This document shows, piece by piece, positions 1-64,000 of a stretch of DNA of 64,000 nt (position 1 is its first letter; the number at the start of each line of letters is the position of its first letter). This DNA is from Roseibacillus ishigakijimensis (GTDB taxonomy: Bacteria > Verrucomicrobiota > Verrucomicrobiia > Verrucomicrobiales > Akkermansiaceae), in assembly GCF_016595415.1 (NCBI RefSeq), contig NZ_JAENIO010000021.1, positions 1 through 64,000 of the forward strand, written 5' to 3'. The notes under the pieces are model-generated. The model did not search any database and had not been told where the DNA came from. It was given only the letters and a program-made list of their open reading frames with translations. The position numbers and the translations under genes were made by a program.

Positions 1-193
1 GAGTTTTTTGAGAAAGGAAGAACTCTGTGAATCTCTGGGTCTCAGCGGCTCTGCGACGGAAGAAGGGCGGAGGGCGTCTTATTTTTGACGCAGAGGCGCA
101 AAGACAGGGAGGAACGTGGAGTTTTTTGAGAAAGGAAGAACTCTGTGAATCTCTGGGTCCCAGCGGCTCTGCGACGGAAGAAGGTCGGAGGAG
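1..193. repeat. Intergenic direct repeat, 118-bp period
   Basis: Bases 1-75 recur almost unchanged at 119-193, so the repeat period is 118 bp. Only a few substitutions separate the copies, for example the third base of a CTC/CCC difference near the middle. The spacer is purine-rich and contains GACGCAGAGGCGCAAAGAC. No protein is supported here. The first copy is cut by the window edge, so more copies may lie upstream. The array ends about 70 bp before glmM and could overlap its promoter region. Confidence 0.85.
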
Positions 194-262
194 TGGTAAC
201 GGAGGTGCTCAATTCGGTCGTGACCCGCCGGGACCAAGCCGTTATAGCACTGGGCCAACGAA

Positions 263-1609
263 ATGAAGTTATTTGGCACCGACGGCATCCGAGGCACGGC
301 AAACGAATTCCCCATTACTCCCGAGCTCGCTTTGCGGGTGGGCCGGGCCATCGCACGCGCCTTGGAGGCGCAGAAACCCGGCCGACACAAGGTTGTTATC
401 GGCAAGGACACGCGCATTTCCGGCTACATGCTGGAGACGGCGCTGACCTCGGGCTTGGTGAGCGAAGGGGCGCGGGTGTTGTTGACGGGACCTTTGCCGA
501 CGCCAGCAGTGGCGCATCTGACCAAATCGATGGCTTGTGATGCCGGGATTATGCTCACTGCTTCTCATAATCCGTTCATGGATAATGGAATCAAGATTTT
601 CGGACCCGATGGTTTCAAGCTCAATGACGAGCTGGAGGAGACCATCGAGTCGCTGGTGGCGGGAGAGAGCCTGCAGCAGCCCATTCCGGGCACGGAGGTG
701 GGGAAGGCGTTCCGCATCGACGACGCTCCGGGGCGCTACATCGAGTTCGCCAAAAGTGCGATTGGCACCACCACCTTGGAAGGGCTCAAGATTGTGGTCG
801 ATTGTGCTCATGGGGCGGGCTATTTCGTGGGCCCCTTGATTTTCGATGAACTGGGCGCGGAGGTGATTCCTCTGGGTGTTCATCCCGACGGGCGCAATAT
901 CAATGCCAATTGCGGGGCACTGCATCCGGAGCACGCCGCTCAGCGGGTGCGCGAGACGGGAGCGGATCTGGGGGTGTGTCTCGATGGCGACGCCGATCGG
1001 CTCGTGCTCATCGATGGCCAGGGCAAGGTGGTCCACGGCGATCGTCTGCTTTGTCTGGCAGCCCTCTCGCTCAAACGCCGGGGACAGTTGGCGGGAAATA
1101 CCTTGGTCGCCACGGTGATGTCCAATCTCGGGCTCAAGGAGGCTCTCGCGCAGGAGGGCATTGCTTTGGAAACCACTTCGGTGGGTGATCGCAATGTCCT
1201 GGAGCGGATGCGCGAGAAAGGGTTCTGCCTCGGTGGCGAGAATTCCGGGCACCTTATCTTTGCCGATCATGCCACCACTGGCGATGGCATCATGGGGGCC
1301 TTGCAAGTTCTCGCCGAGATGAAGGCGACGGGCAAGACCCTGGCCGAGCTGGCCGATTGCATGTCGATCTTTCCTCAAAAATTGGTTAATGTCGCGGTCA
1401 CCGACAAGCCGCCGGTGGCAGAGATTCGTGGCCTGGGAGAGCTCATTGCCGAGGCGGAGGCCGAGATGGCGGACAGCGGGCGCGTGCTGGTGCGCTACTC
1501 GGGCACCGAAAAGCTGATGCGGGTGATGGTGGAGGCGCGCGAAAAAGAAGTGGTGGACCAGTGGTGCGAGAAGTTGGTGACTTTGGTGAAAAACGAAATA
1601 GGAGCCTGA
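263..1609 (+). CDS. glmM: Phosphoglucosamine mutase
   Basis: GlmM converts glucosamine-6-phosphate to glucosamine-1-phosphate in the cytoplasm, on the way to UDP-GlcNAc for peptidoglycan and LPS. The 448-residue length is normal for the family. The N-terminus KLFGTDGIRG, the phosphoserine loop TASHNPFMDNGIK (active Ser near residue 101), the metal-binding DGDADR near 242 and the C-terminal phosphate-binding RYSGTE are all present. The start is the ATG giving MKLFGTDG. The next gene begins 9 bp after the stop and encodes an acetyltransferase-like hexapeptide protein, so the two probably form an operon serving successive steps of the pathway. Confidence 0.97.
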   Translation: MKLFGTDGIRGTANEFPITPELALRVGRAIARALEAQKPGRHKVVIGKDTRISGYMLETALTSGLVSEGARVLLTGPLPTPAVAHLTKSMACDAGIMLTASHNPFMDNGIKIFGPDGFKLNDELEETIESLVAGESLQQPIPGTEVGKAFRIDDAPGRYIEFAKSAIGTTTLEGLKIVVDCAHGAGYFVGPLIFDELGAEVIPLGVHPDGRNINANCGALHPEHAAQRVRETGADLGVCLDGDADRLVLIDGQGKVVHGDRLLCLAALSLKRRGQLAGNTLVATVMSNLGLKEALAQEGIALETTSVGDRNVLERMREKGFCLGGENSGHLIFADHATTGDGIMGALQVLAEMKATGKTLAELADCMSIFPQKLVNVAVTDKPPVAEIRGLGELIAEAEAEMADSGRVLVRYSGTEKLMRVMVEAREKEVVDQWCEKLVTLVKNEIGA

Positions 1610-1618
1610 TTAAAAGCG

Positions 1619-2296
1619 ATGAAAGAAACTCTGTGGCCGCTGTGTGATGCGTTGGAGAATCTGCCCGTGGCGGGCAAGACCCTCTCCCAATGGGTGGATG
1701 AAGGGGTGGTGAACGAGGCCGAGCTCGCCGGGATTCAGTATCCCTGGCAGTTGCTGGATTGGCATGAGAAATTGCTGCGCCAGCAGTGGGAAAGCCGGAA
1801 GAAGGGAGAAGAATTCACTTCGGCCCAGCTGGCGGTGGGGGCCCAGCTCCTTGTCGGCGAGGGCACCAAAGTGTTGCCCGGAGTCTATGTGGAAGGATTG
1901 GTCATCATTGGCAAGAACTGTAAGATTGGTCCCAATTGCTACCTGCGGGGCCCGATTTCCATCGGCGATGGTTGTCACATTGGCCAAGCGGTGGAGCTGA
2001 AAAACACCATCGTGGGCCACGGGAGTAACGCCGGTCACCTGAGCTATCTGGGCGATAGTGTTCTGGGCAATGAGGTCAATCTGGGAGCGGGAACGATCAC
2101 CTCCAATCTCCGGCATGATGGCGCGAACCATCGTTCGCTGGTGGCGGGCGAGTTGGTGGAGACCGGACGGCGAAAGTTCGGGGCCATCTTTGGGGACGGC
2201 GTTCATACCGGGATTCACACCAGCCTCTACCCCGGCCGCAAATTGGGTCCCGGGGTCGCCACCTTGCCAGGAGAAGTGGTCTCTCGGGATAAATGA
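1619..2296 (+). CDS. Left-handed beta-helix acetyltransferase, GlmU C-terminal-like
   Basis: This 225-residue protein has an alpha-helical N-terminus of about 70 residues followed by hexapeptide (left-handed beta-helix) repeats. Motifs [19 protein letters not shown] and [11 protein letters not shown] match the acetyltransferase half of bifunctional sugar-1-phosphate nucleotidyltransferases, and the tail with TGRRKFG and GDGVHTGI resembles the archaeal/thermophile type. The nucleotidyltransferase domain is absent. Its place just after glmM suggests acetylation of glucosamine-1-phosphate or a related sugar, with uridylylation supplied elsewhere. The fold call is firm; the exact substrate is inference. 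Confidence 0.8.
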
Positions 2297-2419
2297 AGAA
2301 ACCTACTCGTTTTCAATGTGTAATTGAGGTGGAAATATTGGTTTTATTCTCTAGCTTGACTTGTTGATTGAAACTTGGGATTTCTTGAAATGATCGATCG
2401 GAAAGTCGATCCGAAAACC

Positions 2420-5400
2420 ATGAGAAAAAACCCAAAATCCAAGTGCAGCTCTGCCTTGCCCTCCTGGGAGGCAGAGACTTTTGAACGAAAAGAGTTTCCC
2501 AGCGGGCCGGGAGGAGGCCCGTCCCGCAGTCTGGCGTGTTGTTTGGCCGCTCTTCTTTCCATCAGTGGGCCCTTGTCGGCGGAATTGATCTGGTCGTCGA
2601 ATCTGGATGGCGATGCGGTCGCCAGTTTCGGAGCTGATGGGGTCATTGCTGGCGATCCTGTTCCGGTGGAGGACCTCAACGGGAATGCGAAGGGAGCTCT
2701 CCAGTTCGACGGGGTCGATGATTGGATCTCGATCGTGCCGACCCAGACTGTCTTCACCGCTGGTTCCATTTCCATCTGGGTCAAGGCTACGAATTTCACC
2801 AACACTGAAGCGGGAGTGGTTGGGATGGGGGAATCCGGCAGCGGAACGGCGGAGTATTTCACCATCCACAAAGGCTGGCGCACGGACTTGGACGATGGCG
2901 ATGATGGGGTGGGCGCGGCGCGACTGGATGCTGCGAGTGATGCGGGCGCTCCCACCGGGACGTGGCAGCACCTGGTGACCACCTTCACCGCACAGGGTGA
3001 GCTTAGGCTTTATGTGAATGGGGTTTTGCAGGCTGATGTGCAGAGTCTGGCGACGGCAGAGGATTCGTATACCTTCAGCAACGACTGGATTGTGGGCGCG
3101 GAGCAGAAGGTGGCCAACCGGACCTTTGCCGGCGCGGTCGATGATGTTCGTTTTTATAACCATCAGCTGGAGCAAGCTGATGTTGATGCGCTGTATGCAG
3201 ACGGTCCTGCTTTCGATTTTTCCCGTGACCTCGACGGAGACGGCATTAGCAATGCCGACGAGACGAGCGGAGCGCTGAATCCTTGGGCGAGCGGTTCTCC
3301 GACCGGTCCTCCTGGAGATGCCACCGACCCGGAGAATGCGGATAGTGACTTTGATACCATTCCGGACGGGGAAGAGATTGTGGCCGGGGCGGACGGCTTC
3401 ATCACTGACCCCAATAACGAGGATACCGATGGTGATGGCCTCTTTGATGACGAGGAGCTTGCGGCTGACTACCTGGCTGCTGGTTACGACCCGACGGTGG
3501 ACAATGCCGGGGCTGATTTCGACGATGATGGCCTGACTACTAGCGAGGAATTGTTCGAGGGAACGGATCCCCTCCTGGCCGACACTGATGGCGATGGTCT
3601 CACCGACGGGGAGGAGGTCAACGGCGTGGCCGGCACCGATCCTTTGCTTGCCGATACCGATGGCGATTTGGTGACGGATAGTGAGGAACTCACTGCGGGG
3701 ACCTCGCCAACTGATGAAAGTGACTTCCCCCAGGTGCCCAATCTGCAGGTCGATTTTTCACTTGTCAGTAATGAGCCTTCTTCCGTGCACGAGCCACTCT
3801 ATCAGCCTTATTTTGCCCGCCATGAGGTGAACTCGCAGGATTCCGATCCCGAGTTGGGTTCTCTTGATGGGGTGGATCGCTTGGGGGAAACTTACTCCGC
3901 GACCTTTTACGGAAATGAGGTTGAGATTGCGCTCTCGGTGAGTTTCCCGGACCTGGTGGACCCCTTGGTGGCGACTGCCAAGCAGTTGATCGATCGGAGC
4001 GCCAATCTGGGGAACTACGCGGGGAGCAAGCCGGATTTGATGAGGGACTACCTCGGGGCCGATACCCGCATTGAGAACGGAGGCAATGGAGGCTTTGCTC
4101 CGACTACGTTGCGCTTGGCCTTGGAGGGAATTCCCGCCGGAGATTACCTCTTGCGGACTTATCATCATGATATTCTGGATGAAGCCACTCCTTTCCGGAT
4201 CGCCGTGACCGATGCTGATTCGACGGGGGAAACACTTCCCGCTATTTTCCGGATGACTTCCGGGCAAGGAACGAATCGGGTGAATCCTCCGGCTGAGAGC
4301 GATCCTGCGGAATTGCGCTCGACGGTGGTGCAGCTGATTCGCTCCAATGGCACGGATCCCGTGGTGTTGGACTTCCAGCCTTATCAAGAATCGGGATTCC
4401 GCTTTGTGTTTGGAATCAATGGCTTCGAATTGGAAGAAACGGTTGATTCGGACAATGATGGTGTGCCGGATTCGGAAGAGGTGCGCTTCTTTGGCGACAT
4501 CACGGTCTCGGACTTTTCGCCGGGTGCGGACCAGGATGCCGACGGGGTGTCCGATTTGACCGAGGTTCTCCTGCGTTTGGATCCGAACAGCAATGACACC
4601 GATGGCGATGGGCTCACTGATGATTTGGAACCTCTGGTCGCGGAAACCGAGGCGGGGGCTGGTCTGGAAGTGACCTCATTCTCGCATGATGCGGAAGCGG
4701 GCTCCATTTCGTTGGATTGGAATCCGGCGGTCGGTGCCAATGTGGTGGGGAGCCTGGACTTGCAAGGCTTTCCGGAGACCCTGGGAACTGATGTCACTCC
4801 GCCTTTCGAGCAGGTGCTGGCGGGGAATTTAGCTGGCGCTAGCAAAGCCTTTTTCCGCGTGCAGCGGGGATTGACCGTGCCGGGTCCGAGCCCCTTCGTG
4901 GCCGACACTGATGGCGACGGCCTCACTGATGGCGAGGAAGTCAACACTTATGGCTCGAATCCGACCGTGACGGATAGCGACGGCGATGGCTTCTCCGACG
5001 GGCACGAGGCCCAAGGGGGCTCTTCCTTGGTCGATGCCGATTCCGGTCCCGATCCTGATGGCGATGGTTTTTCCAATTCGGTGGAAGTGGCCGCCGGCTC
5101 GGATCCGGACGATGCCGCGTCCTTCCCGCAGGCCGATGCGGCCATGGCGCTTTGGATTGATTTCAACTCCAATCAAGCCGGTGGGGGAGATGCGAGCCCC
5201 GGGGATCTCTTTCCTGAAACTGCTCCCGCGACGCACAACCAGCCGGGCTTCTCCTCCTACATGGCGAATCATGAGACGGACAGCACTCTGGTCACCGGCC
5301 AATACACGGCCTTTGGTCCTGAGAATCTGGTGGAGATCACACCCTTCTGGCCGGACACCACAGATGTCCGGGTGAAGCAAATGATTGGGCGCTCCGATGA

Positions 5401-5893
5401 CCAAGCGAATACTTGGCGGGGGGATACCAGGCTGCTCTTGCGGGACTTCCTGGGCATCGACACCCGGGTTGAAAATGGTGGGAACGGTGTCTACGACGGC
5501 ACCACGGGCACCCCCACCCGCATGGAGCTGGTCATTGAGGGGCTTCCTGCGGGCACTTACCAATGGCAGTCTTTCCACCATGATGTGGAGAATGCATGGA
5601 CTGATTTTCAGGTCGAAATTTCTGCAGACGGGGGAACGACTTTCGGTTCATTGAGTGAGGTTGTCACCATGACTGATGGCTTGAGTGGAGGAACTCCGGC
5701 TGCGCCTCAGACTTATGATGGACCGGGTAATCCCGGTAGCATCGATCCGGCGGATTTGCCTTCGACCTACACGACCACCTTCGTGGCCAGTGGTTCGGAC
5801 GAGGTGGTGATTCGCTTCGTGCCCTTAAGCACGGACCAAGTGCATCGCGCTATCTTCGGTATCAATGGCTTCAAACTGACCAAACAGCCTTAG
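2420..5893 (+). CDS. Secreted LamG / thrombospondin type 3 repeat protein with a duplicated unnamed domain
   Basis: About 1157 residues. A hydrophobic signal segment lies at residues 37-54 (ending PLSA), followed by a LamG/concanavalin-like domain (about 55-260) and two blocks of Asp-rich calcium repeats of the DTDGDGLTDGEEV type (nt about 3230-3700 and 4450-5100). Between and after these blocks lie two copies of one unnamed domain, nt about 3739-4440 and 5140-5887. They share RDYLGADTRIENGGNG versus RDFLGIDTRVENGGNG and both end FGINGFEL/FGINGFKL. I chose the ATG at 2420, whose leader is still long; ATG 2390 is possible. It is followed by a strong terminator. Likely extracellular or surface, perhaps glycan-binding; no enzyme motif is visible. 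Confidence 0.85.
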   Translation: MRKNPKSKCSSALPSWEAETFERKEFPSGPGGGPSRSLACCLAALLSISGPLSAELIWSSNLDGDAVASFGADGVIAGDPVPVEDLNGNAKGALQFDGVDDWISIVPTQTVFTAGSISIWVKATNFTNTEAGVVGMGESGSGTAEYFTIHKGWRTDLDDGDDGVGAARLDAASDAGAPTGTWQHLVTTFTAQGELRLYVNGVLQADVQSLATAEDSYTFSNDWIVGAEQKVANRTFAGAVDDVRFYNHQLEQADVDALYADGPAFDFSRDLDGDGISNADETSGALNPWASGSPTGPPGDATDPENADSDFDTIPDGEEIVAGADGFITDPNNEDTDGDGLFDDEELAADYLAAGYDPTVDNAGADFDDDGLTTSEELFEGTDPLLADTDGDGLTDGEEVNGVAGTDPLLADTDGDLVTDSEELTAGTSPTDESDFPQVPNLQVDFSLVSNEPSSVHEPLYQPYFARHEVNSQDSDPELGSLDGVDRLGETYSATFYGNEVEIALSVSFPDLVDPLVATAKQLIDRSANLGNYAGSKPDLMRDYLGADTRIENGGNGGFAPTTLRLALEGIPAGDYLLRTYHHDILDEATPFRIAVTDADSTGETLPAIFRMTSGQGTNRVNPPAESDPAELRSTVVQLIRSNGTDPVVLDFQPYQESGFRFVFGINGFELEETVDSDNDGVPDSEEVRFFGDITVSDFSPGADQDADGVSDLTEVLLRLDPNSNDTDGDGLTDDLEPLVAETEAGAGLEVTSFSHDAEAGSISLDWNPAVGANVVGSLDLQGFPETLGTDVTPPFEQVLAGNLAGASKAFFRVQRGLTVPGPSPFVADTDGDGLTDGEEVNTYGSNPTVTDSDGDGFSDGHEAQGGSSLVDADSGPDPDGDGFSNSVEVAAGSDPDDAASFPQADAAMALWIDFNSNQAGGGDASPGDLFPETAPATHNQPGFSSYMANHETDSTLVTGQYTAFGPENLVEITPFWPDTTDVRVKQMIGRSDDQANTWRGDTRLLLRDFLGIDTRVENGGNGVYDGTTGTPTRMELVIEGLPAGTYQWQSFHHDVENAWTDFQVEISADGGTTFGSLSEVVTMTDGLSGGTPAAPQTYDGPGNPGSIDPADLPSTYTTTFVASGSDEVVIRFVPLSTDQVHRAIFGINGFKLTKQP

Positions 5894-5930
5894 GGTGGTC
5901 AGTGGAGTCCGTTTGACTCTAGAAACGAGC

Positions 5931-5966
5931 ACGCTCTGTCGATTGGATTCGGCAGAGCGTTTTTTC
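5931..5966 (+). terminator. Rho-independent terminator of the secreted repeat protein gene
   Basis: A 10-bp stem (5931-5940 with 5951-5960, one G-U pair) encloses a 10-base loop and runs directly into a six-T tract. It lies 38 bp after the preceding stop codon. Confidence 0.9.
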
Positions 5967-6048
5967 TGCCTTGAGGTCTTTGGGAAAGAGGGCTCAAAGG
6001 GGAAAAAACGGGCCCTCGGCCGAAATGGGGGTGGTGAAAAAGAGAAAG

Positions 6049-6125
6049 TGGTCGGGATGACAGGATTCGAACCTGCGGCCTCTTCACCCCCAGCGAAGCG
6101 CGCTACCAAACTGCGCCACATCCCG
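6049..6125 (-). tRNA. tRNA-Pro (GGG)
   Basis: The complementary strand folds as a complete cloverleaf. The acceptor stem is CGGGATG/CATCCCG, the D arm GCGC/GCGC, the anticodon stem CTTCG/TGAAG with loop CTGGGGG (anticodon GGG), and the T arm GCAGG-TTCGAAT-CCTGT, with discriminator A. The 3' CCA is encoded at 6051-6049, unlike the tRNA-Leu gene of this window. The body is 74 nt plus CCA. Confidence 0.97.
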
Positions 6126-6139
6126 ACTGGTGGACGGCG

Positions 6140-6169
6140 GATTTACCCCAGCACCCGCTCCTTTGGCAA
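6140..6169 (-). promoter_or_regulatory. Possible promoter of tRNA-Pro
   Basis: On the minus strand TTGCCA (6169-6164) and TAAATC (6145-6140) are separated by 18 bases and lie about 15 bases before the tRNA 5' end. The boxes fit a sigma-70 type promoter only loosely. The remaining sequence up to argC at 6392 shows no other gene. Confidence 0.3.
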
Positions 6170-6391
6170 GCAGGGAATGCAACTTTTTTGAGAAAAAAGT
6201 CGGAGGAATTGCGGCGAGAGGGGCAAGCGATTGACTGTGGGAGGTTTGCGAGAAGGTAGGCAAAGAGGGTCGCTCGTTGGCTTTTTCGGGGCGAAAGGGG
6301 TGGGGCGATTTAGGGGCTACTTTTCACAAGTCTTGGCTGACAAGGAGGGCGGGCTCTGGCAGGCTGAGGGCTCTTTCGACAGCCTCTTGCT

Positions 6392-7426
6392 ATGGAAAAA
6401 ATCAAAACTGCGGTCCTCGGGGCCTCTGGCTACACTGGTATTGAACTCTTGCGCCTGCTGCTCGCTCATCCGGCGGTGGAGCTGACCGCGATCACCTCCC
6501 GTAGCAACGCGGGCCAGCCTCTTTCTTCCGTTTTGCCCCGCTTCACTGGGCTCCCCGGCGCGGATTTGCCCTTTATCGAGCCGGATATGGACGCGGTGGT
6601 GGCCTCGGGGGCTCAGACGGCGTTTCTCGCTCTTCCCCATGGCAAGGCGGCCGATTACGCCCTTCCTCTTTTGGAGAAAGGACTGCGGGTCATTGATTTG
6701 TCGGCGGACTTTCGCTTGAACGAACTTTCCGTTTATGAGGAATTCTATGGTCCTCACCCCGCGCCTCAATTGCTGCCCAAGGCGGTCTATGGGATGCCGG
6801 AACTTTATCGCGAGGAGATCAAAGCCGCGCAGTTGGTTGCTTCGCCGGGCTGCTATCCCACCTCCATCATTCTTCCCCTGGTTCCTCTTTTGCGGGCGGG
6901 TTTGATTGCCCCGGACTCGATTGTGGTTTCCTCGCTCAGCGGGGTTTCCGGGGCTGGTCGTAAGGCGGCGTTGCCTTTGATTTTTGCCGAAGTGAACGAG
7001 TCTCTACGGGCTTACGGGCTCCCCAAGCACCGGCATTTGTCTGAGATTGAGCAAGAGCTTTCCTTGGCTGCGGGCGAAAGGGTGACCATCACTTTCACAC
7101 CTCATCTCGTTCCGGTGACGCGGGGGATTCACTCCACCATCACGGCGACCTTGCGGGCTGATTTCAGCGAACTCAGCGCGGTCTACGAGTCGGCCTACGG
7201 TGAGGAAGCCTTTGTCCGCCTGCTGGGTGAAGGGGGAGCGGCCGATACGGCCCATGTGACCCGGACTAATTTTGTCGACTTTGGCTGGCACCACGATGCC
7301 CGCACCAACCGGGTGGTGGTGACTTCGGCGGAAGACAATCTGACCAAAGGAGCCTCTGGCCAAGCCCTGCAGGCATTCAATCTGCTGCATGGCTTGCCCG
7401 CTACGGCCGGTCTCCTCAATCTCTAA
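6392..7426 (+). CDS. argC: N-acetyl-gamma-glutamyl-phosphate reductase
   Basis: ArgC performs the NADPH-dependent reduction of N-acetylglutamyl phosphate to the semialdehyde in arginine synthesis. The 344-residue protein starts with the Rossmann motif GASGYTG and has LPHGKAA and the catalytic cysteine motif SPGCYPTS (Cys near 154). It ends with a typical dimerisation region containing GASGQALQAFN. argJ starts 25 bp downstream on the same strand, so the genes are probably co-transcribed and catalyse nearby steps of one pathway. Confidence 0.97.
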   Translation: MEKIKTAVLGASGYTGIELLRLLLAHPAVELTAITSRSNAGQPLSSVLPRFTGLPGADLPFIEPDMDAVVASGAQTAFLALPHGKAADYALPLLEKGLRVIDLSADFRLNELSVYEEFYGPHPAPQLLPKAVYGMPELYREEIKAAQLVASPGCYPTSIILPLVPLLRAGLIAPDSIVVSSLSGVSGAGRKAALPLIFAEVNESLRAYGLPKHRHLSEIEQELSLAAGERVTITFTPHLVPVTRGIHSTITATLRADFSELSAVYESAYGEEAFVRLLGEGGAADTAHVTRTNFVDFGWHHDARTNRVVVTSAEDNLTKGASGQALQAFNLLHGLPATAGLLNL

Positions 7427-7451
7427 CCCCCCCTTGAATTCAATTATCCCC

Positions 7452-8702
7452 ATGCCTTACGATACAGTGAACGGTGGAGTGTGTGCTCCTACTGGATTTC
7501 TCGCCAGTGCGGTTTCCGCTGGCATCAAGAACCCCGATGCCAAGCGGCTCGATTTGACCCTGGTCTACTCTGAACGGCCCTGCACTTCTGCCGGAACCTT
7601 TACCATCAACCGGGTGAAAGCGGCACCGGTGAGGGTCTCGCAAGCCCACCTCCGCAACAACGAGATCCGCGCCATTATCGCTAACTCTGGCAACGCCAAT
7701 GCTTGCACGGGGGTAAAAGGGGTGGAGGACGCCCGGGCGATGGCCAAGAGCGTGGCCAAGCCGCTCCATATCCGGCGTCGCGAGGTCGGGGTCTGCTCGA
7801 CTGGAGTGATAGGCTTGCCCTTGCCCATGGAGCGCATTTTGCCCCACGGGGAGGACTTGGTGAAAACTCTTTCTGCGAATCGCGGCACGGATGTTGCGAA
7901 GGCCATAATGACCTCCGACACCCGCCACAAAGAGCTGGCCGTCACGACCGAAATCGGAGGCAAGACCATCACCATTGGCGCTTGTGTGAAGGGGGCGGGC
8001 ATGATCTGCCCCTCCATGGCGACGATGTTGTGCTTTGTGACCACCGATGCGGCCATCAGCCGCGATTGCCTGGACCGTTCTCTCCTGGAGGCCGTGGAAG
8101 CATCCTTCAATCGCATCACCATCGATGGCGATATGTCGACCAATGATACCGTGCTCGTGCTGGCCAATGGGGCGGCGGGCAACAAGTGCATCGAACGCGA
8201 GTCCAAGGCCAGCCGGCAGTTCACTGATGCCCTGGAGTATGTATTGACCAATCTGGCCAAGGAAATTGTGCGCGATGGCGAGCGGGTGACCAAGTTTGTC
8301 ACGGTGGAAGTCAAGAACGCGCGCACCTATCTGGATGCCAAGAAGGTGGCCGAAGCGGTGGCCAAGTCGCAGTTGGTGAAGGCCTCCTGGAACGGGGAGG
8401 ACCCGAACTGGGGACGGGTCATTCATGCCGTGGGTTACTCCCGCGCGCCCATTCGCGAGGAGTTGATCGATATTTATTACGAGGATTTGCCGGCCTGCAT
8501 TGGCGGTCTGGTGGCAGAGACTTCGCTGGATCAGATCCGGGCCATTGCCAAGCGGGACCGCTTCAAGATCACCATTGACCTGAACCTCGGGCAGTCGGAA
8601 TACACCATCTACACCTCCGATCTCTCTCCGGAATATATCGACTTTAACCGCAACGAATACGCCTACTGGAACCAAGCCCGCAAAGAGGGGCTGGTCGAGT
8701 AG
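7452..8702 (+). CDS. argJ: Glutamate N-acetyltransferase / amino-acid acetyltransferase (ornithine acetyltransferase)
   Basis: ArgJ moves acetyl groups from N-acetylornithine to glutamate in the cyclic arginine pathway and may also use acetyl-CoA. The protein has 416 residues from the ATG at 7452, which gives the usual N-terminus ending in VNGGVCAPTGF; an upstream in-frame start overlapping argC is unlikely. The autocleavage site is visible as KGAGMICPSMATML, with the nucleophile Thr near residue 191. The oxyanion region NSGNANACTG and the C-terminal NRNEYAYWN are also present. It directly follows argC. Confidence 0.97.
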   Translation: MPYDTVNGGVCAPTGFLASAVSAGIKNPDAKRLDLTLVYSERPCTSAGTFTINRVKAAPVRVSQAHLRNNEIRAIIANSGNANACTGVKGVEDARAMAKSVAKPLHIRRREVGVCSTGVIGLPLPMERILPHGEDLVKTLSANRGTDVAKAIMTSDTRHKELAVTTEIGGKTITIGACVKGAGMICPSMATMLCFVTTDAAISRDCLDRSLLEAVEASFNRITIDGDMSTNDTVLVLANGAAGNKCIERESKASRQFTDALEYVLTNLAKEIVRDGERVTKFVTVEVKNARTYLDAKKVAEAVAKSQLVKASWNGEDPNWGRVIHAVGYSRAPIREELIDIYYEDLPACIGGLVAETSLDQIRAIAKRDRFKITIDLNLGQSEYTIYTSDLSPEYIDFNRNEYAYWNQARKEGLVE

Positions 8703-8792
8703 GTTCAGGGAGCAAAGGCGACCCCGCTCACGATCTTTTCGAGAAGTCGGGCGAAGGGAGGGCTCGTGGCCGGGGCGGGAGGAGGCCGGGCC

Positions 8793-9956
8793 CTAGAGTT
8801 CCGCGAGCTTGCCGCTGACTTCCGGGTAGACAAACTTCTTGCCCTCGTAGTTGCGCAGGACGACCTCCTCCGGGCTACGGGAGACCACGTAGTTCGGGTT
8901 GAGAGGGATCTTGCCACCGCCACCGGGGGCATCGAGAACATATTGGGGCAGGGCGTAGCCGGTGGTGTGGCCACGCAATTTCTCGATGAGGTCCAGACCG
9001 GTCTGCACCGAGGTGCGCAGGTGGGACGAGCCCTGGATGAGGTCGCATTGGTAGAGGTAGTAGGGCTTCACGCGGCACATGAGCAACTTGTGGAGGAGGG
9101 CGGCGTGCACCGGGAGGCTGTCATTCACGCCCTTGAGGAGCACGGACTGGTTGCCGAGCTGGATGCCAGCCTTACTCAGGCGGGCTAAGCCATCGCGGAC
9201 CTCACTGGTGAGCTCGCGGGGGTGGTTACAGTGGATGGAGATGAAAAGGGGGTGGTGTTTCTCCAGCATGGCGCAGAGCTCCGGGGTGATGCGTTGGGGG
9301 AGGAAGACGGGGATGCGGGAGCCGATGCGCACAAACTGGATGTGCGGAATCTGGCGCAGGCGGGTGAGAATTTTGTCCAGTCGGTTGTCGGAGAGGAGGA
9401 GGGGATCTCCGCCGGAGAGGAGCACGTCGCGCACCTGGGGGGTGCGTTCCAGATACTGGAAGGCCGCTTCCCACTGGGTCTCTAGCTTTTGGTCGGAGAC
9501 GCCCGAGACCACCCGCGAGCGGGTGCAGTAGCGGCAGTAGGAGGCACAGCGGTCGGTGACGAGGAAAAGGACGCGGTCCGGGTAGCGGTGCACCAGCCCA
9601 GGCACCGGCATGTGGGAGTCTTCACCGCAGGGGTCCGACATCTCGCTGGGATCGGTGAGAGATTCTTCGATGCGCGGGACGACTTGGCGACGAATGGGAT
9701 CGTCGGGGTCGCTTTCGTGGACGAGATTGAAAAAGTGCGGAGTGATGGAAGTCGCGAGCTTGGTCCCGGTGAGCAGCATGCCCGCGCGTTCTTCTTCCGC
9801 CAAGGTGAGGTGCTTTTCCAACTGTGGCAGGGTCTTGATGGAATTTTTCAACTGCCAGAGGTGGGAGTTCCAGTCGTCGGGCGAAACCTCCGGAAAACGG
9901 CCGGGTGCTGGACTGCGGAATTGGATTTCGCGCTGGTAAATCGGGTCGTGGGTCAT
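8793..9956 (-). CDS. kamA: KamA-family lysine 2,3-aminomutase (radical SAM)
   Basis: A radical SAM, PLP-dependent aminomutase of 387 residues. The [4Fe-4S] motif CASYCRYC (Cys 137, 141, 144) is followed by LLSGGDPLLLSD and, near the C-terminus, a region ending GGGGKIPLNPNYV typical of KamA. It should convert L-lysine to beta-lysine. In many microbes kamA pairs with an acetyltransferase gene (ablB) to make the osmolyte N-acetyl-beta-lysine, but no such gene lies nearby. An EF-P-modifying EpmB role is an alternative. The gene is divergent from the regulator at 10065. Confidence 0.88.
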   Translation of the reverse strand: MTHDPIYQREIQFRSPAPGRFPEVSPDDWNSHLWQLKNSIKTLPQLEKHLTLAEEERAGMLLTGTKLATSITPHFFNLVHESDPDDPIRRQVVPRIEESLTDPSEMSDPCGEDSHMPVPGLVHRYPDRVLFLVTDRCASYCRYCTRSRVVSGVSDQKLETQWEAAFQYLERTPQVRDVLLSGGDPLLLSDNRLDKILTRLRQIPHIQFVRIGSRIPVFLPQRITPELCAMLEKHHPLFISIHCNHPRELTSEVRDGLARLSKAGIQLGNQSVLLKGVNDSLPVHAALLHKLLMCRVKPYYLYQCDLIQGSSHLRTSVQTGLDLIEKLRGHTTGYALPQYVLDAPGGGGKIPLNPNYVVSRSPEEVVLRNYEGKKFVYPEVSGKLAEL

Positions 9957-10064
9957 GTGCGAGTTGGTCTATTCTAGGTCGTCGCGCGGTGATGTCAAAG
10001 AACGGAGCAGGAGATGACCCGAAGGGCTTTTGGTTCTCGTCCCGTCCCGGAGTAGATTCTGGCC

Positions 10065-10721
10065 ATGTTTTCGCAAGCCGTGCGTGATATTGCCCGCCCT
10101 ACCCGGGTGGAAATCCTAGAGGCGCTCAAGAAGTCCGAGGGGTTGCCGATCTCGGATTTGGCCCGCCAATTGGGCAAAAGCTACATGGGGGTCAAGCAGC
10201 ATTGCGACGAGCTGGAAGGGCAGGGCTATCTGAAATGCTGGCGGGTGCCGCGTTCACAAGTGGGAGTCGGGCGTCCGGAAAAACTCTATCGTCTCACTGC
10301 GGCAGCGGAACCTCTATTTCCGCAGGCGGGAGTCGAGCTCACATTGGAGTTTATGAACGCTGTGGGTGAGCAGTTTGGGGATAATGCTCCGGAGAAGCTG
10401 CTCTTTCGTTTTTTTCAAAAGCGGGCCGAGGAATGGCATCCACGCATCGCGGTGGGCAAGTCTCTCGTCGAACGCTGCACCCGTTACGTGGATTTGTGGG
10501 AGAGCCATGGGGCCTCGGCCCGGATTCATTATCAACCGGGGGAAGGTTTGCGCGTGGAAGAGTTTCACAATCCTCTCAGCGCCCTCTTTGCCGAGTATCC
10601 CCGGGCTCGGGCCTACGAGGTGCGCTTGATGGAGGAACTCCTCGCCACCAGGGTCTCCGCTGAAAAGCGGCAACTGGGCAAGGCCGGTGAGCGGGTGATC
10701 TATCTCCTCACCAGCTTGTGA
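10065..10721 (+). CDS. Winged-helix transcriptional regulator
   Basis: A 218-residue protein with an N-terminal winged helix (residues about 8-75). The recognition-helix region is SDLARQLGKSYMGVKQHCDE and the wing contains GRPEKLYRLT. The overall pattern resembles ArsR/SufR-like regulators. The C-terminal 140 residues carry no recognised ligand domain and contain only a single Cys (ERCTRY), so iron-sulfur sensing is not supported. It is divergent from kamA with a 108-bp shared upstream region. The target is unknown. Confidence 0.75.
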   Translation: MFSQAVRDIARPTRVEILEALKKSEGLPISDLARQLGKSYMGVKQHCDELEGQGYLKCWRVPRSQVGVGRPEKLYRLTAAAEPLFPQAGVELTLEFMNAVGEQFGDNAPEKLLFRFFQKRAEEWHPRIAVGKSLVERCTRYVDLWESHGASARIHYQPGEGLRVEEFHNPLSALFAEYPRARAYEVRLMEELLATRVSAEKRQLGKAGERVIYLLTSL

Positions 10722-10782
10722 GGGCGCTCCCTGCTTGTAATTCAGACTTCCGCTTGCTCTTTTTCTTTGCCACACCCCGCCC

Positions 10783-11688
10783 ATGAATTTCCGCATTCTC
10801 CTCTACTATTTCTACACCGAAATCGAGGACGTCGAGGGCTACCGCCAATGGCAATACGACCTCTGCCAAACCTTGGGACTGCGCGGGCGCATCCTGGTGG
10901 CTCGCGAGGGCATCAACGGCACGGTCTCCGGTCCGGAGGAGGCGACGAAGGAATATCAACGGGTTATGGACGAGCATCCCTTGACCGCTGGGATGGAATG
11001 GAAAGTCGATCCGGCGGAGGACCATGTCTTTCCCCGCCTCTCGGTTAAGGCTCGCTCGGAGGTGGTGACCTTGGGCTTGGGAGAGGAGGATTTTTCGCCC
11101 CGCGAGGTCACCGGGGACTATCTCAACCCGGGGGAGTGGAAGAAGATGATGAAGCGGGATGACGTCGTCCTCATCGATGCCCGCAATGATTACGAATGGG
11201 AAATGGGCCGCTTCGAAGGGGCCCTTTTGCCCGATGTGCCGAGCTTCCGTGACCTCCCCGGCTGGGTGCGTGAACACCGTGAGGAGTTGGCGGGGAAGAA
11301 GATCATGACCTACTGCACGGGGGGGATTCGCTGTGAAAAGTTCAGCGGCTTCCTCAAGCGGGAGGGCTTCGACCAAGTCTATCAACTCCACGGCGGCATT
11401 GTCACTTACGGCAAGGATGAAGAAGCGCGTGGAGAAGGCTTCGAGGGCAAATGCTACGTCTTTGATGAGCGCATCGGGGTCGAGGTCAACCGCACTGCGG
11501 GGGCCAAGGTGATCGCCCGGTGCCATTGGTGTGGCGAGCCTTGCGATATTCAGATCAACTGCACCTATAGCCGTTGCAACGAGCGCCACTTTTGCTGTCC
11601 GGATTGTGAAAGAGAGCACGAGGGCTATTGTGATCCGGTCTGCAAAGAAGCGGTGATCTCCACCCATCTGGCGGTCACGGGAGAGTGA
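10783..11688 (+). CDS. trhO: Oxygen-dependent tRNA uridine(34) hydroxylase, rhodanese family
   Basis: TrhO (YceA family) hydroxylates U34 of certain tRNAs. The 301-residue protein has an acylphosphatase-like N-terminal domain (residues 1-100, with REGINGTVSG) and a rhodanese domain with the active-site Cys178 in MTYCTGGIRC. A cysteine-rich zinc-binding tail (CHWCGEPCD, CCPDCEREHEGYC) completes it. The architecture is the standard one. It sits alone, with dps about 50 bp downstream on the same strand. Confidence 0.93.
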   Translation: MNFRILLYYFYTEIEDVEGYRQWQYDLCQTLGLRGRILVAREGINGTVSGPEEATKEYQRVMDEHPLTAGMEWKVDPAEDHVFPRLSVKARSEVVTLGLGEEDFSPREVTGDYLNPGEWKKMMKRDDVVLIDARNDYEWEMGRFEGALLPDVPSFRDLPGWVREHREELAGKKIMTYCTGGIRCEKFSGFLKREGFDQVYQLHGGIVTYGKDEEARGEGFEGKCYVFDERIGVEVNRTAGAKVIARCHWCGEPCDIQINCTYSRCNERHFCCPDCEREHEGYCDPVCKEAVISTHLAVTGE

Positions 11689-11739
11689 TTTTTATCAATC
11701 TCTCCTTGCGGAAACGAGGAATGGGTTCAGTTTGCTACC

Positions 11740-12207
11740 ATGCCAGCAACCACAACTGTAAATACTGAAAAGGGAGCAGAGATCGTGACTGCTCTCGAGA
11801 CTTTGATTGCCGATACCTATGCCTTGATGGCGCAGACTCACTTGGCCCATTGGAATGTGGAAGGACCTGATTTCTTTCAGCTTCACGTCGCCTTCCAAGG
11901 ACAATATGAAGAACTCTTCACCGCCGTGGACGACATCGCCGAGCATTTGCGCACCCTCGAAGCTTATGCCCCGGGCGGACTCGATATGTTGGCCAAGATG
12001 AGCAAAGTGGGCGCGATGGAGCGTCGCCTCCCGGCCAAAGACTATGTGGCAAATCTCGTGGAATATCACGAATTGCTCGTAGCCAATGCCAAAAAGGGCC
12101 GTGAGATTTCCGGCGAGGCGGGTGATGCGGAGACCGAAGACCTCTTCATCGAGCGCATCCGGGTTCACGAAAAGACCCTCTGGATGCTGAGGTCCTATCT
12201 CAAGTAG
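11740..12207 (+). CDS. dps: Dps-family DNA protection / ferroxidase protein
   Basis: A 155-residue ferritin-like Dps protein. The intersubunit ferroxidase signature is clear: AHWNVEGPDFFQLHVAF followed by a region with ELFTAVDDIAEHLRTL. Members form 12-mers that store iron, consume peroxide and often bind DNA. The window also has a ferritin at 15 kb and a methionine sulfoxide reductase at 42 kb, consistent with oxidative and iron stress handling. It ends 6 bp before the stop of the convergent ATPase gene. Confidence 0.92.
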   Translation: MPATTTVNTEKGAEIVTALETLIADTYALMAQTHLAHWNVEGPDFFQLHVAFQGQYEELFTAVDDIAEHLRTLEAYAPGGLDMLAKMSKVGAMERRLPAKDYVANLVEYHELLVANAKKGREISGEAGDAETEDLFIERIRVHEKTLWMLRSYLK

Positions 12208-12213
12208 GCCTTT

Positions 12214-13275
12214 TTAATCAAAATTCCACACCCGTCTGGCTTCGGCATCCTGAGCCAGGCGGGTCGCTCCGTCCTTCAACACCAACTGGTGATGAAGGGC
12301 GTTTTTTTGTTCCTGCAAGTGGGTGGCGAGGGCTTCGGAGTGGGTGATGACGAGGACCTGGGAGGCCTCGTTGGCCCATTCGATCAACTGTTCCAAGGCG
12401 GGAAAGAGGGAAGGATTGAGACTGTTCTCCGGTTCATTGAGCACGAGCAAGCTCGGGGGCTGGGGCGCGAGCAAGGCTGCGGTGAGGGCCAGGAAGCGTA
12501 GCGTGCCATCGGAGAGCTCGTGCGCCGCCAGAGGACGCTTGAGGTCGGGATGGGACCAGCGAATGCCCAGCTGGGAAGCGTTTTCGCCATCGATCTCCAG
12601 TTTGTGTTCGGGAAAGGCTCGCGCGATGATTTCCTCCAGCCGATAGGGGAAGGAGGACTCGCGGATGGTCTGCAGGGCGGCGGCCAGATTGGAGCCATCG
12701 GGATGCAGCACGGGGGACCAATAGCGGGCGCTGGGCTGGCGGAGAGGAGAATGGTCGTCGCTGCGGAACCCTTCGTAGAATCGCCAGGAGAGGATGTCTT
12801 CCCGGGCCTGGGCTAGCTCGGGGTAGTTCGCGGAATCGCGGATGTAGGAGAGAAGGGACTCGGTGTGGGAAATCTCGCGGCTCCAGGCCGCCCGGCTGTG
12901 GGTGGCGGTCTCGCTGCGCAGCGTCTCCTTTTTCACATCCGGATCGGTGCGGAAAAAGGTGGGATCGCCCGGTGTGGTGGGCACGAGGCCGAACTTGACC
13001 TGCCAGTCGAAGGCGGCGGTGCGGGCGTTCAGCGAGATGGTCTTGGGGCCCTGGGGGCCAGGCGTGGGGGCGGCCCAGAAGCAGCTCGGCGTGCCCCCTT
13101 CCGCAGCCATCGCTTGTGGGAAGGTTCCCTCCGCGAGTGCGGAGAAGAGGCGCAGGGCCTTGTAGAGATTAGATTTGCCCGCTCCATTGGCCCCCTGCAC
13201 CACGGTGAGGGGAGCCAGCTTGAGCGAGACGTCGAGCAGCGAACGATAGCCTTGGATGGACAAGCTGTGCAACAT
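12214..13275 (-). CDS. RecF/ABC-type AAA ATPase
   Basis: This 353-residue ATPase has Walker A GANGAGKS (residues 28-35), a signature region ELSDGTLRFLALTAALL and Walker B LLVLNEPENSLNPSLF, followed by the H-loop VLVITHSEALATHL. The layout matches the AAA_15/AAA_21 group of single-chain SMC/RecF-like ATPases. Such proteins occur in repair and in defence systems, but no nuclease partner is adjacent. It starts 21 bp after the end of glyS on the same strand, so the two may be co-transcribed. The biological role is not evident from sequence. Confidence 0.85.
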   Translation of the reverse strand: MLHSLSIQGYRSLLDVSLKLAPLTVVQGANGAGKSNLYKALRLFSALAEGTFPQAMAAEGGTPSCFWAAPTPGPQGPKTISLNARTAAFDWQVKFGLVPTTPGDPTFFRTDPDVKKETLRSETATHSRAAWSREISHTESLLSYIRDSANYPELAQAREDILSWRFYEGFRSDDHSPLRQPSARYWSPVLHPDGSNLAAALQTIRESSFPYRLEEIIARAFPEHKLEIDGENASQLGIRWSHPDLKRPLAAHELSDGTLRFLALTAALLAPQPPSLLVLNEPENSLNPSLFPALEQLIEWANEASQVLVITHSEALATHLQEQKNALHHQLVLKDGATRLAQDAEARRVWNFD

Positions 13276-13296
13276 CGTCCGCGCCCGGGGGTGAGG

Positions 13297-14880
13297 TTAG
13301 CGAATGCGCTTCAGGAGGTAAGGCAGCACCTCGGCGATGGGGAGGCGGGTCTGCTCCATGGAATCGCGCTCGCGGATGGTGACGGTATCCTTGAGTTCTT
13401 CGCCTTCTTCCCCGAGGGTCTCGAAGTCGACGGTGATGCAGAAGGGCGTGCCGATCTCGTCTTGGCGGCGGTAGCGGCGACCCACCGCACCCCCATCGTC
13501 GTAGTCCACGTTCATCCACTGGCGGAGTTCCTGCTGAATCTCTTTCGCGATGCGGACCTGCTCCTCGTTTTTCTTGAGAAGGGGGAAGACGGCGGCTTTG
13601 ACCGGTGCCACCTTGGGCGAGAAGCGCATCACGGTGCGGATGTCGGGCTTGCCGCCTTCTTTGGTGAGGTCTTCTTCGTCAAAGGCTTCGCAAATGAGGG
13701 CCAGCACGGTGCGGTCGCAACCGGCGGAGGGCTCCACCACGTGGGGAATGAACTTTTCCTTGGTCTCGGGGTCGAAGTATTCGAGCGGCTTGCCGGAGGC
13801 TTCCTTGTGCTTGCCGAGGTCGTAATCGCCCCGGTAGGCCACCCCTTCGAGCTCCTGCACGCCGAAGGGGAACTCATACTCGATGTCGTAGGTCTTCTGC
13901 GAGTAGTGGGCGCGCTCGCCATCGGGAATGTCGAGGATGTGGAGCTTCTCGCGGGGAATGCCCACTTCCTCATACCATTGCAGGCGGGCTTCCAGCCACT
14001 CGTCGGTCAGGCGCAGGCCGTCCTCGGGACGACAGAAGAACTCGATCTCCATCTGTTCGAACTCGCGGCTGCGGAAGATGAAGTTGCGGGGATTGATCTC
14101 GTTGCGGAAGGACTTGCCGATTTGGGCGATGCCGAAGGGCAGCTTCACCCGGCTGGAGTCCATCACGTTTTTATATTGCACGAAGATGGACTGCGCGGTC
14201 TCGGGGCGCAGGTAGGCGACCGAGCTGGGGTCATTGTCCTCGGCGGACGCTCCCATATGGGTCTTGAACATCAGTTCAAAGGCCCGGGGCTCGGTGAGGA
14301 GGGAGCCGTTTTCAGGATTGTAGTTGGTGACGTCCTTCTCCTCGGTGGTGGTTTCGCCTAGAAGCTCGATCTTCTTGGGGGAAATTTGCTTGTCCTTAAG
14401 AAACTGGGAGTAGTATTCGCGAGCAGTCTTGCGCGCCTTGTTCTCGTCCTGATTGGGTTGATTCAAAAGCACCGAGTAGGGGCGCTCTACCGACCAGCCA
14501 CTTTCCTCGTGCTTGGCTCCGGTGAAGTGATACGCGGTGCCGGATTGGGGCTCGATTTGGTCAGCCCGAAGGCGGGCTTTGGATAAAAGGCAATCGGCCA
14601 TCGGATCGGCAAAACCGCCTACGTGACCGGAAGCTGTGAGAACGGCTTGGTGGGTCAAAATCGAGCCATCCATACCCACGACATCATCGCGCTCCTGCAC
14701 GTTGCGACGCCACCAGATCTCTTTGACGTTTTTCTTCAGCTCCGCGCCGAGCGGACCCATGTCCCAGCAACCGTTCAGGCCCCCGTAGAGTTCGCCGGAT
14801 TGGAAGATGAAGCCCTTGCGTTTGCAAAGGGAAACGATTTTTTCCATACGGACGGGATCAGTTTGGTCTTTGTTTGCCAT
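13297..14880 (-). CDS. glyS: Glycyl-tRNA synthetase, single-chain dimeric type
   Basis: Class II synthetase that charges tRNA-Gly. The protein is 527 residues from the ATG giving MANKDQTDPVRMEKIVSLC. It includes YGGLNGCWDMGPLG (motif 1 region), the motif 2 stretch around FRNEINPRNFIFRSREFEQM, motif 3 near SAGCDRTVLALI, and an anticodon-binding domain from about residue 430. It is the alpha2 eukaryal/archaeal-like type rather than the two-subunit alpha2beta2 type. An in-frame upstream start at 14973 would add 31 unconserved residues and was not used. Confidence 0.96.
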   Translation of the reverse strand: MANKDQTDPVRMEKIVSLCKRKGFIFQSGELYGGLNGCWDMGPLGAELKKNVKEIWWRRNVQERDDVVGMDGSILTHQAVLTASGHVGGFADPMADCLLSKARLRADQIEPQSGTAYHFTGAKHEESGWSVERPYSVLLNQPNQDENKARKTAREYYSQFLKDKQISPKKIELLGETTTEEKDVTNYNPENGSLLTEPRAFELMFKTHMGASAEDNDPSSVAYLRPETAQSIFVQYKNVMDSSRVKLPFGIAQIGKSFRNEINPRNFIFRSREFEQMEIEFFCRPEDGLRLTDEWLEARLQWYEEVGIPREKLHILDIPDGERAHYSQKTYDIEYEFPFGVQELEGVAYRGDYDLGKHKEASGKPLEYFDPETKEKFIPHVVEPSAGCDRTVLALICEAFDEEDLTKEGGKPDIRTVMRFSPKVAPVKAAVFPLLKKNEEQVRIAKEIQQELRQWMNVDYDDGGAVGRRYRRQDEIGTPFCITVDFETLGEEGEELKDTVTIRERDSMEQTRLPIAEVLPYLLKRIR

Positions 14881-14935
14881 AAAGTTGCTTGGTTTTGAGG
14901 GCGGGAGTGAAGCAGGGCCATCCCGAGAAAGCAAG

Positions 14936-14967
14936 GACGGGAAAGGGCCGAAGCGCTCTTTCCCGTC
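14936..14967 (-). terminator. Stem-loop downstream of ferritin gene
   Basis: A perfect 10-bp inverted repeat, GACGGGAAAG with CTTTCCCGTC, with a 12-base loop. It lies 27 bp past the ferritin stop. There is no strong T tract, so it may be a weak terminator or an mRNA 3'-end protector. Confidence 0.5.
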
Positions 14968-14994
14968 TTGCAAAGGACTCAGTGGGGAAGCTGT

Positions 14995-15504
14995 TTATTC
15001 CGCTTCCTCTTCTTCCGGTTTGCGGGCGCCCAGTTTGTCATTGAGATAGAGCAATCCTGAAATGTCGGAACCGACTCGCTCCAAGAGGGCAATCACGTCT
15101 TCCACGCTCTTTTCCTCCTCCACTTGCTCATCCAGGAACCACTGGAGGTGGCTCTTGGTAGCGTGGTCGTTGAGATCGGTGGCCAGTTCGTAGAGCTTGT
15201 TGATGGAGGTGGTGTTGGCCTGCTCTTGTGCGAGGGACTCTTGAAATGCCTGCAGTGGAGAGTCGAAGCTGTGGCGGGGGCTGGGGATGGCGGCGAGCTT
15301 CACCTGTCCACCGCGATCCTGTAAATAATGGAGCAGGCGCATGGCGTGGGATTGCTCTTCCTCATACTGCAGGTGCATCCATTTGGCGAAGCCGTCGAGG
15401 CTTTCGGCGTCGAAGAAGGCGGACATGCCGAGGTAGTTGTAGGCGGCAGTGAATTCCTGGTTGATTTGCTCGTTAAGAGCCTGTTGGAGGTCAGCGTGGA
15501 TCAT
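14995..15504 (-). CDS. ftn: Bacterial non-heme ferritin
   Basis: A 169-residue ferritin that oxidises and stores iron in a 24-mer cage. Ferroxidase-centre residues lie in LNEQINQEFTAAYNYL (Glu near 17) and LQYEEEQSHAMRLLHYL (Glu and His near 50), with a third group in QWFLDEQVEEEKSVED. The ATG giving MIHADLQQALNEQ was chosen because it matches the family N-terminus. The acidic tail ends in several Glu residues. It is preceded by tRNA-Leu on the same strand. Confidence 0.95.
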   Translation of the reverse strand: MIHADLQQALNEQINQEFTAAYNYLGMSAFFDAESLDGFAKWMHLQYEEEQSHAMRLLHYLQDRGGQVKLAAIPSPRHSFDSPLQAFQESLAQEQANTTSINKLYELATDLNDHATKSHLQWFLDEQVEEEKSVEDVIALLERVGSDISGLLYLNDKLGARKPEEEEAE

Positions 15505-15602
15505 GACCTCCACTCTTTCTACTCGCGGGGCCAAGTCAAGGACGGGGCGCGGAATCAGAAGGAATGGCTGTGAGGACGTTGTGGGAGGAAGCCTGCTGAA
15601 AA

Positions 15603-15684
15603 TACCGCCGGCGGGACTCGAACCCGCACGACCAAAGGTCAATGGATTTTAAATCCACAGCGTCTACCATTCCGCCACGGCGGC
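15603..15684 (-). tRNA. tRNA-Leu (TAA)
   Basis: The minus strand gives an 82-nt cloverleaf with a variable arm of the class II type. The acceptor is GCCGCCG/CGGCGGT, the anticodon loop is TTTAAAA with anticodon TAA, and the T arm is GCGGG-TTCGAGT-CCCGC. CCA is not encoded (TTT follows the discriminator A), so the CCA-adding enzyme is required. Confidence 0.96.
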
Positions 15685-15753
15685 ATTTTTTGCGTGGGCG
15701 GGGGACTTTGGCGGATGAGGAGGGTTTCGTCGAGCCCTCAATCTGCCTGATTG

Positions 15754-16404
15754 CTATTCCAAGACCTCGGGGCCTTGGTTTTTGGGCGAGTTGACGAGGG
15801 TGCTGGCCAGTTTGCGGCTCTGTAGGGTTCCGGCTGGGCTGGGGAGAGTGAGTTTTTGCCCGGATTCTCGTTCTCCCTGCAGCCATTTGCCCCAATCCTT
15901 CGGTGGAATGAGGACGGGTTGGCGGTGATGCACCGGGGCGACGTCGGGACCGGCCTCGGTGGTGATGATGACAAAAGCACCCAAGCGACAGCTGTAGAGA
16001 CCTCCGAAAAAAAGGGGGCCCTCGTCGACGGTAGTCAGAAGGTAAGGCCACCGGGTGGAGTTCTCCGCTCTCCACTCATACCAGCCGGTGGCCGGGATTA
16101 GGCAGCGGCCATTGGGGCTGGAGGCCGCGGACCGCCAGAGGGGTGAGGTCCACAGGCTCTCCGCGCGGGCGTTGATTACGAAGCGTTCCTGGCCCCGCAC
16201 TTTGACTTTCGTCCCCCATGGCCGGAGGGAGCCTTGGGGCTCGGGGCCGAGAATGAGGGGAAGGGCTTGCGAAGGGGGCAGGTTGTAGTGGGATTGGCGG
16301 CAGAAATGAGCGAAGTCTTCACTGTCTGGCCCGGCTCCCAAGAGAGGGGCGAGAGCTTTCTCAAAGTCGAGTTTCTGGCTTTCCAGAGTGTAGCGGCCAC
16401 ACAT
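15754..16404 (-). CDS. yedK: SOS response-associated peptidase (SRAP / HMCES / YedK)
   Basis: SRAP proteins crosslink to abasic sites in single-stranded DNA through a thiazolidine formed by Cys2. The chosen start gives MCGRYTLE, so Cys2 is correctly placed after Met removal; a GTG two codons upstream would block this. Other family features are VINARAES, the GWYEW motif and VHHRQPV, where the catalytic His lies. The protein is 216 residues, normal length. No DNA-repair genes are adjacent. Confidence 0.94.
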   Translation of the reverse strand: MCGRYTLESQKLDFEKALAPLLGAGPDSEDFAHFCRQSHYNLPPSQALPLILGPEPQGSLRPWGTKVKVRGQERFVINARAESLWTSPLWRSAASSPNGRCLIPATGWYEWRAENSTRWPYLLTTVDEGPLFFGGLYSCRLGAFVIITTEAGPDVAPVHHRQPVLIPPKDWGKWLQGERESGQKLTLPSPAGTLQSRKLASTLVNSPKNQGPEVLE

Positions 16405-16511
16405 GGTCACTTAACATGGCTGCTCTGGGGTGGAGGGCAAGTTTGAGAAGAAGGCCTGCGAGCATCTTTTTCCCATTTCGCCCCCGCCGGTCTTGTGATA
16501 AGACCGTGTCC

Positions 16512-17138
16512 ATGCGAGTGGCTCAGGTTTTGGGGGTGATGACGGCTCTAGGGTTGGTTCAGATGGTTTCCTGCAGTGGAGACAAGAGCGAACCTCCTAC
16601 TGCGGGGGAGGGGGCCAGTCGGGTTCTCGCCCTGGATGAAGGGTCCGGGCAATCGGCCCTTAGTGAGCGCTTTGCTGATTATAGCAAAGATGTCGTGCTG
16701 GATGAGGACGGGAAAATTACCGGGGATTCCAAACGCAGTAGTTTCGAGGGCAAAGAGTTGGCGACAATCGGCGGAGGCTGGGAGGGCAAAGAGTTTGCCG
16801 CCAGCCGTTATTCCAAGAAAGAGTGGCAAGGGAGCCGGGCCTTCGAGCACAAGAGCTTTGCCGATGGCCAGCGGAGCCGCTGGGACGACGAGGAGTGGTT
16901 TCTCCAGAAGCAGGCTCGGGAGGCGGATGGTTCTTCCTATTCCCAGGGGCAGACTTACGGGACGGAGGCTTATCGCACCGGCTCCGCCCGGGAGGGCGCG
17001 GGGCGGCGCTTGGCTCGACCTGGCGATGTGGAGACCGAGGTTCGCCGCCGGGTGCAGGCCGAGCCTTTGATCATCGATCAAGAGGACTATAACCAGATGT
17101 CCATGGGCGAGGTGAAGAGCAAGTTGGGCCGGGATTGA
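16512..17138 (+). CDS. Putative lipoprotein of unknown function
   Basis: A 208-residue protein with an N-terminal hydrophobic segment ending in a lipobox-like VQMVSC, so it is probably lipid-anchored in the periplasm. The mature part is highly charged and low in hydrophobics, with repeated GKEL/GKEF-type motifs and many Ser, Arg and Glu residues. No known domain was recognised. The stop codon is 2 bp before the start of the ion-channel gene, which suggests co-expression. Confidence 0.7.
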   Translation: MRVAQVLGVMTALGLVQMVSCSGDKSEPPTAGEGASRVLALDEGSGQSALSERFADYSKDVVLDEDGKITGDSKRSSFEGKELATIGGGWEGKEFAASRYSKKEWQGSRAFEHKSFADGQRSRWDDEEWFLQKQAREADGSSYSQGQTYGTEAYRTGSAREGAGRRLARPGDVETEVRRRVQAEPLIIDQEDYNQMSMGEVKSKLGRD

Positions 17139-17140
17139 CG

Positions 17141-17980
17141 ATGAAAGAGTGGGAGCCGGATGCCGGCCAAAGCGGGCTCAAGCAGCGGTTGTGGGAGATC
17201 ATTTTCGAGGCCGAGACTCCTTCCGGCAAGGCTTTTGATGTTGCTCTTCTCTGGATCATCGCGGCCTCGGTGCTGGTGGTGATGCTGGAGAGTGTGGATT
17301 CCCTGCGAGCTGACTACGGGGGCCTTTTCTATACCCTGGAGTGGATTTTCACGGTGCTCTTCACGCTGGAGTATGGCTTGCGGCTGTGGCTCGTGCGCCG
17401 ACCGCGCCGCTACGCCTTCAGCTTTTTTGGCATCGTCGATTTCCTTTCCTGTCTCCCGACTTATCTCGCTCTTTTTCTGCCCGGGGTGCAGTCACTCCTC
17501 GTCATCCGCATTCTACGTTTGCTCCGGATGTTTCGCGTTCTCAAGATGGTGAGCCATGTGCAGGGAGCGAATCTCTTGACTCGGTCCATCTACGCCAGTC
17601 GGGCCAAGATCACGGTCTTTCTCACTGCGATGGCCACTTTCGCCGCCATCATGGGAACGCTGGCGTATCTCTTCGAGCATGAAGAGGGGGGGGGATTTGC
17701 GAGTATTCCGGATGGCATTTACTGGGCGGTCGTGACGATGACCACGCTGGGGTATGGTGACATCACCCCAGTGACGGTGATGGGGAAGGTGCTCACTGTG
17801 ATAGTCTCGCTCTCGGGCTTTGCCGTCATTGCGGTGCCTACCGGCATCTTTGTCACCGAAGTGGCGCGAGCGATGGAGAAGGAAGAGGATTTCACCGAGG
17901 CTTGCCCGGGATGCGGCACGAGTGGCCATTTGCCCGATGCCAATTTCTGCCGGAAGTGTGGTGAGAAGCTCGATTTCTGA
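17141..17980 (+). CDS. Voltage-gated-type potassium channel with C-terminal zinc ribbon
   Basis: A 279-residue six-helix ion transport protein. S1-S4-like helices are followed by a pore helix with the K+-selectivity filter TLGYGD near residue 202. The S4-like region contains IRILRLLRMFRVLKM, with regularly spaced arginines. The C-terminus carries a zinc-ribbon, CPGCG...CRKCGEK, which is uncommon in Kv-like bacterial channels. The ATG at 17141 follows the lipoprotein stop by 2 bp. An in-frame TTG at 17135 is possible but less likely. Confidence 0.9.
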   Translation: MKEWEPDAGQSGLKQRLWEIIFEAETPSGKAFDVALLWIIAASVLVVMLESVDSLRADYGGLFYTLEWIFTVLFTLEYGLRLWLVRRPRRYAFSFFGIVDFLSCLPTYLALFLPGVQSLLVIRILRLLRMFRVLKMVSHVQGANLLTRSIYASRAKITVFLTAMATFAAIMGTLAYLFEHEEGGGFASIPDGIYWAVVTMTTLGYGDITPVTVMGKVLTVIVSLSGFAVIAVPTGIFVTEVARAMEKEEDFTEACPGCGTSGHLPDANFCRKCGEKLDF

Positions 17981-18003
17981 AGCGAGCGAAAGAACCGGAG
18001 ACA

Positions 18004-18030
18004 CAAAAAAAGACGACCCGCGGGTCGTCT
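18004..18030 (-). terminator. Rho-independent terminator of rpmB
   Basis: AGACGACCCGCGGGTCGTCT (18011-18030) is a perfect 20-bp palindrome. On the minus strand it is followed directly by a run of seven T (18010-18004). It lies about 30 bp past the rpmB stop. Confidence 0.88.
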
Positions 18031-18059
18031 CTTGGAAAATTGCTGGCCAAGGACCGGGT

Positions 18060-18323
18060 TTAGATAAGGCCAGCCTTCTTCAAAGTCACGTAAGCACCGT
18101 TTTTGTTCACGGTGCGGAGGGCTTTGGCGGTCAATTTGACTTTCACGAACTTATCAAGCTCGGGAACCCAAATGCGCTTGGTTTGCAAATTGGGAGTGAC
18201 CAGACGCTTGTTCACCTGGGTGACGTGACGTCCGATACCGCCCTTTTTCTTTGCCAAACCAGAACGGTGGATGCGGCGGCCCACGCGGACTTTGGAACCT
18301 CGGATGCTACAAACTCTAGACAT
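18060..18323 (-). CDS. rpmB: 50S ribosomal protein bL28
   Basis: An 87-residue basic protein starting MSRVCSIRGSKVRVGRR and containing KRIWVPELDKFVKVKLTAKA, the conserved bL28 pattern. It lies about 110 bp after nuoA on the same strand and ends at a strong terminator. The start at 18323 matches the family; longer upstream extensions are not conserved-looking. Confidence 0.95.
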   Translation of the reverse strand: MSRVCSIRGSKVRVGRRIHRSGLAKKKGGIGRHVTQVNKRLVTPNLQTKRIWVPELDKFVKVKLTAKALRTVNKNGAYVTLKKAGLI

Positions 18324-18430
18324 AAAATTTCCCCCGTGTTGCGGGGCGGGGAGAAAAGGGCTTTTCGCGCCTCTGGTCAAGAAGATTCGACCATTTCCTG
18401 CCAAAAAAGTGCGGCTCGAGGGAGGCTCCT

Positions 18431-18805
18431 TCAGGATTTCCAGCTTAGAGCCCCTTTCTTGAGGGCGTAAAGGTAGGCGATGGCCAGCACGCTGAGAAAG
18501 GTCATCATGGACCAAAGGACCATGGTGTTGCCCTCCGCAATGAGGTCGCGGAAGATGACCGCCCAGACGTAGCTAAAGACGGCCTCGATATCGAAAATCA
18601 CAAAAAGCATGGCCACGAGGTAGAACTTGACCGAGAAGCGGGGAGCGCCGTCGCCCACGGGGAGCATGCCGCATTCGTAAGCCTCATTTTTTACTCCCTC
18701 GGCTTTTCCCCGCTTGCCCAGAAAGAGACTCATCACCAGAGCGATGGCGGCGAATCCGACAGCGAGAAGAACCTGCAGAAAAACGGGGAAGTAATCGGTA
18801 AGCAT
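18431..18805 (-). CDS. nuoA: NADH-quinone oxidoreductase subunit A
   Basis: A 124-residue membrane subunit of respiratory complex I with three predicted helices. The conserved loop YECGMLPVGDGAPRFSVKF and FVIFDIEAVFSYVWAV are diagnostic. Normally nuoA leads a nuoABCD... operon, but here it is followed by rpmB and preceded by an unrelated gene with its own terminator. The remaining subunits must be encoded elsewhere. Confidence 0.95.
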   Translation of the reverse strand: MLTDYFPVFLQVLLAVGFAAIALVMSLFLGKRGKAEGVKNEAYECGMLPVGDGAPRFSVKFYLVAMLFVIFDIEAVFSYVWAVIFRDLIAEGNTMVLWSMMTFLSVLAIAYLYALKKGALSWKS

Positions 18806-18820
18806 GGCGTGAAAAACAAA

Positions 18821-18846
18821 AAACCCGCGTTGGGTAACGCGGGTTT
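18821..18846 (-). terminator. Terminator between the small winged-helix-like gene and nuoA
   Basis: A perfect 11-bp stem, AAACCCGCGTT with AACGCGGGTTT, has a four-base loop. It has T-rich flank on the minus strand (revcomp of the A-rich stretch 18812-18823). It separates the 18890-19192 gene from nuoA. Confidence 0.85.
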
Positions 18847-18889
18847 TGTAACGGATTGCGGGCAGAGTGCCAGCACGAAAGTGGTGAAC

Positions 18890-19192
18890 TTAGGCTTGAT
18901 TGGCGGTGTTGTCGCTATGCGCATCCATCACCTTGTCGAGCCCTTTGTATTCTTTGCCGTCCTTTTCAACGAGGCCGCGAGTGACGAGGTTTTGCAACTT
19001 TTCGTAAGCGCGTAAACGCAGCATTTCCTCGCCGCCACTCACCGCGTTGCGAGCTTTCAAGCGGTCGAAGACCTTCTCAAAAAGTTCGTTGAATCCGAAA
19101 AATTTCTTTTCTGCTGAGAGGACGGTGACAAGTTCGTCGGTAACGTGGTCAGGAAGTCGACGTGAGAACCGGGTTCGTTTCGTAGTTGCCAT
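18890..19192 (-). CDS. Conserved small protein, possible winged-helix fold
   Basis: A 100-residue protein beginning MATTKRTRFSRRLPDHVTDE. It is basic at the N-terminus. Its predicted helical core, ending in LQNLVTRGLVEKDGKEYKGL, looks like a winged-helix turn. The ATG at 19192 was chosen because upstream residues look non-coding. It has its own terminator and a roughly 180-bp divergent promoter region shared with ruvA. The function is unknown; DNA binding is only a guess from the helix-strand pattern. Confidence 0.7.
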   Translation of the reverse strand: MATTKRTRFSRRLPDHVTDELVTVLSAEKKFFGFNELFEKVFDRLKARNAVSGGEEMLRLRAYEKLQNLVTRGLVEKDGKEYKGLDKVMDAHSDNTANQA

Positions 19193-19372
19193 AGTGGGGG
19201 GGAAGTATAGAACAATTTTGTGGCAAAAGCGACTCAAAAAATGTCCCCAGCCTAATTTTTGTAGAATGAGAGGCAAACCCAGAATCGCGATTTTTGTTTT
19301 GCTGACGCGAAAAATCGGGCTTAGCGCTTCTTGTCGCTTGGTCTCGCCCGAGGGCTGAGCCTAAATTTTTTT

Positions 19373-19963
19373 ATGATTTCCGCACTCAAGGGAGAGGTTT
19401 GGGATGCCCTGCCCAATCGGCTGACGGTGGGTTGTGCCGGGGTGGGCTATCTGGTGCACATTCCGATTTCGACCTTCGATCGACTGAATCCAGTGATTGG
19501 GAAGGAGATTTTCCTGAAAACCCATCTCTACGTGCGGGAAAATGCGCACAATCTCTACGGCTTCGCCAGTGATGAGGAGCGCGATTTGTTTCTTCTCCTT
19601 ATCGAGCGGGTCAGTGGCATTGGTCCTTCCATTGCAATGGCGATTTTGTCAGGGATGCCGGTGGAGGAATTCCAACGTCATGTAGTGGAGGCGGACGTGG
19701 CAGCTCTTTCCCGCATCAAGGGGCTGGGGAAGAAGACTGCGGAACGGATTATCCTCGAGCTCAAAGACAAAGTGGGCGTGGTGGAGAATTGGCATGCGGC
19801 GGAGGCCGCGGGTGGCAATGCCGCCCGCGATGCTGAATTGGCTCTCATTGCGCTCGGCTACAAGCAGGCAGAAGCTCGCAAAGCGGTGGCGGCGGTGGCG
19901 AAGGCCCGGGCGGGGGCGGGGGTGGACGAATTGATCCGCGAGGCCTTGCGCGGCCTCAGTTAG
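19373..19963 (+). CDS. ruvA: Holliday junction branch migration protein RuvA
   Basis: RuvA binds four-way junctions and loads the RuvB motor. The 196-residue protein has an N-terminal OB fold (MISALKGEVWD), two helix-hairpin-helix motifs (residues about 70-130, including VSGIGPSIAMAIL and IKGLGKKTAERIILELKDK) and a C-terminal UBA-like RuvB-binding domain (ALIALGYKQAEARKAV). ruvB and ruvC are not adjacent. The start is the ATG at 19373. Confidence 0.96.
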   Translation: MISALKGEVWDALPNRLTVGCAGVGYLVHIPISTFDRLNPVIGKEIFLKTHLYVRENAHNLYGFASDEERDLFLLLIERVSGIGPSIAMAILSGMPVEEFQRHVVEADVAALSRIKGLGKKTAERIILELKDKVGVVENWHAAEAAGGNAARDAELALIALGYKQAEARKAVAAVAKARAGAGVDELIREALRGLS

Positions 19964-19992
19964 GGTGCAATGTCTGGCCCTGCCCACGATTC

Positions 19993-21246
19993 ATGCTTTC
20001 AGTTTCACAAATTCAAGATGCTTGGCCCGAGCAGGGGCTGTTCTCCGGCAAGAACTGGCTGTTGTCACCGGAACCCCTTCGTTTGCCCGCGCGGGAGATT
20101 CGCGACCTGGAGCGCATGGGCCCGATTCTGGCGGCTTTTCAGCAAGCCCAGGACCGGCTCTACCGCCGCAGTGCAAAAGGGCGCGTGGCTCCCTGGCTGG
20201 CGGAATTGCTGGATGCGGGGAAGCCGGACTGGTTGGTGGCCTGGCAGCGGAACGGGGCGCAGGCCGAGGTTGTGCCGCAGGTAATTCGGCCCGACCTGAT
20301 GCTGACCGATGAGGGCTTTGCCATTTCCGAGCTGGATTCCGTGCCCGGTGGGATGGGGGTGACGGCCTGGTTGGCTTCTCTTTATCCGGAGGCCTTGGGA
20401 GGTCCGGAGGGCATGAGCAGTGGCTTGCAATCGATTCTCTCCCCCGAGGGACGGCGAATTTTTGTCTCCGAGGAGGCTGCCGATTACCGGCCTGAGATGG
20501 AGTGGCTGGCGGAGCGCATGGAGGGAGTCACAGTCCACCGGGCTGAGGATTGGCGAGGGGAGGCTGGCTACCGCTTTTTTGAACTCTTCGATTGGGAGAA
20601 TATTCCTGCCTTGGCGGGAGGGGAGGGGAGGACTGGTTTGACGCCGCCTTTGAAGCCTCATTTCGAGGAAAAGCTCTGGCTCGCTCTGCTGCACACTCCC
20701 GGCTTGCAGGCGCTCTGGCGACAGGAGCTGCGTGGCAAGCATCTCAGCTTGCTGCAAAAGTGGGTTCCTCGGGGCTGGGTTCCCGATCCTACCCCGCTGC
20801 CTCCCTTCGCCGCTCTTCCCGGCTTGGAGGTTCCCTCTTGGGATGAGGTGGGGGCCCTTAGCCAGAAGGAGCGGCGCCTGGTGTTGAAAGTCTCGGGTTT
20901 CAGTGCGCAAGCCTGGGGCAGCCGTGGGGTCCACATCGGGCACGACGAACCCGGCGAACGCTGGGCGGGATTGGTGAAAAAGGCGGTGGCCGAGCGCGAC
21001 TCCCAGCCGTGGATGATGCAGGAGTTCAAGGAAGCGAAGCTTATCGAGCATCCCTACTTTGATCCCGAAAGCGGAGCGGTCGAGGTGATGTCCGGCCGGG
21101 CCCGGCTGTGTCCCTACTATTTTGTGACGGCGGAAGGAGTGACCCTGGGAGGATGCCTCGCTACCATTGTGCCTGCGGATAAGAAGAAAATCCACGGCAT
21201 GGAGGACGCTATTCTGGTGCCCGTGGCACCGGAGCAGGAGGCGTAG
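19993..21246 (+). CDS. Conserved protein of unknown function, possibly ATP-grasp-like
   Basis: A 417-residue soluble protein from the ATG 30 bp after ruvA. I do not recognise a family with confidence. The C-terminal third has features reminiscent of ATP-grasp enzymes: a basic strand RRLVLKVSGFSAQAWGSRGV, then WMMQEF, then RARLCPYYF and a final stretch with GGCLATIVPADKKKIHG. The middle holds the acidic FAISELDSVPGGMG. No signal peptide or membrane helix is visible. It may be co-transcribed with ruvA, though no functional link is evident. Confidence 0.7.
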   Translation: MLSVSQIQDAWPEQGLFSGKNWLLSPEPLRLPAREIRDLERMGPILAAFQQAQDRLYRRSAKGRVAPWLAELLDAGKPDWLVAWQRNGAQAEVVPQVIRPDLMLTDEGFAISELDSVPGGMGVTAWLASLYPEALGGPEGMSSGLQSILSPEGRRIFVSEEAADYRPEMEWLAERMEGVTVHRAEDWRGEAGYRFFELFDWENIPALAGGEGRTGLTPPLKPHFEEKLWLALLHTPGLQALWRQELRGKHLSLLQKWVPRGWVPDPTPLPPFAALPGLEVPSWDEVGALSQKERRLVLKVSGFSAQAWGSRGVHIGHDEPGERWAGLVKKAVAERDSQPWMMQEFKEAKLIEHPYFDPESGAVEVMSGRARLCPYYFVTAEGVTLGGCLATIVPADKKKIHGMEDAILVPVAPEQEA

Positions 21247-21312
21247 GGCTGGTTGAACGGAACACTTTCCCGCCGGGCTTGCCAGAAGAGAAAGTTGCCG
21301 ATCCGGGAGGCG

Positions 21313-21340
21313 CAAAAAAAGCAGCCCGGTGAGGGGCTGC
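21313..21340 (-). terminator. Terminator of the membrane coiled-coil gene
   Basis: GCAGCCC (21321-21327) and GGGCTGC (21334-21340) form a 7-bp stem with a six-base loop. On the minus strand this runs into seven T (21320-21314). It lies about 30 bp past the stop of the 21370-21894 gene. The convergent upstream gene (plus strand) has no terminator of its own here. Confidence 0.85.
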
Positions 21341-21369
21341 GGCTGAGGAAAAGGAGTTGAGTGGCGGGT

Positions 21370-21894
21370 TTAGTCCTCTTTGCGCTTTTTCTTGCCCTCG
21401 TCTTCGTCACTGGCTTCTGCCGGGCTGGGAAGAGCGATGACTTTGCGGACGAGCTTGCGCAGGCCACTGGTGGCTTCGTCGTATTCGTTTTCAGCCTGCC
21501 GGAGGGCGACTTCCCAGGCAGAGGCGAAGCCGGGGGCTTGTTCGCGCATCAGGCGCACGGCGGTCTCCATGGTGTGGAGCGCGCGCAGTTCACTGCGGCC
21601 GGGCTTGTTTTGCAGCGCAGCCAGATTCACCCGCAGGGTCTCGTTCTGCTCCTTGAGCTGGTCCACTTTATCCTGGACCGAAGAGTTGCCTGAGGCATTG
21701 ATTTTCAGCTGGGTATTGAGGTGGCGCTCGAGATCGCGCATTTCATCGACCACGCGCTTGTTCTCTTTCTTGAGAGTGCGCTTGGCCGCCAGGGAAGACT
21801 TCCAGTTGAAGAAAAGGAGAGTGAGGCCGATGGCCAGACCAACGGTCAAGCCTCCTCCGAATGGGCTGGTGACAAAATTCCAAACTGCGTCCAT
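21370..21894 (-). CDS. Membrane-anchored coiled-coil protein
   Basis: A 174-residue protein with one N-terminal transmembrane helix (residues about 10-30, LTVGLAIGLTLLFF). It continues into a long heptad-like coiled coil (about 40-110) and ends in a charged tail DEDEGKKKRKED. The arrangement is that of a single-pass inner-membrane protein with a cytoplasmic or periplasmic coiled coil. No known family was recognised. It is divergent from the metallo-beta-lactamase gene. Confidence 0.72.
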   Translation of the reverse strand: MDAVWNFVTSPFGGGLTVGLAIGLTLLFFNWKSSLAAKRTLKKENKRVVDEMRDLERHLNTQLKINASGNSSVQDKVDQLKEQNETLRVNLAALQNKPGRSELRALHTMETAVRLMREQAPGFASAWEVALRQAENEYDEATSGLRKLVRKVIALPSPAEASDEDEGKKKRKED

Positions 21895-22005
21895 GGGGCC
21901 AGTCTACGCCGGGTCGGCCCCTTGCCAAATGCAAAAGTGTGTTCGCGAGAATTACCCGCTGGGGGGTTGAGTCCGTTCTTTTCCCGGGTGTAGACTGCTT
22001 TTCGG

Positions 22006-22830
22006 ATGAAGTTGGCGGTCTTGGGAAGCGGAAGCGGCGGTAATGCCACCTTGCTCGATACGGGAGCGGGCGTCTTGCTGGTGGATGCGGGTCTGAGTGC
22101 CAAGCAGTTGGTCCTCCGAATGCAACAGCTGGGGGTCGAGCCCGGGGACTTGGCAGGCCTGCTCATCACCCATGAGCACGGCGATCACGTCAAGGGGCTG
22201 CAGGTTTTTGCCCGCAAGTTCGACGTCCCCGTCTATGCCACGGCGCTGACTCAAGAAGTTCTCGCTCGCAAGGTGACTTCGGTGCGGCAGTGGAAACTCT
22301 TTTCCGCCGGGCAGGGCTTTGAGTGCGCGGGCATTGAGGTGGAGAGTTTCGCCATTCCCCATGACGCCGTCGATCCGGTGGGTTTTCTCTTTTCCGGTCC
22401 CAGCCATCGCGCCAGTGTGCTCACCGATCTGGGGCACGTGAGCACGGGCTTGCGGCAACGGCTGGGGGGGGTCAGCGCCATGGTTCTGGAGGCCAACTAC
22501 TGCGACCGGATGTTGGCCGAGGATGAAAAGCGCCCTTGGTCCTTGAAGCAGCGCATCGCTTCCCGCCACGGGCACTTGTCCAATGAGCAGGCCTGCGAGC
22601 TGGCCCGCGAGCTGCAGGGCTGCGGACTGGAGCGTGTCGTGCTGGGCCACCTGAGCAAAGATTGCAACACTGCCGCGGTGGCGGGCCAAGCCTTCGCCGG
22701 TCTCGGGCTGCGCGAAGTCCGGGTGGCTTCCCAGGACGAAGTGACAGGCTGGATGCCGGTCTTTGACCCCCCGCCTGTGCCGCTCGCAGTGGAGGAAGGC
22801 ACGGGGCAAGTGGTGATGGAGTTGTTCTAG
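22006..22830 (+). CDS. MBL-fold metallohydrolase, YycJ/WalJ-like
   Basis: A 274-residue metallo-beta-lactamase-fold protein. It opens MKLAVLGSGSGGNATLL and carries the metal motif THEHGDH, with further ligands in VLEANYCDR and VLGHLSKDCN. This matches the YycJ/WalJ subgroup, implicated in exonuclease activity and cell-wall signalling in Firmicutes. Its cellular role here is not shown by context. The stop codon overlaps the nadA stop from the opposite strand. Confidence 0.88.
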   Translation: MKLAVLGSGSGGNATLLDTGAGVLLVDAGLSAKQLVLRMQQLGVEPGDLAGLLITHEHGDHVKGLQVFARKFDVPVYATALTQEVLARKVTSVRQWKLFSAGQGFECAGIEVESFAIPHDAVDPVGFLFSGPSHRASVLTDLGHVSTGLRQRLGGVSAMVLEANYCDRMLAEDEKRPWSLKQRIASRHGHLSNEQACELARELQGCGLERVVLGHLSKDCNTAAVAGQAFAGLGLREVRVASQDEVTGWMPVFDPPPVPLAVEEGTGQVVMELF

Positions 22831-23762
22831 CGGGATTGCTCCAGCATGCGAACGAGTGATTTTTCCGCTTCGACTCGCACTTTCTCTGGGATTTCCACTC
22901 GTGGCTCAAGATTGTCCAAGCAAGCGTGCAGCTTTTCCAGGGTGTTCATCTTCATGTAGCGGCAGTCCGCACAGGCACAGTGGTCGGTGGGACCGGCGAT
23001 GAGGTTCTTATCCGGGCATTCCTTGCGCAGACGGTGCAGCATGCCGGACTCGGTGACGACGACGATGTTTTTGCTGGGGGCGGTCTTGCAAAAGTGAATC
23101 ATTTTCTCCGTGGAGCAGACTTCATCGGCCAGCAATCTCACGGCTTGGGTGCATTCGGGATGGGCCACCACGAGGGCGTCGGGATACTCGTCTTTGATTT
23201 GATGAATGGAGTCCCGGGTGAATTCGACGTGGACGTAGCAAGAGCCCTGCCAAAGGTCCATCTTGCGGCCCGTTTGCTCCATCACCCACTGGCCGAGGTT
23301 GGCATCGGGGACGAAGAGGATGGGTCGATCGAGAGGGGCCTTCTCCACAATGAGAGGGGCGTTGCCCGAGGTGCAGATGACGTCGCAGAGAGCCTTGACC
23401 CCTGCCGAGCAGTTGATGTAGGCGATAACGTAGTAGTTTTTTTCCGCATTCTCTTTGAGAAAGGCGGCGAGCTGGTCTGCGGGGCAGGCTTGCTCCAATG
23501 AGCAGCCGGCGTCCTTGTCGGGTAGCACCACCGTTTTCTCGGGGTTGAGAATCTTCGCTGTTTCCGCCATGAAGTGGACGCCACAAAAGGCAATGACATC
23601 GGCGTCGGTTTCGCGGGCCTGGTAGGCCAGGCCCAGGGAGTCGCCCACGTAATCGGCGATATCTTGAATCGGCCCTACTTGATAGTTGTGGGCGAGGATG
23701 ACGGCGTTCTTCTCCTTCTTGAGACGCAGAATGTCTTCGACGAGGTCCAGTGCGACGGGCAT
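22827..23762 (-). CDS. nadA: Quinolinate synthase
   Basis: NadA condenses iminoaspartate with dihydroxyacetone phosphate to quinolinate for NAD synthesis, using a [4Fe-4S] cluster. The 311-residue protein has NAVILAHNYQVGPIQDIAD, the cysteine-bearing segments INCSAGVKAL and CADCRYMKMN, and the substrate-binding HPECTQAV. nadB and nadC are not nearby. Upstream lies the 437-bp region with DnaA-like boxes. Confidence 0.96.
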   Translation of the reverse strand: MPVALDLVEDILRLKKEKNAVILAHNYQVGPIQDIADYVGDSLGLAYQARETDADVIAFCGVHFMAETAKILNPEKTVVLPDKDAGCSLEQACPADQLAAFLKENAEKNYYVIAYINCSAGVKALCDVICTSGNAPLIVEKAPLDRPILFVPDANLGQWVMEQTGRKMDLWQGSCYVHVEFTRDSIHQIKDEYPDALVVAHPECTQAVRLLADEVCSTEKMIHFCKTAPSKNIVVVTESGMLHRLRKECPDKNLIAGPTDHCACADCRYMKMNTLEKLHACLDNLEPRVEIPEKVRVEAEKSLVRMLEQSR

Positions 23763-24199
23763 GGGAAATGCTAAGCTGCAAGTTGGCAGGAAAACAGGGA
23801 TTTTTTAGGCCCTCTTTGGCAGCACCCCCAACAGGCTCGCAAGCGATGTGAATAACTTTGTGAAAAGTCTCTCAAAAACCCGAATCATGAGGGTCGCGCC
23901 CTTCCAAGTCTTCTTTGGTGGAACATGAAACGGCCGTTGTTATCGGCGTTCCATGCCGTAGGGGAAAAACTTATGAGCAGAGAATTTCAAGATGTGAACA
24001 GTCTTAACTGGCCTTTTTTAAGCTGCTTGTGGGTTTTCTGGATCGGGTCGTGAACAGTGATTCACAACTTATTCACATTCGCTTTGGCACGGAATCGGCT
24101 CTTTCCGGCTTCCGGGTCCGGTTTTTCCCATTGAGGTCCCGCCATTGTGAATAACTTGGGAAAAACTTGTGAAAGAGCGCGCTCGTGACGGGCCAAAGG
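23763..24199. other. Intergenic region with a cluster of DnaA-box-like nonamers (candidate oriC or DnaA-binding site)
   Basis: No gene is seen in these 437 bases. Three perfect matches to the consensus TTWTNCACA (all TTATTCACA or its complement) lie at 23847-23855, 24069-24077 and 24146-24154. Near matches lie at 23859-23867, 24058-24066 and 24168-24176. They come in close pairs: each perfect box has an imperfect one within 2-13 bases. An A/T-rich stretch lies around 24011-24040. The cluster could be a chromosomal origin, a DnaA-titration locus or a DnaA-controlled promoter. dnaA, dnaN and gidA are not in the window. Confidence 0.45.
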
Positions 24200-25447
24200 T
24201 CAGCTCCGGAGGGCTTTGATGCGCTCGAGGATGGGCGGGTGGGAGTGGTGCAGGAAGACCTCCAGGGGATGGGGGGTGAGGTTGGCGAGATTGTTGCGGG
24301 AGAGTTTCTTCAGAGCGGTGACCAGAGGCTCGGGGCTGCCTTGCGCGGTCGCGGCGTAGTGATCGGCTTCGAATTCGTGTTTGCGGGAGAGGAGGCTGAG
24401 GCCAATATTGATCAGGCGGGACACGGGCTTGAAGAGGATGAAGAAGATGACCAGTCCGACGTGATAGGAAATCTGGTCCACCCGGAAGGCCTCGAAGAGA
24501 GTGCGGGTGAAGGGGGAATCAGGGCTGGTCACCAGCCCGAGAAGGAAGAAAATGAGGGCGGTCTGCACCACGGAGAGAAGGATGCGCTGGATGATGTGCT
24601 TTTTCTTAAAATGGCCAATCTCGTGCGCGAGCACGCCGACCAATTCCTCGGTGCTTTGGCTCTCGATGAGGGTGTCGTAGAGGGCGATTTTCTTGGTTTT
24701 GCCAAAGCCGGTGAAGTAGGCGTTGGATTTGGTCGAGCGCTTGGAGCCGTCAATGACGTAAAGCCCGGCCAGGGGAAAATCGCATTTCTCGGCCATGGCG
24801 TTGATCGCGCTCTTCAGTTCGCCATCTTCCATGGGGGTGAATTTGTTGAAAAGGGGGAGAATGAGGCTGGGGGCGAGAAAGGTGAGCAGCAGGGAGAGGG
24901 CGGTGACAGCGATCCAGGCGTAAACCCAGGCGTAGTCGAGGGTGAGAAAGAGCCAAAGGATGAGGGCGAGGAGGGGAAGTCCGAGAAGCGCGGTGAGGAG
25001 GAGGCTTTTGAGTTGATCGCTGGCAAAGGTAGCGGGGGTGGTCTTGTTGAAACCGAATTTTTCCTCCAGAACGAAGGTGTGGTAGATGTCGAAAGGCAGT
25101 GACAAGAGGGTGCTCAGCAGAAAGAGGCTCCCCATGAAGAGGAGACCAGTGGCGATGGCTCCGAAGCCGAAGGAGCGGGCCCAATCATCCAGCGCGCCGA
25201 ATCCGCCCGCGAACCAGAAGGCGAGGAGGGCGGTGAGGGAAACGACGGAGGAGACGATGCTGAACTTGGCTCCTGCTCGTTCATAGGCCTGCGATTGGGC
25301 ATACTTTTCCTCATCCCAGACATCGGCGAATTCCCCCGGCAATTCCGGTTTAAGATTCTTGAGGGTGAGCAGCGTGGCGACAAAATCGAGTTTCCAGAGC
25401 AGGAAAAGAGCGATGACGATGAGAAGGGCGAGGGTGTCGGGAGTCAT
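24200..25447 (-). CDS. M48-family (Ste24-like) membrane metalloprotease
   Basis: A 415-residue integral membrane protease. The zinc motif HEIGHFKKKH lies near residue 274 and the third ligand is in HEFEADHYA. Multiple hydrophobic helices precede and follow the catalytic site, matching the CAAX-protease/Ste24 architecture. In bacteria such proteins degrade or process membrane and secreted proteins. It is on the same strand as nadA but separated by the DnaA-box region, so it is probably transcribed alone. Confidence 0.93.
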   Translation of the reverse strand: MTPDTLALLIVIALFLLWKLDFVATLLTLKNLKPELPGEFADVWDEEKYAQSQAYERAGAKFSIVSSVVSLTALLAFWFAGGFGALDDWARSFGFGAIATGLLFMGSLFLLSTLLSLPFDIYHTFVLEEKFGFNKTTPATFASDQLKSLLLTALLGLPLLALILWLFLTLDYAWVYAWIAVTALSLLLTFLAPSLILPLFNKFTPMEDGELKSAINAMAEKCDFPLAGLYVIDGSKRSTKSNAYFTGFGKTKKIALYDTLIESQSTEELVGVLAHEIGHFKKKHIIQRILLSVVQTALIFFLLGLVTSPDSPFTRTLFEAFRVDQISYHVGLVIFFILFKPVSRLINIGLSLLSRKHEFEADHYAATAQGSPEPLVTALKKLSRNNLANLTPHPLEVFLHHSHPPILERIKALRS

Positions 25448-25548
25448 GGACGGGAAGAGTCATTCCACAGATTGAGGACGGGCGCAATGCCGGGTAGGCC
25501 CGAGTTGAGACCGGTAGCGGGAAAGGAATGCCCCGGGCATGTGGGTAA

Positions 25549-25578
25549 AAAAAAATCGACCCGCTGCAGGGTCGATTT
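25549..25578 (-). terminator. Terminator of rpsP
   Basis: AAATCGACCC (25553-25562) and GGGTCGATTT (25569-25578) form a perfect 10-bp stem with six-base loop. On the minus strand the stem runs into a continuous T tract. A second stem-loop, GGCCT...CCTCAG/CTGAGG...AGGCC at 25584-25615, lies just before it and may stabilise the rpsP mRNA end. Confidence 0.9.
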
Positions 25579-25641
25579 GAAGGGGCCTATTCCTCAGAAA
25601 ACCTGAGGAGAGGCCGAAAATAATTGGAGAGGAGAGGGTGC

Positions 25642-25896
25642 TTAGGAATTCGCTTTGGCCGCTTTGCGCGCCTTGCGAATGATGCTGTTCACCGTCTCAG
25701 AGGGCTGGGCGCCGTTGGAGAGCCATTTTTCAGCCTTCTCGAGATCGAGAGTGTAGTTCACTCCCTCTTCCATGGGATTGTAAGTGCCCACTTGCTCAAT
25801 GGGGCGTCCATCACGACGAGTGCGGCTGTCGACAGCCACGATCTTGTAGTAGGGACGGTCCTTTGTGCCTTTGCGGGTCAGTCTCAGTGCTACCAT
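25642..25896 (-). CDS. rpsP: 30S ribosomal protein bS16
   Basis: An 84-residue protein starting [20 protein letters not shown], the standard bS16 N-terminus, with [19 protein letters not shown] following. Unusually it is not adjacent to rimM, trmD or ffh. Instead it follows rplT by 44 bp on the same strand, so rpmI, rplT and rpsP may share a transcript. Confidence 0.96.
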
Positions 25897-25940
25897 AAAG
25901 TTTGCTTTCGTTTAAGGGGTTCAGGTTGGAGGAAAGGTCC

Positions 25941-26318
25941 TCAGGCGGCTTTCTGTGCTTTCTGCTCCAGGCCTTGCTTGGCCGCTTCGCAGAAGGTGTT
26001 GAAGGCTTCGATGTCGTTGACGGCGAGGTCAGCGAGGACTTTCCGGTCCACCGCGATTTCGGCGGCGTTCAATCCCTCAATGAAGCGGGAATAGGTCAAG
26101 CCCTGGGCCCGGGAGCCGGCGTTGATACGCTGAATCCAGAGGCGGCGGAATTGGCCCTTACGTTTCTTACGGTCGCGATACTCATACTGACGGGCCTTGT
26201 AGACGGCGTCTTTGGCGTAGCGATACAGTTTGGAGCGGAAGCCGCGAAAACCCTTGGCGCGCAATAATACGCGTTTCCGGCGTTTCCGGGAGGCTGGTCC
26301 GTTGGTTGCTCTTGGCAT
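25941..26318 (-). CDS. rplT: 50S ribosomal protein bL20
   Basis: A 125-residue basic protein essential for early 50S assembly. It starts MPRATNGPASRKRRKRVL and has the conserved FRSKLYRYAKDAVYKARQY, DRKKRKGQFRRLWIQRINA and YSRFIEGLN. It follows rpmI by 106 bp, keeping the usual rpmI-rplT pairing. In other bacteria bL20 represses its own operon through a leader RNA; see the structure upstream of rpmI. Confidence 0.97.
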   Translation of the reverse strand: MPRATNGPASRKRRKRVLLRAKGFRGFRSKLYRYAKDAVYKARQYEYRDRKKRKGQFRRLWIQRINAGSRAQGLTYSRFIEGLNAAEIAVDRKVLADLAVNDIEAFNTFCEAAKQGLEQKAQKAA

Positions 26319-26424
26319 GTTTTAGTCTCTACTTTGAATAAACGGTTTTTGTCGTTCGTCCCCGGCCGTCTCGTTTATTCAGGTTTCCAGCGGAAACAGG
26401 CGGCGCGGGGGATTCTGTCTATGG

Positions 26425-26634
26425 TTACCCGAAGGGCATGTTCTCGCGGATGGCCTTGACGTTGGTTTCGTCGGCCAACACTGCCTTGCCGAGTGAACGC
26501 TTCCGCTTACGAGATTTCTTCGTAAGAATGTGGCGCTTACCCTGCTTGCGGCGCAAGATCTTGCCCGTGCCAGTCACTTTGAATCGTTTCGCGACGGCTT
26601 TGCGGGTTTTGGCTTTGCCAGATGTTCTTGCCAT
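26425..26634 (-). CDS. rpmI: 50S ribosomal protein bL35
   Basis: A 69-residue, strongly basic protein. The N-terminus MARTSGKAKTRKAVAKRFKV and the central KRHILTKKSRKRKRSLG are typical bL35. The start at 26634 gives the family length; an in-frame extension upstream is not conserved. infC, the usual neighbour upstream, is absent here, so this short operon probably has its own promoter and leader. Confidence 0.95.
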   Translation of the reverse strand: MARTSGKAKTRKAVAKRFKVTGTGKILRRKQGKRHILTKKSRKRKRSLGKAVLADETNVKAIRENMPFG

Positions 26635-27044
26635 GGGGCGGCGGAGGCTAGGGAGCTGCAACCAAAAATCAAGCCGATTCTTTTTCAATCGCTTCTTTTT
26701 TTCCGTTCGCACTGGGCATAAAAGCCTTTCCGTCACCCGGTTTGATGTTTTTGGGAAAAATTTCTGATAGAAAATACCTTCCGGGGACGATTTTCCTTGT
26801 CCTCAGTGAGAACAACGGGTTGAAAATTTCCCGGCAACAGCCGCTTGTTCCCTTTTTACTGAAAAGAACAGGGCTGTTGTTCTCCCCCTAAAATACTTCC
26901 TCCTCTCATGCGTTTATCCCAATGCCCTTCCCGTCGGCTTGTTCTGTTCGGGAGATTAACCCCTTTGTCTCGAACTATTCCTCCCCATTCTCTTCTGCCG
27001 AATCGGGAACGTGGGTTTTGCTCGGCCCCAACCGACCAGTTGTC
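26635..27044. other. Intergenic region between rpmI and a divergent membrane-protein gene
   Basis: These 410 bases lie upstream of both rpmI (minus) and the 27045 gene (plus). Apart from the alternative-pairing structure at 26808-26884 no gene is supported. An open frame from 26922 in phase with the 27045 gene has no family resemblance and a poor start context, so I treat it as untranslated. Confidence 0.5.
26808..26884 (-). promoter_or_regulatory. Candidate leader RNA structure upstream of rpmI-rplT
   Basis: On the minus strand a 5' arm, GAGAACAACAGCC (26884-26872), can pair in two exclusive ways. It can form a stem with GGCTGTTG (26842-26835), extended by a GAACA/TGTTC pairing after a two-base bulge. 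Or it can pair over nine bases with GTTGTTCTC (26816-26808). It lies about 175 bases before the rpmI start. Mutually exclusive stems in front of an rpmI-rplT operon resemble a bL20 autoregulatory leader, but this is inference from pairing alone. Confidence 0.4.
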
Positions 27045-27479
27045 ATGAGTCGCTCAGCGAATGACGGCCGCAGCCGTCAAAAGAATGTGGTATCGCGTGG
27101 CCGCTTTGCCTTGGGGGCTCTTTGCTTCCTCTTGATGCGTCTGTCTCTGGTGACGACCTTGGGTCTGGTGGTGTGGTTGCTGTTTTTTCATCTCAATCCT
27201 GACAAGAAGCTGGCCCTCTGGGTGGGGGTGTCGCTGGGGGTGCTGATTTTCAGTGCTCTCAACGTTCTGGCCAATGCCCGTCGTATCACCTGCCCCCTCT
27301 GTCGCGCTTCCTTGTTCATGTCTCCCAAGAAGCTGACCAAGCCCCGGGTGCCCACTTGGCTAGGGAGTCGCCGCATTCCCATGGCCGTGTCGTTGCTCTT
27401 TTTCCCGAAGGTTCTTCGCTGTTGCTATTGCTCCGAGCGGGTGCGCCTGACCCGGAGCAATAATAAAGACCCGAAGTGA
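27045..27479 (+). CDS. Small membrane protein with paired CxxC motifs
   Basis: A 144-residue protein from the ATG at 27045. After a basic N-terminus come two hydrophobic helices (nt about 27110-27280, including TLGLVVWLLFFHL and WVGVSLGVLIFSAL). A soluble tail follows with ITCPLCRASLF and, 40 residues later, LRCCYCSERVRL, which look like the two halves of a zinc ribbon on the cytoplasmic side. No named family was recognised. It is convergent with hemL. Confidence 0.7.
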   Translation: MSRSANDGRSRQKNVVSRGRFALGALCFLLMRLSLVTTLGLVVWLLFFHLNPDKKLALWVGVSLGVLIFSALNVLANARRITCPLCRASLFMSPKKLTKPRVPTWLGSRRIPMAVSLLFFPKVLRCCYCSERVRLTRSNNKDPK

Positions 27480-27535
27480 CCTCCCGGAAGGGGAGGGGTT
27501 CGGGCCTTGGAGGACGTGGTCGTTTTCCTTGCCGC

Positions 27536-28822
27536 TCACCACTTGGCGACGGCGTCGGAGATGACCTCCAGGGTCTCGTCGATATCGGCGAGGGTGTGGG
27601 CCATGGAGATAAAGCCCGTTTCGTAGGGGCTGGGGGCGAGATAAACGCCCTCTTCCAAGCAGTTCCAGAAGAGCTTCTTGAAGAGAGTGAAATCCTGCTT
27701 TTGCACGGTCTCGACGTTGATGATTTCTTCGTCGAGAAAGTAGAGGCAGAACATGGAGCCGACTTGATTGACGCGATGAGGAATGCCTTTTTCGCTGAGA
27801 ATTTGGCGAAGACCGGAGGCGAAGCGGCCGCCGAGCTCGGCCAAGCGCTGGTAGCCATTGTTGTCCGCCAGCTCGCGCAGTTGGGTGAGGCCCGCAACCA
27901 TGGCAAGCGGATTGCCGGAAAGGGTGCCCGCCTGGTAGACTGCACCAACGGGGGCAAGGTGGTCCATGATGTCGGCGCGACCCCCGAATGCTCCCACCGG
28001 CAGGCCGCCGCCGATGACTTTGCCCATCGCGACGAGGTCGGCGGTGTAGTCCTCCAGCTCCTGCACTCCGCCTTTCGCGAGGCGGAAGCCGGTCATGACC
28101 TCGTCAAAGATGAGAAGGGCCCCGTGTTTCGCGGTGATGTCACGGAGAAGGGTCAGATAGCCGGGGCGGGGAAAGACCAGCCCGGCGTTGGCGGGGTAGG
28201 ACTCGGTGATGATGGCGGCAATTTGGTCTCCGTGCTGGGCAAAGGCCGCTTCGAGGGCCGCCGGGTCATTGTATGGCAGAACGATGGTCTCACCCGCGAA
28301 AGATGCTGGCACTCCCGCCGAGTCAGGCTCTCCCAGGGTCAGGGCGCCGGAGCCCGCAGCCACCAGCAGGGAATCGGCATGGCCATGGTAGTGGCCTTCG
28401 AACTTGATGATTTTATCGCGCCCGGTGTAACCGCGGGCCAGGCGGATGGCCGACATGGTGGCTTCCGTGCCCGAGTTCGTCATGCGCACTTTTTCCACTG
28501 ATGGCACCCAATCGATGATCTTTTGGGCCATCTCCACTTCATAGAGATTGGGAATGCCGTAGGAGACGCCGTCTTTGGAGGCTTCATGGATGGCATTGGT
28601 CACCGGGATGGGGGCGTGGCCGAGAATGTTCGGGCCCCAGGAGCCCACGTAGTCGATGTAGTGCTTGCCATCGATATCTTCGATGCGGGCACCTTTGCCG
28701 CGCCGCACGAAGAAGGGATCGCCATCGACGTTCTTGAAGGCTCTCACCGGGGAGTTGACTCCTCCGGGAATCAAGGTTTGGGCGCGGGCGAATACTTTTT
28801 GAGAAAGAGGTCCGACTGACAT
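27536..28822 (-). CDS. hemL: Glutamate-1-semialdehyde 2,1-aminomutase
   Basis: HemL makes 5-aminolevulinate from glutamate-1-semialdehyde in the C5 heme pathway. The 428-residue PLP enzyme has IPGGVNSPVRAF, HYIDYVGSWGP, LIFDEVMTGFR and the PLP-lysine motif VAMGKVIGGGLPVGAFGG. Its length is normal. The other heme genes are not in the window. It is divergent from murI with 108 bp between starts. Confidence 0.97.
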   Translation of the reverse strand: MSVGPLSQKVFARAQTLIPGGVNSPVRAFKNVDGDPFFVRRGKGARIEDIDGKHYIDYVGSWGPNILGHAPIPVTNAIHEASKDGVSYGIPNLYEVEMAQKIIDWVPSVEKVRMTNSGTEATMSAIRLARGYTGRDKIIKFEGHYHGHADSLLVAAGSGALTLGEPDSAGVPASFAGETIVLPYNDPAALEAAFAQHGDQIAAIITESYPANAGLVFPRPGYLTLLRDITAKHGALLIFDEVMTGFRLAKGGVQELEDYTADLVAMGKVIGGGLPVGAFGGRADIMDHLAPVGAVYQAGTLSGNPLAMVAGLTQLRELADNNGYQRLAELGGRFASGLRQILSEKGIPHRVNQVGSMFCLYFLDEEIINVETVQKQDFTLFKKLFWNCLEEGVYLAPSPYETGFISMAHTLADIDETLEVISDAVAKW

Positions 28823-28930
28823 TGACGGGACTGTGCGCGATTGCTGCGGGAAGGTCCACCCGGGATTTTTGCGATCTTGGTCACGAATGGCGCTTTCCAG
28901 CTGGCACTCTCTTTCTTATACCGTGTCTCC

Positions 28931-29740
28931 GTGATTGGGGTGATGGATTCGGGAGTGGGCGGCCTGTCCGTGGTGCGGGAATTGCGTTCGTTGATGCCGG
29001 GCGAAGATCTCGTCTATGTGGGGGACTCCGCTTTTTGCCCGTATGGGAACAAGAGCACGGAGGTCTTGCGCGAACGGGTGGGGGCCATTGTAGAGTTTCT
29101 TCATCAATCCGGGGCGGAGGTGATCGTGCTCGCTTGTAACTCCGCCACCATCCAGGCCATCCGTTGGTGCCGCGAGCGGTGGCCCCGCTTGTCCTTTGTG
29201 GGAATGGAGCCGGGGGTCAAGCCCGCGGTGGCTCTGAGTGCGGCGGGCATCATCGGGGTGCTGGCCACCGAGGCCAGTCTGACCGGGCAAATGTTTGCTG
29301 ATTTGGTGGCCCGCTGTGGTGGGGGGCGCGAAGTGCTGACCCAGGCCTGCCCACGCTTTGTGGAGCTGGTGGAGGCCGGCATTCTGACGGGACCGGAGGT
29401 CGAGGAGGCCGTGGCGGAGTATGCTGGCGGCCTGGTCGCGGCCGGGGCCGATGTTCTCGTTCTGGGTTGCACCCACTACCCGTTTTTGAAGCCCGTTATT
29501 GCGCGGCGTTTTCCCCAAGTGGCTTTGGTCGATACCGGACCGGCGGTGGCGCGCCGGGTGCGAGAGGTTTTGCCCCGTCCGGTGAAGGAGGGGAGAGGTG
29601 GTCTTCAGCTGGTCACTAGTGGAGAAGTGGCGACGATGGAGAGACTGTTGCCTCTCCTGCTTCCCGCGCTTCCCCGGCCCACTGTCTCCTCCTGGGAGAG
29701 GGTGCGGGGCGCTTCACTCAACCCATGCCCGGAATCTTGA
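28931..29740 (+). CDS. murI: Glutamate racemase
   Basis: MurI supplies D-glutamate for peptidoglycan. The two catalytic cysteines are visible in VLACNSATIQ and VLGCTHYPF, and the N-terminal motif DSGVGGLSV is intact. A GTG start at 28931 gives MIGVMDSGVGG and 269 residues, matching the family; the ATG at 28943 would cut off a conserved strand. The gene overlaps the end of convergent ybaB by 23 bp. Confidence 0.95.
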   Translation: MIGVMDSGVGGLSVVRELRSLMPGEDLVYVGDSAFCPYGNKSTEVLRERVGAIVEFLHQSGAEVIVLACNSATIQAIRWCRERWPRLSFVGMEPGVKPAVALSAAGIIGVLATEASLTGQMFADLVARCGGGREVLTQACPRFVELVEAGILTGPEVEEAVAEYAGGLVAAGADVLVLGCTHYPFLKPVIARRFPQVALVDTGPAVARRVREVLPRPVKEGRGGLQLVTSGEVATMERLLPLLLPALPRPTVSSWERVRGASLNPCPES

Positions 29741-30005
29741 AGTTGGCTGCCATTTCCTTGGCGGCCTGATCGCGGGCTTCCTTGAGGGCAGTGTTGCAGG
29801 TGGTGAGAATCAGATTCTGCAAAAATTCCGCATCGTCGGAGGAAATGATGGCGGGGTCGATGGTGAGCGATTGCAGTTCGCCCGCTCCGGTGGCGACCGC
29901 GGTCACCTTCCCGGAGGGATCGCTCGCTTGCGCAGTCTTGTTGGAGAGATCGGCTTGCGCTTCCTGCAGCTTCTTGGCTTGTTCCATCAGTTTGGCTATA
30001 TTCAT
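29718..30005 (-). CDS. ybaB: YbaB/EbfC nucleoid-associated protein
   Basis: A 95-residue DNA-binding protein of the YbaB/EbfC family. It starts MNIAKLMEQAKKLQEAQADL, has a beta core ending in LQSLTIDPAII and a helical C-terminus. It follows dnaX by 17 bp on the same strand, the classical dnaX-ybaB order. The usual third gene, recR, is missing because murI faces it tail to tail. Confidence 0.94.
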   Translation of the reverse strand: MNIAKLMEQAKKLQEAQADLSNKTAQASDPSGKVTAVATGAGELQSLTIDPAIISSDDAEFLQNLILTTCNTALKEARDQAAKEMAANFKIPGMG

Positions 30006-30022
30006 AGTGAGTCAGATTGAGT

Positions 30023-31681
30023 TTAAGCGCGGAGTTTCCCTTTGAAAATCTCGATGGCGTCTTGGATGAGAGGGTCCTTGTGGAAGTCGTCGGCCGGAGG
30101 AGATGGGGGGGCTTTTTCGGCGGGGGTGGCGGGCGCAGCTTCTTTCTTGGTGGCCGGGGCCTTGGGCTCAGGTTCCGGTTCGTCCTCGCGCTCTTCCACC
30201 GCCTCTTCCATCAGGCGATCAAGGGCTCCCAGTGCTCCGGCTGTGGATTTCGACTGGGTTTTGGGGGTGGCAGGTTTCGGCTCGGTTTCTTCTTGTGGAG
30301 CCTGCACGGAGGGTTCTTCCGGCGGGGCAGGGGGGGCAGAGTCCGTCGCTCTCGCAGGCTCGGGGGCGGGTGAGGGCTCCGGGGTGGCGGCCGGTTCCCC
30401 GGTCTCGGGTTCCTGCTCGATTTTTTCTGCCGGCTCTGGCTCGTTCTTCGCTTCCGGCACGGGTTCTGGCTCTGGCTCGGGGGAGGGGGCCGGTGCGGAG
30501 GGGGCTTTTTGGGCTGGCGGGGAAAGGAAGGGGGCAGGCTCGTCGGTCAGCCCGCCTTTTTCCAATGCGGTGATCACATCGGTGATGCGGATTTCGTCCA
30601 AGGCTTGCACGGAGCGAATCAAGGCCAGTTCGAGATGCAGCTGCTTGTTGGCCGCCCACCGCATACCGGCTTCCGCCGAGGAAAGGAGATCGATAATCGC
30701 CAGCAGGCGGTCGGTGGGCGTGGGGGCCGTCAAGGCAGTAAGCTGATCCCAAATTTCCCGGGAGAGTCCTTCTCGGTCGGCCTGGGCATCGATTTTTTGA
30801 ATGAGCAAGGCCCGCAGGGTGCCGATGAGCTCCTGCAGCAGCTGGGATAAATTTTTCCCGGCCGCCGAGAGCTCGTTGAGAAGGTTGAGGAGGAGCGAGG
30901 GATCTTTCTTGAAGAGAGCGGTGACGAGTCTGGCGATGGTTTCTCCGGACGTGAAGCCGAAGATGTGTTGCACGTCTTCCTCGCTGATTGTCTCGCCGCA
31001 AAAGGCCACCAGCTGATCGAGCATGGACTGGGCGTCGCGCATGCCTCCGTCCGCGCCCTTGGCGATGGCCCAAGCGGCGGGCTCCGCCAGGGACACGTTT
31101 TCTTCCCGCGCGATGTGGAGAAGCTGCTCCGCAATGATGGGAGTGGGAATGGGGCGCAGGTCGAAGCGTTGGCAGCGCGAAATGATGGTGGGCAGAATCT
31201 TGTTCGGCTCGGTGGTGGCGAAGATGAACTTTACGTGAGCCGGGGGCTCTTCCAAGGTCTTCAGCAGGGCATTGAAAGCCGCGTTGGAGAGCATGTGGAC
31301 CTCATCGATGTAGTAAATCTTGAAGCGGGATTTGGCCGGCGCATATTGCACCGTGTCGCGCAGTTGGCGCACCTGTTCGACGCCGTTGTTGGACGCTCCA
31401 TCAATCTCGAGCACATCCAGGGAGCGGCCTTCCGCAATCTCGACGAGCTCGGGATGGTCGGGATCAAAATCGATGGCGGGTCCGCCGGGATTATTGAGAG
31501 CCTTGGCGAAAATTCGCGCGGTGGACGTCTTCCCGGTGCCTCGGGGTCCGACGAAAAGATAGGCGTGCGCCAACCGCCCTTGCTCAATGGCATTGCGGAG
31601 GGTGCGAACAACGTGATCCTGTCCCAACACATCGGCAAAGGTGCGGGGGCGATATTTGCGGGCAAAAACCTGGTAACTCAA
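30023..31681 (-). CDS. dnaX: DNA polymerase III gamma/tau subunit
   Basis: The clamp-loader ATPase, 552 residues. It opens MSYQVFARKYRPRTFADVLGQ with a TTG start, the only start that gives the conserved N-terminus. Walker A is GPRGTGKT (45-52), with DEVHMLSNAAFNALLKTLEEPP and FATTEPNKILPTI following. The tau-like region after residue 370 is a low-complexity Pro/Glu/Ala linker. The four zinc cysteines that normally follow Walker A (region 61-85) are absent. It heads the dnaX-ybaB operon. Confidence 0.96.
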   Translation of the reverse strand: MSYQVFARKYRPRTFADVLGQDHVVRTLRNAIEQGRLAHAYLFVGPRGTGKTSTARIFAKALNNPGGPAIDFDPDHPELVEIAEGRSLDVLEIDGASNNGVEQVRQLRDTVQYAPAKSRFKIYYIDEVHMLSNAAFNALLKTLEEPPAHVKFIFATTEPNKILPTIISRCQRFDLRPIPTPIIAEQLLHIAREENVSLAEPAAWAIAKGADGGMRDAQSMLDQLVAFCGETISEEDVQHIFGFTSGETIARLVTALFKKDPSLLLNLLNELSAAGKNLSQLLQELIGTLRALLIQKIDAQADREGLSREIWDQLTALTAPTPTDRLLAIIDLLSSAEAGMRWAANKQLHLELALIRSVQALDEIRITDVITALEKGGLTDEPAPFLSPPAQKAPSAPAPSPEPEPEPVPEAKNEPEPAEKIEQEPETGEPAATPEPSPAPEPARATDSAPPAPPEEPSVQAPQEETEPKPATPKTQSKSTAGALGALDRLMEEAVEEREDEPEPEPKAPATKKEAAPATPAEKAPPSPPADDFHKDPLIQDAIEIFKGKLRA

Positions 31682-31966
31682 AACGCGGCCCCAGCTTAGG
31701 CGGGGGGAAGTCGGTTAGACAACGCCCAATCGCAAAATGCGCTAAAATCAACCCGCGTCCTCTTCCTCCTTCCCGTCTCCTTTCCTTTGGCTGTTGATAA
31801 TCAGGGTTGGTTAATTACTGTCACCATTTCTACCAGTAATTGTGACTTTTTGCTCTTCTTTGCCGGAAAGAATGCGGTCACCATCCGCTCGCTCGCTTGA
31901 CATTTGGGGAAAAGTGACGCAAACGGGCCCCTCGCAGGAGGCTCAGCGGCTCCCTCGTCTTTTATT
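31682..31966. other. Divergent intergenic region with an inverted repeat
   Basis: The region lies between dnaX (minus) and the glycosyltransferase gene (plus). It contains a perfect 8-bp inverted repeat, AATTACTG (31813-31820) and CAGTAATT (31834-31841), centred 13 bases apart. This could be an operator. No gene is seen. Confidence 0.4.
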
Positions 31967-33484
31967 ATGGAAGCGATCAATTGGTTCTGGTTTGTCAGCT
32001 ATGTGCTCGTGCTCGTGGGATTGAGCGCTTATAGCTTGCACCGCTTAGGCATTATTTTTCTCTACCTCAAGCACTCGCGCAAGAAGCCGATCGCAAAGAG
32101 TTCGTTTGCAGAGCTTCCCGTGGTGACGGTGCAATTGCCGGTATTCAATGAGCGCCACGTGGTGAAGCGACTTCTCAAGGCCGTCGCGGATTTGGATTAT
32201 CCCACTGCCAAACTTCACATCCAGTTTCTTGACGATTCGACCGACGACACCACTGAAATCGCTCGCGAGGCTTGCCAGGAATTGTCCGCGAAGGGCTTTG
32301 ATGTCGAATTCATCCACCGCACCGACCGCTCGGGTTTCAAGGCTGGGGCTTTGGAAAACGGGATGAAGACGGCGAAGGGGGAGTTCATTTTCATCCTGGA
32401 TGCAGATTTTGTGCCGAACAAAAACGTGCTCATGGAAATGGTCCACCACTTCACGGATGAACGGGTGGGCTTGATTCAAACCCGTTGGGGGCACCTCAAT
32501 CGCTCCTTCAATCTGCTCACCCGGGTGCAGGCCATGTTTCTGGATGGTCACCTTGAGCTGGAGCAGACCGCCCGCAACCGCAGCGGACGATTTTTCACCT
32601 TCAATGGCACGGCCGGAATCTGGCGCAAAAGCTGCATCGTCGACGCCGGTGGTTGGGAGCACGACACTCTCACCGAGGATATGGACCTGAGCTATCGGGC
32701 CCAGCTGAAAGGCTGGAAATTCATTTTCCTCAATGAGGTCGAAACCCCCGCTGAATTGCCGGTGGATATGAATGGGTTCAAGAATCAGCAGCACCGCTGG
32801 ACCAAGGGGTCCATCCAAGTCTGCAAGAAGGTGCTTCCTGCCATTTGGAAAAGCCGTTTCCCGCTTTACGTCAAGTTGGAGGCCACGGCCCACCTGACCG
32901 CGAACTTTGCCTACCTGCTTCTCTTCCTTCTGCTTTTCCTGATTTTCCCGAATCAGAAGGTGCAGCCCGATATGCCGGGTTGGGCCCAGCAGGTGATTTA
33001 CTTGCCCATCATGTTTTTCGGGATGTCTTCCATCCTGTTCTTTTACGTCACTTCCCAGAAAGCTCTCCGGCCCGATTGCTGGTTCCGCGAGCTGAAGTAT
33101 CTCCCGCTTCTCATCGCGCTGGGGATTGGCATGTCGGTGAATAATGCCAAAGCCGTGCTGGAGGCCATTTTCAACCGTCAGTCCGGATTCGTGCGCACGC
33201 CGAAATATGGTGAAGCCGCCCAAAGTGGGGGAACGATCCAGAAGCGCACCGGCACTTACAAGGCTGGCAAATCCATCACTCCGCTCGTGGAGTTCATCTT
33301 TGGCCTTTTCTTCCTTTTCGTGGTGGGAGATGCTCTTATGACAGGAAATTTGGTTTCCTTTATATTTCTTCTTCCTTTCCCAATCGGATTTCTGTATACA
33401 TCGCTTGCATCGTTGGCCGGCATTCTGCTAGAGAGCGGTGTCGCGCGGAAAAAGTCACCGCAGAAAGTGTCATCCAAGAACTAG
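31967..33484 (+). CDS. Cellulose synthase-like family 2 glycosyltransferase
   Basis: A 505-residue processive GT2 enzyme of the inner membrane. There is one N-terminal helix (residues 8-35). The catalytic domain has VTVQLPVFNE, the first Asp in FLDDSTDDT, the metal DxD in FILDADFVP, TEDMDLSYRA and the acceptor motif QQHRWTKG. At least four helices follow from about residue 305 (nt about 32880 onward). This is the layout of CslA/beta-mannan- or cellulose-synthase-like enzymes that extrude a polysaccharide. No BcsB/C-like partner is adjacent, so the product is unknown. An L,D-transpeptidase gene starts 22 bp downstream. Confidence 0.9.
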   Translation: MEAINWFWFVSYVLVLVGLSAYSLHRLGIIFLYLKHSRKKPIAKSSFAELPVVTVQLPVFNERHVVKRLLKAVADLDYPTAKLHIQFLDDSTDDTTEIAREACQELSAKGFDVEFIHRTDRSGFKAGALENGMKTAKGEFIFILDADFVPNKNVLMEMVHHFTDERVGLIQTRWGHLNRSFNLLTRVQAMFLDGHLELEQTARNRSGRFFTFNGTAGIWRKSCIVDAGGWEHDTLTEDMDLSYRAQLKGWKFIFLNEVETPAELPVDMNGFKNQQHRWTKGSIQVCKKVLPAIWKSRFPLYVKLEATAHLTANFAYLLLFLLLFLIFPNQKVQPDMPGWAQQVIYLPIMFFGMSSILFFYVTSQKALRPDCWFRELKYLPLLIALGIGMSVNNAKAVLEAIFNRQSGFVRTPKYGEAAQSGGTIQKRTGTYKAGKSITPLVEFIFGLFFLFVVGDALMTGNLVSFIFLLPFPIGFLYTSLASLAGILLESGVARKKSPQKVSSKN

Positions 33485-33506
33485 AACCCCTTTTTCTGAG
33501 AGAACC

Positions 33507-34151
33507 GTGAATTTGACTCGAACTTTTCTGAAATTTCTCACTTTTGGTGCGGCCATGGGCGCACTCATCGCTTTGTCCAGTTGCTCGGCTCCCGTGCAGG
33601 TGGACGATCGGAACGAAATGATTGTGAGTGTCCGTGACCAGAGCATGTTGCTGGTCAAGGATGGCAAGGCGAGCAAGCTTTACCCGATTTCTACATCCAA
33701 GTTCGGCATTGGCAGCCAGCCCGGCAGCAATCGCACTCCTCTGGGCCGCCTGGAGATTGCACAAAAGATTGGTGAGAATGCCCGTCCCGGCACCGTCTTC
33801 AAGGGGCGTCGTCCCACCGGGGAAGTCCTGCGGCCCAATACTCCGGGACGTGACCCCATCGTGACCCGTATCATGTGGTTGCGGGGAACCGAAAGTGGCA
33901 ACGCCAATACGTTCCGGCGTCTCATTTACATCCATGGCACCCCCGAGGAAAAAAATATCGGGCGGCCCGCCAGCTACGGCTGCATCCGCATGACTTCTGA
34001 TGATGTGGTTGATCTCTACAATCGGGTGGGTGTGGGAGCGGATGTTAAAATCATCCGCGGCTCCTTGGACCGCACTCCGGAAGGCCGGGCTTACTATGCC
34101 AAATATGGCCGTCCCGCCCACACCCGCTACCTCAGCTTGAAATACAATTGA
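33507..34151 (+). CDS. L,D-transpeptidase lipoprotein (YkuD domain)
   Basis: A 214-residue peptidoglycan crosslinking or lipoprotein-attaching enzyme. A GTG start at 33507 gives an N-terminal signal with lipobox ALSSC (Cys26). The YkuD domain follows (about 38-185) with the catalytic motif IYIHGTPEE and SYGCIRM (Cys159). The upstream ATG in frame would overlap the glycosyltransferase end, so the GTG was preferred. It is probably co-transcribed with that gene. Confidence 0.93.
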   Translation: MNLTRTFLKFLTFGAAMGALIALSSCSAPVQVDDRNEMIVSVRDQSMLLVKDGKASKLYPISTSKFGIGSQPGSNRTPLGRLEIAQKIGENARPGTVFKGRRPTGEVLRPNTPGRDPIVTRIMWLRGTESGNANTFRRLIYIHGTPEEKNIGRPASYGCIRMTSDDVVDLYNRVGVGADVKIIRGSLDRTPEGRAYYAKYGRPAHTRYLSLKYN

Positions 34152-34159
34152 TCCTTTTC

Positions 34160-34187
34160 TTGACACTGGGCGGAAGTTCCCTAGAGT
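34160..34187 (+). promoter_or_regulatory. Probable promoter of rpsT
   Basis: A perfect TTGACA (34160-34165) is followed after 16 bases by TAGAGT (34182-34187). The start codon of rpsT lies 27 bases further. Confidence 0.55.
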
Positions 34188-34213
34188 CCCGCCCCCTTTC
34201 CGACTAAAACATC

Positions 34214-34483
34214 ATGGCAAACAATCCTTCCGCCCTCAAGCGTGTCCGTCAGATCCAGACCCGCACCGCTCGCAATCGTGTGATCAAAACCAAAGTCAAG
34301 AACCTCCGCAAAGGTCTTGATACCGCTGCCGAGTCCGGTGACGAGAAAGCCATCTCCGAAGCTTTCGCCCGTTACTCCTCTGCCGTTGACCGCGCTGTTA
34401 AGAACAACATCTTCCACCGGAACAAGGGCGCCAACCTGAAGAGCAAAGCCTCCGCTTCGATCAAGGCTGCCGCTGCCCAGTAA
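34214..34483 (+). CDS. rpsT: 30S ribosomal protein bS20
   Basis: An 89-residue, helical basic protein. MANNPSALKRVRQIQTRTARN and the C-terminal VKNNIFHRNKGANLKSKAS are the bS20 signature. It is preceded by a good sigma-70-like promoter and followed 14 bp later by a small zinc-ribbon gene and then a terminator, so the two form a short transcription unit. Confidence 0.96.
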   Translation: MANNPSALKRVRQIQTRTARNRVIKTKVKNLRKGLDTAAESGDEKAISEAFARYSSAVDRAVKNNIFHRNKGANLKSKASASIKAAAAQ

Positions 34484-34497
34484 ATTTTCATTTTCGT

Positions 34498-34728
34498 ATG
34501 GCTCAAACCGTCAATTCGGACCGGGCTGCCAAGGCGCGCGAAATCGCGGCTAGCCCGAAGGAATATCAGGTTTGTGAGGGTTGCGACTCCATTGTGGGAG
34601 CCCGCGTGGCCCTTTGTCCGAACTGTCACAGTTATCGCTTCGATGCCTCTGCCCAGCGGGTGGTCGAACAAGCTCTTTTGCTGGGCTCGCGCCAACAGCA
34701 GTCGGTGACGGCCGCCGACCTCCACTGA
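34498..34728 (+). CDS. Small zinc-ribbon protein of unknown function
   Basis: A 76-residue protein with two CxxC knuckles, VCEGCDSIVG and LCPNCHSYRF, which probably bind one zinc ion. The C-terminus is helical and Gln/Ala-rich. It sits between rpsT and a terminator, so it is likely expressed with the ribosomal protein. A ribosome-associated role is possible but not shown. Confidence 0.75.
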   Translation: MAQTVNSDRAAKAREIAASPKEYQVCEGCDSIVGARVALCPNCHSYRFDASAQRVVEQALLLGSRQQQSVTAADLH

Positions 34729-34754
34729 GTGAGAGGTCCACAGGGCATCCTTTG

Positions 34755-34785
34755 AAAGGGAGAGGTCGACAACCCCTCCCTTTTT
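34755..34785 (+). terminator. Terminator of the rpsT unit
   Basis: AAAGGGAG (34755-34762) pairs with CTCCCTTT (34776-34783) and the stem continues inward with GG/CC. The 3' side runs into five T. It lies 27 bp past the stop of the zinc-ribbon gene. Confidence 0.88.
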
Positions 34786-34841
34786 CGATCCGACACACAT
34801 TCAATTGGCAATCCGCTCCCTACGGGCTAGACTGCCGGCTC

Positions 34842-35501
34842 ATGAAACCGGTGAGCAAAGGTTGGCCACGGGCAAAGTCCGCCCCTAAGGAGATGGCATG
34901 CCCCTTTTGCGACACGCTACAGGAAATCATGCCGTTGGCGGAAGGGGAGACCGCTCATTGCCGGGTTTGTGGCACCGAGCTTTACCAAAACCGCCCCCGC
35001 AGCCTCCAGCACACCGTCGCCTACTGCCTGGCAGGGCTCTTTCTTATGGTGTTGGTCCTCCTCTTCCCTTTTCTCAGCATGAACAATAGCGGGCTGAAGA
35101 GCTCGATGACGGTGTGGAGTGCGGCCGGAGTCCTCTGGCAGGAGGGGAGCTATGCCATCGCGATCGCCACCGCCGCCTTCATCGTGATCTTCCCCATCGC
35201 CCTGCTGGCGGGGCTGCTCTATGTCGTATTCCCGCTCATCATGGGCTGGCACGCTCCCGGCGCCCAATGGGTTTTTCGGCAAGTGACCCAGCTGCAAACC
35301 TGGGTCATGGTCGAGGTTTTTTTTCTCGCCGCCATCGTGAGCCTGCTCAAATTGGTGAAACTGGCCGATATTACCTTGGGTCAGGGATTTTGGGCCTTCG
35401 CGCTCCTCGTTGTGATGTTGGTAGGTGCATTGAGCAGTATCGACCAAATGGAGTTTTGGGACCGCCTGGAAGCCGCTGCCGAGAAAGGAGGAGAAGGGTG
35501 A
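34842..35501 (+). CDS. pqiA: PqiA-like membrane protein, first half
   Basis: A 219-residue inner-membrane protein with one PqiA domain. Two CxxC pairs (CPFCD and CRVCG) form a rubredoxin-like knuckle, followed by four predicted helices. In Proteobacteria PqiA has two such domains in one chain. Here the second is a separate gene whose GTG start overlaps this stop codon (GTGA). PqiA is the membrane partner of the PqiB MCE tunnel and is thought to move lipids between membranes. It is the first gene of a four-gene operon. Confidence 0.88.
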   Translation: MKPVSKGWPRAKSAPKEMACPFCDTLQEIMPLAEGETAHCRVCGTELYQNRPRSLQHTVAYCLAGLFLMVLVLLFPFLSMNNSGLKSSMTVWSAAGVLWQEGSYAIAIATAAFIVIFPIALLAGLLYVVFPLIMGWHAPGAQWVFRQVTQLQTWVMVEVFFLAAIVSLLKLVKLADITLGQGFWAFALLVVMLVGALSSIDQMEFWDRLEAAAEKGGEG

Positions 35502-36136
35502 GAGGAGGCAAGCGGGGAGAAACTGCCCTCTCGCGGGGCCTGGCCAGCTGCCACACCTGTGGTCGCTTGCAGCCCCTAGCCGAGCATCATTGCCAACGTT
35601 GCGGGAGTGCGGTGCATGCTCGCAAGCCCGATAGCTTGCAACGCTGCCTCGCTCTCTCGATTGCTTCCCTCATCGCTTATATCCCGGCTAACGTGATGCC
35701 CATCATGGTGGTGACCCAGCTCGGGGTGGATGATGCTTCCACCATCATGTCCGGGGTCGTGACCTTTTGGCAAATGCATGCCTACCCGGTGGCGATCACG
35801 ATTTTTGTGGCGAGTGTCCTCATCCCCGGGCTCAAGCTGATCGCTCTCGCCGTGCTCTGTGCCGCTGCGGCCGGCAAATGGAAGCTCAAGCCGCAGAAGG
35901 CCAACCGGATTTATTGGCTGACCGAACTGGTGGGGCGTTGGTCCATGGTGGATGTTTTTGTCGTGGCAATTTTGGTCGGCCTCGTCAAGTTTACCGGACT
36001 GATGACCATTGCCGCCGGTCCGGCCGCCATCGCCTTCGGGCTGATGGTCATCCTAACGATGTTTGCCGCCCATGCCTTCGACCCCAAATTGATTTGGGAT
36101 CGGGTTCGCGCGACCGATCACCCTCCCACTCCATGA
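35498..36136 (+). CDS. PqiA-like membrane protein, second half
   Basis: A 212-residue PqiA-domain protein, paired with the preceding gene. It starts at a GTG within the previous stop (GTGA overlap) and ends in an ATGA overlap with pqiB, so three genes are translationally coupled. It has CHTCGRLQP and CQRCGSAVH, then four hydrophobic segments including YIPANVMPIMVV. Together the two proteins correspond to one full-length PqiA. Confidence 0.88.
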   Translation: MRGGKRGETALSRGLASCHTCGRLQPLAEHHCQRCGSAVHARKPDSLQRCLALSIASLIAYIPANVMPIMVVTQLGVDDASTIMSGVVTFWQMHAYPVAITIFVASVLIPGLKLIALAVLCAAAAGKWKLKPQKANRIYWLTELVGRWSMVDVFVVAILVGLVKFTGLMTIAAGPAAIAFGLMVILTMFAAHAFDPKLIWDRVRATDHPPTP

Positions 36137-37851
36137 GCCCTTCGACCCATTCCCCCGAATCCTCCGAGTCCGACCTTCATCCCGAGATTCGCCCCGCCAG
36201 GCGTATCAGCTGGATTTGGCTGCTGCCACTCATCGCTGCCATCCTCGGTCTTTGGCTCATCAAGCGCCACTTCGATGATGTCGGCGAGTTGGTCAAAGTC
36301 AGTTTGCCCAGTGCGGAGGGGCTGACCGTCGGCAAGACTGAAGTCCGGTGCCGGGCAGTGAAAATTGGCGAGCTGGAGAGTATCACGCTGACGGATGACC
36401 TGGAGGTCGAGCTCGACCTGCGCATCAAGTCCAAGCACGTCCATTTGCTACGCGAGCATTCCCAATTCTGGGTGGTGACCGCGCGCATCAGCGGGGGCAG
36501 TGTTTCCGGTCTAGGCACGGTTCTCAGCGGAGCTTACATCGAGCTGGACCCCGGCACCGGGGAGCCTGGCCGCCGCGTCTTCGAAGGCTTGGAAACTCCG
36601 CCGCCGACTCCGGCTTCGGTGCCCGGGCTGCGCCTCGAGCTGGTGACCGAGGACCCCGGGGTGGTCGATGTCGGTAGTGGTGTCTTTTTCAACAACAACC
36701 TGGTCGGAAAAATCGAAAGCCGCACCTTTGACCCGGAATTCAAGGAAGTTCGCTTTGGCGTCTTTATTGAGGAAAAATACAATCAACTGGTGGGCTCCAA
36801 CACCGTCTTTTGGGGCTCCAGCGGACTCAGTGTCTCGGTCGGCGCGGAGGGAGTGGATGTGCAGCTGCCGTCTCTGGATGCCTTGTTGAAGGGGCAGGTC
36901 TCCTTCGGGCTCATCAATGACGAGATCTCGCTCGGCAGGGAAGTGGTCGATGGCTTTGTCTACCGCCTCTATGCCGATAAGAAGTCGGCGGAGGCCGCTA
37001 GCTTCGAGTCCGATGGCGAATTCCTCCTCTTCTTTGACCAATCGATTCGGGGGCTCACCGAAGGATCTCCCGTCGAATTTCGCGGGCTCAAGGTGGGCCG
37101 GGTGAGTGAAATTTCCTACAATTTGGTCGAGAATGCAATGGATTCGCAGACGCCGGTGCTCATCGAGCTCAACAAGCGGCTGCTCGAAAAGCACTTTCCT
37201 CCCGAGCTCATGGACGAGGGCGGGGCCGGGATTGCCCAAGCCTTGCAGCGTGGCTTGCGGGCCAGTCTCAAGTCCAGCAGCCTCATCACAGGCCAGCTCT
37301 ATGTCGACATGGATTATTACCCGGATGAGGGCGAGGCCTTTCTCGCCAATCGCGGGGGCTATCTCGTGCTGCCCACCGTAAAAACCGGTTTGGGGCAATT
37401 GGAGGAGCGAGTGACCGCTGTCATCGAGAAAGTCAATGCTCTTCCTTTGGACTCCTTGGTGCGCCAATTGGAAGCCACCACTCTGGCTGCCCAGAATACA
37501 TTGCATACGATGAACGACAAGTTGGAGAGCACCGGTCCGCTGTTGGCTGAATCCCAAGCGACCATGAGGGAGATGAAGGAGAGTCTGACCGCGCTCAAAG
37601 CGATTCTGGAAAGCGACTCCACCCAAGCTATTCCCGACGATGTCCGTCAGACTCTGGCCCAAATCAACAGCAGTCTGAAGCCGCTCTCTGCCGATGGGGC
37701 GGTCTATGGCGATCTGCGCCGCACCATGGATGAGCTGCGTTCCGCGACCCGGTCCATCGAACGCTTGACCGAGACTATCAGCGACAAGCCCAATTCCCTT
37801 ATCTTCGGGAAACCCTCCTCTTCGAACAACATTCCCCGCGCCAAACGATGA
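36133..37851 (+). CDS. pqiB: PqiB-like MCE-domain protein
   Basis: A 572-residue periplasmic lipid-tunnel protein anchored by one N-terminal helix (ISWIWLLPLIAAILGLWLI). Three MCE domains follow, recognisable by GLTVGKTEVRCRAVKIGEL, VDVGSGVFFNNNLVGKIES and GLTEGSPVEFRGLKVGRV. A long coiled-coil region with Leu-rich heptads occupies residues about 420-550. The number of domains matches E. coli PqiB. Start and stop codons overlap those of its neighbours by 4 bp. Confidence 0.93.
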   Translation: MSPSTHSPESSESDLHPEIRPARRISWIWLLPLIAAILGLWLIKRHFDDVGELVKVSLPSAEGLTVGKTEVRCRAVKIGELESITLTDDLEVELDLRIKSKHVHLLREHSQFWVVTARISGGSVSGLGTVLSGAYIELDPGTGEPGRRVFEGLETPPPTPASVPGLRLELVTEDPGVVDVGSGVFFNNNLVGKIESRTFDPEFKEVRFGVFIEEKYNQLVGSNTVFWGSSGLSVSVGAEGVDVQLPSLDALLKGQVSFGLINDEISLGREVVDGFVYRLYADKKSAEAASFESDGEFLLFFDQSIRGLTEGSPVEFRGLKVGRVSEISYNLVENAMDSQTPVLIELNKRLLEKHFPPELMDEGGAGIAQALQRGLRASLKSSSLITGQLYVDMDYYPDEGEAFLANRGGYLVLPTVKTGLGQLEERVTAVIEKVNALPLDSLVRQLEATTLAAQNTLHTMNDKLESTGPLLAESQATMREMKESLTALKAILESDSTQAIPDDVRQTLAQINSSLKPLSADGAVYGDLRRTMDELRSATRSIERLTETISDKPNSLIFGKPSSSNNIPRAKR

Positions 37852-38417
37852 AATTCCCTTTCGCCTCCGGGCTTCTTTCCCTCGCCTGTCTTTTTCTATC
37901 GGCCTGTTCTTCCTCGAACGTCCGTTCCTATTACGTGCTTTCCGCCTCCGAGCCCGCGCCCGCACGCGGTGGGGTCGGCATCGGGGTGGGGCCGGTCGAC
38001 CTGGCTCCTTATCTCACCGAGCGGCAAAATCTGATATTCCAGAGTTCGCCCAATCAGCTCGAGTTCTCTGAGGATCACCTCTGGGCCGGGGATTTGGAAG
38101 ACGACTTTACCCGCGTGCTGGCCAGCAATCTCGCTCACCACGAAGGCACCGCCAACGTGAAGGTCTATCCCTGGCAACGGGAAAGTGACCTCGATTACCA
38201 AGTGACCCTCGATGTGGTTCGCTTTCAGGGCACCCCGGATGGTGAAACGGTTCTGGAGGCCAACTGGCGGGTCTACCGTCTGGTTGACGGGGTGATGGTG
38301 GCCAATGAAAACACGACGGTGCGGGATGACTTGCGCCAGGATGGCTTCGAGGAGATGGCTGCTTCTCTCAGCCGGTTGGTGGATCGATTGGCGGCTCGCA
38401 TTGCCACCGCTTTTTAG
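37848..38417 (+). CDS. pqiC: PqiC-like outer-membrane lipoprotein
   Basis: A 189-residue lipoprotein with lipobox FLSACSSS and the opening YYVLSASEPAPA common to ABC-transport auxiliary (PqiC/YmbA) proteins. It begins in an ATGA overlap with pqiB. PqiC is believed to anchor the PqiB tunnel to the outer membrane, so the operon encodes a complete inner-to-outer membrane lipid-transport machine. Confidence 0.9.
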   Translation: MKFPFASGLLSLACLFLSACSSSNVRSYYVLSASEPAPARGGVGIGVGPVDLAPYLTERQNLIFQSSPNQLEFSEDHLWAGDLEDDFTRVLASNLAHHEGTANVKVYPWQRESDLDYQVTLDVVRFQGTPDGETVLEANWRVYRLVDGVMVANENTTVRDDLRQDGFEEMAASLSRLVDRLAARIATAF

Positions 38418-38553
38418 AGCACCCCTTCCTTTTCCGCTCACCCCGTCCGGGAAAAGAGCTTCGTTTTTGGCAAATTTTGCCATTTTGAGCGGTTATTTGG
38501 CCATGCCGATTTTCCGGCTTGTCGCTGGGGCGGGGAAAGGACAGCCTGTCGTC

Positions 38554-40281
38554 ATGTTTCGTAACGGAATCCTTACCTTTCTCCTGCTGATTCTTTCGAT
38601 GGTTTCGGCTTCCGCGCAATCTGTCAGTGAAAAGATGGATAGCTTTCTGGAGCCCATAGCCACCACGGCGGATACTGTCGTTTTCTATAGTGTTCCGGTG
38701 GGGAACGGCCATTCCGTGCCAGTGGTTCTGGTGTTGTTGGCCGCAACCGCTCTATTCCTGACTATTTACTTCAAGTTTCTCAACCTCCGGTCCCTTGGCT
38801 TGGCGGTGCGCACCGTGCGGGGGAAATACTCCAAAGACGATGACCCCGGCCAGATCACGCACTTCCAGGCTTTGGCCACCGCCTTGTCGGCCACCGTCGG
38901 GCTGGGCAATATCGCGGGGGTGGCCGTGGCCATCGGCATCGGTGGTCCCGGGGCCGTTTTCTGGATGGTGGTGATGGGTTTCCTTGGTATGAGCTCGAAG
39001 TTCACCGAGTGCACCCTGGGGGTCCGCTACCGCAAAATTGATCCCGATGGCACGGTGCACGGGGGAGGGATGCGCTATCTCCAGCAGGGGCTCGCCGAGC
39101 GTGGTTTTTCCGGCTTGGGTAAAGTGCTCGCCATTCTCTTCGCGGTGGCCTGTGTGGGCGGTGCCCTCGGGGCGGGCAACATGTTCCAGATGAATCAATC
39201 CGCCCAGCAGGTGGTGGAGACCTTCGGGATCTTTGGCGGGGGACAGGAGTGGATTCTAGGCATTCTGGTCGCAGTGGCGGTGGGCGCGGTCATTCTGGGC
39301 GGCATAGTCTCCATCGCGCGGGTGACGGCCTTTCTCGTGCCGTTCATGACCATCATTTACGTCATTGCCTGCATTGTGGTGCTGGTGGGTTATATGGGGG
39401 AAATTCCCGCCGCCTTGGGCACCATTTTTGGCGAAGCCTTTTCTCCGGAAGCTGGTCTCGGCGGCTTCATCGGCGGTCTCATTCAGGGCATCAAGCGGGG
39501 GGTCTTCTCCAATGAAGCGGGTCTCGGTTCCGCCGCTATCGCCCATGCTCCGGTGAAAACCCGCAAGCCCGCCTCGGAGGGGGTGGTCGCCCTGCTGGAG
39601 CCCTTCATCGACACCGTCATCATCTGCCTCATGACCGCGCTGGTCATCGTGGTGACCGGGGTGTGGAAGGCCGACGCCAGCCTGGCCACCGCCGCGCCCA
39701 TTTATCAGCAAGCCGACGCCCAGTCGGAAGTGCTTACCACTTTGACCGCAGGGGAATTGGTGAAGGTCGAGAAGAGTATCGCCGAGGTGGACAAAGCGGG
39801 AGATAGCTGGGTGCCGGTGCACACGCCCGACGGCGACGCCTCTGGCTTTATCGCGCGCGAGGCCGTGGTCGACCGCACCGGCTGGTCGGGGGGGATTTGG
39901 CTCACCTCGCGCTCCTTCGGGTCCGTCATCTCCTGGTTCCCCTATGTCCTGACCGTGGCGGTGGTGCTCTTTGCTTTCTCCACCATGATCTCCTGGTCCT
40001 ACTATGGCGAGCAGGCTATTGGCTACCTGACGGGTTACAATCAGCGCGCGGTCCTGGTTTATAAGGTGGTCTTCTGTCTCTGCGTGGTCCTCGGCGCGGG
40101 CGCGTCCCTGCAAAACGTGCTCAAGCTCTCCGATGCCATGTATTTCGCGATGGTTGCTCCCAATCTCATCGGGCTCTATTTCCTCCTGCCCATCGTGAAA
40201 AAGGAGCTCGCCGATTTCCAGGATTTCGCGAAGCGGGTGGATGCGGGCGCTAGCCTGGATGAAGCGGAGGACGCGCAGTAA
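38554..40281 (+). CDS. Alanine/sodium symporter (AGCS family) with an inserted SH3-like segment
   Basis: A 575-residue secondary transporter. A cleavable-looking signal (residues 1-22, ending SASAQ) precedes the AGCS core, which has ATALSATVGLGNIAGVAVA and SNEAGLGSAAIAHAPVKT. Between two late helices (nt about 39690-39880) there is an insertion of some 60 residues with the strand pattern API-YQQADAQSEVLTTLTAGELVKVEK and WVPVH...GFIAREAV, typical of a bacterial SH3 domain. Its TAA stop overlaps the ATG of the helicase gene. Ordinary AGCS proteins are about 450-500 residues. Confidence 0.9.
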   Translation: MFRNGILTFLLLILSMVSASAQSVSEKMDSFLEPIATTADTVVFYSVPVGNGHSVPVVLVLLAATALFLTIYFKFLNLRSLGLAVRTVRGKYSKDDDPGQITHFQALATALSATVGLGNIAGVAVAIGIGGPGAVFWMVVMGFLGMSSKFTECTLGVRYRKIDPDGTVHGGGMRYLQQGLAERGFSGLGKVLAILFAVACVGGALGAGNMFQMNQSAQQVVETFGIFGGGQEWILGILVAVAVGAVILGGIVSIARVTAFLVPFMTIIYVIACIVVLVGYMGEIPAALGTIFGEAFSPEAGLGGFIGGLIQGIKRGVFSNEAGLGSAAIAHAPVKTRKPASEGVVALLEPFIDTVIICLMTALVIVVTGVWKADASLATAAPIYQQADAQSEVLTTLTAGELVKVEKSIAEVDKAGDSWVPVHTPDGDASGFIAREAVVDRTGWSGGIWLTSRSFGSVISWFPYVLTVAVVLFAFSTMISWSYYGEQAIGYLTGYNQRAVLVYKVVFCLCVVLGAGASLQNVLKLSDAMYFAMVAPNLIGLYFLLPIVKKELADFQDFAKRVDAGASLDEAEDAQ

Positions 40282-42305
40282 TGGCTCGCAATTATCAACT
40301 CAATCAGCCGGAGCGAAAGGGGACCTCCGGCATCGACTACCGGGCCGCCCTCAATGACGAGCAATACGCGGCGGTCACCTCTCCCCCGGGCGCGGCGCTG
40401 GTCATTGCCGGCGCGGGCTCGGGCAAGACGCGCACTTTGACCTATCGGGTGGCCTTCCTTCTCGACCAAGGGGTCGACCCCAAGGACATCCTCCTCCTGA
40501 CTTTCACCAACAAGGCCTCGCGCGAGATGTTGGAGCGGGTCAAGGAGCTGGTCCCACGCGATCTGTCCACTCTCTGGGGAGGGACTTTCCACTCCATTGG
40601 CAATCGCATTCTGCGCCGTCATGCCGACGAGCTGGGTTTCACCCGCTCCTTCTCCATCCTCGACCGCGACGACCAGAAGTCCCTGCTCAATACCGTCGTC
40701 GCGGAGTGCGAGATCGATACCAAAGTCCGTCGTTTTCCCAAGGCCGACGTCCTCGCCACCATCTTCTCCATCATGCAGAATACCGGCGAGACGCTGGAAG
40801 AGGTGCTGGAGAGTCGCTACTCCTACTTCGGGGAATGGGGGGAAGAGATTGCCCGCATCGCCGAGCGTTACACCAGCAAGAAACAGGAGGTCAACTCCAT
40901 GGACTTCGACGATCTGCTGGTCCTCACCTTGCGCCTGCTGCAGGAGAATGAAGAGTTGCGCCATCTCTATCAGAAGCGCTTCCGCTACGTGCTGGTGGAC
41001 GAATTTCAGGACACCAACCACGTCCAGAGCGAGCTCATCGCCCTCCTCGTGGAGCGGCACAAGAGCCTGATGGTGGTGGGGGATGATGCCCAGTCCATCT
41101 ATTCCTGGCGGGGGGCGGACATGGAGAATATCCTCGGCTTTCCCGACCGTTTCGAGGGGGCCAAGGTCTTCAAGATCGAGACCAATTACCGCAGCGTGCC
41201 CGAGATCCTCAATCTCTCCAACGAGGCTATCCGCGCCAATACCCGCCAGTTTGCCAAGACCCTGCGCTCCTCCCGCGCGGCCGGCTCGGCGCCGCCCGCC
41301 CTCGTGCCGGTGGAAGACCCCACCATGCAGGCTCACTTCGTGGCCCAGCGCATCCTTGAGCTGCGTGATGAGGGCGTCGAGTTGGAGGAAATGGCCATTC
41401 TTTATCGCGCCCACCACCAGAGTATGGAGGTGCAGCTGGAGCTGACCAACCGCGGCATTCCCTTCCAGGTCACCAGCGGTCTGCGCTTCTTCGAGCAAGC
41501 CCACATCAAGGACGTGGCCGCCTTCATCCGGCTGGTGGTCAATCGTCGGGACGAAGTCAGTTTCAAGCGCCTCGTCATGCTTTTGCCCGGCATCGGCGCC
41601 AAGGGCGCGGAAAAGCTCTGGGCCGCTTGGCAGAAAACGGGCTGGGGCACGCAGGACAAACCACCGGCCAAGTTTTCCGAAAAATTGCTCGAGTTCTCCG
41701 TGGCCAAGAAAGCCCGCCCGCATTGGGAGCAGCTCGCTTACGTGTTGGACGAACTCGTCACCGGCGAGGACTTCGCCCGGCCTTCTGCCATGATTTATTC
41801 CATCCTCGAGGGACTCTACGATGGCATCATGCAGAGCAATTTCGAAAATTACGAGCAGCGGCGCGCGGATGTCGAACAGCTCATGACCTATGGGGAGGGC
41901 TTCGACGACGTGGAGGAATTCCTCGCCCAGCTCAGCTTGATGAGTTCGGTCGATGGCGAGCCCACCGGCAAAAGGGACGAGATCGATGGCGAGCAGGTCA
42001 CTTTGAGCTCCATCCACCAGGCCAAGGGACTGGAGTATAAAGTCGTCTTCGTCATCTGGCTTACCGAAGGCATGTTTCCCAACGGTCGCATTATCGACTC
42101 CGGCGACGAGGCCCAGATGGAAGAGGAGCGGCGCCTCTTCTACGTGGCTATCACCCGGGCCAAGGACGAGCTCTACCTGCTCTATCCCCAGCTCAATCCC
42201 CGCAGCTACTCCGGCGAGATTCTGCAACAGCCCTCCCGTTTTCTTGAGGATTGCCCCGCCGAGCTCATGGAGGAATGGCGTATCGGGGGCAGCAGCCCTT
42301 GGTAA
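40281..42305 (+). CDS. pcrA: UvrD/PcrA-type ATP-dependent DNA helicase
   Basis: A 674-residue superfamily 1A 3'-5' helicase. Motifs in order: GAGSGKTRTLTYR (Walker A), LTFTNKASREM, VLVDEFQDTNH (motif II), GDDAQSIYSWRGA (III), FKIETNYRSVPEI (IV), HQAKGLEYKVVFV (V) and RRLFYVAITRAKDEL (VI). The start codon overlaps the previous stop (TAATG). Such enzymes act in excision repair and in clearing replication blocks. The next gene is msrA, 109 bp downstream. Confidence 0.95.
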   Translation: MARNYQLNQPERKGTSGIDYRAALNDEQYAAVTSPPGAALVIAGAGSGKTRTLTYRVAFLLDQGVDPKDILLLTFTNKASREMLERVKELVPRDLSTLWGGTFHSIGNRILRRHADELGFTRSFSILDRDDQKSLLNTVVAECEIDTKVRRFPKADVLATIFSIMQNTGETLEEVLESRYSYFGEWGEEIARIAERYTSKKQEVNSMDFDDLLVLTLRLLQENEELRHLYQKRFRYVLVDEFQDTNHVQSELIALLVERHKSLMVVGDDAQSIYSWRGADMENILGFPDRFEGAKVFKIETNYRSVPEILNLSNEAIRANTRQFAKTLRSSRAAGSAPPALVPVEDPTMQAHFVAQRILELRDEGVELEEMAILYRAHHQSMEVQLELTNRGIPFQVTSGLRFFEQAHIKDVAAFIRLVVNRRDEVSFKRLVMLLPGIGAKGAEKLWAAWQKTGWGTQDKPPAKFSEKLLEFSVAKKARPHWEQLAYVLDELVTGEDFARPSAMIYSILEGLYDGIMQSNFENYEQRRADVEQLMTYGEGFDDVEEFLAQLSLMSSVDGEPTGKRDEIDGEQVTLSSIHQAKGLEYKVVFVIWLTEGMFPNGRIIDSGDEAQMEEERRLFYVAITRAKDELYLLYPQLNPRSYSGEILQQPSRFLEDCPAELMEEWRIGGSSPW

Positions 42306-42323
42306 TCGGGGGAGCGGGAAACC

Positions 42324-42414
42324 GGGGGGGGGGAATAAGTTTTGCCAGAGAGAACTCCTACCCAGTGAACGCCGGCTCTTCTCGGGAGGGCCGTCGTTCA
42401 CAACCCCAACGATT
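42324..42414 (+). promoter_or_regulatory. msrA 5' leader with a ten-G run and a long hairpin
   Basis: A run of ten G occurs at 42324-42333. A hairpin follows: GTGAACG (42365-42371) pairs with CGTTCAC (42395-42401) and, after one mismatch, CGGCTC with GGGCCG, closing a nine-base loop that contains GGGA. It ends 13 bases before the msrA ATG. No T tract follows, so it is more likely a translational control element or mRNA-stability hairpin than a terminator. No clear Shine-Dalgarno is seen near the ATG. Confidence 0.5.
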
Positions 42415-43143
42415 ATGACAAGACTAGGAGCCTTCGGGGCTGAACAACTGGTGAAAGAGGACGGCAAAGTGGCTGCGACCGCTTTGCCCTTCGACAAAGT
42501 GAATTCCGAGGTCGCCTTCGAGACCGCGACCTTTGGCATGGGATGATTCTGGGGACCGGATTCCGAGTTCGGAAGCCTCCCAGGAGTGTTGCGCACGCGG
42601 GTCGGTTACGCGGGCGGAACGAAAGAAAAGCCGACCTACCGTTCCATGGGTGATCACACCGAGGCCGTGTCCATCGACTACGACCCGGCGGTGACCAGCT
42701 ACGAGGACCTGCTTGGCGAGTTTTGGCTCGGTCACCGTTGCGACTCCCTCAATCACAGTCGGCAATACATGAAAGCGGTGTTCTATCGCGATGAGCAGCA
42801 GCGCCAGGCGGCCCTCGAGTCGCGTGACCGCGAGGCCCACCGTCTCGGCCTGGGCACCGAAGAGGTCCGCACCGAAGTGCTGCCGGTGAACGCCTTCACC
42901 TACGCGGAGGGCTACCATCAGAAGTATGTTCTCTCGCGCAAGGGCGAGATCCGGCTCTTTCTGGAGCAACTCTATCCGACGGCCAAGGCCTTGGCGGATT
43001 CCACCGTCGCCACCCGCCTCAATGCCTATCTGGGCTCGGGGCTGAAGCTCGACTGGGCTGCCTTTGCCGAGGAGCTGCCGGAATACAAGTTACCGGAATT
43101 TGTGGCCGGACGTCTCCAAGTCATGGCCGAAAGCCGTCGCTGA
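42415..43143 (+). CDS. msrA: Peptide methionine (S)-S-oxide reductase with selenocysteine encoded by in-frame TGA
   Basis: A 242-codon gene read through a TGA at 42544-42546 (codon 44). MsrA reduces methionine-S-sulfoxide with a catalytic cysteine in GCFWG. Here that codon is TGA: the flanks read FETATFGMG-TGA-FWGPDSEFG and continue in frame with LPGVLRTRVGYAGGTK, HTEAVSIDYDP, QYMKAVFYRDE and AEGYHQKYVLSRKG, all family signatures. A stem-loop starts three bases after the TGA. TGA is a normal stop nearby (for example the pqiA genes), so code reassignment is excluded. Only one other Cys (near 109) remains, so the resolving step may use an external reductant. A decayed gene is unlikely because nothing else is damaged. 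Confidence 0.85.
42544..42583 (+). promoter_or_regulatory. Bacterial SECIS-like element of msrA
   Basis: Directly after the TGA, the mRNA can fold as an irregular hairpin (42549-42583). The upper stem is UUCCG/CGGAA with apical loop AGUU at 42566-42569. Below lie GG/CC and a CUGGG/CCCAG stem, interrupted by small bulges. The loop begins 19 bases after the TGA and has G at its second position. Known bacterial SECIS elements place a short G-containing loop roughly 16-37 bases downstream of the UGA, so geometry and loop agree. SelB binding is inferred. Confidence 0.7.
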
Positions 43144-43164
43144 GTAAAGAAGGAGCCTATTTCC

Positions 43165-44598
43165 TCAATGGGAGCGTCGCCAAGTGCGGCGCTTCCATTC
43201 TTTTTCGGTGAGGCCGGCGATAGGAGTCGTCATCCAAACAAGATCGCCTTGGTCCATTTTTGCGGGGGTGCCGCCATCGTCTTTACCATCAGGTCCGATC
43301 GACCACAGCCAAGGCGAGCCATCGGCTTTCCGTTGGTAGTGGAAGGGCTTCCCTGTGTAGGGATCCAGCAGGGTAGGAAAATCCAGCTCCGCAAGGGTGG
43401 CGGGATAATGTCCCTGTTTATGGCGATGGATTTCCAAGGCGATGCCCAGTCGGGCGAGGCGGAGAAGAACTTCCGCTTTCATGAGTTTTGTGGCCGCTTT
43501 TAGAAAGGGGGAGTTGTAGCTTGGCGCAAAGAAGTCGCCGGGGAACCGGGCCTTTGACCGTGGGTATTGGTAGGAACGCAAGTGATGAAGTGGCTCGGTG
43601 GCTACGGTTTCTGCGAGGTCGTGGGTTTGAAAGAAGACACTCGCTTTACCTAGGTCATTCCAACCTGGCATATAGGGCACAATGATTTGTTCGCTTTCGG
43701 GATGGGCGAGGAAAAAAGCGAGCTCTCCCTTGAGGCTGTTTGCGAAGTTATTGGGTAGTGAGATTTTCGACAACTCCGCGTTAAGCACTTCGAGTTGGTC
43801 TAAATCGAGTTGTTGGCTGATGACTGCTTCCCAGAGGCTGATTTCCAAAAATTGAATGCAACTAAATTGGTAAAGAACTGAAAGTAAGGTCGGAAAATGA
43901 GCCGAATTGATGATCGAAATCTGCCAGCGTAAATTGGCGAAAGCTCGCTCAGCATCGTTATGGGCGAGAGCAAGGGCTGTGTCGTCGGAAAGAACCTCAC
44001 CGAGTCCGTGTAGGCTGGAGAAATACTTGAGGTATTGATTCATCTGGCCAAGTAGCTCTCTTTCGGGATCTTCTAAGGAGAAAACGAGCGGCTGGCTGGG
44101 ATCGTGACTGCGGAGTTTGGCCAAGGTGGTTCCGAATTCGCTGGTGAGAATTTTGTCGAGTTCGGTCGCGGCCTCTTGCGGGTCCGAGATTCCCTTCGCG
44201 GGGTCAAGCCATTGCACGATGTCGCGGGGCTGCGCTTGCCAACGATTGTGGTCTCGCCGCGCGGCTTCCCGGCCAGTCGAGGTGTGATTCAGTCCGGCGT
44301 GCCTTTGGTAAATGAGAAGTTTGAGGCTTTTTGTCCGGGTCCCATCCAGACCGGGCAAGGTAGTTGGGTCGATGGCTCCGGGTGGGCGTTCCGGGACGTA
44401 GCTCTGGAGGTCCAAGCTCACTCTCGCCGCACGCAGATCTTGCTGCGCCTGGTCCCAAGCCCGCTGTCCCCGCCAGTTTTCAACGAAATAAAAGGCGGCA
44501 ACGAGAACGAGAACCACCCACGGCCCCCAGATGAGTAGGGGCTTCCAAGGAATTTTGTGCACGAAAAGCCAGAGAGCCTTATTGAGCGAGCGGCGCAT
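43165..44598 (-). CDS. Membrane-anchored protein with pseudopilin-like C-terminus, unknown function
   Basis: A 477-residue protein from the ATG at 44598. One transmembrane helix lies at residues about 20-42 (LLIWGPWVVLVLVAAFYFVE). The long middle part is helical and unrecognised. The C-terminal 90 residues contain IHRHKQGHYPATLAEL, DPYTGKPFHYQRKADGS and WSIGPDGKDDGG, a pattern seen in type II secretion pseudopilin G tails. Proteins with this tail are common in Planctomycetes/Verrucomicrobia. An internal hydrophobic segment around 44000 carries several aromatic residues. It is convergent with msrA. Confidence 0.75.
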   Translation of the reverse strand: MRRSLNKALWLFVHKIPWKPLLIWGPWVVLVLVAAFYFVENWRGQRAWDQAQQDLRAARVSLDLQSYVPERPPGAIDPTTLPGLDGTRTKSLKLLIYQRHAGLNHTSTGREAARRDHNRWQAQPRDIVQWLDPAKGISDPQEAATELDKILTSEFGTTLAKLRSHDPSQPLVFSLEDPERELLGQMNQYLKYFSSLHGLGEVLSDDTALALAHNDAERAFANLRWQISIINSAHFPTLLSVLYQFSCIQFLEISLWEAVISQQLDLDQLEVLNAELSKISLPNNFANSLKGELAFFLAHPESEQIIVPYMPGWNDLGKASVFFQTHDLAETVATEPLHHLRSYQYPRSKARFPGDFFAPSYNSPFLKAATKLMKAEVLLRLARLGIALEIHRHKQGHYPATLAELDFPTLLDPYTGKPFHYQRKADGSPWLWSIGPDGKDDGGTPAKMDQGDLVWMTTPIAGLTEKEWKRRTWRRSH

Positions 44599-44733
44599 GA
44601 TGGCAGTCAAAGGGAGAGAGCTTGCGGCGACGAGGATTTTTTCTTCTGAGCTCGGAAAGGCACCTCAGTTCTTCGGATTTCTCAACCTGCTCTTTTATCA
44701 GAATAGGCTCCTGGCTTTGGATGGAAGATATAG

Positions 44734-46302
44734 CTATTTCGTTCCGATGCTGGCGGGGTCGCCGAAGAGATAACCTTTTGCCAAGTTGGTAAAAGTGGTG
44801 ACTTGCTCGTCGATCCATGAGTCGTCTTGGCCCAATTCTTCGGCCATGATTCGCGCCACGGTGGGGGCGGCGGCGATGCTGGCGCGGGCATTGAGCAGGA
44901 GACTGCGGCTGCGACGGGCGAGGACGTCCTCGACGGTGCGGGCCATCTCCTCGCGCACATGCCAACGCACTTCGCCCCGGGTGAGAGTGAGATCGTCATG
45001 GACGCGATCGGGTTCGCCGAGGGCGCGGATGGCCTGGGCGTCTGCCCCGTAGGGCCGCAGGTGGGGCTCGGGGATGTCGCCACGGGTCCAGCCATGGATT
45101 TGCAAGGACTCGGTTTCGCAACGCTTGTGGTCGGTTCCGGCGACCATCTCGGCCTGGTCGATGACGTCCTCGGCCATTTTGCGGTAGGTGGTCCACTTGC
45201 CCCCGGTGACGGTGAGGAGTCCGCTGTTGCTGACCACGATGGTGTGGTCGCGCGAGATGGCGGCGGTGTCGGAATCATCGCCCTCGCTCACCAGCGGGCG
45301 CAGTCCGGCAAAGACGCTCAGCACGTCTTCCGGGGTGGGGTCCTTGGTGAGGTATTGCGCGGCGTGCTCCATCACGAAGTCGATTTCCTCCGCCAAGGCC
45401 CGGGGCTCCAGCGACTTTTCCTCCAGGGGGGTATCCGTGGTGCCGACGACGACGCAATCGTGCCAGGGGACGGCAAAGAGAACGCGTCCGTCGGCGGTTT
45501 TGGGAATCATGATCGCGGAGTTCCCGGGGAGAAATTCCTTGGGCAAGACGAGGTGGATGCCTTGGCTGACGGTGACCATGGCCTTGGCGGAGGCGTCATC
45601 GGCAGCGCGTAGTTCGTCGACGAAGATGCCGGTGGCGTTGATCACGCAGCGGGCGGGAATGGTGAACTCCTCGTCGCTCTCAAGGTCGGTGGCCTTCACT
45701 CCAGAGACGAGGCCGTCTTCTTTCTCCAAACCCGTGCAGCGGGCGTAGTTGACGACGCGGGCACCCAGTCCGGCGGCGGTTTGGGCGAGGTTGACCGCGA
45801 GGCGGGAGTCATCGAACTGGCCGTCGTGGTATTTCACCCCGCCCGAGAGATTTTCCGTTTCCACGGTGGGGATAGCGGCGATCGTTTCTTCCTTGGAAAG
45901 CCAGCGGCTGGGACCGAGGCCGAGTTTGCCGGCCAGTTGATCGTAGACCTTCATCCCGATGCCGTAGAAAGGGCCTTCCCACCAGCTGTAGTTGGGGATG
46001 ACGAAGGAGAGATCGTGCACGAGGTGGGGCGCATTGCGGGTCAGGCGACCGCGCTCACGTAGGGCTTCCAGCACCAGTGAGACATTGCCCTGTTGCAGGT
46101 AGCGGACCCCGCCGTGGACCAGTTTGGTGGAGCGGGAGGAGGTGCCCTTGGCGAAGTCGGCTTGTTCCAGCAAGACCACCGAGTGGCCCCGGGAGGCGGC
46201 GTCGACAGCGGCACCCAGGCCGGTGGCTCCGCCGCCGATGATGCAGAAGTCGTAGGGTTCGCGGGCGGTTCGAATGTGGTTGAGGGCGGTTTCTCGGTTC
46301 AT
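44734..46302 (-). CDS. glpD: Aerobic glycerol-3-phosphate dehydrogenase
   Basis: A 522-residue FAD enzyme of the inner membrane that oxidises glycerol-3-phosphate to DHAP and passes electrons to quinone. The N-terminal dinucleotide-binding motif is [19 protein letters not shown], followed by [17 protein letters not shown]. The C-terminal domain has [17 protein letters not shown]. Its ATG overlaps the glpK stop by four bases (ATGA), so translation is coupled. Third gene of glpF-glpK-glpD. Confidence 0.96.
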
Positions 46303-47804
46303 GCTTTTTCGTTTTCTTCCTCTAAGAGTTCCCAGTCTTTGGCGCGTTCCACCGCGCGCTTCCAGCCGGAGATCAATTTGTCCATTTCTTCACGGGGTCG
46401 TTGGGCGGTGAAGCGCGCTCCTTCTTTCTGGCGCGACTTGATATCCTCCTTGCTTTCCCAAAAGCCGACCGCGAGCCCGGCGAGATAGGCGGCCCCCATC
46501 GCGGTGGTTTCGACGTTTTCCGGGCGCACGACATCGACCCCGAGGAGATCCGCTTGGAATTGCATGAGGGGTTCGCTGCGGGAGGCCCCGCCATCGACGC
46601 GCAATTCGGTGAGTTCAATGCCGCTGTCGCGGCTCATGGCCACCGCGAGGTCGCCGCTCTGGAAGGCCACCGACTCGAGGGCGGCCCGGCAGAAATGCTG
46701 GCGGTTTGAGCCCCGGGTCATGCCCACGCAGGTGCCGCGGGCGTGGGGGTCCCAGTGGGGCGCGCCCAGCCCGGCGAAGGCGGGGACGAGATACATCCCG
46801 TTGGCGTCAGGCACTTGCGCGGCCAGCTCGCTGCATTCCTCGGCGGAGGAGACGAGCTGGAGTTCGTCGCGCAGCCATTGCACCACCGCGCCGCCGATGA
46901 AGACCGAGCCCTCGAGGGCGTATTCGGTCTTGTCGCCGATGCGCCAGGCGATGGTGGTGACGAGATTGTTCTGCGAGCGGATGGCTTCCTCGCCGGTATT
47001 CATCAGGAAAAAGCAGCCGGTGCCGTAGGTGTTTTTGCCCATCCCGCGCTCGAAGCAGGCCTGCCCGAAGAGAGCGGCGTGCTGGTCGCCCGCGATGCCC
47101 GCGATGGGCACGTTTTTGGTGGATTTTCCGTAAACTTCGCTGCTGCCTTTGACCTCCGGCAGCAGGGCGGCGGGGATGTCGAGAATCTGCAGAAGCTCTT
47201 CGTCCCATTTGTTGTCGTGAATGTTGTAGAGGAGGGTGCGGGAGGCATTGGTGGCGTCGGTGATGTGGACTTCGCCGCCGGTCAGCTTCCAGACCAGCCA
47301 GCTATCGATGGTGCCAAAGAGGAGATCGCCGGCCTCGGCTTGTTCGCGCGCGCCCTCCACGTTTTCCAAAATCCAGTGCAGCTTGGTGCCGGAGAAATAG
47401 GGATCGAGGAGGAGCCCGGTCTTGTCGCGGAAAGTTTGTTCGTGGCCGGCTTTTTTCAGTCTGGCGCAAATGTTGGCGGTGCGGCGGTCTTGCCACACGA
47501 TGGCGTTGTAGACGGGCTTGCTGGTGTGGCGGTTCCAGACCACGGTGGTCTCGCGTTGATTGGTGATGCCGATGGCCGCGAGGTCGCGGTGGCGCAGGTC
47601 GGCCTTGCTGAGGGCCTCGGCTTCGGTGGCGGATTGGGTGGACCAGATTTCCATCGGGTCGTGCTCCACCCAGCCCGGTTTGGGGTAAATTTGCTGGAAT
47701 TCCGACTGGCTGACGGCGACCACTTCGCCCGCGTGGTTGACCACGAGGGCTCGCGAGCTGGTGGTGCCCTGATCGAGGGCGAGGATGAATTGTTCGGTTT
47801 TCAT
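46299..47804 (-). CDS. glpK: Glycerol kinase
   Basis: A 501-residue FGGY kinase phosphorylating glycerol. It starts [20 protein letters not shown] and contains [29 protein letters not shown] and a C-terminal [20 protein letters not shown]. Residues match normal length. An in-frame extension further upstream (to 48068) overlaps glpF and is not coding. It lies 29 bp after glpF and overlaps glpD. Confidence 0.97.
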
Positions 47805-47833
47805 GGTTTTGGCAAAAGGGGGAAGGAGAGCAA

Positions 47834-48607
47834 TTACTGGGGAAAGAGGGCGCGAAAGAGGAGGGCTCCCAGTGGCCCGCCGACGAGAGGGGCAACGACT
47901 GGAAGCCAGGCGTATCCCCAGTCCGAGGAGCCTTTTCCGGCGATGGGGAGGAGCTGGTGGGCCAGGCGGGGACCGAGGTCGCGGGCGGGATTGATGGCAT
48001 AGCCAGTGGGTCCGCCGAGGGAGAGACCGACGGCGAGGACCAATAGACCGACGAGGAAGGGGCTCCACCAGGTAGCCACCACTCCGGCCAGAGAAGTGGG
48101 AATGGCGGTGGCCTCGGGCAACTCGGCGGCGGGAATTCCGGCCCCGATTTGGCCCACTGACAGAACGCCAAAAACGAGCATGGCGGTGCCGATGACTTCA
48201 TTGAGGAAAGCCGGGCCGAGGCGGGGAATGGCAGGAGTGGTGCAGAAACAGGCCCGCTTCCCCTCGGCATCATCGGTCTCTTCCCAATGGGCCAGATAGC
48301 TGAGCCAGACGAGGCTGGCCCCGGTTGCGGCTCCGGCAACTTGGGCGAGGACATACCCCGGCACCTGGAACCAGGCGAAGTCGCCAATCACGGCCAAGGC
48401 CAGGGTCACGGCGGGATTGATGTGTGCTCCCGAGATGTGACCGACGGCGATGATGGCAAAGGCGACCGCCAGGCCCCAACCCGAGGTGATGACCAGCCAA
48501 CCGCTGTTCTGGCCTTTGCTTTTGTTGAGCACCACATTGGCCACCACTCCATTGCCCAGGAGGATGAGAATGGCGGTGCCTACGAATTCGGCGAGGTAGG
48601 GGTTCAT
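47834..48607 (-). CDS. glpF: Glycerol uptake facilitator (aquaglyceroporin)
   Basis: A 257-residue MIP-family channel with six helices. The two NPA boxes are [12 protein letters not shown] (first half) and [11 protein letters not shown] (second half), where the Asp after NPAR favours glycerol-type selectivity. It is the first gene of the operon that takes up, phosphorylates and oxidises glycerol. The promoter presumably lies in the 300-bp region upstream. Confidence 0.95.
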
Positions 48608-48908
48608 GGGTTGGGAAGACGGCGAAAGAGTTGCACGAGACGAAAAACCCCAAAAACGGGATCAGGGATTTTCTTATCATGGCTCTGGAATGCGCTTCGT
48701 CTATCATTTTCTTTTCCGGAAACGGGGGGCGAAAGGGAGGTTTCCACAGAGGCAAGGAATGGAAACCTCGGGAGAACCCGAATCACTCGTCCCACGGGGA
48801 CACAACAAAGGAACGGCGCTGACCCCGTTCCTCAGTGGACGGCAACCGGTTCGAAAAACGGTTTGCGAGAGAGGGGCGTTCCTCTGGAACGCGGGCTTGC
48901 GGCCGACT
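48608..48908. other. Intergenic region upstream of glpF with several inverted repeats
   Basis: This 301-bp gap lies between the glpF start and the end of the peptidase gene on the same strand. A perfect 10-bp repeat, GAGGTTTCCA (48737-48746) and TGGAAACCTC (48760-48769), is centred 13 bases apart. A second, AGGAACGG (48809-48816) with CCGTTCCT (48825-48832), may be a terminator without T tract for the peptidase gene. The first could be an operator for glp control. No gene is seen. Confidence 0.5.
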
Positions 48909-50252
48909 TCAGCGTTTGCCGCTAGCGATGTCTTTTTTCCAATCGGCGGCGAGTTCGGTCAGACTTTTCCCGGTCCATTCTTCCCAGAGTTTTTCTTCAT
49001 AGCGGCCTTCGCGGGCGGCAGCATTGAGTTTTTGAAGAAGGTTTTCATCCCGTTCTTTGATGACCCAGTCGAGGAAGTTGGCGGAAGTTCGGTAGCTGTC
49101 GTTGTGGTTGACGGTGGCGCCTTCCCGAAGTCGGGCACCTCGGCTTTCGGGTTCGTAGAGGAACCAGCGGAGGTAGTCGCAGACCCCTTCCGTGATCCAG
49201 CCGGGGGTGGGCTTGGGATCGGGATTGTTTCTCCGTGCCATCCAGTAGTTTTGCACCACGTGACCCATTTCATGGACCACACAGCCTTTAGCTTCCTTGT
49301 TGATTTGACCAGGAAACCAGTTGGCGTTGAGAGCGATGCGGTTTCCGGCGGCGTAAGCGGGCGTGCCTCCCATGTCGGTGCGGTATTCGAAGAAAACTTC
49401 ACTCGGAGCTTCGTATCCCTCGCTGGGCAAAAGCTCGATGAGCTTGGGATACCACTCGATAATCACGGGGAGGAGTTCGTTTTCACTCCATTCCGTCAGG
49501 CGGGGAGCGGCGGTGGTGTCGAGGTGATATTGGTAGTTTCCGTCGGGAGAGGGAAAAGTTTTGGTGATTTTTTTAGGTCCTTCGAGGCGCTCCAATTCTT
49601 TCTGACCCTGGGAGACAATGTCGATTTCACTCAGGAAGGTGTTTCCATGGGGATCTTCGGGGTCGGGGCGCTGGAAGTCAAAGAGCAGGTAGCGGAAGCG
49701 TCCCAAGGGCAGTTCGTCTCGGTTGCTGATGAGGGCCGCGTGTTGGCCGTTGGCGGCCCGGCGGCGTGACCGGGTATCGACTTGGGCCACTTCGATCCAA
49801 TCTGACTGAGTGGGGTCGTCTTCCCGGGCCGGTTCGAGCTTGAATTTCTCGGTGCCTCCAGTCGCGCCATAGACGGTGTAGACTTGGGGAGCGCGTCCGC
49901 CACGATGCCAGGAGTAGGTGGCGATGCTCGCGAGGGTAGTCTCTGCACCCAAGTCGAGGACCAGACGTCCGCCGTCGCTCCCGGTGGTGAAGAAAAAGTT
50001 GGCGTCGGGCTGATCGTCAGCAGTGGGCACTTTTCCATCGGTGAGCACTGCCAAATCGGCACTCATGCGGTCGGCTTCTCCGGCGATGATTCGGAAGCTT
50101 TTCTCTTGAGCCAAATCGTTCACCGCGGGTGCGGGAACACGCTGAAATTGAAAAGAGCCATCGCCCCGGTTGCGGTCCAGACGGACAGTGGGAGCAGCAG
50201 ACAGGGTCTCCGCTAAAGTGAGTAAAGCAAGAATAGACAAGAGGAGTTTCAT
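48909..50252 (-). CDS. Secreted basic-secretory-protein-like metallopeptidase
   Basis: A 447-residue exported protein. The signal peptide is LLLSILALLTLAETLSA. Residues about 25-215 look like a discoidin-type carbohydrate-binding domain (GGRLVLDLGAETTLASIATYSW). The C-terminal half has the plant basic secretory protein (BSP) pattern with a zinc motif VVHEMGHVVQNYW near residue 330, and WITEGVCDYLRWF and WEEWTGKSLTELAADWK. BSP-family proteins are putative peptidases. It is transcribed alone and upstream of the glp region. Confidence 0.88.
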   Translation of the reverse strand: MKLLLSILALLTLAETLSAAPTVRLDRNRGDGSFQFQRVPAPAVNDLAQEKSFRIIAGEADRMSADLAVLTDGKVPTADDQPDANFFFTTGSDGGRLVLDLGAETTLASIATYSWHRGGRAPQVYTVYGATGGTEKFKLEPAREDDPTQSDWIEVAQVDTRSRRRAANGQHAALISNRDELPLGRFRYLLFDFQRPDPEDPHGNTFLSEIDIVSQGQKELERLEGPKKITKTFPSPDGNYQYHLDTTAAPRLTEWSENELLPVIIEWYPKLIELLPSEGYEAPSEVFFEYRTDMGGTPAYAAGNRIALNANWFPGQINKEAKGCVVHEMGHVVQNYWMARRNNPDPKPTPGWITEGVCDYLRWFLYEPESRGARLREGATVNHNDSYRTSANFLDWVIKERDENLLQKLNAAAREGRYEEKLWEEWTGKSLTELAADWKKDIASGKR

Positions 50253-50448
50253 AGAGATCGGGATCGATGGAAAAGCCGCATGCTTTAGCCACTACGCGCC
50301 ATTCCCCCTTTCTCTTTGGCTGAAGTGCATCTCTGATAAGAGCGCGTGGTTTTGACTGGATTTCAGCGTGAGAGCCGGTGACTGGCACTGGGGTGGTGAA
50401 CTTGGCAAGATGAGGTGTTACCTCGAAAATATAAAGGGTTGGAATTGA

Positions 50449-51339
50449 CTATTCCTGAGACGTATTTTCCTTAGGCGAACAGTCTTCTCCGACGAGCTCC
50501 ACCTCGATAGTGACATGGGTGAAGCCTTCGGCGGGGAGGAGGGCGCGCAGTCCTTGCTTGGCCCGCACGATGTCGGCCCGCTCGGAGTCTGCGGTCATGA
50601 CGAGATGGATACTCAGGACGTGATTTTCTCCATCCAAGGACCAGACGTGGGCGTGGTGGGTGGATTGCACTTTGGGAAAGGAGCAAGCCTCTCGGTCGAA
50701 GCGTTCGAGGTCGAAGGATTCCGGCACGGACTGGAGGAAAACCCGGCCAATCTGGCGGAGATTGCGTGCGACATTCCAGAGCACGAAGAGAGAAATTCCA
50801 ATGGAGAGGAGTGGGTCGATGAGGGGGAGGTGCCAGATTTTCATGGCAATCGCACCCAGCAGCACGGCGACCCAGCCGAGGACGTCCTCCAGCAGATGCC
50901 AGCTCACCACTTTTTCGGTGAGGGAAGTGCCGCCACGCACCTTGAGGACGGCGAGGCCATTGAGGGCGATTCCGAGAAGAGCCAGTAAGATCATGCCCGT
51001 GGTGTGCACCGGTTCGGGATTGAGGAGGCGCTGGGAGGCTTGCCAGAGGACGATGCTGAGGCCGATGACGAGGACGAGTCCGGTGATCAGCCCTCCCAAG
51101 AGGCGATAGCGGGCCGCTCCGTAGCTCTGCCGGGCGTTCGGTCCCTGCCGGGATCGCTTCTCGAAATACCAAGCCAGGGCAAGGGAGAGGGAGTCGCCGA
51201 AGTCGTGAATGGCATCGGAGAGAATGGCCACGCTATTGGTGAGGAGTCCGCCGATGACTTCGATGATGGTGAACACGAAGTTCAGGAGAAAGGCGGTGCC
51301 CAGGTTCTGGGAAGAATGGTGGTGGTGGTGATGGGACAT
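50449..51339 (-). CDS. Cation diffusion facilitator (Zn/Co/Cd efflux)
   Basis: A 296-residue CDF transporter with six helices. The N-terminus is MSHHHHHHSSQN, a natural run of six histidines. The metal site of helix II is SDAIHDFGDSLSLALAW and that of helix V is LHL...LEDVLGWVAVLLGA, the D/H-x3-D type. The cytoplasmic domain has THHAHVWSLDGENHVLS. The ATG at 51339 was chosen because the residues upstream are not conserved-looking. Last gene of the metal-efflux block. Confidence 0.93.
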   Translation of the reverse strand: MSHHHHHHSSQNLGTAFLLNFVFTIIEVIGGLLTNSVAILSDAIHDFGDSLSLALAWYFEKRSRQGPNARQSYGAARYRLLGGLITGLVLVIGLSIVLWQASQRLLNPEPVHTTGMILLALLGIALNGLAVLKVRGGTSLTEKVVSWHLLEDVLGWVAVLLGAIAMKIWHLPLIDPLLSIGISLFVLWNVARNLRQIGRVFLQSVPESFDLERFDREACSFPKVQSTHHAHVWSLDGENHVLSIHLVMTADSERADIVRAKQGLRALLPAEGFTHVTIEVELVGEDCSPKENTSQE

Positions 51340-51402
51340 GGCCGGGAAAATTCCTTCGCTCCCTAACAAAGAGGAGCGAAGGAGGAGGGGCAAGAAGAGA
51401 CT

Positions 51403-51939
51403 TCAGTGGTCGTGGCCTTCGTGGTCACCATGGTCGTGACCGTGTTCGCCGTGATCGCAGGAGCAGGCGTATTCGAGGTAATCACAAGTGGGGCAATCGG
51501 CGAGATTGAGATTGAAGCGGATGAGGGTGGTCTTGGCATTCGCTTGCATCTTGATTTGTGCAATGACGGGGAGGTTGTCTCCCTCCGGCACCGAGTCCTT
51601 CGAAAGAAAACTTTTCCCGTCTTTCTCAAAAGTCAGCCGGGTGGGATTGCTGCGCGTGCCGGTGATGACTGTAATGGCTTGATCGCCGGGGGCGACGACG
51701 GTGCCGTCATCTTTGAGGAAGGTGATGCGCACCTTGCGATCCTCGGTCAGGAAGAATTCCGCGTGGGGCTCCACTTCGGTCAGGATGCGGCCGCCATTGG
51801 GAGGGGTGAGCCCGGAGTGATCGTGCTCGGCGTGTTCGTGTCCCTCGTGATCGCCGTGTTCGTGACCTTCTTCCGCCGAAGCGAAAGGAGTGAAGGAGAG
51901 CGCGAGGCTGGCTACTAGGATAGTGGTTGTTTTTTTCAT
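51403..51939 (-). CDS. Secreted His-rich metal-related protein
   Basis: A 178-residue exported protein with signal peptide ILVASLALSFTPFASA. The mature N-terminus is GHEHGDHEGHEHAEHDHSG and the C-terminus GHDHGDHEGHDH, both metal-binding. A pair CPTCDYLEYACSCD adds cysteine ligands. The core resembles a small beta domain. It lies between the CDF transporter and the RND pump, so it is probably a periplasmic metal buffer or sensor-like component of the same system. Confidence 0.85.
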   Translation of the reverse strand: MKKTTTILVASLALSFTPFASAEEGHEHGDHEGHEHAEHDHSGLTPPNGGRILTEVEPHAEFFLTEDRKVRITFLKDDGTVVAPGDQAITVITGTRSNPTRLTFEKDGKSFLSKDSVPEGDNLPVIAQIKMQANAKTTLIRFNLNLADCPTCDYLEYACSCDHGEHGHDHGDHEGHDH

Positions 51940-51971
51940 GGTTGATTTCTTTGTTTTGGTTTTGCCGCAAC

Positions 51972-54900
51972 TCATTGCGAGGCGGGAGAATGGTTGGCGA
52001 GCGAGCGCTCGGCGGCCTTGCGGCCAAAGGTCAGGAAGAAAGCGGGGGTCAGAGCCAGACCGAGAAGGGTGGAGCTGACCAGTCCTCCCACGATGACGAT
52101 GGCCACCGGATTGAGGATTTCCTTACCGGGTTCATCGGCCGCGATGACGAGGGGCAAGAGGGCGATACCGGCGGAAAGAGCGGTCATGAGCACCGGCACA
52201 AGCCGTTCCTCGGTGCCCCGCACCACCATCGTGAGGTTGAACCCTTCCCCTTCATGCCGCATGAGGTGCAGATAGTGGGAGATCATCATGATGGAATTGC
52301 GCGCTGCAATGCCCGAAATGGCGATGAAACCCACCAGGGTGGCGATGCTGATGTTATCGAGGGTGTAGCGGGTCAGCCAGACGCCTCCGATCAACGAGAT
52401 GGGGATATTAGTCAGCACGAGCAGAACAAAGGTGACGCTGCGAAAGTAGCTGAGCAGGAGGAATGAAATGGCCGCCAGAATGATGAGGGACATGAGCATA
52501 ATGGTGCGCCGGGCCTCCTGTTGGGCCTGGTATTCGCCCTCAAACGAGATCGAGTATCCGGTGGGAAGGGTGAGTTTTTCGGAAAGAGTGGCTTGCAGTT
52601 CCTCCACGGCGGCATTGAGGTCCGAGGTAGTAGGATTGATGGACACCACGAAACGGCGACGGGTGTTTTCCCGAAGGATGGTGTTGGGGCCACTGGCCTG
52701 GCGAATGTCAGCCACCCAGCCGAGTGGAATTCGTCGTCCGCTGAGGGTGTCGATGTAGAGCTTGGCCAGCTGGTCCGGATTTTCCCGCCATTCCAAGGGG
52801 AGGCGGACGACGAGGTCGTAGACGCGTTGGTTTTCGTAGATTTCTCCCAGATAGCCGCCGCCCAGAAGCTCGGCCAATTCGTTGTTCAGTTCGCCGGGGG
52901 TCACTCCGTAGGCTGCCGCGCGGTCGCGATCGATTTCGATACGCAGTTGGGGCACCGAGCCCTGTTGCTCGGGCCGGGCTTCGTCCAGACCAGGGATGTC
53001 GCGCGCGAGGGTAACCACTTCATCCCCGAGGCGGCGCAATTCGTCGAGGTCGGGGCCGAAGATTTTGACCGCGACTTTGGCTGAGACTCCGCTGAGCATG
53101 TGTCCGATGCGGTCGGCCAAGGGAGTGCTCATCGCGCTGAAGGTGCCGGGAATGTCGGCCATCGTTTCGCGGATGGCGGTGGAGACTTCGTCGCGGTGTT
53201 CACGTCCGTAGTCATCGAATTCAATGTCGAACTCAATGGTGGAGACAGGAACGACGTGGTCGCCGCGTTCGGCCCGGCCCACGCGATAGCCTACGGTCTC
53301 AACTCCCTTGGTGGAGAGCAGCTGGCCTTGTGCGGTTTGGGCCGTGGAGACGGTGGTTTTGAGCGAGGTTCCCGGAGCCATGGTGGTCGCAACCAGCATG
53401 GTGGGCTCACGAAAGGCGGGCAGGAAGTTGCCTCCCATCTGGCGGGCGACGGAGCCGGTCATCACGAGCAGGAGCGCGATGAGGGCGAAGAGGAGGAGGG
53501 GTTGGGCGAGCGCAAAGCGCAGCCAAGTCGTCCGGAAGAGCCATTTGCAAAAGCGCACCATCCAGACCTCGTGGTGTTCTTTCCCGGCTTTAGGATTGAG
53601 CAGGTAGGAGGAAAGGACTGGAATGACGGTCAGTGAGACGACAAAGGAGGCGGCCATACTAATCATGGTCGCTATGGCAATGGGGGCGAAGAGTCGGCCT
53701 TCCACGCCACTGAGGGCCAGGAGCGGGACGAAGACGAGAATGATGAGAATCGTCGCATAGAGAATGGAGGAACGCACTTCGGCGGAGGCTCTCGCGATGA
53801 CTTCGATCTTGGGCAAAGGCTCCACCAGTCCCGCATTCTCTCGCAGGCGGCGGAAGACGTTTTCCACATCCACAATGGCATCATCGACCACCATCCCGAT
53901 GGCGACGGCGAGTCCCCCCAAGGTCATGGAATTGACCGAGAGATTCATGAGGTCGAAAATGAGAATGGTGATTCCCAGCGAAAGGGGAATGGCGGTGAGG
54001 GTGATGAGGGTGACGCGGAGATTGAGGAGGAAAAGGAGAAGGATGAGGGAGACCATGATGGCTCCATCGCGCAGAGCTTCCTCCAGATTGCCGATCGAGA
54101 GATCGATGAATTCGCGCTGGCGGTAGAGGGTGCGCAATTCCGCTCCCGGGGGAAGGGTGGACTGCAGCTCAGCCAAGGCGACTTCCACTTTTTCGGTCAA
54201 GTCGATGGTGTCAAAGCCCGGGGATTTACGCACGGTGAGGATCACTCCGGGGTCGCCCCGGCGCCCGTCTTCGCCCGGTTCATCGCCTTTCACGCCAAAG
54301 CCGGCATCGCCCCGCATGGGTTCCAGATCCCAGGTCACTTCCGCAACATCGCTGAGCAGAATGGCGCGGTCTTCCTCATGCTTGACCACCGTTTTGGCAA
54401 TTTTTGAGAGGTCGGTGGTCATGGCGAGATTGCGCACCATGATTTCGGTGGCGCGTTCGGTGAGAAAGCCGCCCGTGGTGTTGCTCACCGCGTTTTCGGC
54501 TGCCCTCCGGAGCTCCTCGTAACTGACATCCAGAGCGCGCATTTTTTCGGGCTGAGGCTGCACTTGGATTTGCTTGACCCCGCCACCCATGTTGAGGACT
54601 TCCGCGATGCCAGGGATGGATTGTAGCCGGCGGGCGATGACCCAGTCGGCGAGTTCGCGGAGCTCGCGAGGACTGGTTTTACCGGTGGGATCGCGCAGAC
54701 CAATCAGGCCGATGTCGCCCATGAGGGAGGAAACCGGGGTCATGTAGGGAGTGACGCCCTCAGGGAGGAAGTCCGCTGCCCCCGAAAGCCGTTCGGTGAC
54801 GAATTGACGGGCGTCGTAGATGTCCGTTCCCCACTCAAATTCAACGAAGATGAGGGAGAGGGAGATGTCATTGACCGAGCGCAGGCGGGTCACGCCGGTG

Positions 54901-55127
54901 ACTCCCATCAGGGCGGATTCCATGGGGACGGTGATGAGGGTTTCCACTTCCTCAGGCGCATAGCCGGGGGCTTCCACCAAAATGGTGACGGTGGGTTTGG
55001 TGAGGTCGGGGAGGACTTCCACTGGCAGCTGGCGAGCCTTTTGGATGCCCAGGAGTAAGAGAATCCCGGCCACCGCGAGCACCAGGGCCCGCTGGTGGAG
55101 GGAGAAACGGATGAGGTGATTGAGCAT
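51972..55127 (-). CDS. Heavy-metal efflux RND pump (CusA/CzcA-like)
   Basis: A 1051-residue inner-membrane proton antiporter with two sets of six helices and large periplasmic loops. The HME-RND signature in helix IV is GMVVDDAIVDVENV. Other regions are LPVEVLPDLTKPTVTILVE at the N-terminus and GGNFLPAFREPTMLV after the first helix set. It exports divalent or monovalent metal ions. The substrate cannot be set from sequence; His-rich neighbours favour Zn, Co, Ni or Cu. Its partners are the adaptor and outer-membrane factor upstream on the same strand. Confidence 0.95.
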   Translation of the reverse strand: MLNHLIRFSLHQRALVLAVAGILLLLGIQKARQLPVEVLPDLTKPTVTILVEAPGYAPEEVETLITVPMESALMGVTGVTRLRSVNDISLSLIFVEFEWGTDIYDARQFVTERLSGAADFLPEGVTPYMTPVSSLMGDIGLIGLRDPTGKTSPRELRELADWVIARRLQSIPGIAEVLNMGGGVKQIQVQPQPEKMRALDVSYEELRRAAENAVSNTTGGFLTERATEIMVRNLAMTTDLSKIAKTVVKHEEDRAILLSDVAEVTWDLEPMRGDAGFGVKGDEPGEDGRRGDPGVILTVRKSPGFDTIDLTEKVEVALAELQSTLPPGAELRTLYRQREFIDLSIGNLEEALRDGAIMVSLILLLFLLNLRVTLITLTAIPLSLGITILIFDLMNLSVNSMTLGGLAVAIGMVVDDAIVDVENVFRRLRENAGLVEPLPKIEVIARASAEVRSSILYATILIILVFVPLLALSGVEGRLFAPIAIATMISMAASFVVSLTVIPVLSSYLLNPKAGKEHHEVWMVRFCKWLFRTTWLRFALAQPLLLFALIALLLVMTGSVARQMGGNFLPAFREPTMLVATTMAPGTSLKTTVSTAQTAQGQLLSTKGVETVGYRVGRAERGDHVVPVSTIEFDIEFDDYGREHRDEVSTAIRETMADIPGTFSAMSTPLADRIGHMLSGVSAKVAVKIFGPDLDELRRLGDEVVTLARDIPGLDEARPEQQGSVPQLRIEIDRDRAAAYGVTPGELNNELAELLGGGYLGEIYENQRVYDLVVRLPLEWRENPDQLAKLYIDTLSGRRIPLGWVADIRQASGPNTILRENTRRRFVVSINPTTSDLNAAVEELQATLSEKLTLPTGYSISFEGEYQAQQEARRTIMLMSLIILAAISFLLLSYFRSVTFVLLVLTNIPISLIGGVWLTRYTLDNISIATLVGFIAISGIAARNSIMMISHYLHLMRHEGEGFNLTMVVRGTEERLVPVLMTALSAGIALLPLVIAADEPGKEILNPVAIVIVGGLVSSTLLGLALTPAFFLTFGRKAAERSLANHSPASQ

Positions 55128-55147
55128 GGTCGTCTCAGGGAAAAGGC

Positions 55148-56299
55148 TTAGGCTTGGCGGCGTTTGAGGAGGCTCTGCACCCAGAGGAAGGTGCCCACGG
55201 TTCCGGCGAGGGCCCAGATGAGGAGGAGAGGGGAATGGGAGGTAGTCTCCGCGGCGTGATCGTCCCCACCTTCCTCGTGCTCGTGATCGTGTTCGTCGTC
55301 ACTTTCTGTCATCTCCGAGCCATCCTCGTTGTGTTCGTGCCCGTGGGCGGCATCGAGGGCTTCCTTGAGAGATGGGCCATCGCCTCCTCCGGCAAAGCCC
55401 AGGCTGTAGGAGCCGGTGGTGACCACTTCATCACCGGGAAAGAGACCGCTCACGATTTCAGCGGACTGGTCGTTCCATTGGCCGACGACCACCGGAGCCT
55501 TCAGGAAGGCATGAGCCAGCTCGAAATCCTTCACGAAAACATGGCGGTTCTCGGGAGGGCCCTGAATCGCCGAGCGGGGGATGCTGAGCACGTTTTCGCG
55601 CACTTGGGTGATGAGGGAAAACTCCACCCGCAGACCAGGGCGGAGGAGGCCCGCGGGGTTGGCGATGCGGAAAATGCCGTCCACGGTGCCGTTCTCGGGA
55701 TCGGCCTGCACCCCAAAGCGGGTGAGCCGGGCGGTGAGGGTTTGCTCGCCTGCCGCCGGGATGTGCAGGCGGGCCTCGCTTCCCGGGGCAAGCCGGGCGG
55801 CGTCTTTCTCCGGGATGCGTGCGACGGCCCACATGGCGCTGCGATCCACGATGGTGAGGAGTTCTTCGCTCGCTTCCACGGGTTGGCCGGGCTGAATGTG
55901 TGACTGGGTGATGAGACCACCGCGGGGAGCGATGAGTTTGATGGTTGGGGGCGGGCTTCCCGGTTGGCGGCTTTCCAGGAGGCCGATGACTTGCCCCTCC
56001 TCCACGCTATCGCCTGCAAAGACGTCCACGCTAAGAATGCGGCCGGGAATGCGGGTGGACAGGGTCGCTTTGTTAGCCGGGATTTCTTGTAAGCGGCCCA
56101 GTGCGAAAACGGTGGACTCGAAGGTGGCCTCCATCGCGATTTCGGTTTCGATACCGAGATTGCGCACGGCGGTCTCGCTGAGGATGACGGTGTTGGCCGC
56201 TCGCTCGGCATCAAGGGCGGCAGACAAGGGCGAGAAATGGGTGATGGCGGTGAGAAAGAGGGAGCAGGGAAAAATTGGTCGGAGTCTCATGGTGGTCAT
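55148..56299 (-). CDS. RND periplasmic adaptor (CusB/CzcB-like) with a His-rich C-terminal extension
   Basis: A 383-residue membrane-fusion protein. Residues about 25-250 are a typical lipoyl/beta-barrel adaptor core (GRILSVDVFAGDSVEEGQV, LIAPRGGLITQSHIQPGQPV). The C-terminus is unusual. A segment rich in His, Asp and Glu (AHGHEHNEDGSEM, DDEHDHEHEEGGDDH) is followed by a hydrophobic helix, LLLIWALAGTVGTFLWVQSLL, and RRQA. The start at 56299 gives MTTMRLRPIF; 56290 is also possible. It sits between cusC- and cusA-like genes. Confidence 0.92.
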   Translation of the reverse strand: MTTMRLRPIFPCSLFLTAITHFSPLSAALDAERAANTVILSETAVRNLGIETEIAMEATFESTVFALGRLQEIPANKATLSTRIPGRILSVDVFAGDSVEEGQVIGLLESRQPGSPPPTIKLIAPRGGLITQSHIQPGQPVEASEELLTIVDRSAMWAVARIPEKDAARLAPGSEARLHIPAAGEQTLTARLTRFGVQADPENGTVDGIFRIANPAGLLRPGLRVEFSLITQVRENVLSIPRSAIQGPPENRHVFVKDFELAHAFLKAPVVVGQWNDQSAEIVSGLFPGDEVVTTGSYSLGFAGGGDGPSLKEALDAAHGHEHNEDGSEMTESDDEHDHEHEEGGDDHAAETTSHSPLLLIWALAGTVGTFLWVQSLLKRRQA

Positions 56300-56309
56300 A
56301 AAAAGAGGT

Positions 56310-57551
56310 TTAGGGTTGGCCGAGCGCGGCTTCGTAGCGGAGGCGGGCGAGGTGAAAATTGCGGAGGGACTCAAGGCGGGAGTTGGCGAGGTCGAGTCTT
56401 TGCTCGCGCACCCGCAGGTAGGCTTGGAGGTCGCCGAGGCCCTGCCGGTAGGCGGACTCGCTTTCGACCGCTTGTTTCTCGGCCAGGGGCAAGAGCTCGC
56501 TGTCGATTTGGTGCAGGAGCGCGGACCATTGCTTCATTTCCCCGAGAGCGGCACCGGCTTCGTTGCGGAGCTGTTCGCCCAGGGCGATGGTTTTTTGTTC
56601 GTGCCGGGCGGCGGTGGCTTTGGCCCGGGCAATTTGGCCTTCGTTTTTGTCCCAGAAGGGCAAGGCCATTTTCACCCGGACTCCGACGATGCCCTCGTTT
56701 TCGAAACCTTCGGGGGCGTCCTCGGAGCGTTCCAGCCCGGCCACCACGCCGACCTCGATGTCGTCGTAGCGACGGGCTTCTTCCAGCGCCACCGTCTGGC
56801 GGGCGGCTTCGCTTGCCAGGCGGGAGGCGGTGAGATCGGATCGGTTGCGAATGAGCAAACCACCGTCGGGGACAGTAACGGGTGGCAGCTGTTGACCAGC
56901 GACATGAAGTTGGTCGGCGGGCTGCATCCCGAGGAGGGCTTTGAGCCGTCCCGCCAGCATTTCCTCTTGGGCCTTAAGTTGGGGGATTTCGGCCTCGAGC
57001 CGGACGGATTCCAGCTGGGCTTGGCCCGCATCGAGGGGAGAGAGCTCGCCTTTGGTGGCTGCCTCTTCGATGAAGGCTGCGAGTTCCCCCGCGAGGGTGA
57101 TTTGCTCGCTGCGCAGAGCCAGTTGTTGGCGCAGGGTGAGAATCTCGACCAACTGAGTGCGGGCTTCGTGGATCAGTTGCTGCTCCACTGCCTGCACCTC
57201 GGCCTCGGCCTGGAGCACGAGGGTGGTGGTGACCGTTTTCTCCAACTGCAAGCGATTGGTCACCGGAAAGCGTTGGGAGAGGCCAAGCTCCAGCCCGCCT
57301 TCGCGGAGAGTGTTGTTGAAAGAAAAGCCTCCTTCCAGTTCGGGATTGTCCCGGAGGCCGGAGGCTTGCTGAGTTCCACGAGCTTCCGCAATGCGCCAGC
57401 GGGCGGCAGCGAGAGCAGGATTGTGGGCACGGATACGGTTGGGAATGGTGTCCAAGCCAACGATGAGCCCACTCGGCGCGGCGGCGGCAAGGGGCGAAAC
57501 AGGTGCCAATAGGTTGATCAAAAAGAGGAAAATAGGAATGCGAAGGCGCAT
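56310..57551 (-). CDS. TolC-family outer-membrane channel (CusC/CzcC-like)
   Basis: A 413-residue exported protein with signal peptide FLFLINLLAPVSPLAAA. It has the long alpha-helical repeats of TolC-family channels, rich in Glu, Gln and Ala, with the repeat start IPNRIRAHNPALAAARWRIA. It completes the tripartite pump with the adaptor and RND genes downstream. No lipobox is seen. Confidence 0.92.
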   Translation of the reverse strand: MRLRIPIFLFLINLLAPVSPLAAAAPSGLIVGLDTIPNRIRAHNPALAAARWRIAEARGTQQASGLRDNPELEGGFSFNNTLREGGLELGLSQRFPVTNRLQLEKTVTTTLVLQAEAEVQAVEQQLIHEARTQLVEILTLRQQLALRSEQITLAGELAAFIEEAATKGELSPLDAGQAQLESVRLEAEIPQLKAQEEMLAGRLKALLGMQPADQLHVAGQQLPPVTVPDGGLLIRNRSDLTASRLASEAARQTVALEEARRYDDIEVGVVAGLERSEDAPEGFENEGIVGVRVKMALPFWDKNEGQIARAKATAARHEQKTIALGEQLRNEAGAALGEMKQWSALLHQIDSELLPLAEKQAVESESAYRQGLGDLQAYLRVREQRLDLANSRLESLRNFHLARLRYEAALGQP

Positions 57552-57727
57552 AGTCTCAAAGGGTGAAATGAAGAGGTCGCAGGTGACCTATGAGCCGGGA
57601 GGGATTCCGAAAAATCCTCATCCCGAGGTGGGAATCGCGCGCAGGGAAGTGCGCCCGGTTGGGGAACAGAGAACCGTCGCTAAAACATTGGCCCAGAGTT
57701 CAGGGCACGACGATCCCGCGAGAGAGA

Positions 57728-58123
57728 CTAGGCTCGCGGAGGCTGTTCGAGAGAGGAGAGGGGTGACTCGGGAGGAGTCAGTGCCCGCTCATGGGGTGGC
57801 CCGCCATTGAGAGGGGGCAGGGAAAGAGGGCAGTCCAAGGGTGGTAAGGCCAGGAGTCCAAAGTGAAGCGCGTGACAGTGACTGGAGCCTGCATCGCAAC
57901 CGACCGGGCAAGGTTCCTCTTCACCAGGGCCGGGCTCTTCTGCCGGATGGGAATGGGGGTCGTGGTCGCAATTGCCGTGGTCATGGTGGTCACTGTCCTC
58001 GCAGAGGAGGTGTTTGATGAAGGGCAGAACACACTGGCTCTCAGCACAGGAATTCACATCCAGTCCCAGTGCCGAGGTCATCAGACCTAGCATGATGAGA
58101 AGACTGGTGATGATTTCCTTCAC
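57728..58123 (-). CDS. Secreted Cys/His-rich small protein at the head of the metal operon
   Basis: A 131-residue protein with a GTG start giving MKEIITSLLIMLGLMTSALG as a signal peptide. The mature part has SCAESQCVLPF, DSDHHDHGNCDHDPHSH and CPVGCDAGSSHCH, strong metal ligands, followed by a Pro/Leu-rich tail. It precedes cusC by 176 bp. Its position resembles that of the small CzcI-type proteins before CzcCBA, but I see no real sequence match. A role in metal sensing or buffering is inferred. Confidence 0.65.
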   Translation of the reverse strand: MKEIITSLLIMLGLMTSALGLDVNSCAESQCVLPFIKHLLCEDSDHHDHGNCDHDPHSHPAEEPGPGEEEPCPVGCDAGSSHCHALHFGLLALPPLDCPLSLPPLNGGPPHERALTPPESPLSSLEQPPRA

Positions 58124-58222
58124 GATAGAACTGGGAGTTGATTACGTTTGATTCTATTCCCCGTCAAATTCGATTTGCGGCAAAATCTCGCTTTTTATCC
58201 TCCGGGTGGCTAAAGTGAGGGC

Positions 58223-59053
58223 ATGCGGATGCTTCTTTTCTTTTGTCTCACCCTATTGCCCTTGGCGGCAGATTACCCGCCGCAGATCGCGGGAGCTCGG
58301 GTCGAGACCTACGCCGAGGTGGGGGAGGAAGCGCTGCAGGTCTGGATCATTGGGGAAAAAGTCGAGGGGCAGGCCAAGCCGGCAGTGGTGCTCTTCTTCG
58401 GCGGGGGCTGGCGATTCGGATCCCCCGACAGCCTCAAGCGGCACGCCCGTTTTTTGGCCCGGCGGGGGATGATCTGTCTGCTGGCCGATTACCGGGTATG
58501 GGATCGGCAACGGGCCAAAGTCGCCGACGGAGTCACCGATGCCAAGGCCGCCATCGCCTGGACCAGGCAGCATGCCGGGCGCCTGGGGATCGATCCCCAG
58601 CGCATCGCGGCGGGCGGGGCCTCGGCCGGAGGCCACCTCGCGGCCTGTGCGGCCCTGGTTCCGGGATTTGGTCATGATGAGGCTCCCAACGCCTTGCTGC
58701 TTTTCAATGCTCCCCTAGTGCTGGCTCCCTTTGCGGACGAGGATTTTGGCTTGCTGCAGCGGCTGACCAAGAATTGGTTGGGGGCGGAGCCCGACGCGGT
58801 CTCGCCCATTCATCATCTCTCCCGCCGCGCTCCGCCCACTTGGATGGCCCATGGTTCCGCCGATGCCATTGTGCCCATTGCCACTGCGCGGACTTTTCAG
58901 CGGGAAATGGAGAAGTGGGGCGCGAGCTGTCAGCTTTTCGAAGCCGAGGAAATGCCCCATGCTTTCCATTACCGCGACCCCTGGTTCTCCAAGGTGATGG
59001 CTGGAGCCGAGGAGTTTTTTCGCGAATTGGGCTGGCTCGAAAGTCAGGAGTGA
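58223..59053 (+). CDS. Exported alpha/beta-hydrolase (esterase/lipase-like)
   Basis: A 276-residue alpha/beta hydrolase with a short signal peptide (FFCLTLLPLAA). The oxyanion stretch FFGGGWRFGSP replaces the usual HGGG. The nucleophile is GGASAGGH (Ser134), with Asp in HGSADAIVP and His in EMPHAFHY. This is the pattern of the carbohydrate esterase/HSL-like branch. It is divergent from the metal operon and probably independent. Confidence 0.88.
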   Translation: MRMLLFFCLTLLPLAADYPPQIAGARVETYAEVGEEALQVWIIGEKVEGQAKPAVVLFFGGGWRFGSPDSLKRHARFLARRGMICLLADYRVWDRQRAKVADGVTDAKAAIAWTRQHAGRLGIDPQRIAAGGASAGGHLAACAALVPGFGHDEAPNALLLFNAPLVLAPFADEDFGLLQRLTKNWLGAEPDAVSPIHHLSRRAPPTWMAHGSADAIVPIATARTFQREMEKWGASCQLFEAEEMPHAFHYRDPWFSKVMAGAEEFFRELGWLESQE

Positions 59054-59057
59054 GGGT

Positions 59058-59561
59058 TCACAGTTGGCCTTCGCGGGCGCGGGTGAGAAAGTCCCGGGCA
59101 CCGAGAAGATGCACTGGCTGGTCGAGCTGCAAGTGACGATCCAGGCCGCCGGCGAGATAGAATTTTTTGAGCGTCCAGCCCTCCCCTCCGAGGACGAGAT
59201 AGGCGGCTTGGTGGGCACCGCGGGCTTGTTTGAGAGCCTCCGAGAGACAGATGAGCTCGTAGGGCACCTTCTGCTCGGCAGTGCCAGAGCTCTCCTGCCA
59301 CTTCAGCGAGATGAGGAGCGAGCGCTCGCCACGACGAGCCAAAAGGTCGATGGTGTGCTTGCTCCCGTTGGGCCGGGTGCCGACCGGCACTTGCTTCCGC
59401 ACCTGGTAGCCGCTTTCCCGCAGCGCGGCACCGACCAGTTTTTCAAAGTCCTTGCCAGTGGTGGTGTCCCGCGCCGGGCTTGGCTGGGGAGAGCCAGGCT
59501 CTGCCGCCAAAGGAAGTGCCAGCAAGGCTAAGGAGAGAGGAAGAAGCCAAAGGCGAAACAT
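59058..59561 (-). CDS. Exported protein with PD-(D/E)XK nuclease-like domain
   Basis: A 167-residue protein with a signal peptide (LLPLSLALLALPLAA). The mature domain (residues about 35-165) resembles restriction-endonuclease-like folds: KDFEKLVGAALRESGYQV, then HTIDLLARRGERSLLISLKWQ, which supplies the Asp and the xxK of the PD-(D/E)XK motif with Ser in place of Glu/Asp. EQKVPYELICLSEALKQ then follows. The esterase gene's stop lies 5 bp away, convergent. Being exported is unusual for this fold. Confidence 0.75.
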   Translation of the reverse strand: MFRLWLLPLSLALLALPLAAEPGSPQPSPARDTTTGKDFEKLVGAALRESGYQVRKQVPVGTRPNGSKHTIDLLARRGERSLLISLKWQESSGTAEQKVPYELICLSEALKQARGAHQAAYLVLGGEGWTLKKFYLAGGLDRHLQLDQPVHLLGARDFLTRAREGQL

Positions 59562-59722
59562 GACGCGCGGAAAGGGGGAAGGGAGAAAAAGTGAGCGGGA
59601 GCTGGATGAACCAACTCCCGCTCGTGGGAACAACAACGCACGTCCCATTGCTGGGACGTCCTTAAAGACAACCTGAATTGGCCGATTGTCACAGAAAATT
59701 TCTCGATCATGCCAAAATTTTT

Positions 59723-60757
59723 TTAATGAGGCCCCAAACTAAAGGGAGGAAGAGGCTCAACGAGATTCGACGGAAGGGGAAACTGTCGTTCGAAAATACC
59801 GTTTCCGAGCTGATTTGCCTTCGCGTAAGCATCCTTCATCATCTCGTATTTGGCATCCAGATTGTCGATGTGGTGGAGGGCAAAGGCCTCCGGAGTGCGT
59901 GGCAGGGTGGGGGAGCCGAATTCGTGGGTTCCGTGGTGGCTGGCGATGAGATGAAGCAAATGGAGCCGGACCAGATCGGAGGACGGGGTGAGGTCCTTCC
60001 ACTCCTCGTATTCCGGGCTCTCCTGCAGATCGCGCCAGAGCTTGTTAGTGAGTTCGATGCCGAGGGGGATGTGCCCCAGCATTTCACCCGAGAGATGATA
60101 ACCTTGGGTGAAGCCCTTCTCGGGATAAGTGTTTTCCCAGAGCTTGCCGCAATCATGAAAGAGAACCCCCGCAATCATGAGGTCGCGGTTCAAATCGGGG
60201 TAAACCTCGGCAAGGGCCGCCGCTGCCCGCATCATCTGGGCCACGTGCTCCACCAGGCCGCCCCGCCGCGCGTGGTGGTTGCGTCTTGCCGCTGCAGTGC
60301 GCCGGAAGCGGTCGCCAAAAACCTTGAGAAAGTGGAGGCAGAGCGCGCGCAGCCGGGGATCAGAAAGGCTTCCCACCAGTCGCTCGATATCGGCGTAGTC
60401 GGCTTTCTGGCGCTCGCGCAACGAGGGGTCGCCGGCCAAGAGCTCCTCCATTCCGCGGTCATCCAGGAGACTGAAGCTCCATGGAGAAGCGTCGATGCCC
60501 CACTGATTTTGCGTGAAACTGCCGTCGATGGCGAGACCGCTGCCCTCGGGGAGGTTTTGCAAGTCGCCGAACTGCTTGTGGTCGGCCCAGGCCTTTAGGG
60601 TGAACTCGCCGGTGGAATCTGCCAGGAGAATTTCCAGATAGGGTTTACCGCTCTTCGTCTCCTTCTCCTTGCGCCCTGCCAGCTGGGCGGAGAACTGGGC
60701 GGTGAGGGCGGATTCGGAACTCTGCTGGGTCAGTTCACGGATGGAAAGGCGGGCCAT
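59723..60757 (-). CDS. YhaM-like HD-domain 3'-5' exonuclease
   Basis: A 344-residue cytoplasmic protein. The N-terminal OB-fold region (residues about 20-110) contains KSGKPYLEILLADSTGEFTLKAW. The HD domain follows with ARRGGLVEHVAQM, VLFHDCGKLWENTY and IASHHGTHEFGSP. This is the architecture of Firmicute YhaM/CBF1 RNases. It was started at the ATG giving MARLSIRELTQ. No partner genes adjoin. Confidence 0.87.
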   Translation of the reverse strand: MARLSIRELTQQSSESALTAQFSAQLAGRKEKETKSGKPYLEILLADSTGEFTLKAWADHKQFGDLQNLPEGSGLAIDGSFTQNQWGIDASPWSFSLLDDRGMEELLAGDPSLRERQKADYADIERLVGSLSDPRLRALCLHFLKVFGDRFRRTAAARRNHHARRGGLVEHVAQMMRAAAALAEVYPDLNRDLMIAGVLFHDCGKLWENTYPEKGFTQGYHLSGEMLGHIPLGIELTNKLWRDLQESPEYEEWKDLTPSSDLVRLHLLHLIASHHGTHEFGSPTLPRTPEAFALHHIDNLDAKYEMMKDAYAKANQLGNGIFERQFPLPSNLVEPLPPFSLGPH

Positions 60758-60861
60758 TGCTCCATTTTCCCCGGAGCACCCCACGCTGGCAAGAACGGGA
60801 ATGAATTTTCTAGGAGAATCAATTTTCCCTAGCAAAATCCTTTGCCAATCGTTCCAGCCCC

Positions 60862-61785
60862 ATGATGGTTTCTTCCCGCCCGATTTTCAGTTTTCTCCTC
60901 GCTGGTTTCCTTTCTGTTTCCTCGGCTCCGGCACAGTCCTCAGCCCTGTCAGAGGGCGATCGACAGGCTTTGTTGGAGAGGCTTAGGGAGATTCAAGAAG
61001 GGGCCGAAAGCCGCATCAAAAAACTGCGCGCCGCTGCTTACGACACTTTTGGCTCGGCGGCGCAAGATGAAGCCAAGACTCATGATCTTTATCTCAACTG
61101 TGTGGAGAAAGTTCAGTTTGGAGATGAGGAAACGGGAGCCCGCGACTTCCGGGAATGGAAGCGCCAGCACAAGGAGCGCACCGATACCAAGGAGTTTCGT
61201 CGCGCCTTGCGCCATCAGTTGCGTTGGTTGCTCCTCTGCATGGAGGTTGGTGATCTGGATCAGGAGGAAGACCGCGACTATGCCTCCCGAGTGCTCTCCA
61301 CAATCGATGGTATTCTCGCTGATGAGGACTTGGGGCGGAGGGAAGTCGCCTTGCTCAAGAACTCGGTCGGGGCTTCCGTCTTTGCCCAAGCTTACGAGAT
61401 TGAGATGCCGGAAGAATGGCCCACCGCGCCACTCAATTTGAAGACTGTCTACGAAGAAGCTCTCTTGCCGCCTCTGCGGGGAGCACGCAATGCCGATGGC
61501 TTTCGCAATGCCTGGGCCCGCTGGATCAGCCAGGAGGCACGCCTGCTGGAGATTTTGGCCGGAGACGAGGACGAGGAGCAGGAAGAAGCTCAGAAAAAAT
61601 TCTACCTCGAGGATAGACCCCAAATGCTTTGGGAGTTGGAAAAAGAAATCTTCGAGATGGGCGATGAGCGGGGGGCTGCACTGGCCATGCTCAAGCATCT
61701 CGATAGCTATCGGGGCCATCCCAAGGAAGAGGAGTGGACGGAAGAATTCCTCGGGATGCTGCAACCTACGGTGATCGTGGAATAG
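60862..61785 (+). CDS. Secreted protein of unknown function
   Basis: A 307-residue exported protein with signal peptide FSFLLAGFLSVSSAPAQS. The mature part is almost entirely helical and charged, rich in Glu, Arg and Lys, with RIKKLRAAAYDTFGSAAQDE and a long Glu/Asp-rich stretch DEDEEQEEAQKKF. No known family or catalytic motif is seen. It is followed by 470 bases without a gene. A start 3 bp later (second Met) is equally possible. Confidence 0.72.
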   Translation: MMVSSRPIFSFLLAGFLSVSSAPAQSSALSEGDRQALLERLREIQEGAESRIKKLRAAAYDTFGSAAQDEAKTHDLYLNCVEKVQFGDEETGARDFREWKRQHKERTDTKEFRRALRHQLRWLLLCMEVGDLDQEEDRDYASRVLSTIDGILADEDLGRREVALLKNSVGASVFAQAYEIEMPEEWPTAPLNLKTVYEEALLPPLRGARNADGFRNAWARWISQEARLLEILAGDEDEEQEEAQKKFYLEDRPQMLWELEKEIFEMGDERGAALAMLKHLDSYRGHPKEEEWTEEFLGMLQPTVIVE

Positions 61786-62257
61786 AGCAAGGTCCCTGCT
61801 TGTCGGGCCTCCGGGTGGGAAGGCCCTCGAAAAAAGAAATGAGAGGCTCGCATGGCGGCAGTCCGTTTCCACAAAAACCCATAAAAGTGAAAACGGACTG
61901 CAAACCAAAAAAGCGATTGCGAGCGGGAGACTCTTGCCAGTCTCGCCAGCTGTGCAAACAACTGGACAGGGAGATAGCCGGGGAAGGACCGGGGAACAAG
62001 AATTGACGAAGTCACTCAGTTGATTCCGCCTCTTTTTGTCAAAAGAGCGAGAGTCTACCGATGAGGGATTCCAGCGGGCAAATCGGCTCGTGATTCATTA
62101 ACCCTGGTGCAAGACAGGGGAGAGGTGGGTGCGACTTTTTTCAGTTCCTGACCAGAATGAGGTTAAAACCCCGGGTGCGAAACGGTGGGCTTTGTCGCGG
62201 CGCACAAGTCGTCAACCAGCATGGCTTCATTTGGCCAGAGAAAATCTGGGCTTGCGA
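61786..62257. other. Intergenic region with strong inverted repeats
   Basis: No gene is supported in these 472 bases. A 15-bp stem with one mismatch joins GCAGTCCGTTTCCAC (61858-61872) to GTGAAAACGGACTGC (61887-61901). Shorter repeats are GGGCCT/AGGCCC at 61805-61826 and CTCTTTT/AAAAGAG at 62030-62047. None is followed by a clear T tract. The first may end transcripts from the gene upstream or fold as a small RNA element. Confidence 0.5.
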
Positions 62258-63571
62258 TTAGCCTCGGCGGGAAGAGGATGGGCTCGAGCGCTGATTGCGT
62301 CGTCCTCCCGAATTGTCGCCGCCACCGCGTCGTCCCCGTCGCCGGTTGCCATTGCCGCCGCGCCGGTTTTGAACCCCGCCATTGGCTCGGGTGCCCCCTC
62401 CTTTGCCCATGGCATGTTTGCCCGCGAGGCTGTCCCAGTGCCATTCGTGGTCGGACTTGACGGTGATGCGCTGCTTGATGAGTTTTTCCACATCGGTGAG
62501 CAAGGCGCAGTCGTCTTCCGCACAGAAGGAAACGGCCCGCCCGGTGGCGTCTGCCCGGCCGGTGCGGCCAATGCGGTGGACATAGGCCTCCGGTTCTTGG
62601 GGGAGGTCGAAGTTCACTACCAGGGTCACGGCCTTGACGTCCACGCCCCGGGCGGCCACGTCGGTGGCCACCAACACGGGGAGCTTGCCCTCGCGGAATT
62701 TATTGAGCGTGCGTTCCCGCTGGGCTTGCGAGCGGTTGCCGTGGATGGCCTCGGCCTCAAAGCCCTGGGCCGTAATCGCTTTGGCCAGCTTGTTAGCCCC
62801 GTGCTTGGTGCGGGAAAACACGATGGTGAGCTCGCCTGCCTTTTGCTCCGAGAGCAAGGAGGTGAGAAGTTTTTTCTTATTTTCCCCGGCCAAAAAGCAG
62901 ACGGAATGGTCGACATTCTCCGCCGTGGTGGTCTTGGGCTCGATGGTCACCGTGGCGGGATTGCGCAGGATTTCGTGGGCCAGCTTCACGATGTTGGGGG
63001 CGAGGGTGGCGGAGAAAAAGAGGGACTGGCGCTTCTTGGGCAGAGCGGCGACCACTTTTTGCACATCGCGCAGGAAGCCCATGTCGAGCATGCGATCCAC
63101 CTCGTCGAGCACGAAGAAGTCCACGTGGGAAAGATCGATGTAGCCTTGGCTCATGAGGTCGAGCAGGCGGCCGGGGCAAGCCACCAGAATGTCGACACCC
63201 TCACGCATGGCCTTAACCTGCGGGTTTTGGCCCACCCCGCCGTAGATGAGGGTGTGCTTGAACTCGAGGTGCTGGCCGTAGGTTTCCATATTCTTGCCCA
63301 CCTGGGTGGCGAGCTCGCGGGTCGGGGTGAGTACGAGAACGCGGGCTGCCTTTCGTCGCCGGGGCTTGGGCGACTCGTGCAACAAGTGCAGGATGGGGAG
63401 AGAAAAAGCGGCTGTTTTTCCGGTTCCAGTCTGCGCGCAGCCTAGCAGGTCGCGGCCTTTGAGAAGAATCGGAATGGATTGCTCCTGAATGGGGGAAGGA
63501 TGGGTGTAGCCGCGTTCTCGCAAGGATTGTTGAAGAGGCGCGGCGAGGGGGAGGTCTGCAAAGGTAGTCAT
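62258..63571 (-). CDS. DEAD-box ATP-dependent RNA helicase (RhlE-like)
   Basis: A 437-residue RNA helicase. Motifs: Q motif (PSPIQEQSIPILL), AQTGTGKT (residues 46-53), LTPTRELATQV, DEVDRMLDMGF (DEVD replaces DEAD), FFSATLAPNI, and the second domain ending YVHRIGRTGRADATG. The C-terminal 60 residues are Gly/Arg-rich with repeated RRG/RGG-like segments, an RNA-binding tail. It probably remodels ribosomal or structured RNA. It ends 470 bp from the secreted-protein gene. Confidence 0.93.
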   Translation of the reverse strand: MTTFADLPLAAPLQQSLRERGYTHPSPIQEQSIPILLKGRDLLGCAQTGTGKTAAFSLPILHLLHESPKPRRRKAARVLVLTPTRELATQVGKNMETYGQHLEFKHTLIYGGVGQNPQVKAMREGVDILVACPGRLLDLMSQGYIDLSHVDFFVLDEVDRMLDMGFLRDVQKVVAALPKKRQSLFFSATLAPNIVKLAHEILRNPATVTIEPKTTTAENVDHSVCFLAGENKKKLLTSLLSEQKAGELTIVFSRTKHGANKLAKAITAQGFEAEAIHGNRSQAQRERTLNKFREGKLPVLVATDVAARGVDVKAVTLVVNFDLPQEPEAYVHRIGRTGRADATGRAVSFCAEDDCALLTDVEKLIKQRITVKSDHEWHWDSLAGKHAMGKGGGTRANGGVQNRRGGNGNRRRGRRGGGDNSGGRRNQRSSPSSSRRG

Positions 63572-64000
63572 ATTGAACGTAAAAGCCCGGTCTTCTCTCC
63601 CTGGGGGAGGGGGGCAGGGTTCGATGATGGTTGGGTGTTGATCCGAAAACCCACTATCATCGAAGAAGAAGGATGCGGCTGATCCGGAAACTGGATCGAG
63701 GCGGTAATCAGCACCGCCGCGCCTCCCTTACGAGGGGCTCGGCCCTTTGGCAAGGGAAATGAAGGCTGCAGCAACTCGACCCGGCAAAGTGGAATTTCTA
63801 AAACTCGGCGGAAGCACGACAAATCTTGGAAGTGGCTCCCCGCCCAGCCATCGCTTGGCTGAGCACGCGAATTTTTCCAGAACACAAGTAGGAGTCCCCG
63901 AGGCCCCTCTGGCCGAACGGCTCCGCTACGGAAGTGGCACTATCCCCCACGTCAATCCTGCTCCTTTCATCGTTGAAGAACGCGACTAGGATAAGGCCAC
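63572..64000. other. Intergenic end of window
   Basis: No gene can be supported to the window end. The stretch starts with a Pro/Gly-like GC-rich repeat zone (CCCTGGGGGAGGGGGG) and includes an imperfect 14-bp inverted repeat, CGATGATGGTTGGGT (63622-63636) with ACCCACTATCATCG (63649-63662). An 80-codon open frame at 63747-63989 lacks any recognised family and a ribosome-binding site, so I do not call it. Confidence 0.5.

Follow-up and report, generated by a model that had tools for sequence, protein, structure and literature searches.

In ordinary peptide methionine-S-sulfoxide reductases (MsrA), the catalytic residue is a cysteine within the motif GCFWG. The selenocysteine (Sec) variants of this enzyme are recognised prokaryotic selenoproteins, for which a 2026 review, in the part available to us, gives the motif GUFWG/H (PMC13188914). 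The closest described system is the enzyme from Clostridium (Alkaliphilus) oremlandii (CoMsrA; structures 4LWJ, 4LWK, 4LWL, 4LWM and 4U66). According to the accessible sections of the two papers concerned, its Sec form has 20 times the activity of the Cys counterpart, its helical domain is required for active-site formation (PMC4333827, PMC4479559), Glu55 acts as the proton donor (PMC4479559) and recycling relies on glutaredoxin, not on thioredoxin (PMC4333827). Among marine sequences, the available portion of the Global Ocean Sampling selenoproteome reports nine Sec-MsrA sequences from marine metagenomes (marine MsrA selenoproteins which, going by their description, are like the one in this work; PMC2398784). 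The corresponding portion of a Sargasso Sea study reports a single MsrA, taken as eukaryotic, and describes the bacterial SECIS element as a hairpin just 3' of the UGA, within the coding region, with a small apical loop containing a G (PMC1088965).

Here we analyse a gene from a stretch of 64,000 nucleotides (hereafter the window) of the genome of Roseibacillus ishigakijimensis. Judging from its sequence and from those of its relatives, this gene almost certainly encodes a Sec-containing peptide methionine-S-sulfoxide reductase of the C. oremlandii type, and is a well-supported further Sec-MsrA of a family already known from other bacteria (Table 1). A first-pass annotation, made from the letters alone, had proposed that an in-frame TGA replaces the catalytic cysteine codon of an MsrA in a frame that stays open for 242 codons, that ordinary annotation would start at 42586 and miss the catalytic site, and that a SECIS-like hairpin lies directly downstream; it had also suggested searching the genome for selA, selB, selD and tRNA-Sec and aligning the homologues. 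The first points are borne out by the translation of the forward strand (MTRLG...TATFGMG-U-FWGPDSEFG..., 242 residues including U at codon 44), which is family-like on both sides of the TGA. The Pfam PMSR domain (PF01625) spans residues 37-175 (6.9e-36, with U read as Cys) and its match runs across codon 44, so that the family homology continues through the TGA; an in-frame UGA is thus found where homologues carry Cys, as expected of a bacterial selenoprotein. The terminal stop is also TGA (43141-43143), so UGA would have two meanings within one gene if read through, and the recoding must be local. As anticipated, the translation table 11 list of open reading frames (ORFs) cuts the frame in two (42244..42546, with a TTG start and ending on the TGA, and 42586..43143, with a GTG start and 185 residues), and the downstream part is left without the active site; such lists sever msrA at its active site in Verrucomicrobiales. 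Against the NCBIfam msrA model TIGR00401, the window protein scores 103.4 bits, just short of the cut-off of 108.1 bits. Residues 31-144 of P0001 also match weakly, at 8.1e-11 and 42.1 bits (cut-off 275), the NCBIfam model NF041383 ("VPGUxxT family thioredoxin-like (seleno)protein, type 2").

Table 1. Coordinates of the features of the msrA locus in the window.
Feature	Position	Strand	Basis or remark
msrA, Sec type	42415..43143	+	242 aa, own stop TGA
TGA putatively read as Sec, residue 44, catalytic position of GUFWG	42544..42546	+	
Bacterial SECIS-type hairpin within the coding sequence	42558..42577	+	Predicted fold, register and pair counts, codon conservation
Apical loop AGUU, 19 nt after the UGA	42566..42569	+	Loop counts in 79 sequences
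Glu83, aligned to the CoMsrA proton donor Glu55	42661..42663	+	Glu in 79/79 sequences
Cys109, candidate second (resolving) thiol, putative function	42739..42741	+	
C-terminal helical domain, approximate start	42943..43140	+	As in CoMsrA; alignment and model

The likeness to CoMsrA includes its helical domain. An AlphaFold2 model (built with 52 sequences) has a mean pLDDT of 95.5 and a pTM of 0.91, and its top structural match is the full-length CoMsrA 4lwk (Z 25.4, rmsd 2.9, 204 residues), with the other MsrA entries at Z 13-19. By sequence, the best solved relatives are likewise the C. oremlandii MsrA chains (4u66, 4lwj, 7c13 and others; 7.8e-46 at best, query residues 36-229), and the alignment to CoMsrA residues 6-209 takes in the C-terminal helical domain. 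Both proteins share the Sec position, the motif (A/M)LG/GMG-U-FWGPD, the two-domain architecture with its C-terminal helical domain and the equivalent Glu, at an identity of about 39% over the aligned length. The ordinary Cys enzymes from E. coli (1FF3) and M. tuberculosis (1NWA) have the same catalytic domain fold; however, they align on this domain only, and carry Cys where the window protein has Sec. Membership in the PMSR family is therefore seen both in the sequence match given above and in the fold (Z 13-25 to the listed MsrA structures).

One could still suppose that the Sec-protein is made and that its activity on methionine sulfoxide has been lost, because the window protein has HRCD where classical MsrA has HDPT (presumably the usual loop, with Asp129 in E. 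coli) and that Asp is missing from its place. We consider this very unlikely, since CoMsrA also lacks that Asp (its loop reads HNP) and is nevertheless an active reductase, as the available text of PMC4333827 states, and since Phe45, Trp46, Glu83 and Tyr118 are found in 79/79 sequences and Tyr65 in 78/79. Returning to an active Sec-MsrA, what is known of CoMsrA and of the way bacteria insert Sec leads us to infer that the organism does place Sec at this codon, that the enzyme is active and how it is reduced, and the chemistry would be the same as in CoMsrA. The hairpin right after the UGA, within the coding sequence, would recruit SelB with Sec-tRNA(Sec), so that the UGA at codon 44 would give selenocysteine and the terminal UGA would still end translation. 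The selenol of Sec44 would attack the sulfoxide of an oxidised methionine, with Glu83 assisting, and methionine would be released; the oxidised selenium of Sec44 would then be reduced by a cellular thiol system.

The search for the Sec machinery found all four components in the window genome (a draft of 4.14 Mb in 192 contigs, 95% complete), as is to be expected where a bacterial selenoprotein is made. The tRNA-Sec (selC) scores 66.4 bits, over the cut-off, and is called SeC with anticodon TCA by ARAGORN; SelB (6.9e-98), SelA (9.7e-134) and SelD (2.5e-109) all lie over their curated cut-offs. The selD gene (G000:C131:31892-32821; L048:1501-2430) has an in-frame TGA of its own at TELSSCAG-U-ASK, which we take to be where SelD proteins usually carry Sec; at least two selenoprotein genes thus seem to be present in the genome, with selD as the probable second. 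Two further matches were discarded: a second SelB-like one adjoining selA (G000:C150), which resembles EF-Tu by eye, and a weak tRNA-Sec match within the window (15604-15684), which is a tRNA-Leu. It might be argued that the UGA yields an amino acid different from Sec, through a genome-wide reassignment to Trp or through near-cognate readthrough (Trp, Cys or Arg), and UGA readthrough independent of SelB does occur in bacteria. This seems extremely unlikely, as msrA itself terminates in TGA, the tRNA-Sec, SelA, SelB and the TGA-containing SelD are all present, and codon 44 aligns with the catalytic Cys, Cys being also the sole natural substitute found at this codon.

For a codon read as Sec, a SECIS element would be expected, and the hairpin claimed from the sequence alone is supported here by conservation at the RNA level. 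It lies just 3' of the UGA and its small loop contains a G, as in the bacterial elements described. Among 79 sequences, the apical loop is AGUU in 74, GGUU in four and AAUU in one, (A/G)GUU thus holding in 78/79. Codons 50 and 51 are near-frozen (same-codon fractions of 0.90 and 0.97, against a mean of 0.40 over 210 columns), and residues 48-55 differ from the rest in this measure (p = 0.007), with positions 48 and 55 individually ordinary. The hairpin occurs in two registers, in which the codon of glycine 53 tracks the codon of residue 51. With Glu at residue 51 (GAG, n=34), a pair is possible between the G of this codon and the third base of codon 52, and glycine 53 is encoded by GGA in 32 sequences, by GGC in one and by GGT in one. 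With Gln or Arg at residue 51 (CAG, CAA or CGG), the possible pair joins the C of this codon to the first base of codon 53, and GGG encodes glycine 53 in 44/44; the single sequence with AAG has GGT. The four core pairs are formed in 134/136 cells of the Glu group and in 175/180 of the other group, and these proportions fall to 50% (Glu group) and 75% (other group) of cells if the registers are swapped between the groups. The outer pairs hold less well than those of the core (35/45 and 28/45 in one register, 24/34 and 31/34 in the other). A link between Glu or Gln and a synonymous glycine codon is demanded by RNA pairing and not by protein constraint. On the tree, residue 51 toggles between Glu and non-Glu seven times; well-supported branches provide three independent pairs, and in these the glycine codon changes along with it in nearly all of 200 pairings, although so small a number of pairs does not allow significance to be reached (sign test p 0.25).

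Folding energy alone was dropped as evidence for a SECIS element: against synonymous-codon shuffles, the hairpin of the window sequence is not unusually stable (z +0.47, 132/200 shuffles being as stable). Across all 79 sequences z has a median of -1.43, with 94% of them falling under the mean of their shuffles. The signal of the hairpin, as read from these sequences, is one of conservation and not of energy, and its two registers offer a natural experiment on what SelB requires of a bacterial SECIS.

The alignment of homologues also gave TGA at this codon within the family to which the genome belongs. In a sample of 195 family genomes (the window's own included), 36 carry a close homologue (identity 54-100%) interrupted by a single in-frame TGA, and the TGA sits at the identical codon in 30/30 loci read, drawn from these 36. 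In one further genome (G125) the match begins after the TGA codon. Beyond these, the matches fall from 4e-68 to 2e-25, with identities of at most 46%, and nearly all of the weaker matches listed are without a stop, the exceptions being G095 (TGA) and G012, G027 and G085 (TAG or TAA). In a phylum-wide sample of 387 genomes, only the window's genome and G024 matched at E <= 1e-50; the family search was preferred because the family members listed in the phylum-wide sample mostly belong to one other genus. A distant MsrA-like gene without stops also exists in the window genome (G000:C108:33453-33890, 37% identity, in a frame of 334 aa), so the Sec-MsrA is probably an extra paralogue there.

Within the same 195 genomes, selB (E <= 1e-60) was found in 69 and tRNA-Sec (E <= 1e-9) in 48. 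The first is strongly associated with the TGA-containing gene, being present in 32/36 genomes that carry it versus 37/159 others (Fisher 2e-13, with genomes treated as independent), and selB and/or tRNA-Sec is present in 35/36; G041, G139 and G159 have tRNA-Sec without a selB match, and in the 88% complete draft G120, which has the TGA gene, neither was found at the thresholds used. There are 37 selB-positive genomes without a full-length TGA-MsrA (among them G125 and G011), and genomes can hence have the Sec trait without this gene. G011, which is of the window's genus, has selB and tRNA-Sec and is without a close Sec-MsrA, possibly because the gene was lost inside the genus or is missing from the draft.

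Outside this sample, a scan of named genomes confirmed 106 relatives, of which the best 80 were analysed. The seed patterns of the scan sit downstream of the TGA, so that neither TGA nor Cys was selected by them. Loci that have the common motif are favoured by one pattern (FWGPDS[EQ]F), and L148 (FWGPDAR) or a similar Cys form could be picked up only through the other. Two loci that stop short of the codon (L087 and L102) were left out of the counts, and the TGA is present in 78/78 of those that reach it. By record title, these loci come from nine phyla (Verrucomicrobiota, Chloroflexota, Nitrospirota, Planctomycetota, Thermodesulfobacteriota, Myxococcota, Acidobacteriota, Calditrichota and Bacillota). 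Verrucomicrobiota labels account for 50/78, and L083, titled only "Bacterium", is placed inside their clade; a well-supported branch (SH-aLRT 96 in a quick tree) separates the Verrucomicrobiota sequences from the rest. The isolate Roseibacillus persicicus KCTC 12988 (L051) has the TGA form and its genome has selB, so that a cultured representative exists in which Sec use is testable; the locus L018 (from G024, of the window's genus) is whole and identical within L051. In six genomes of named loci, selB lies over the cut-off in five, and the sixth (G543, with L105) has tRNA-Sec.

In a draft of 192 contigs the TGA might be suspected of being a mistake of sequencing or assembly, or a nonsense mutation in a pseudogene, but this reading is refuted by the comparative data (the same TGA in the family genomes and in the named relatives, independent assemblies with an isolate among them, and codon changes relative to R. 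persicicus that, over the 185 codons after the TGA, concentrate at third positions, with 39, 33 and 91 at positions 1-3), and its probability is practically nil. Before the TGA (34 codons) the changes number 11, 6 and 12, with no clear third-position excess, so the conservation of the frame there shows better in the protein alignment.

The Cys form was met in Chloroflexota. Among 396 genomes of the class of G545 (the genome of locus L110, titled Anaerolineae, Chloroflexota), 25 matches were obtained at E < 1e-70; of the 20 loci read, 19 have TGA (including L152, a copy frame-shifted after the codon) and one has TGC, and the remaining five show one TGA each in the search output. These counts overlap with those of the named scan, since some genomes gave loci to both. 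The exception, L148 (G835, Chloroflexota), is a natural Cys form with TGC for TGA and without the AGUU loop (its fold is also stable, with a different loop), and it may represent a Sec-to-Cys change; no selB exceeds the cut-off in G835, where tRNA-Sec passes marginally (50.6 bits, cut-off 47). Both components were checked in 19 of the 25 genomes (G835 and 18 with the TGA gene). Each of the 18 has at least one of the two, selB over the cut-off being found in 14/18 (not in G543, G597, G748 and G834) and tRNA-Sec in 14/18 (not in G545, G753, G772 and G793). The CoMsrA-type subfamily is nearly, and not entirely, Sec-only in our sample, the enzyme being almost always Sec-encoded across the nine phyla.

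The first-pass annotation had also supposed that reports of such enzymes from Verrucomicrobiota are few. As far as the literature goes this fits: no report of a Sec-MsrA in Verrucomicrobia was among the papers listed by our searches of the open-licence literature (one may be in print elsewhere), the name has 0 occurrences in the main text of PMC2398784, and a word search of the accessible text of PMC5029168, PMC12013277, PMC9312934 and PMC5330540 gave no mention. The gene itself is not rare there, as the share of Verrucomicrobiota among the named loci indicates. These findings place a probable selenium-dependent protein-repair enzyme in Verrucomicrobiales, in Roseibacillus, Rubritalea and uncultured Akkermansiaceae (by record title).

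In one respect the window protein departs from CoMsrA, which has no Cys beyond the Sec site and is glutaredoxin-recycled (PMC4333827, in the part available): it has Cys109, a further Cys of a kind that the 1-Cys type lacks. In the alignment, this residue occupies the place of Pro in the CoMsrA HNP, just ahead of the L2 loop; a second candidate site, Cys66, follows the GY of GYxGG. Cys66 and/or a Cys at 107-112 is present in 50/52 verrucomicrobial sequences (the window and L083 counted in; L101 and L107 have neither) versus 8/27 from other phyla, an enrichment that rests mostly on one clade. An apparent complementarity between Cys66 and Cys107-112, suggested by the raw counts, was set aside as unsupported on the tree (with four independent pairs whose branches are well supported, the median p is 1). 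An extra Cys that is absent from CoMsrA and lies in or near active-site motifs is possibly a new feature. As a tentative and rather doubtful extension, the verrucomicrobial Sec-MsrAs might have gained a resolving Cys near the active site, which would form an internal selenenylsulfide and allow recycling by thioredoxin, unlike the glutaredoxin-dependent CoMsrA.

Concerning the gene neighbourhood, tblastn at 1e-5 with the flanking proteins (40281-42305 and 43165-44610) found nothing in 13 related loci, while the MsrA, used as a control, matched in 13/13, and therefore there is no conserved context within the flanks examined. Further along the window (44734-48607, minus strand), three genes resemble, by eye, those for glycerol-3-phosphate dehydrogenase, glycerol kinase and the glycerol facilitator, an apparent glp cluster.
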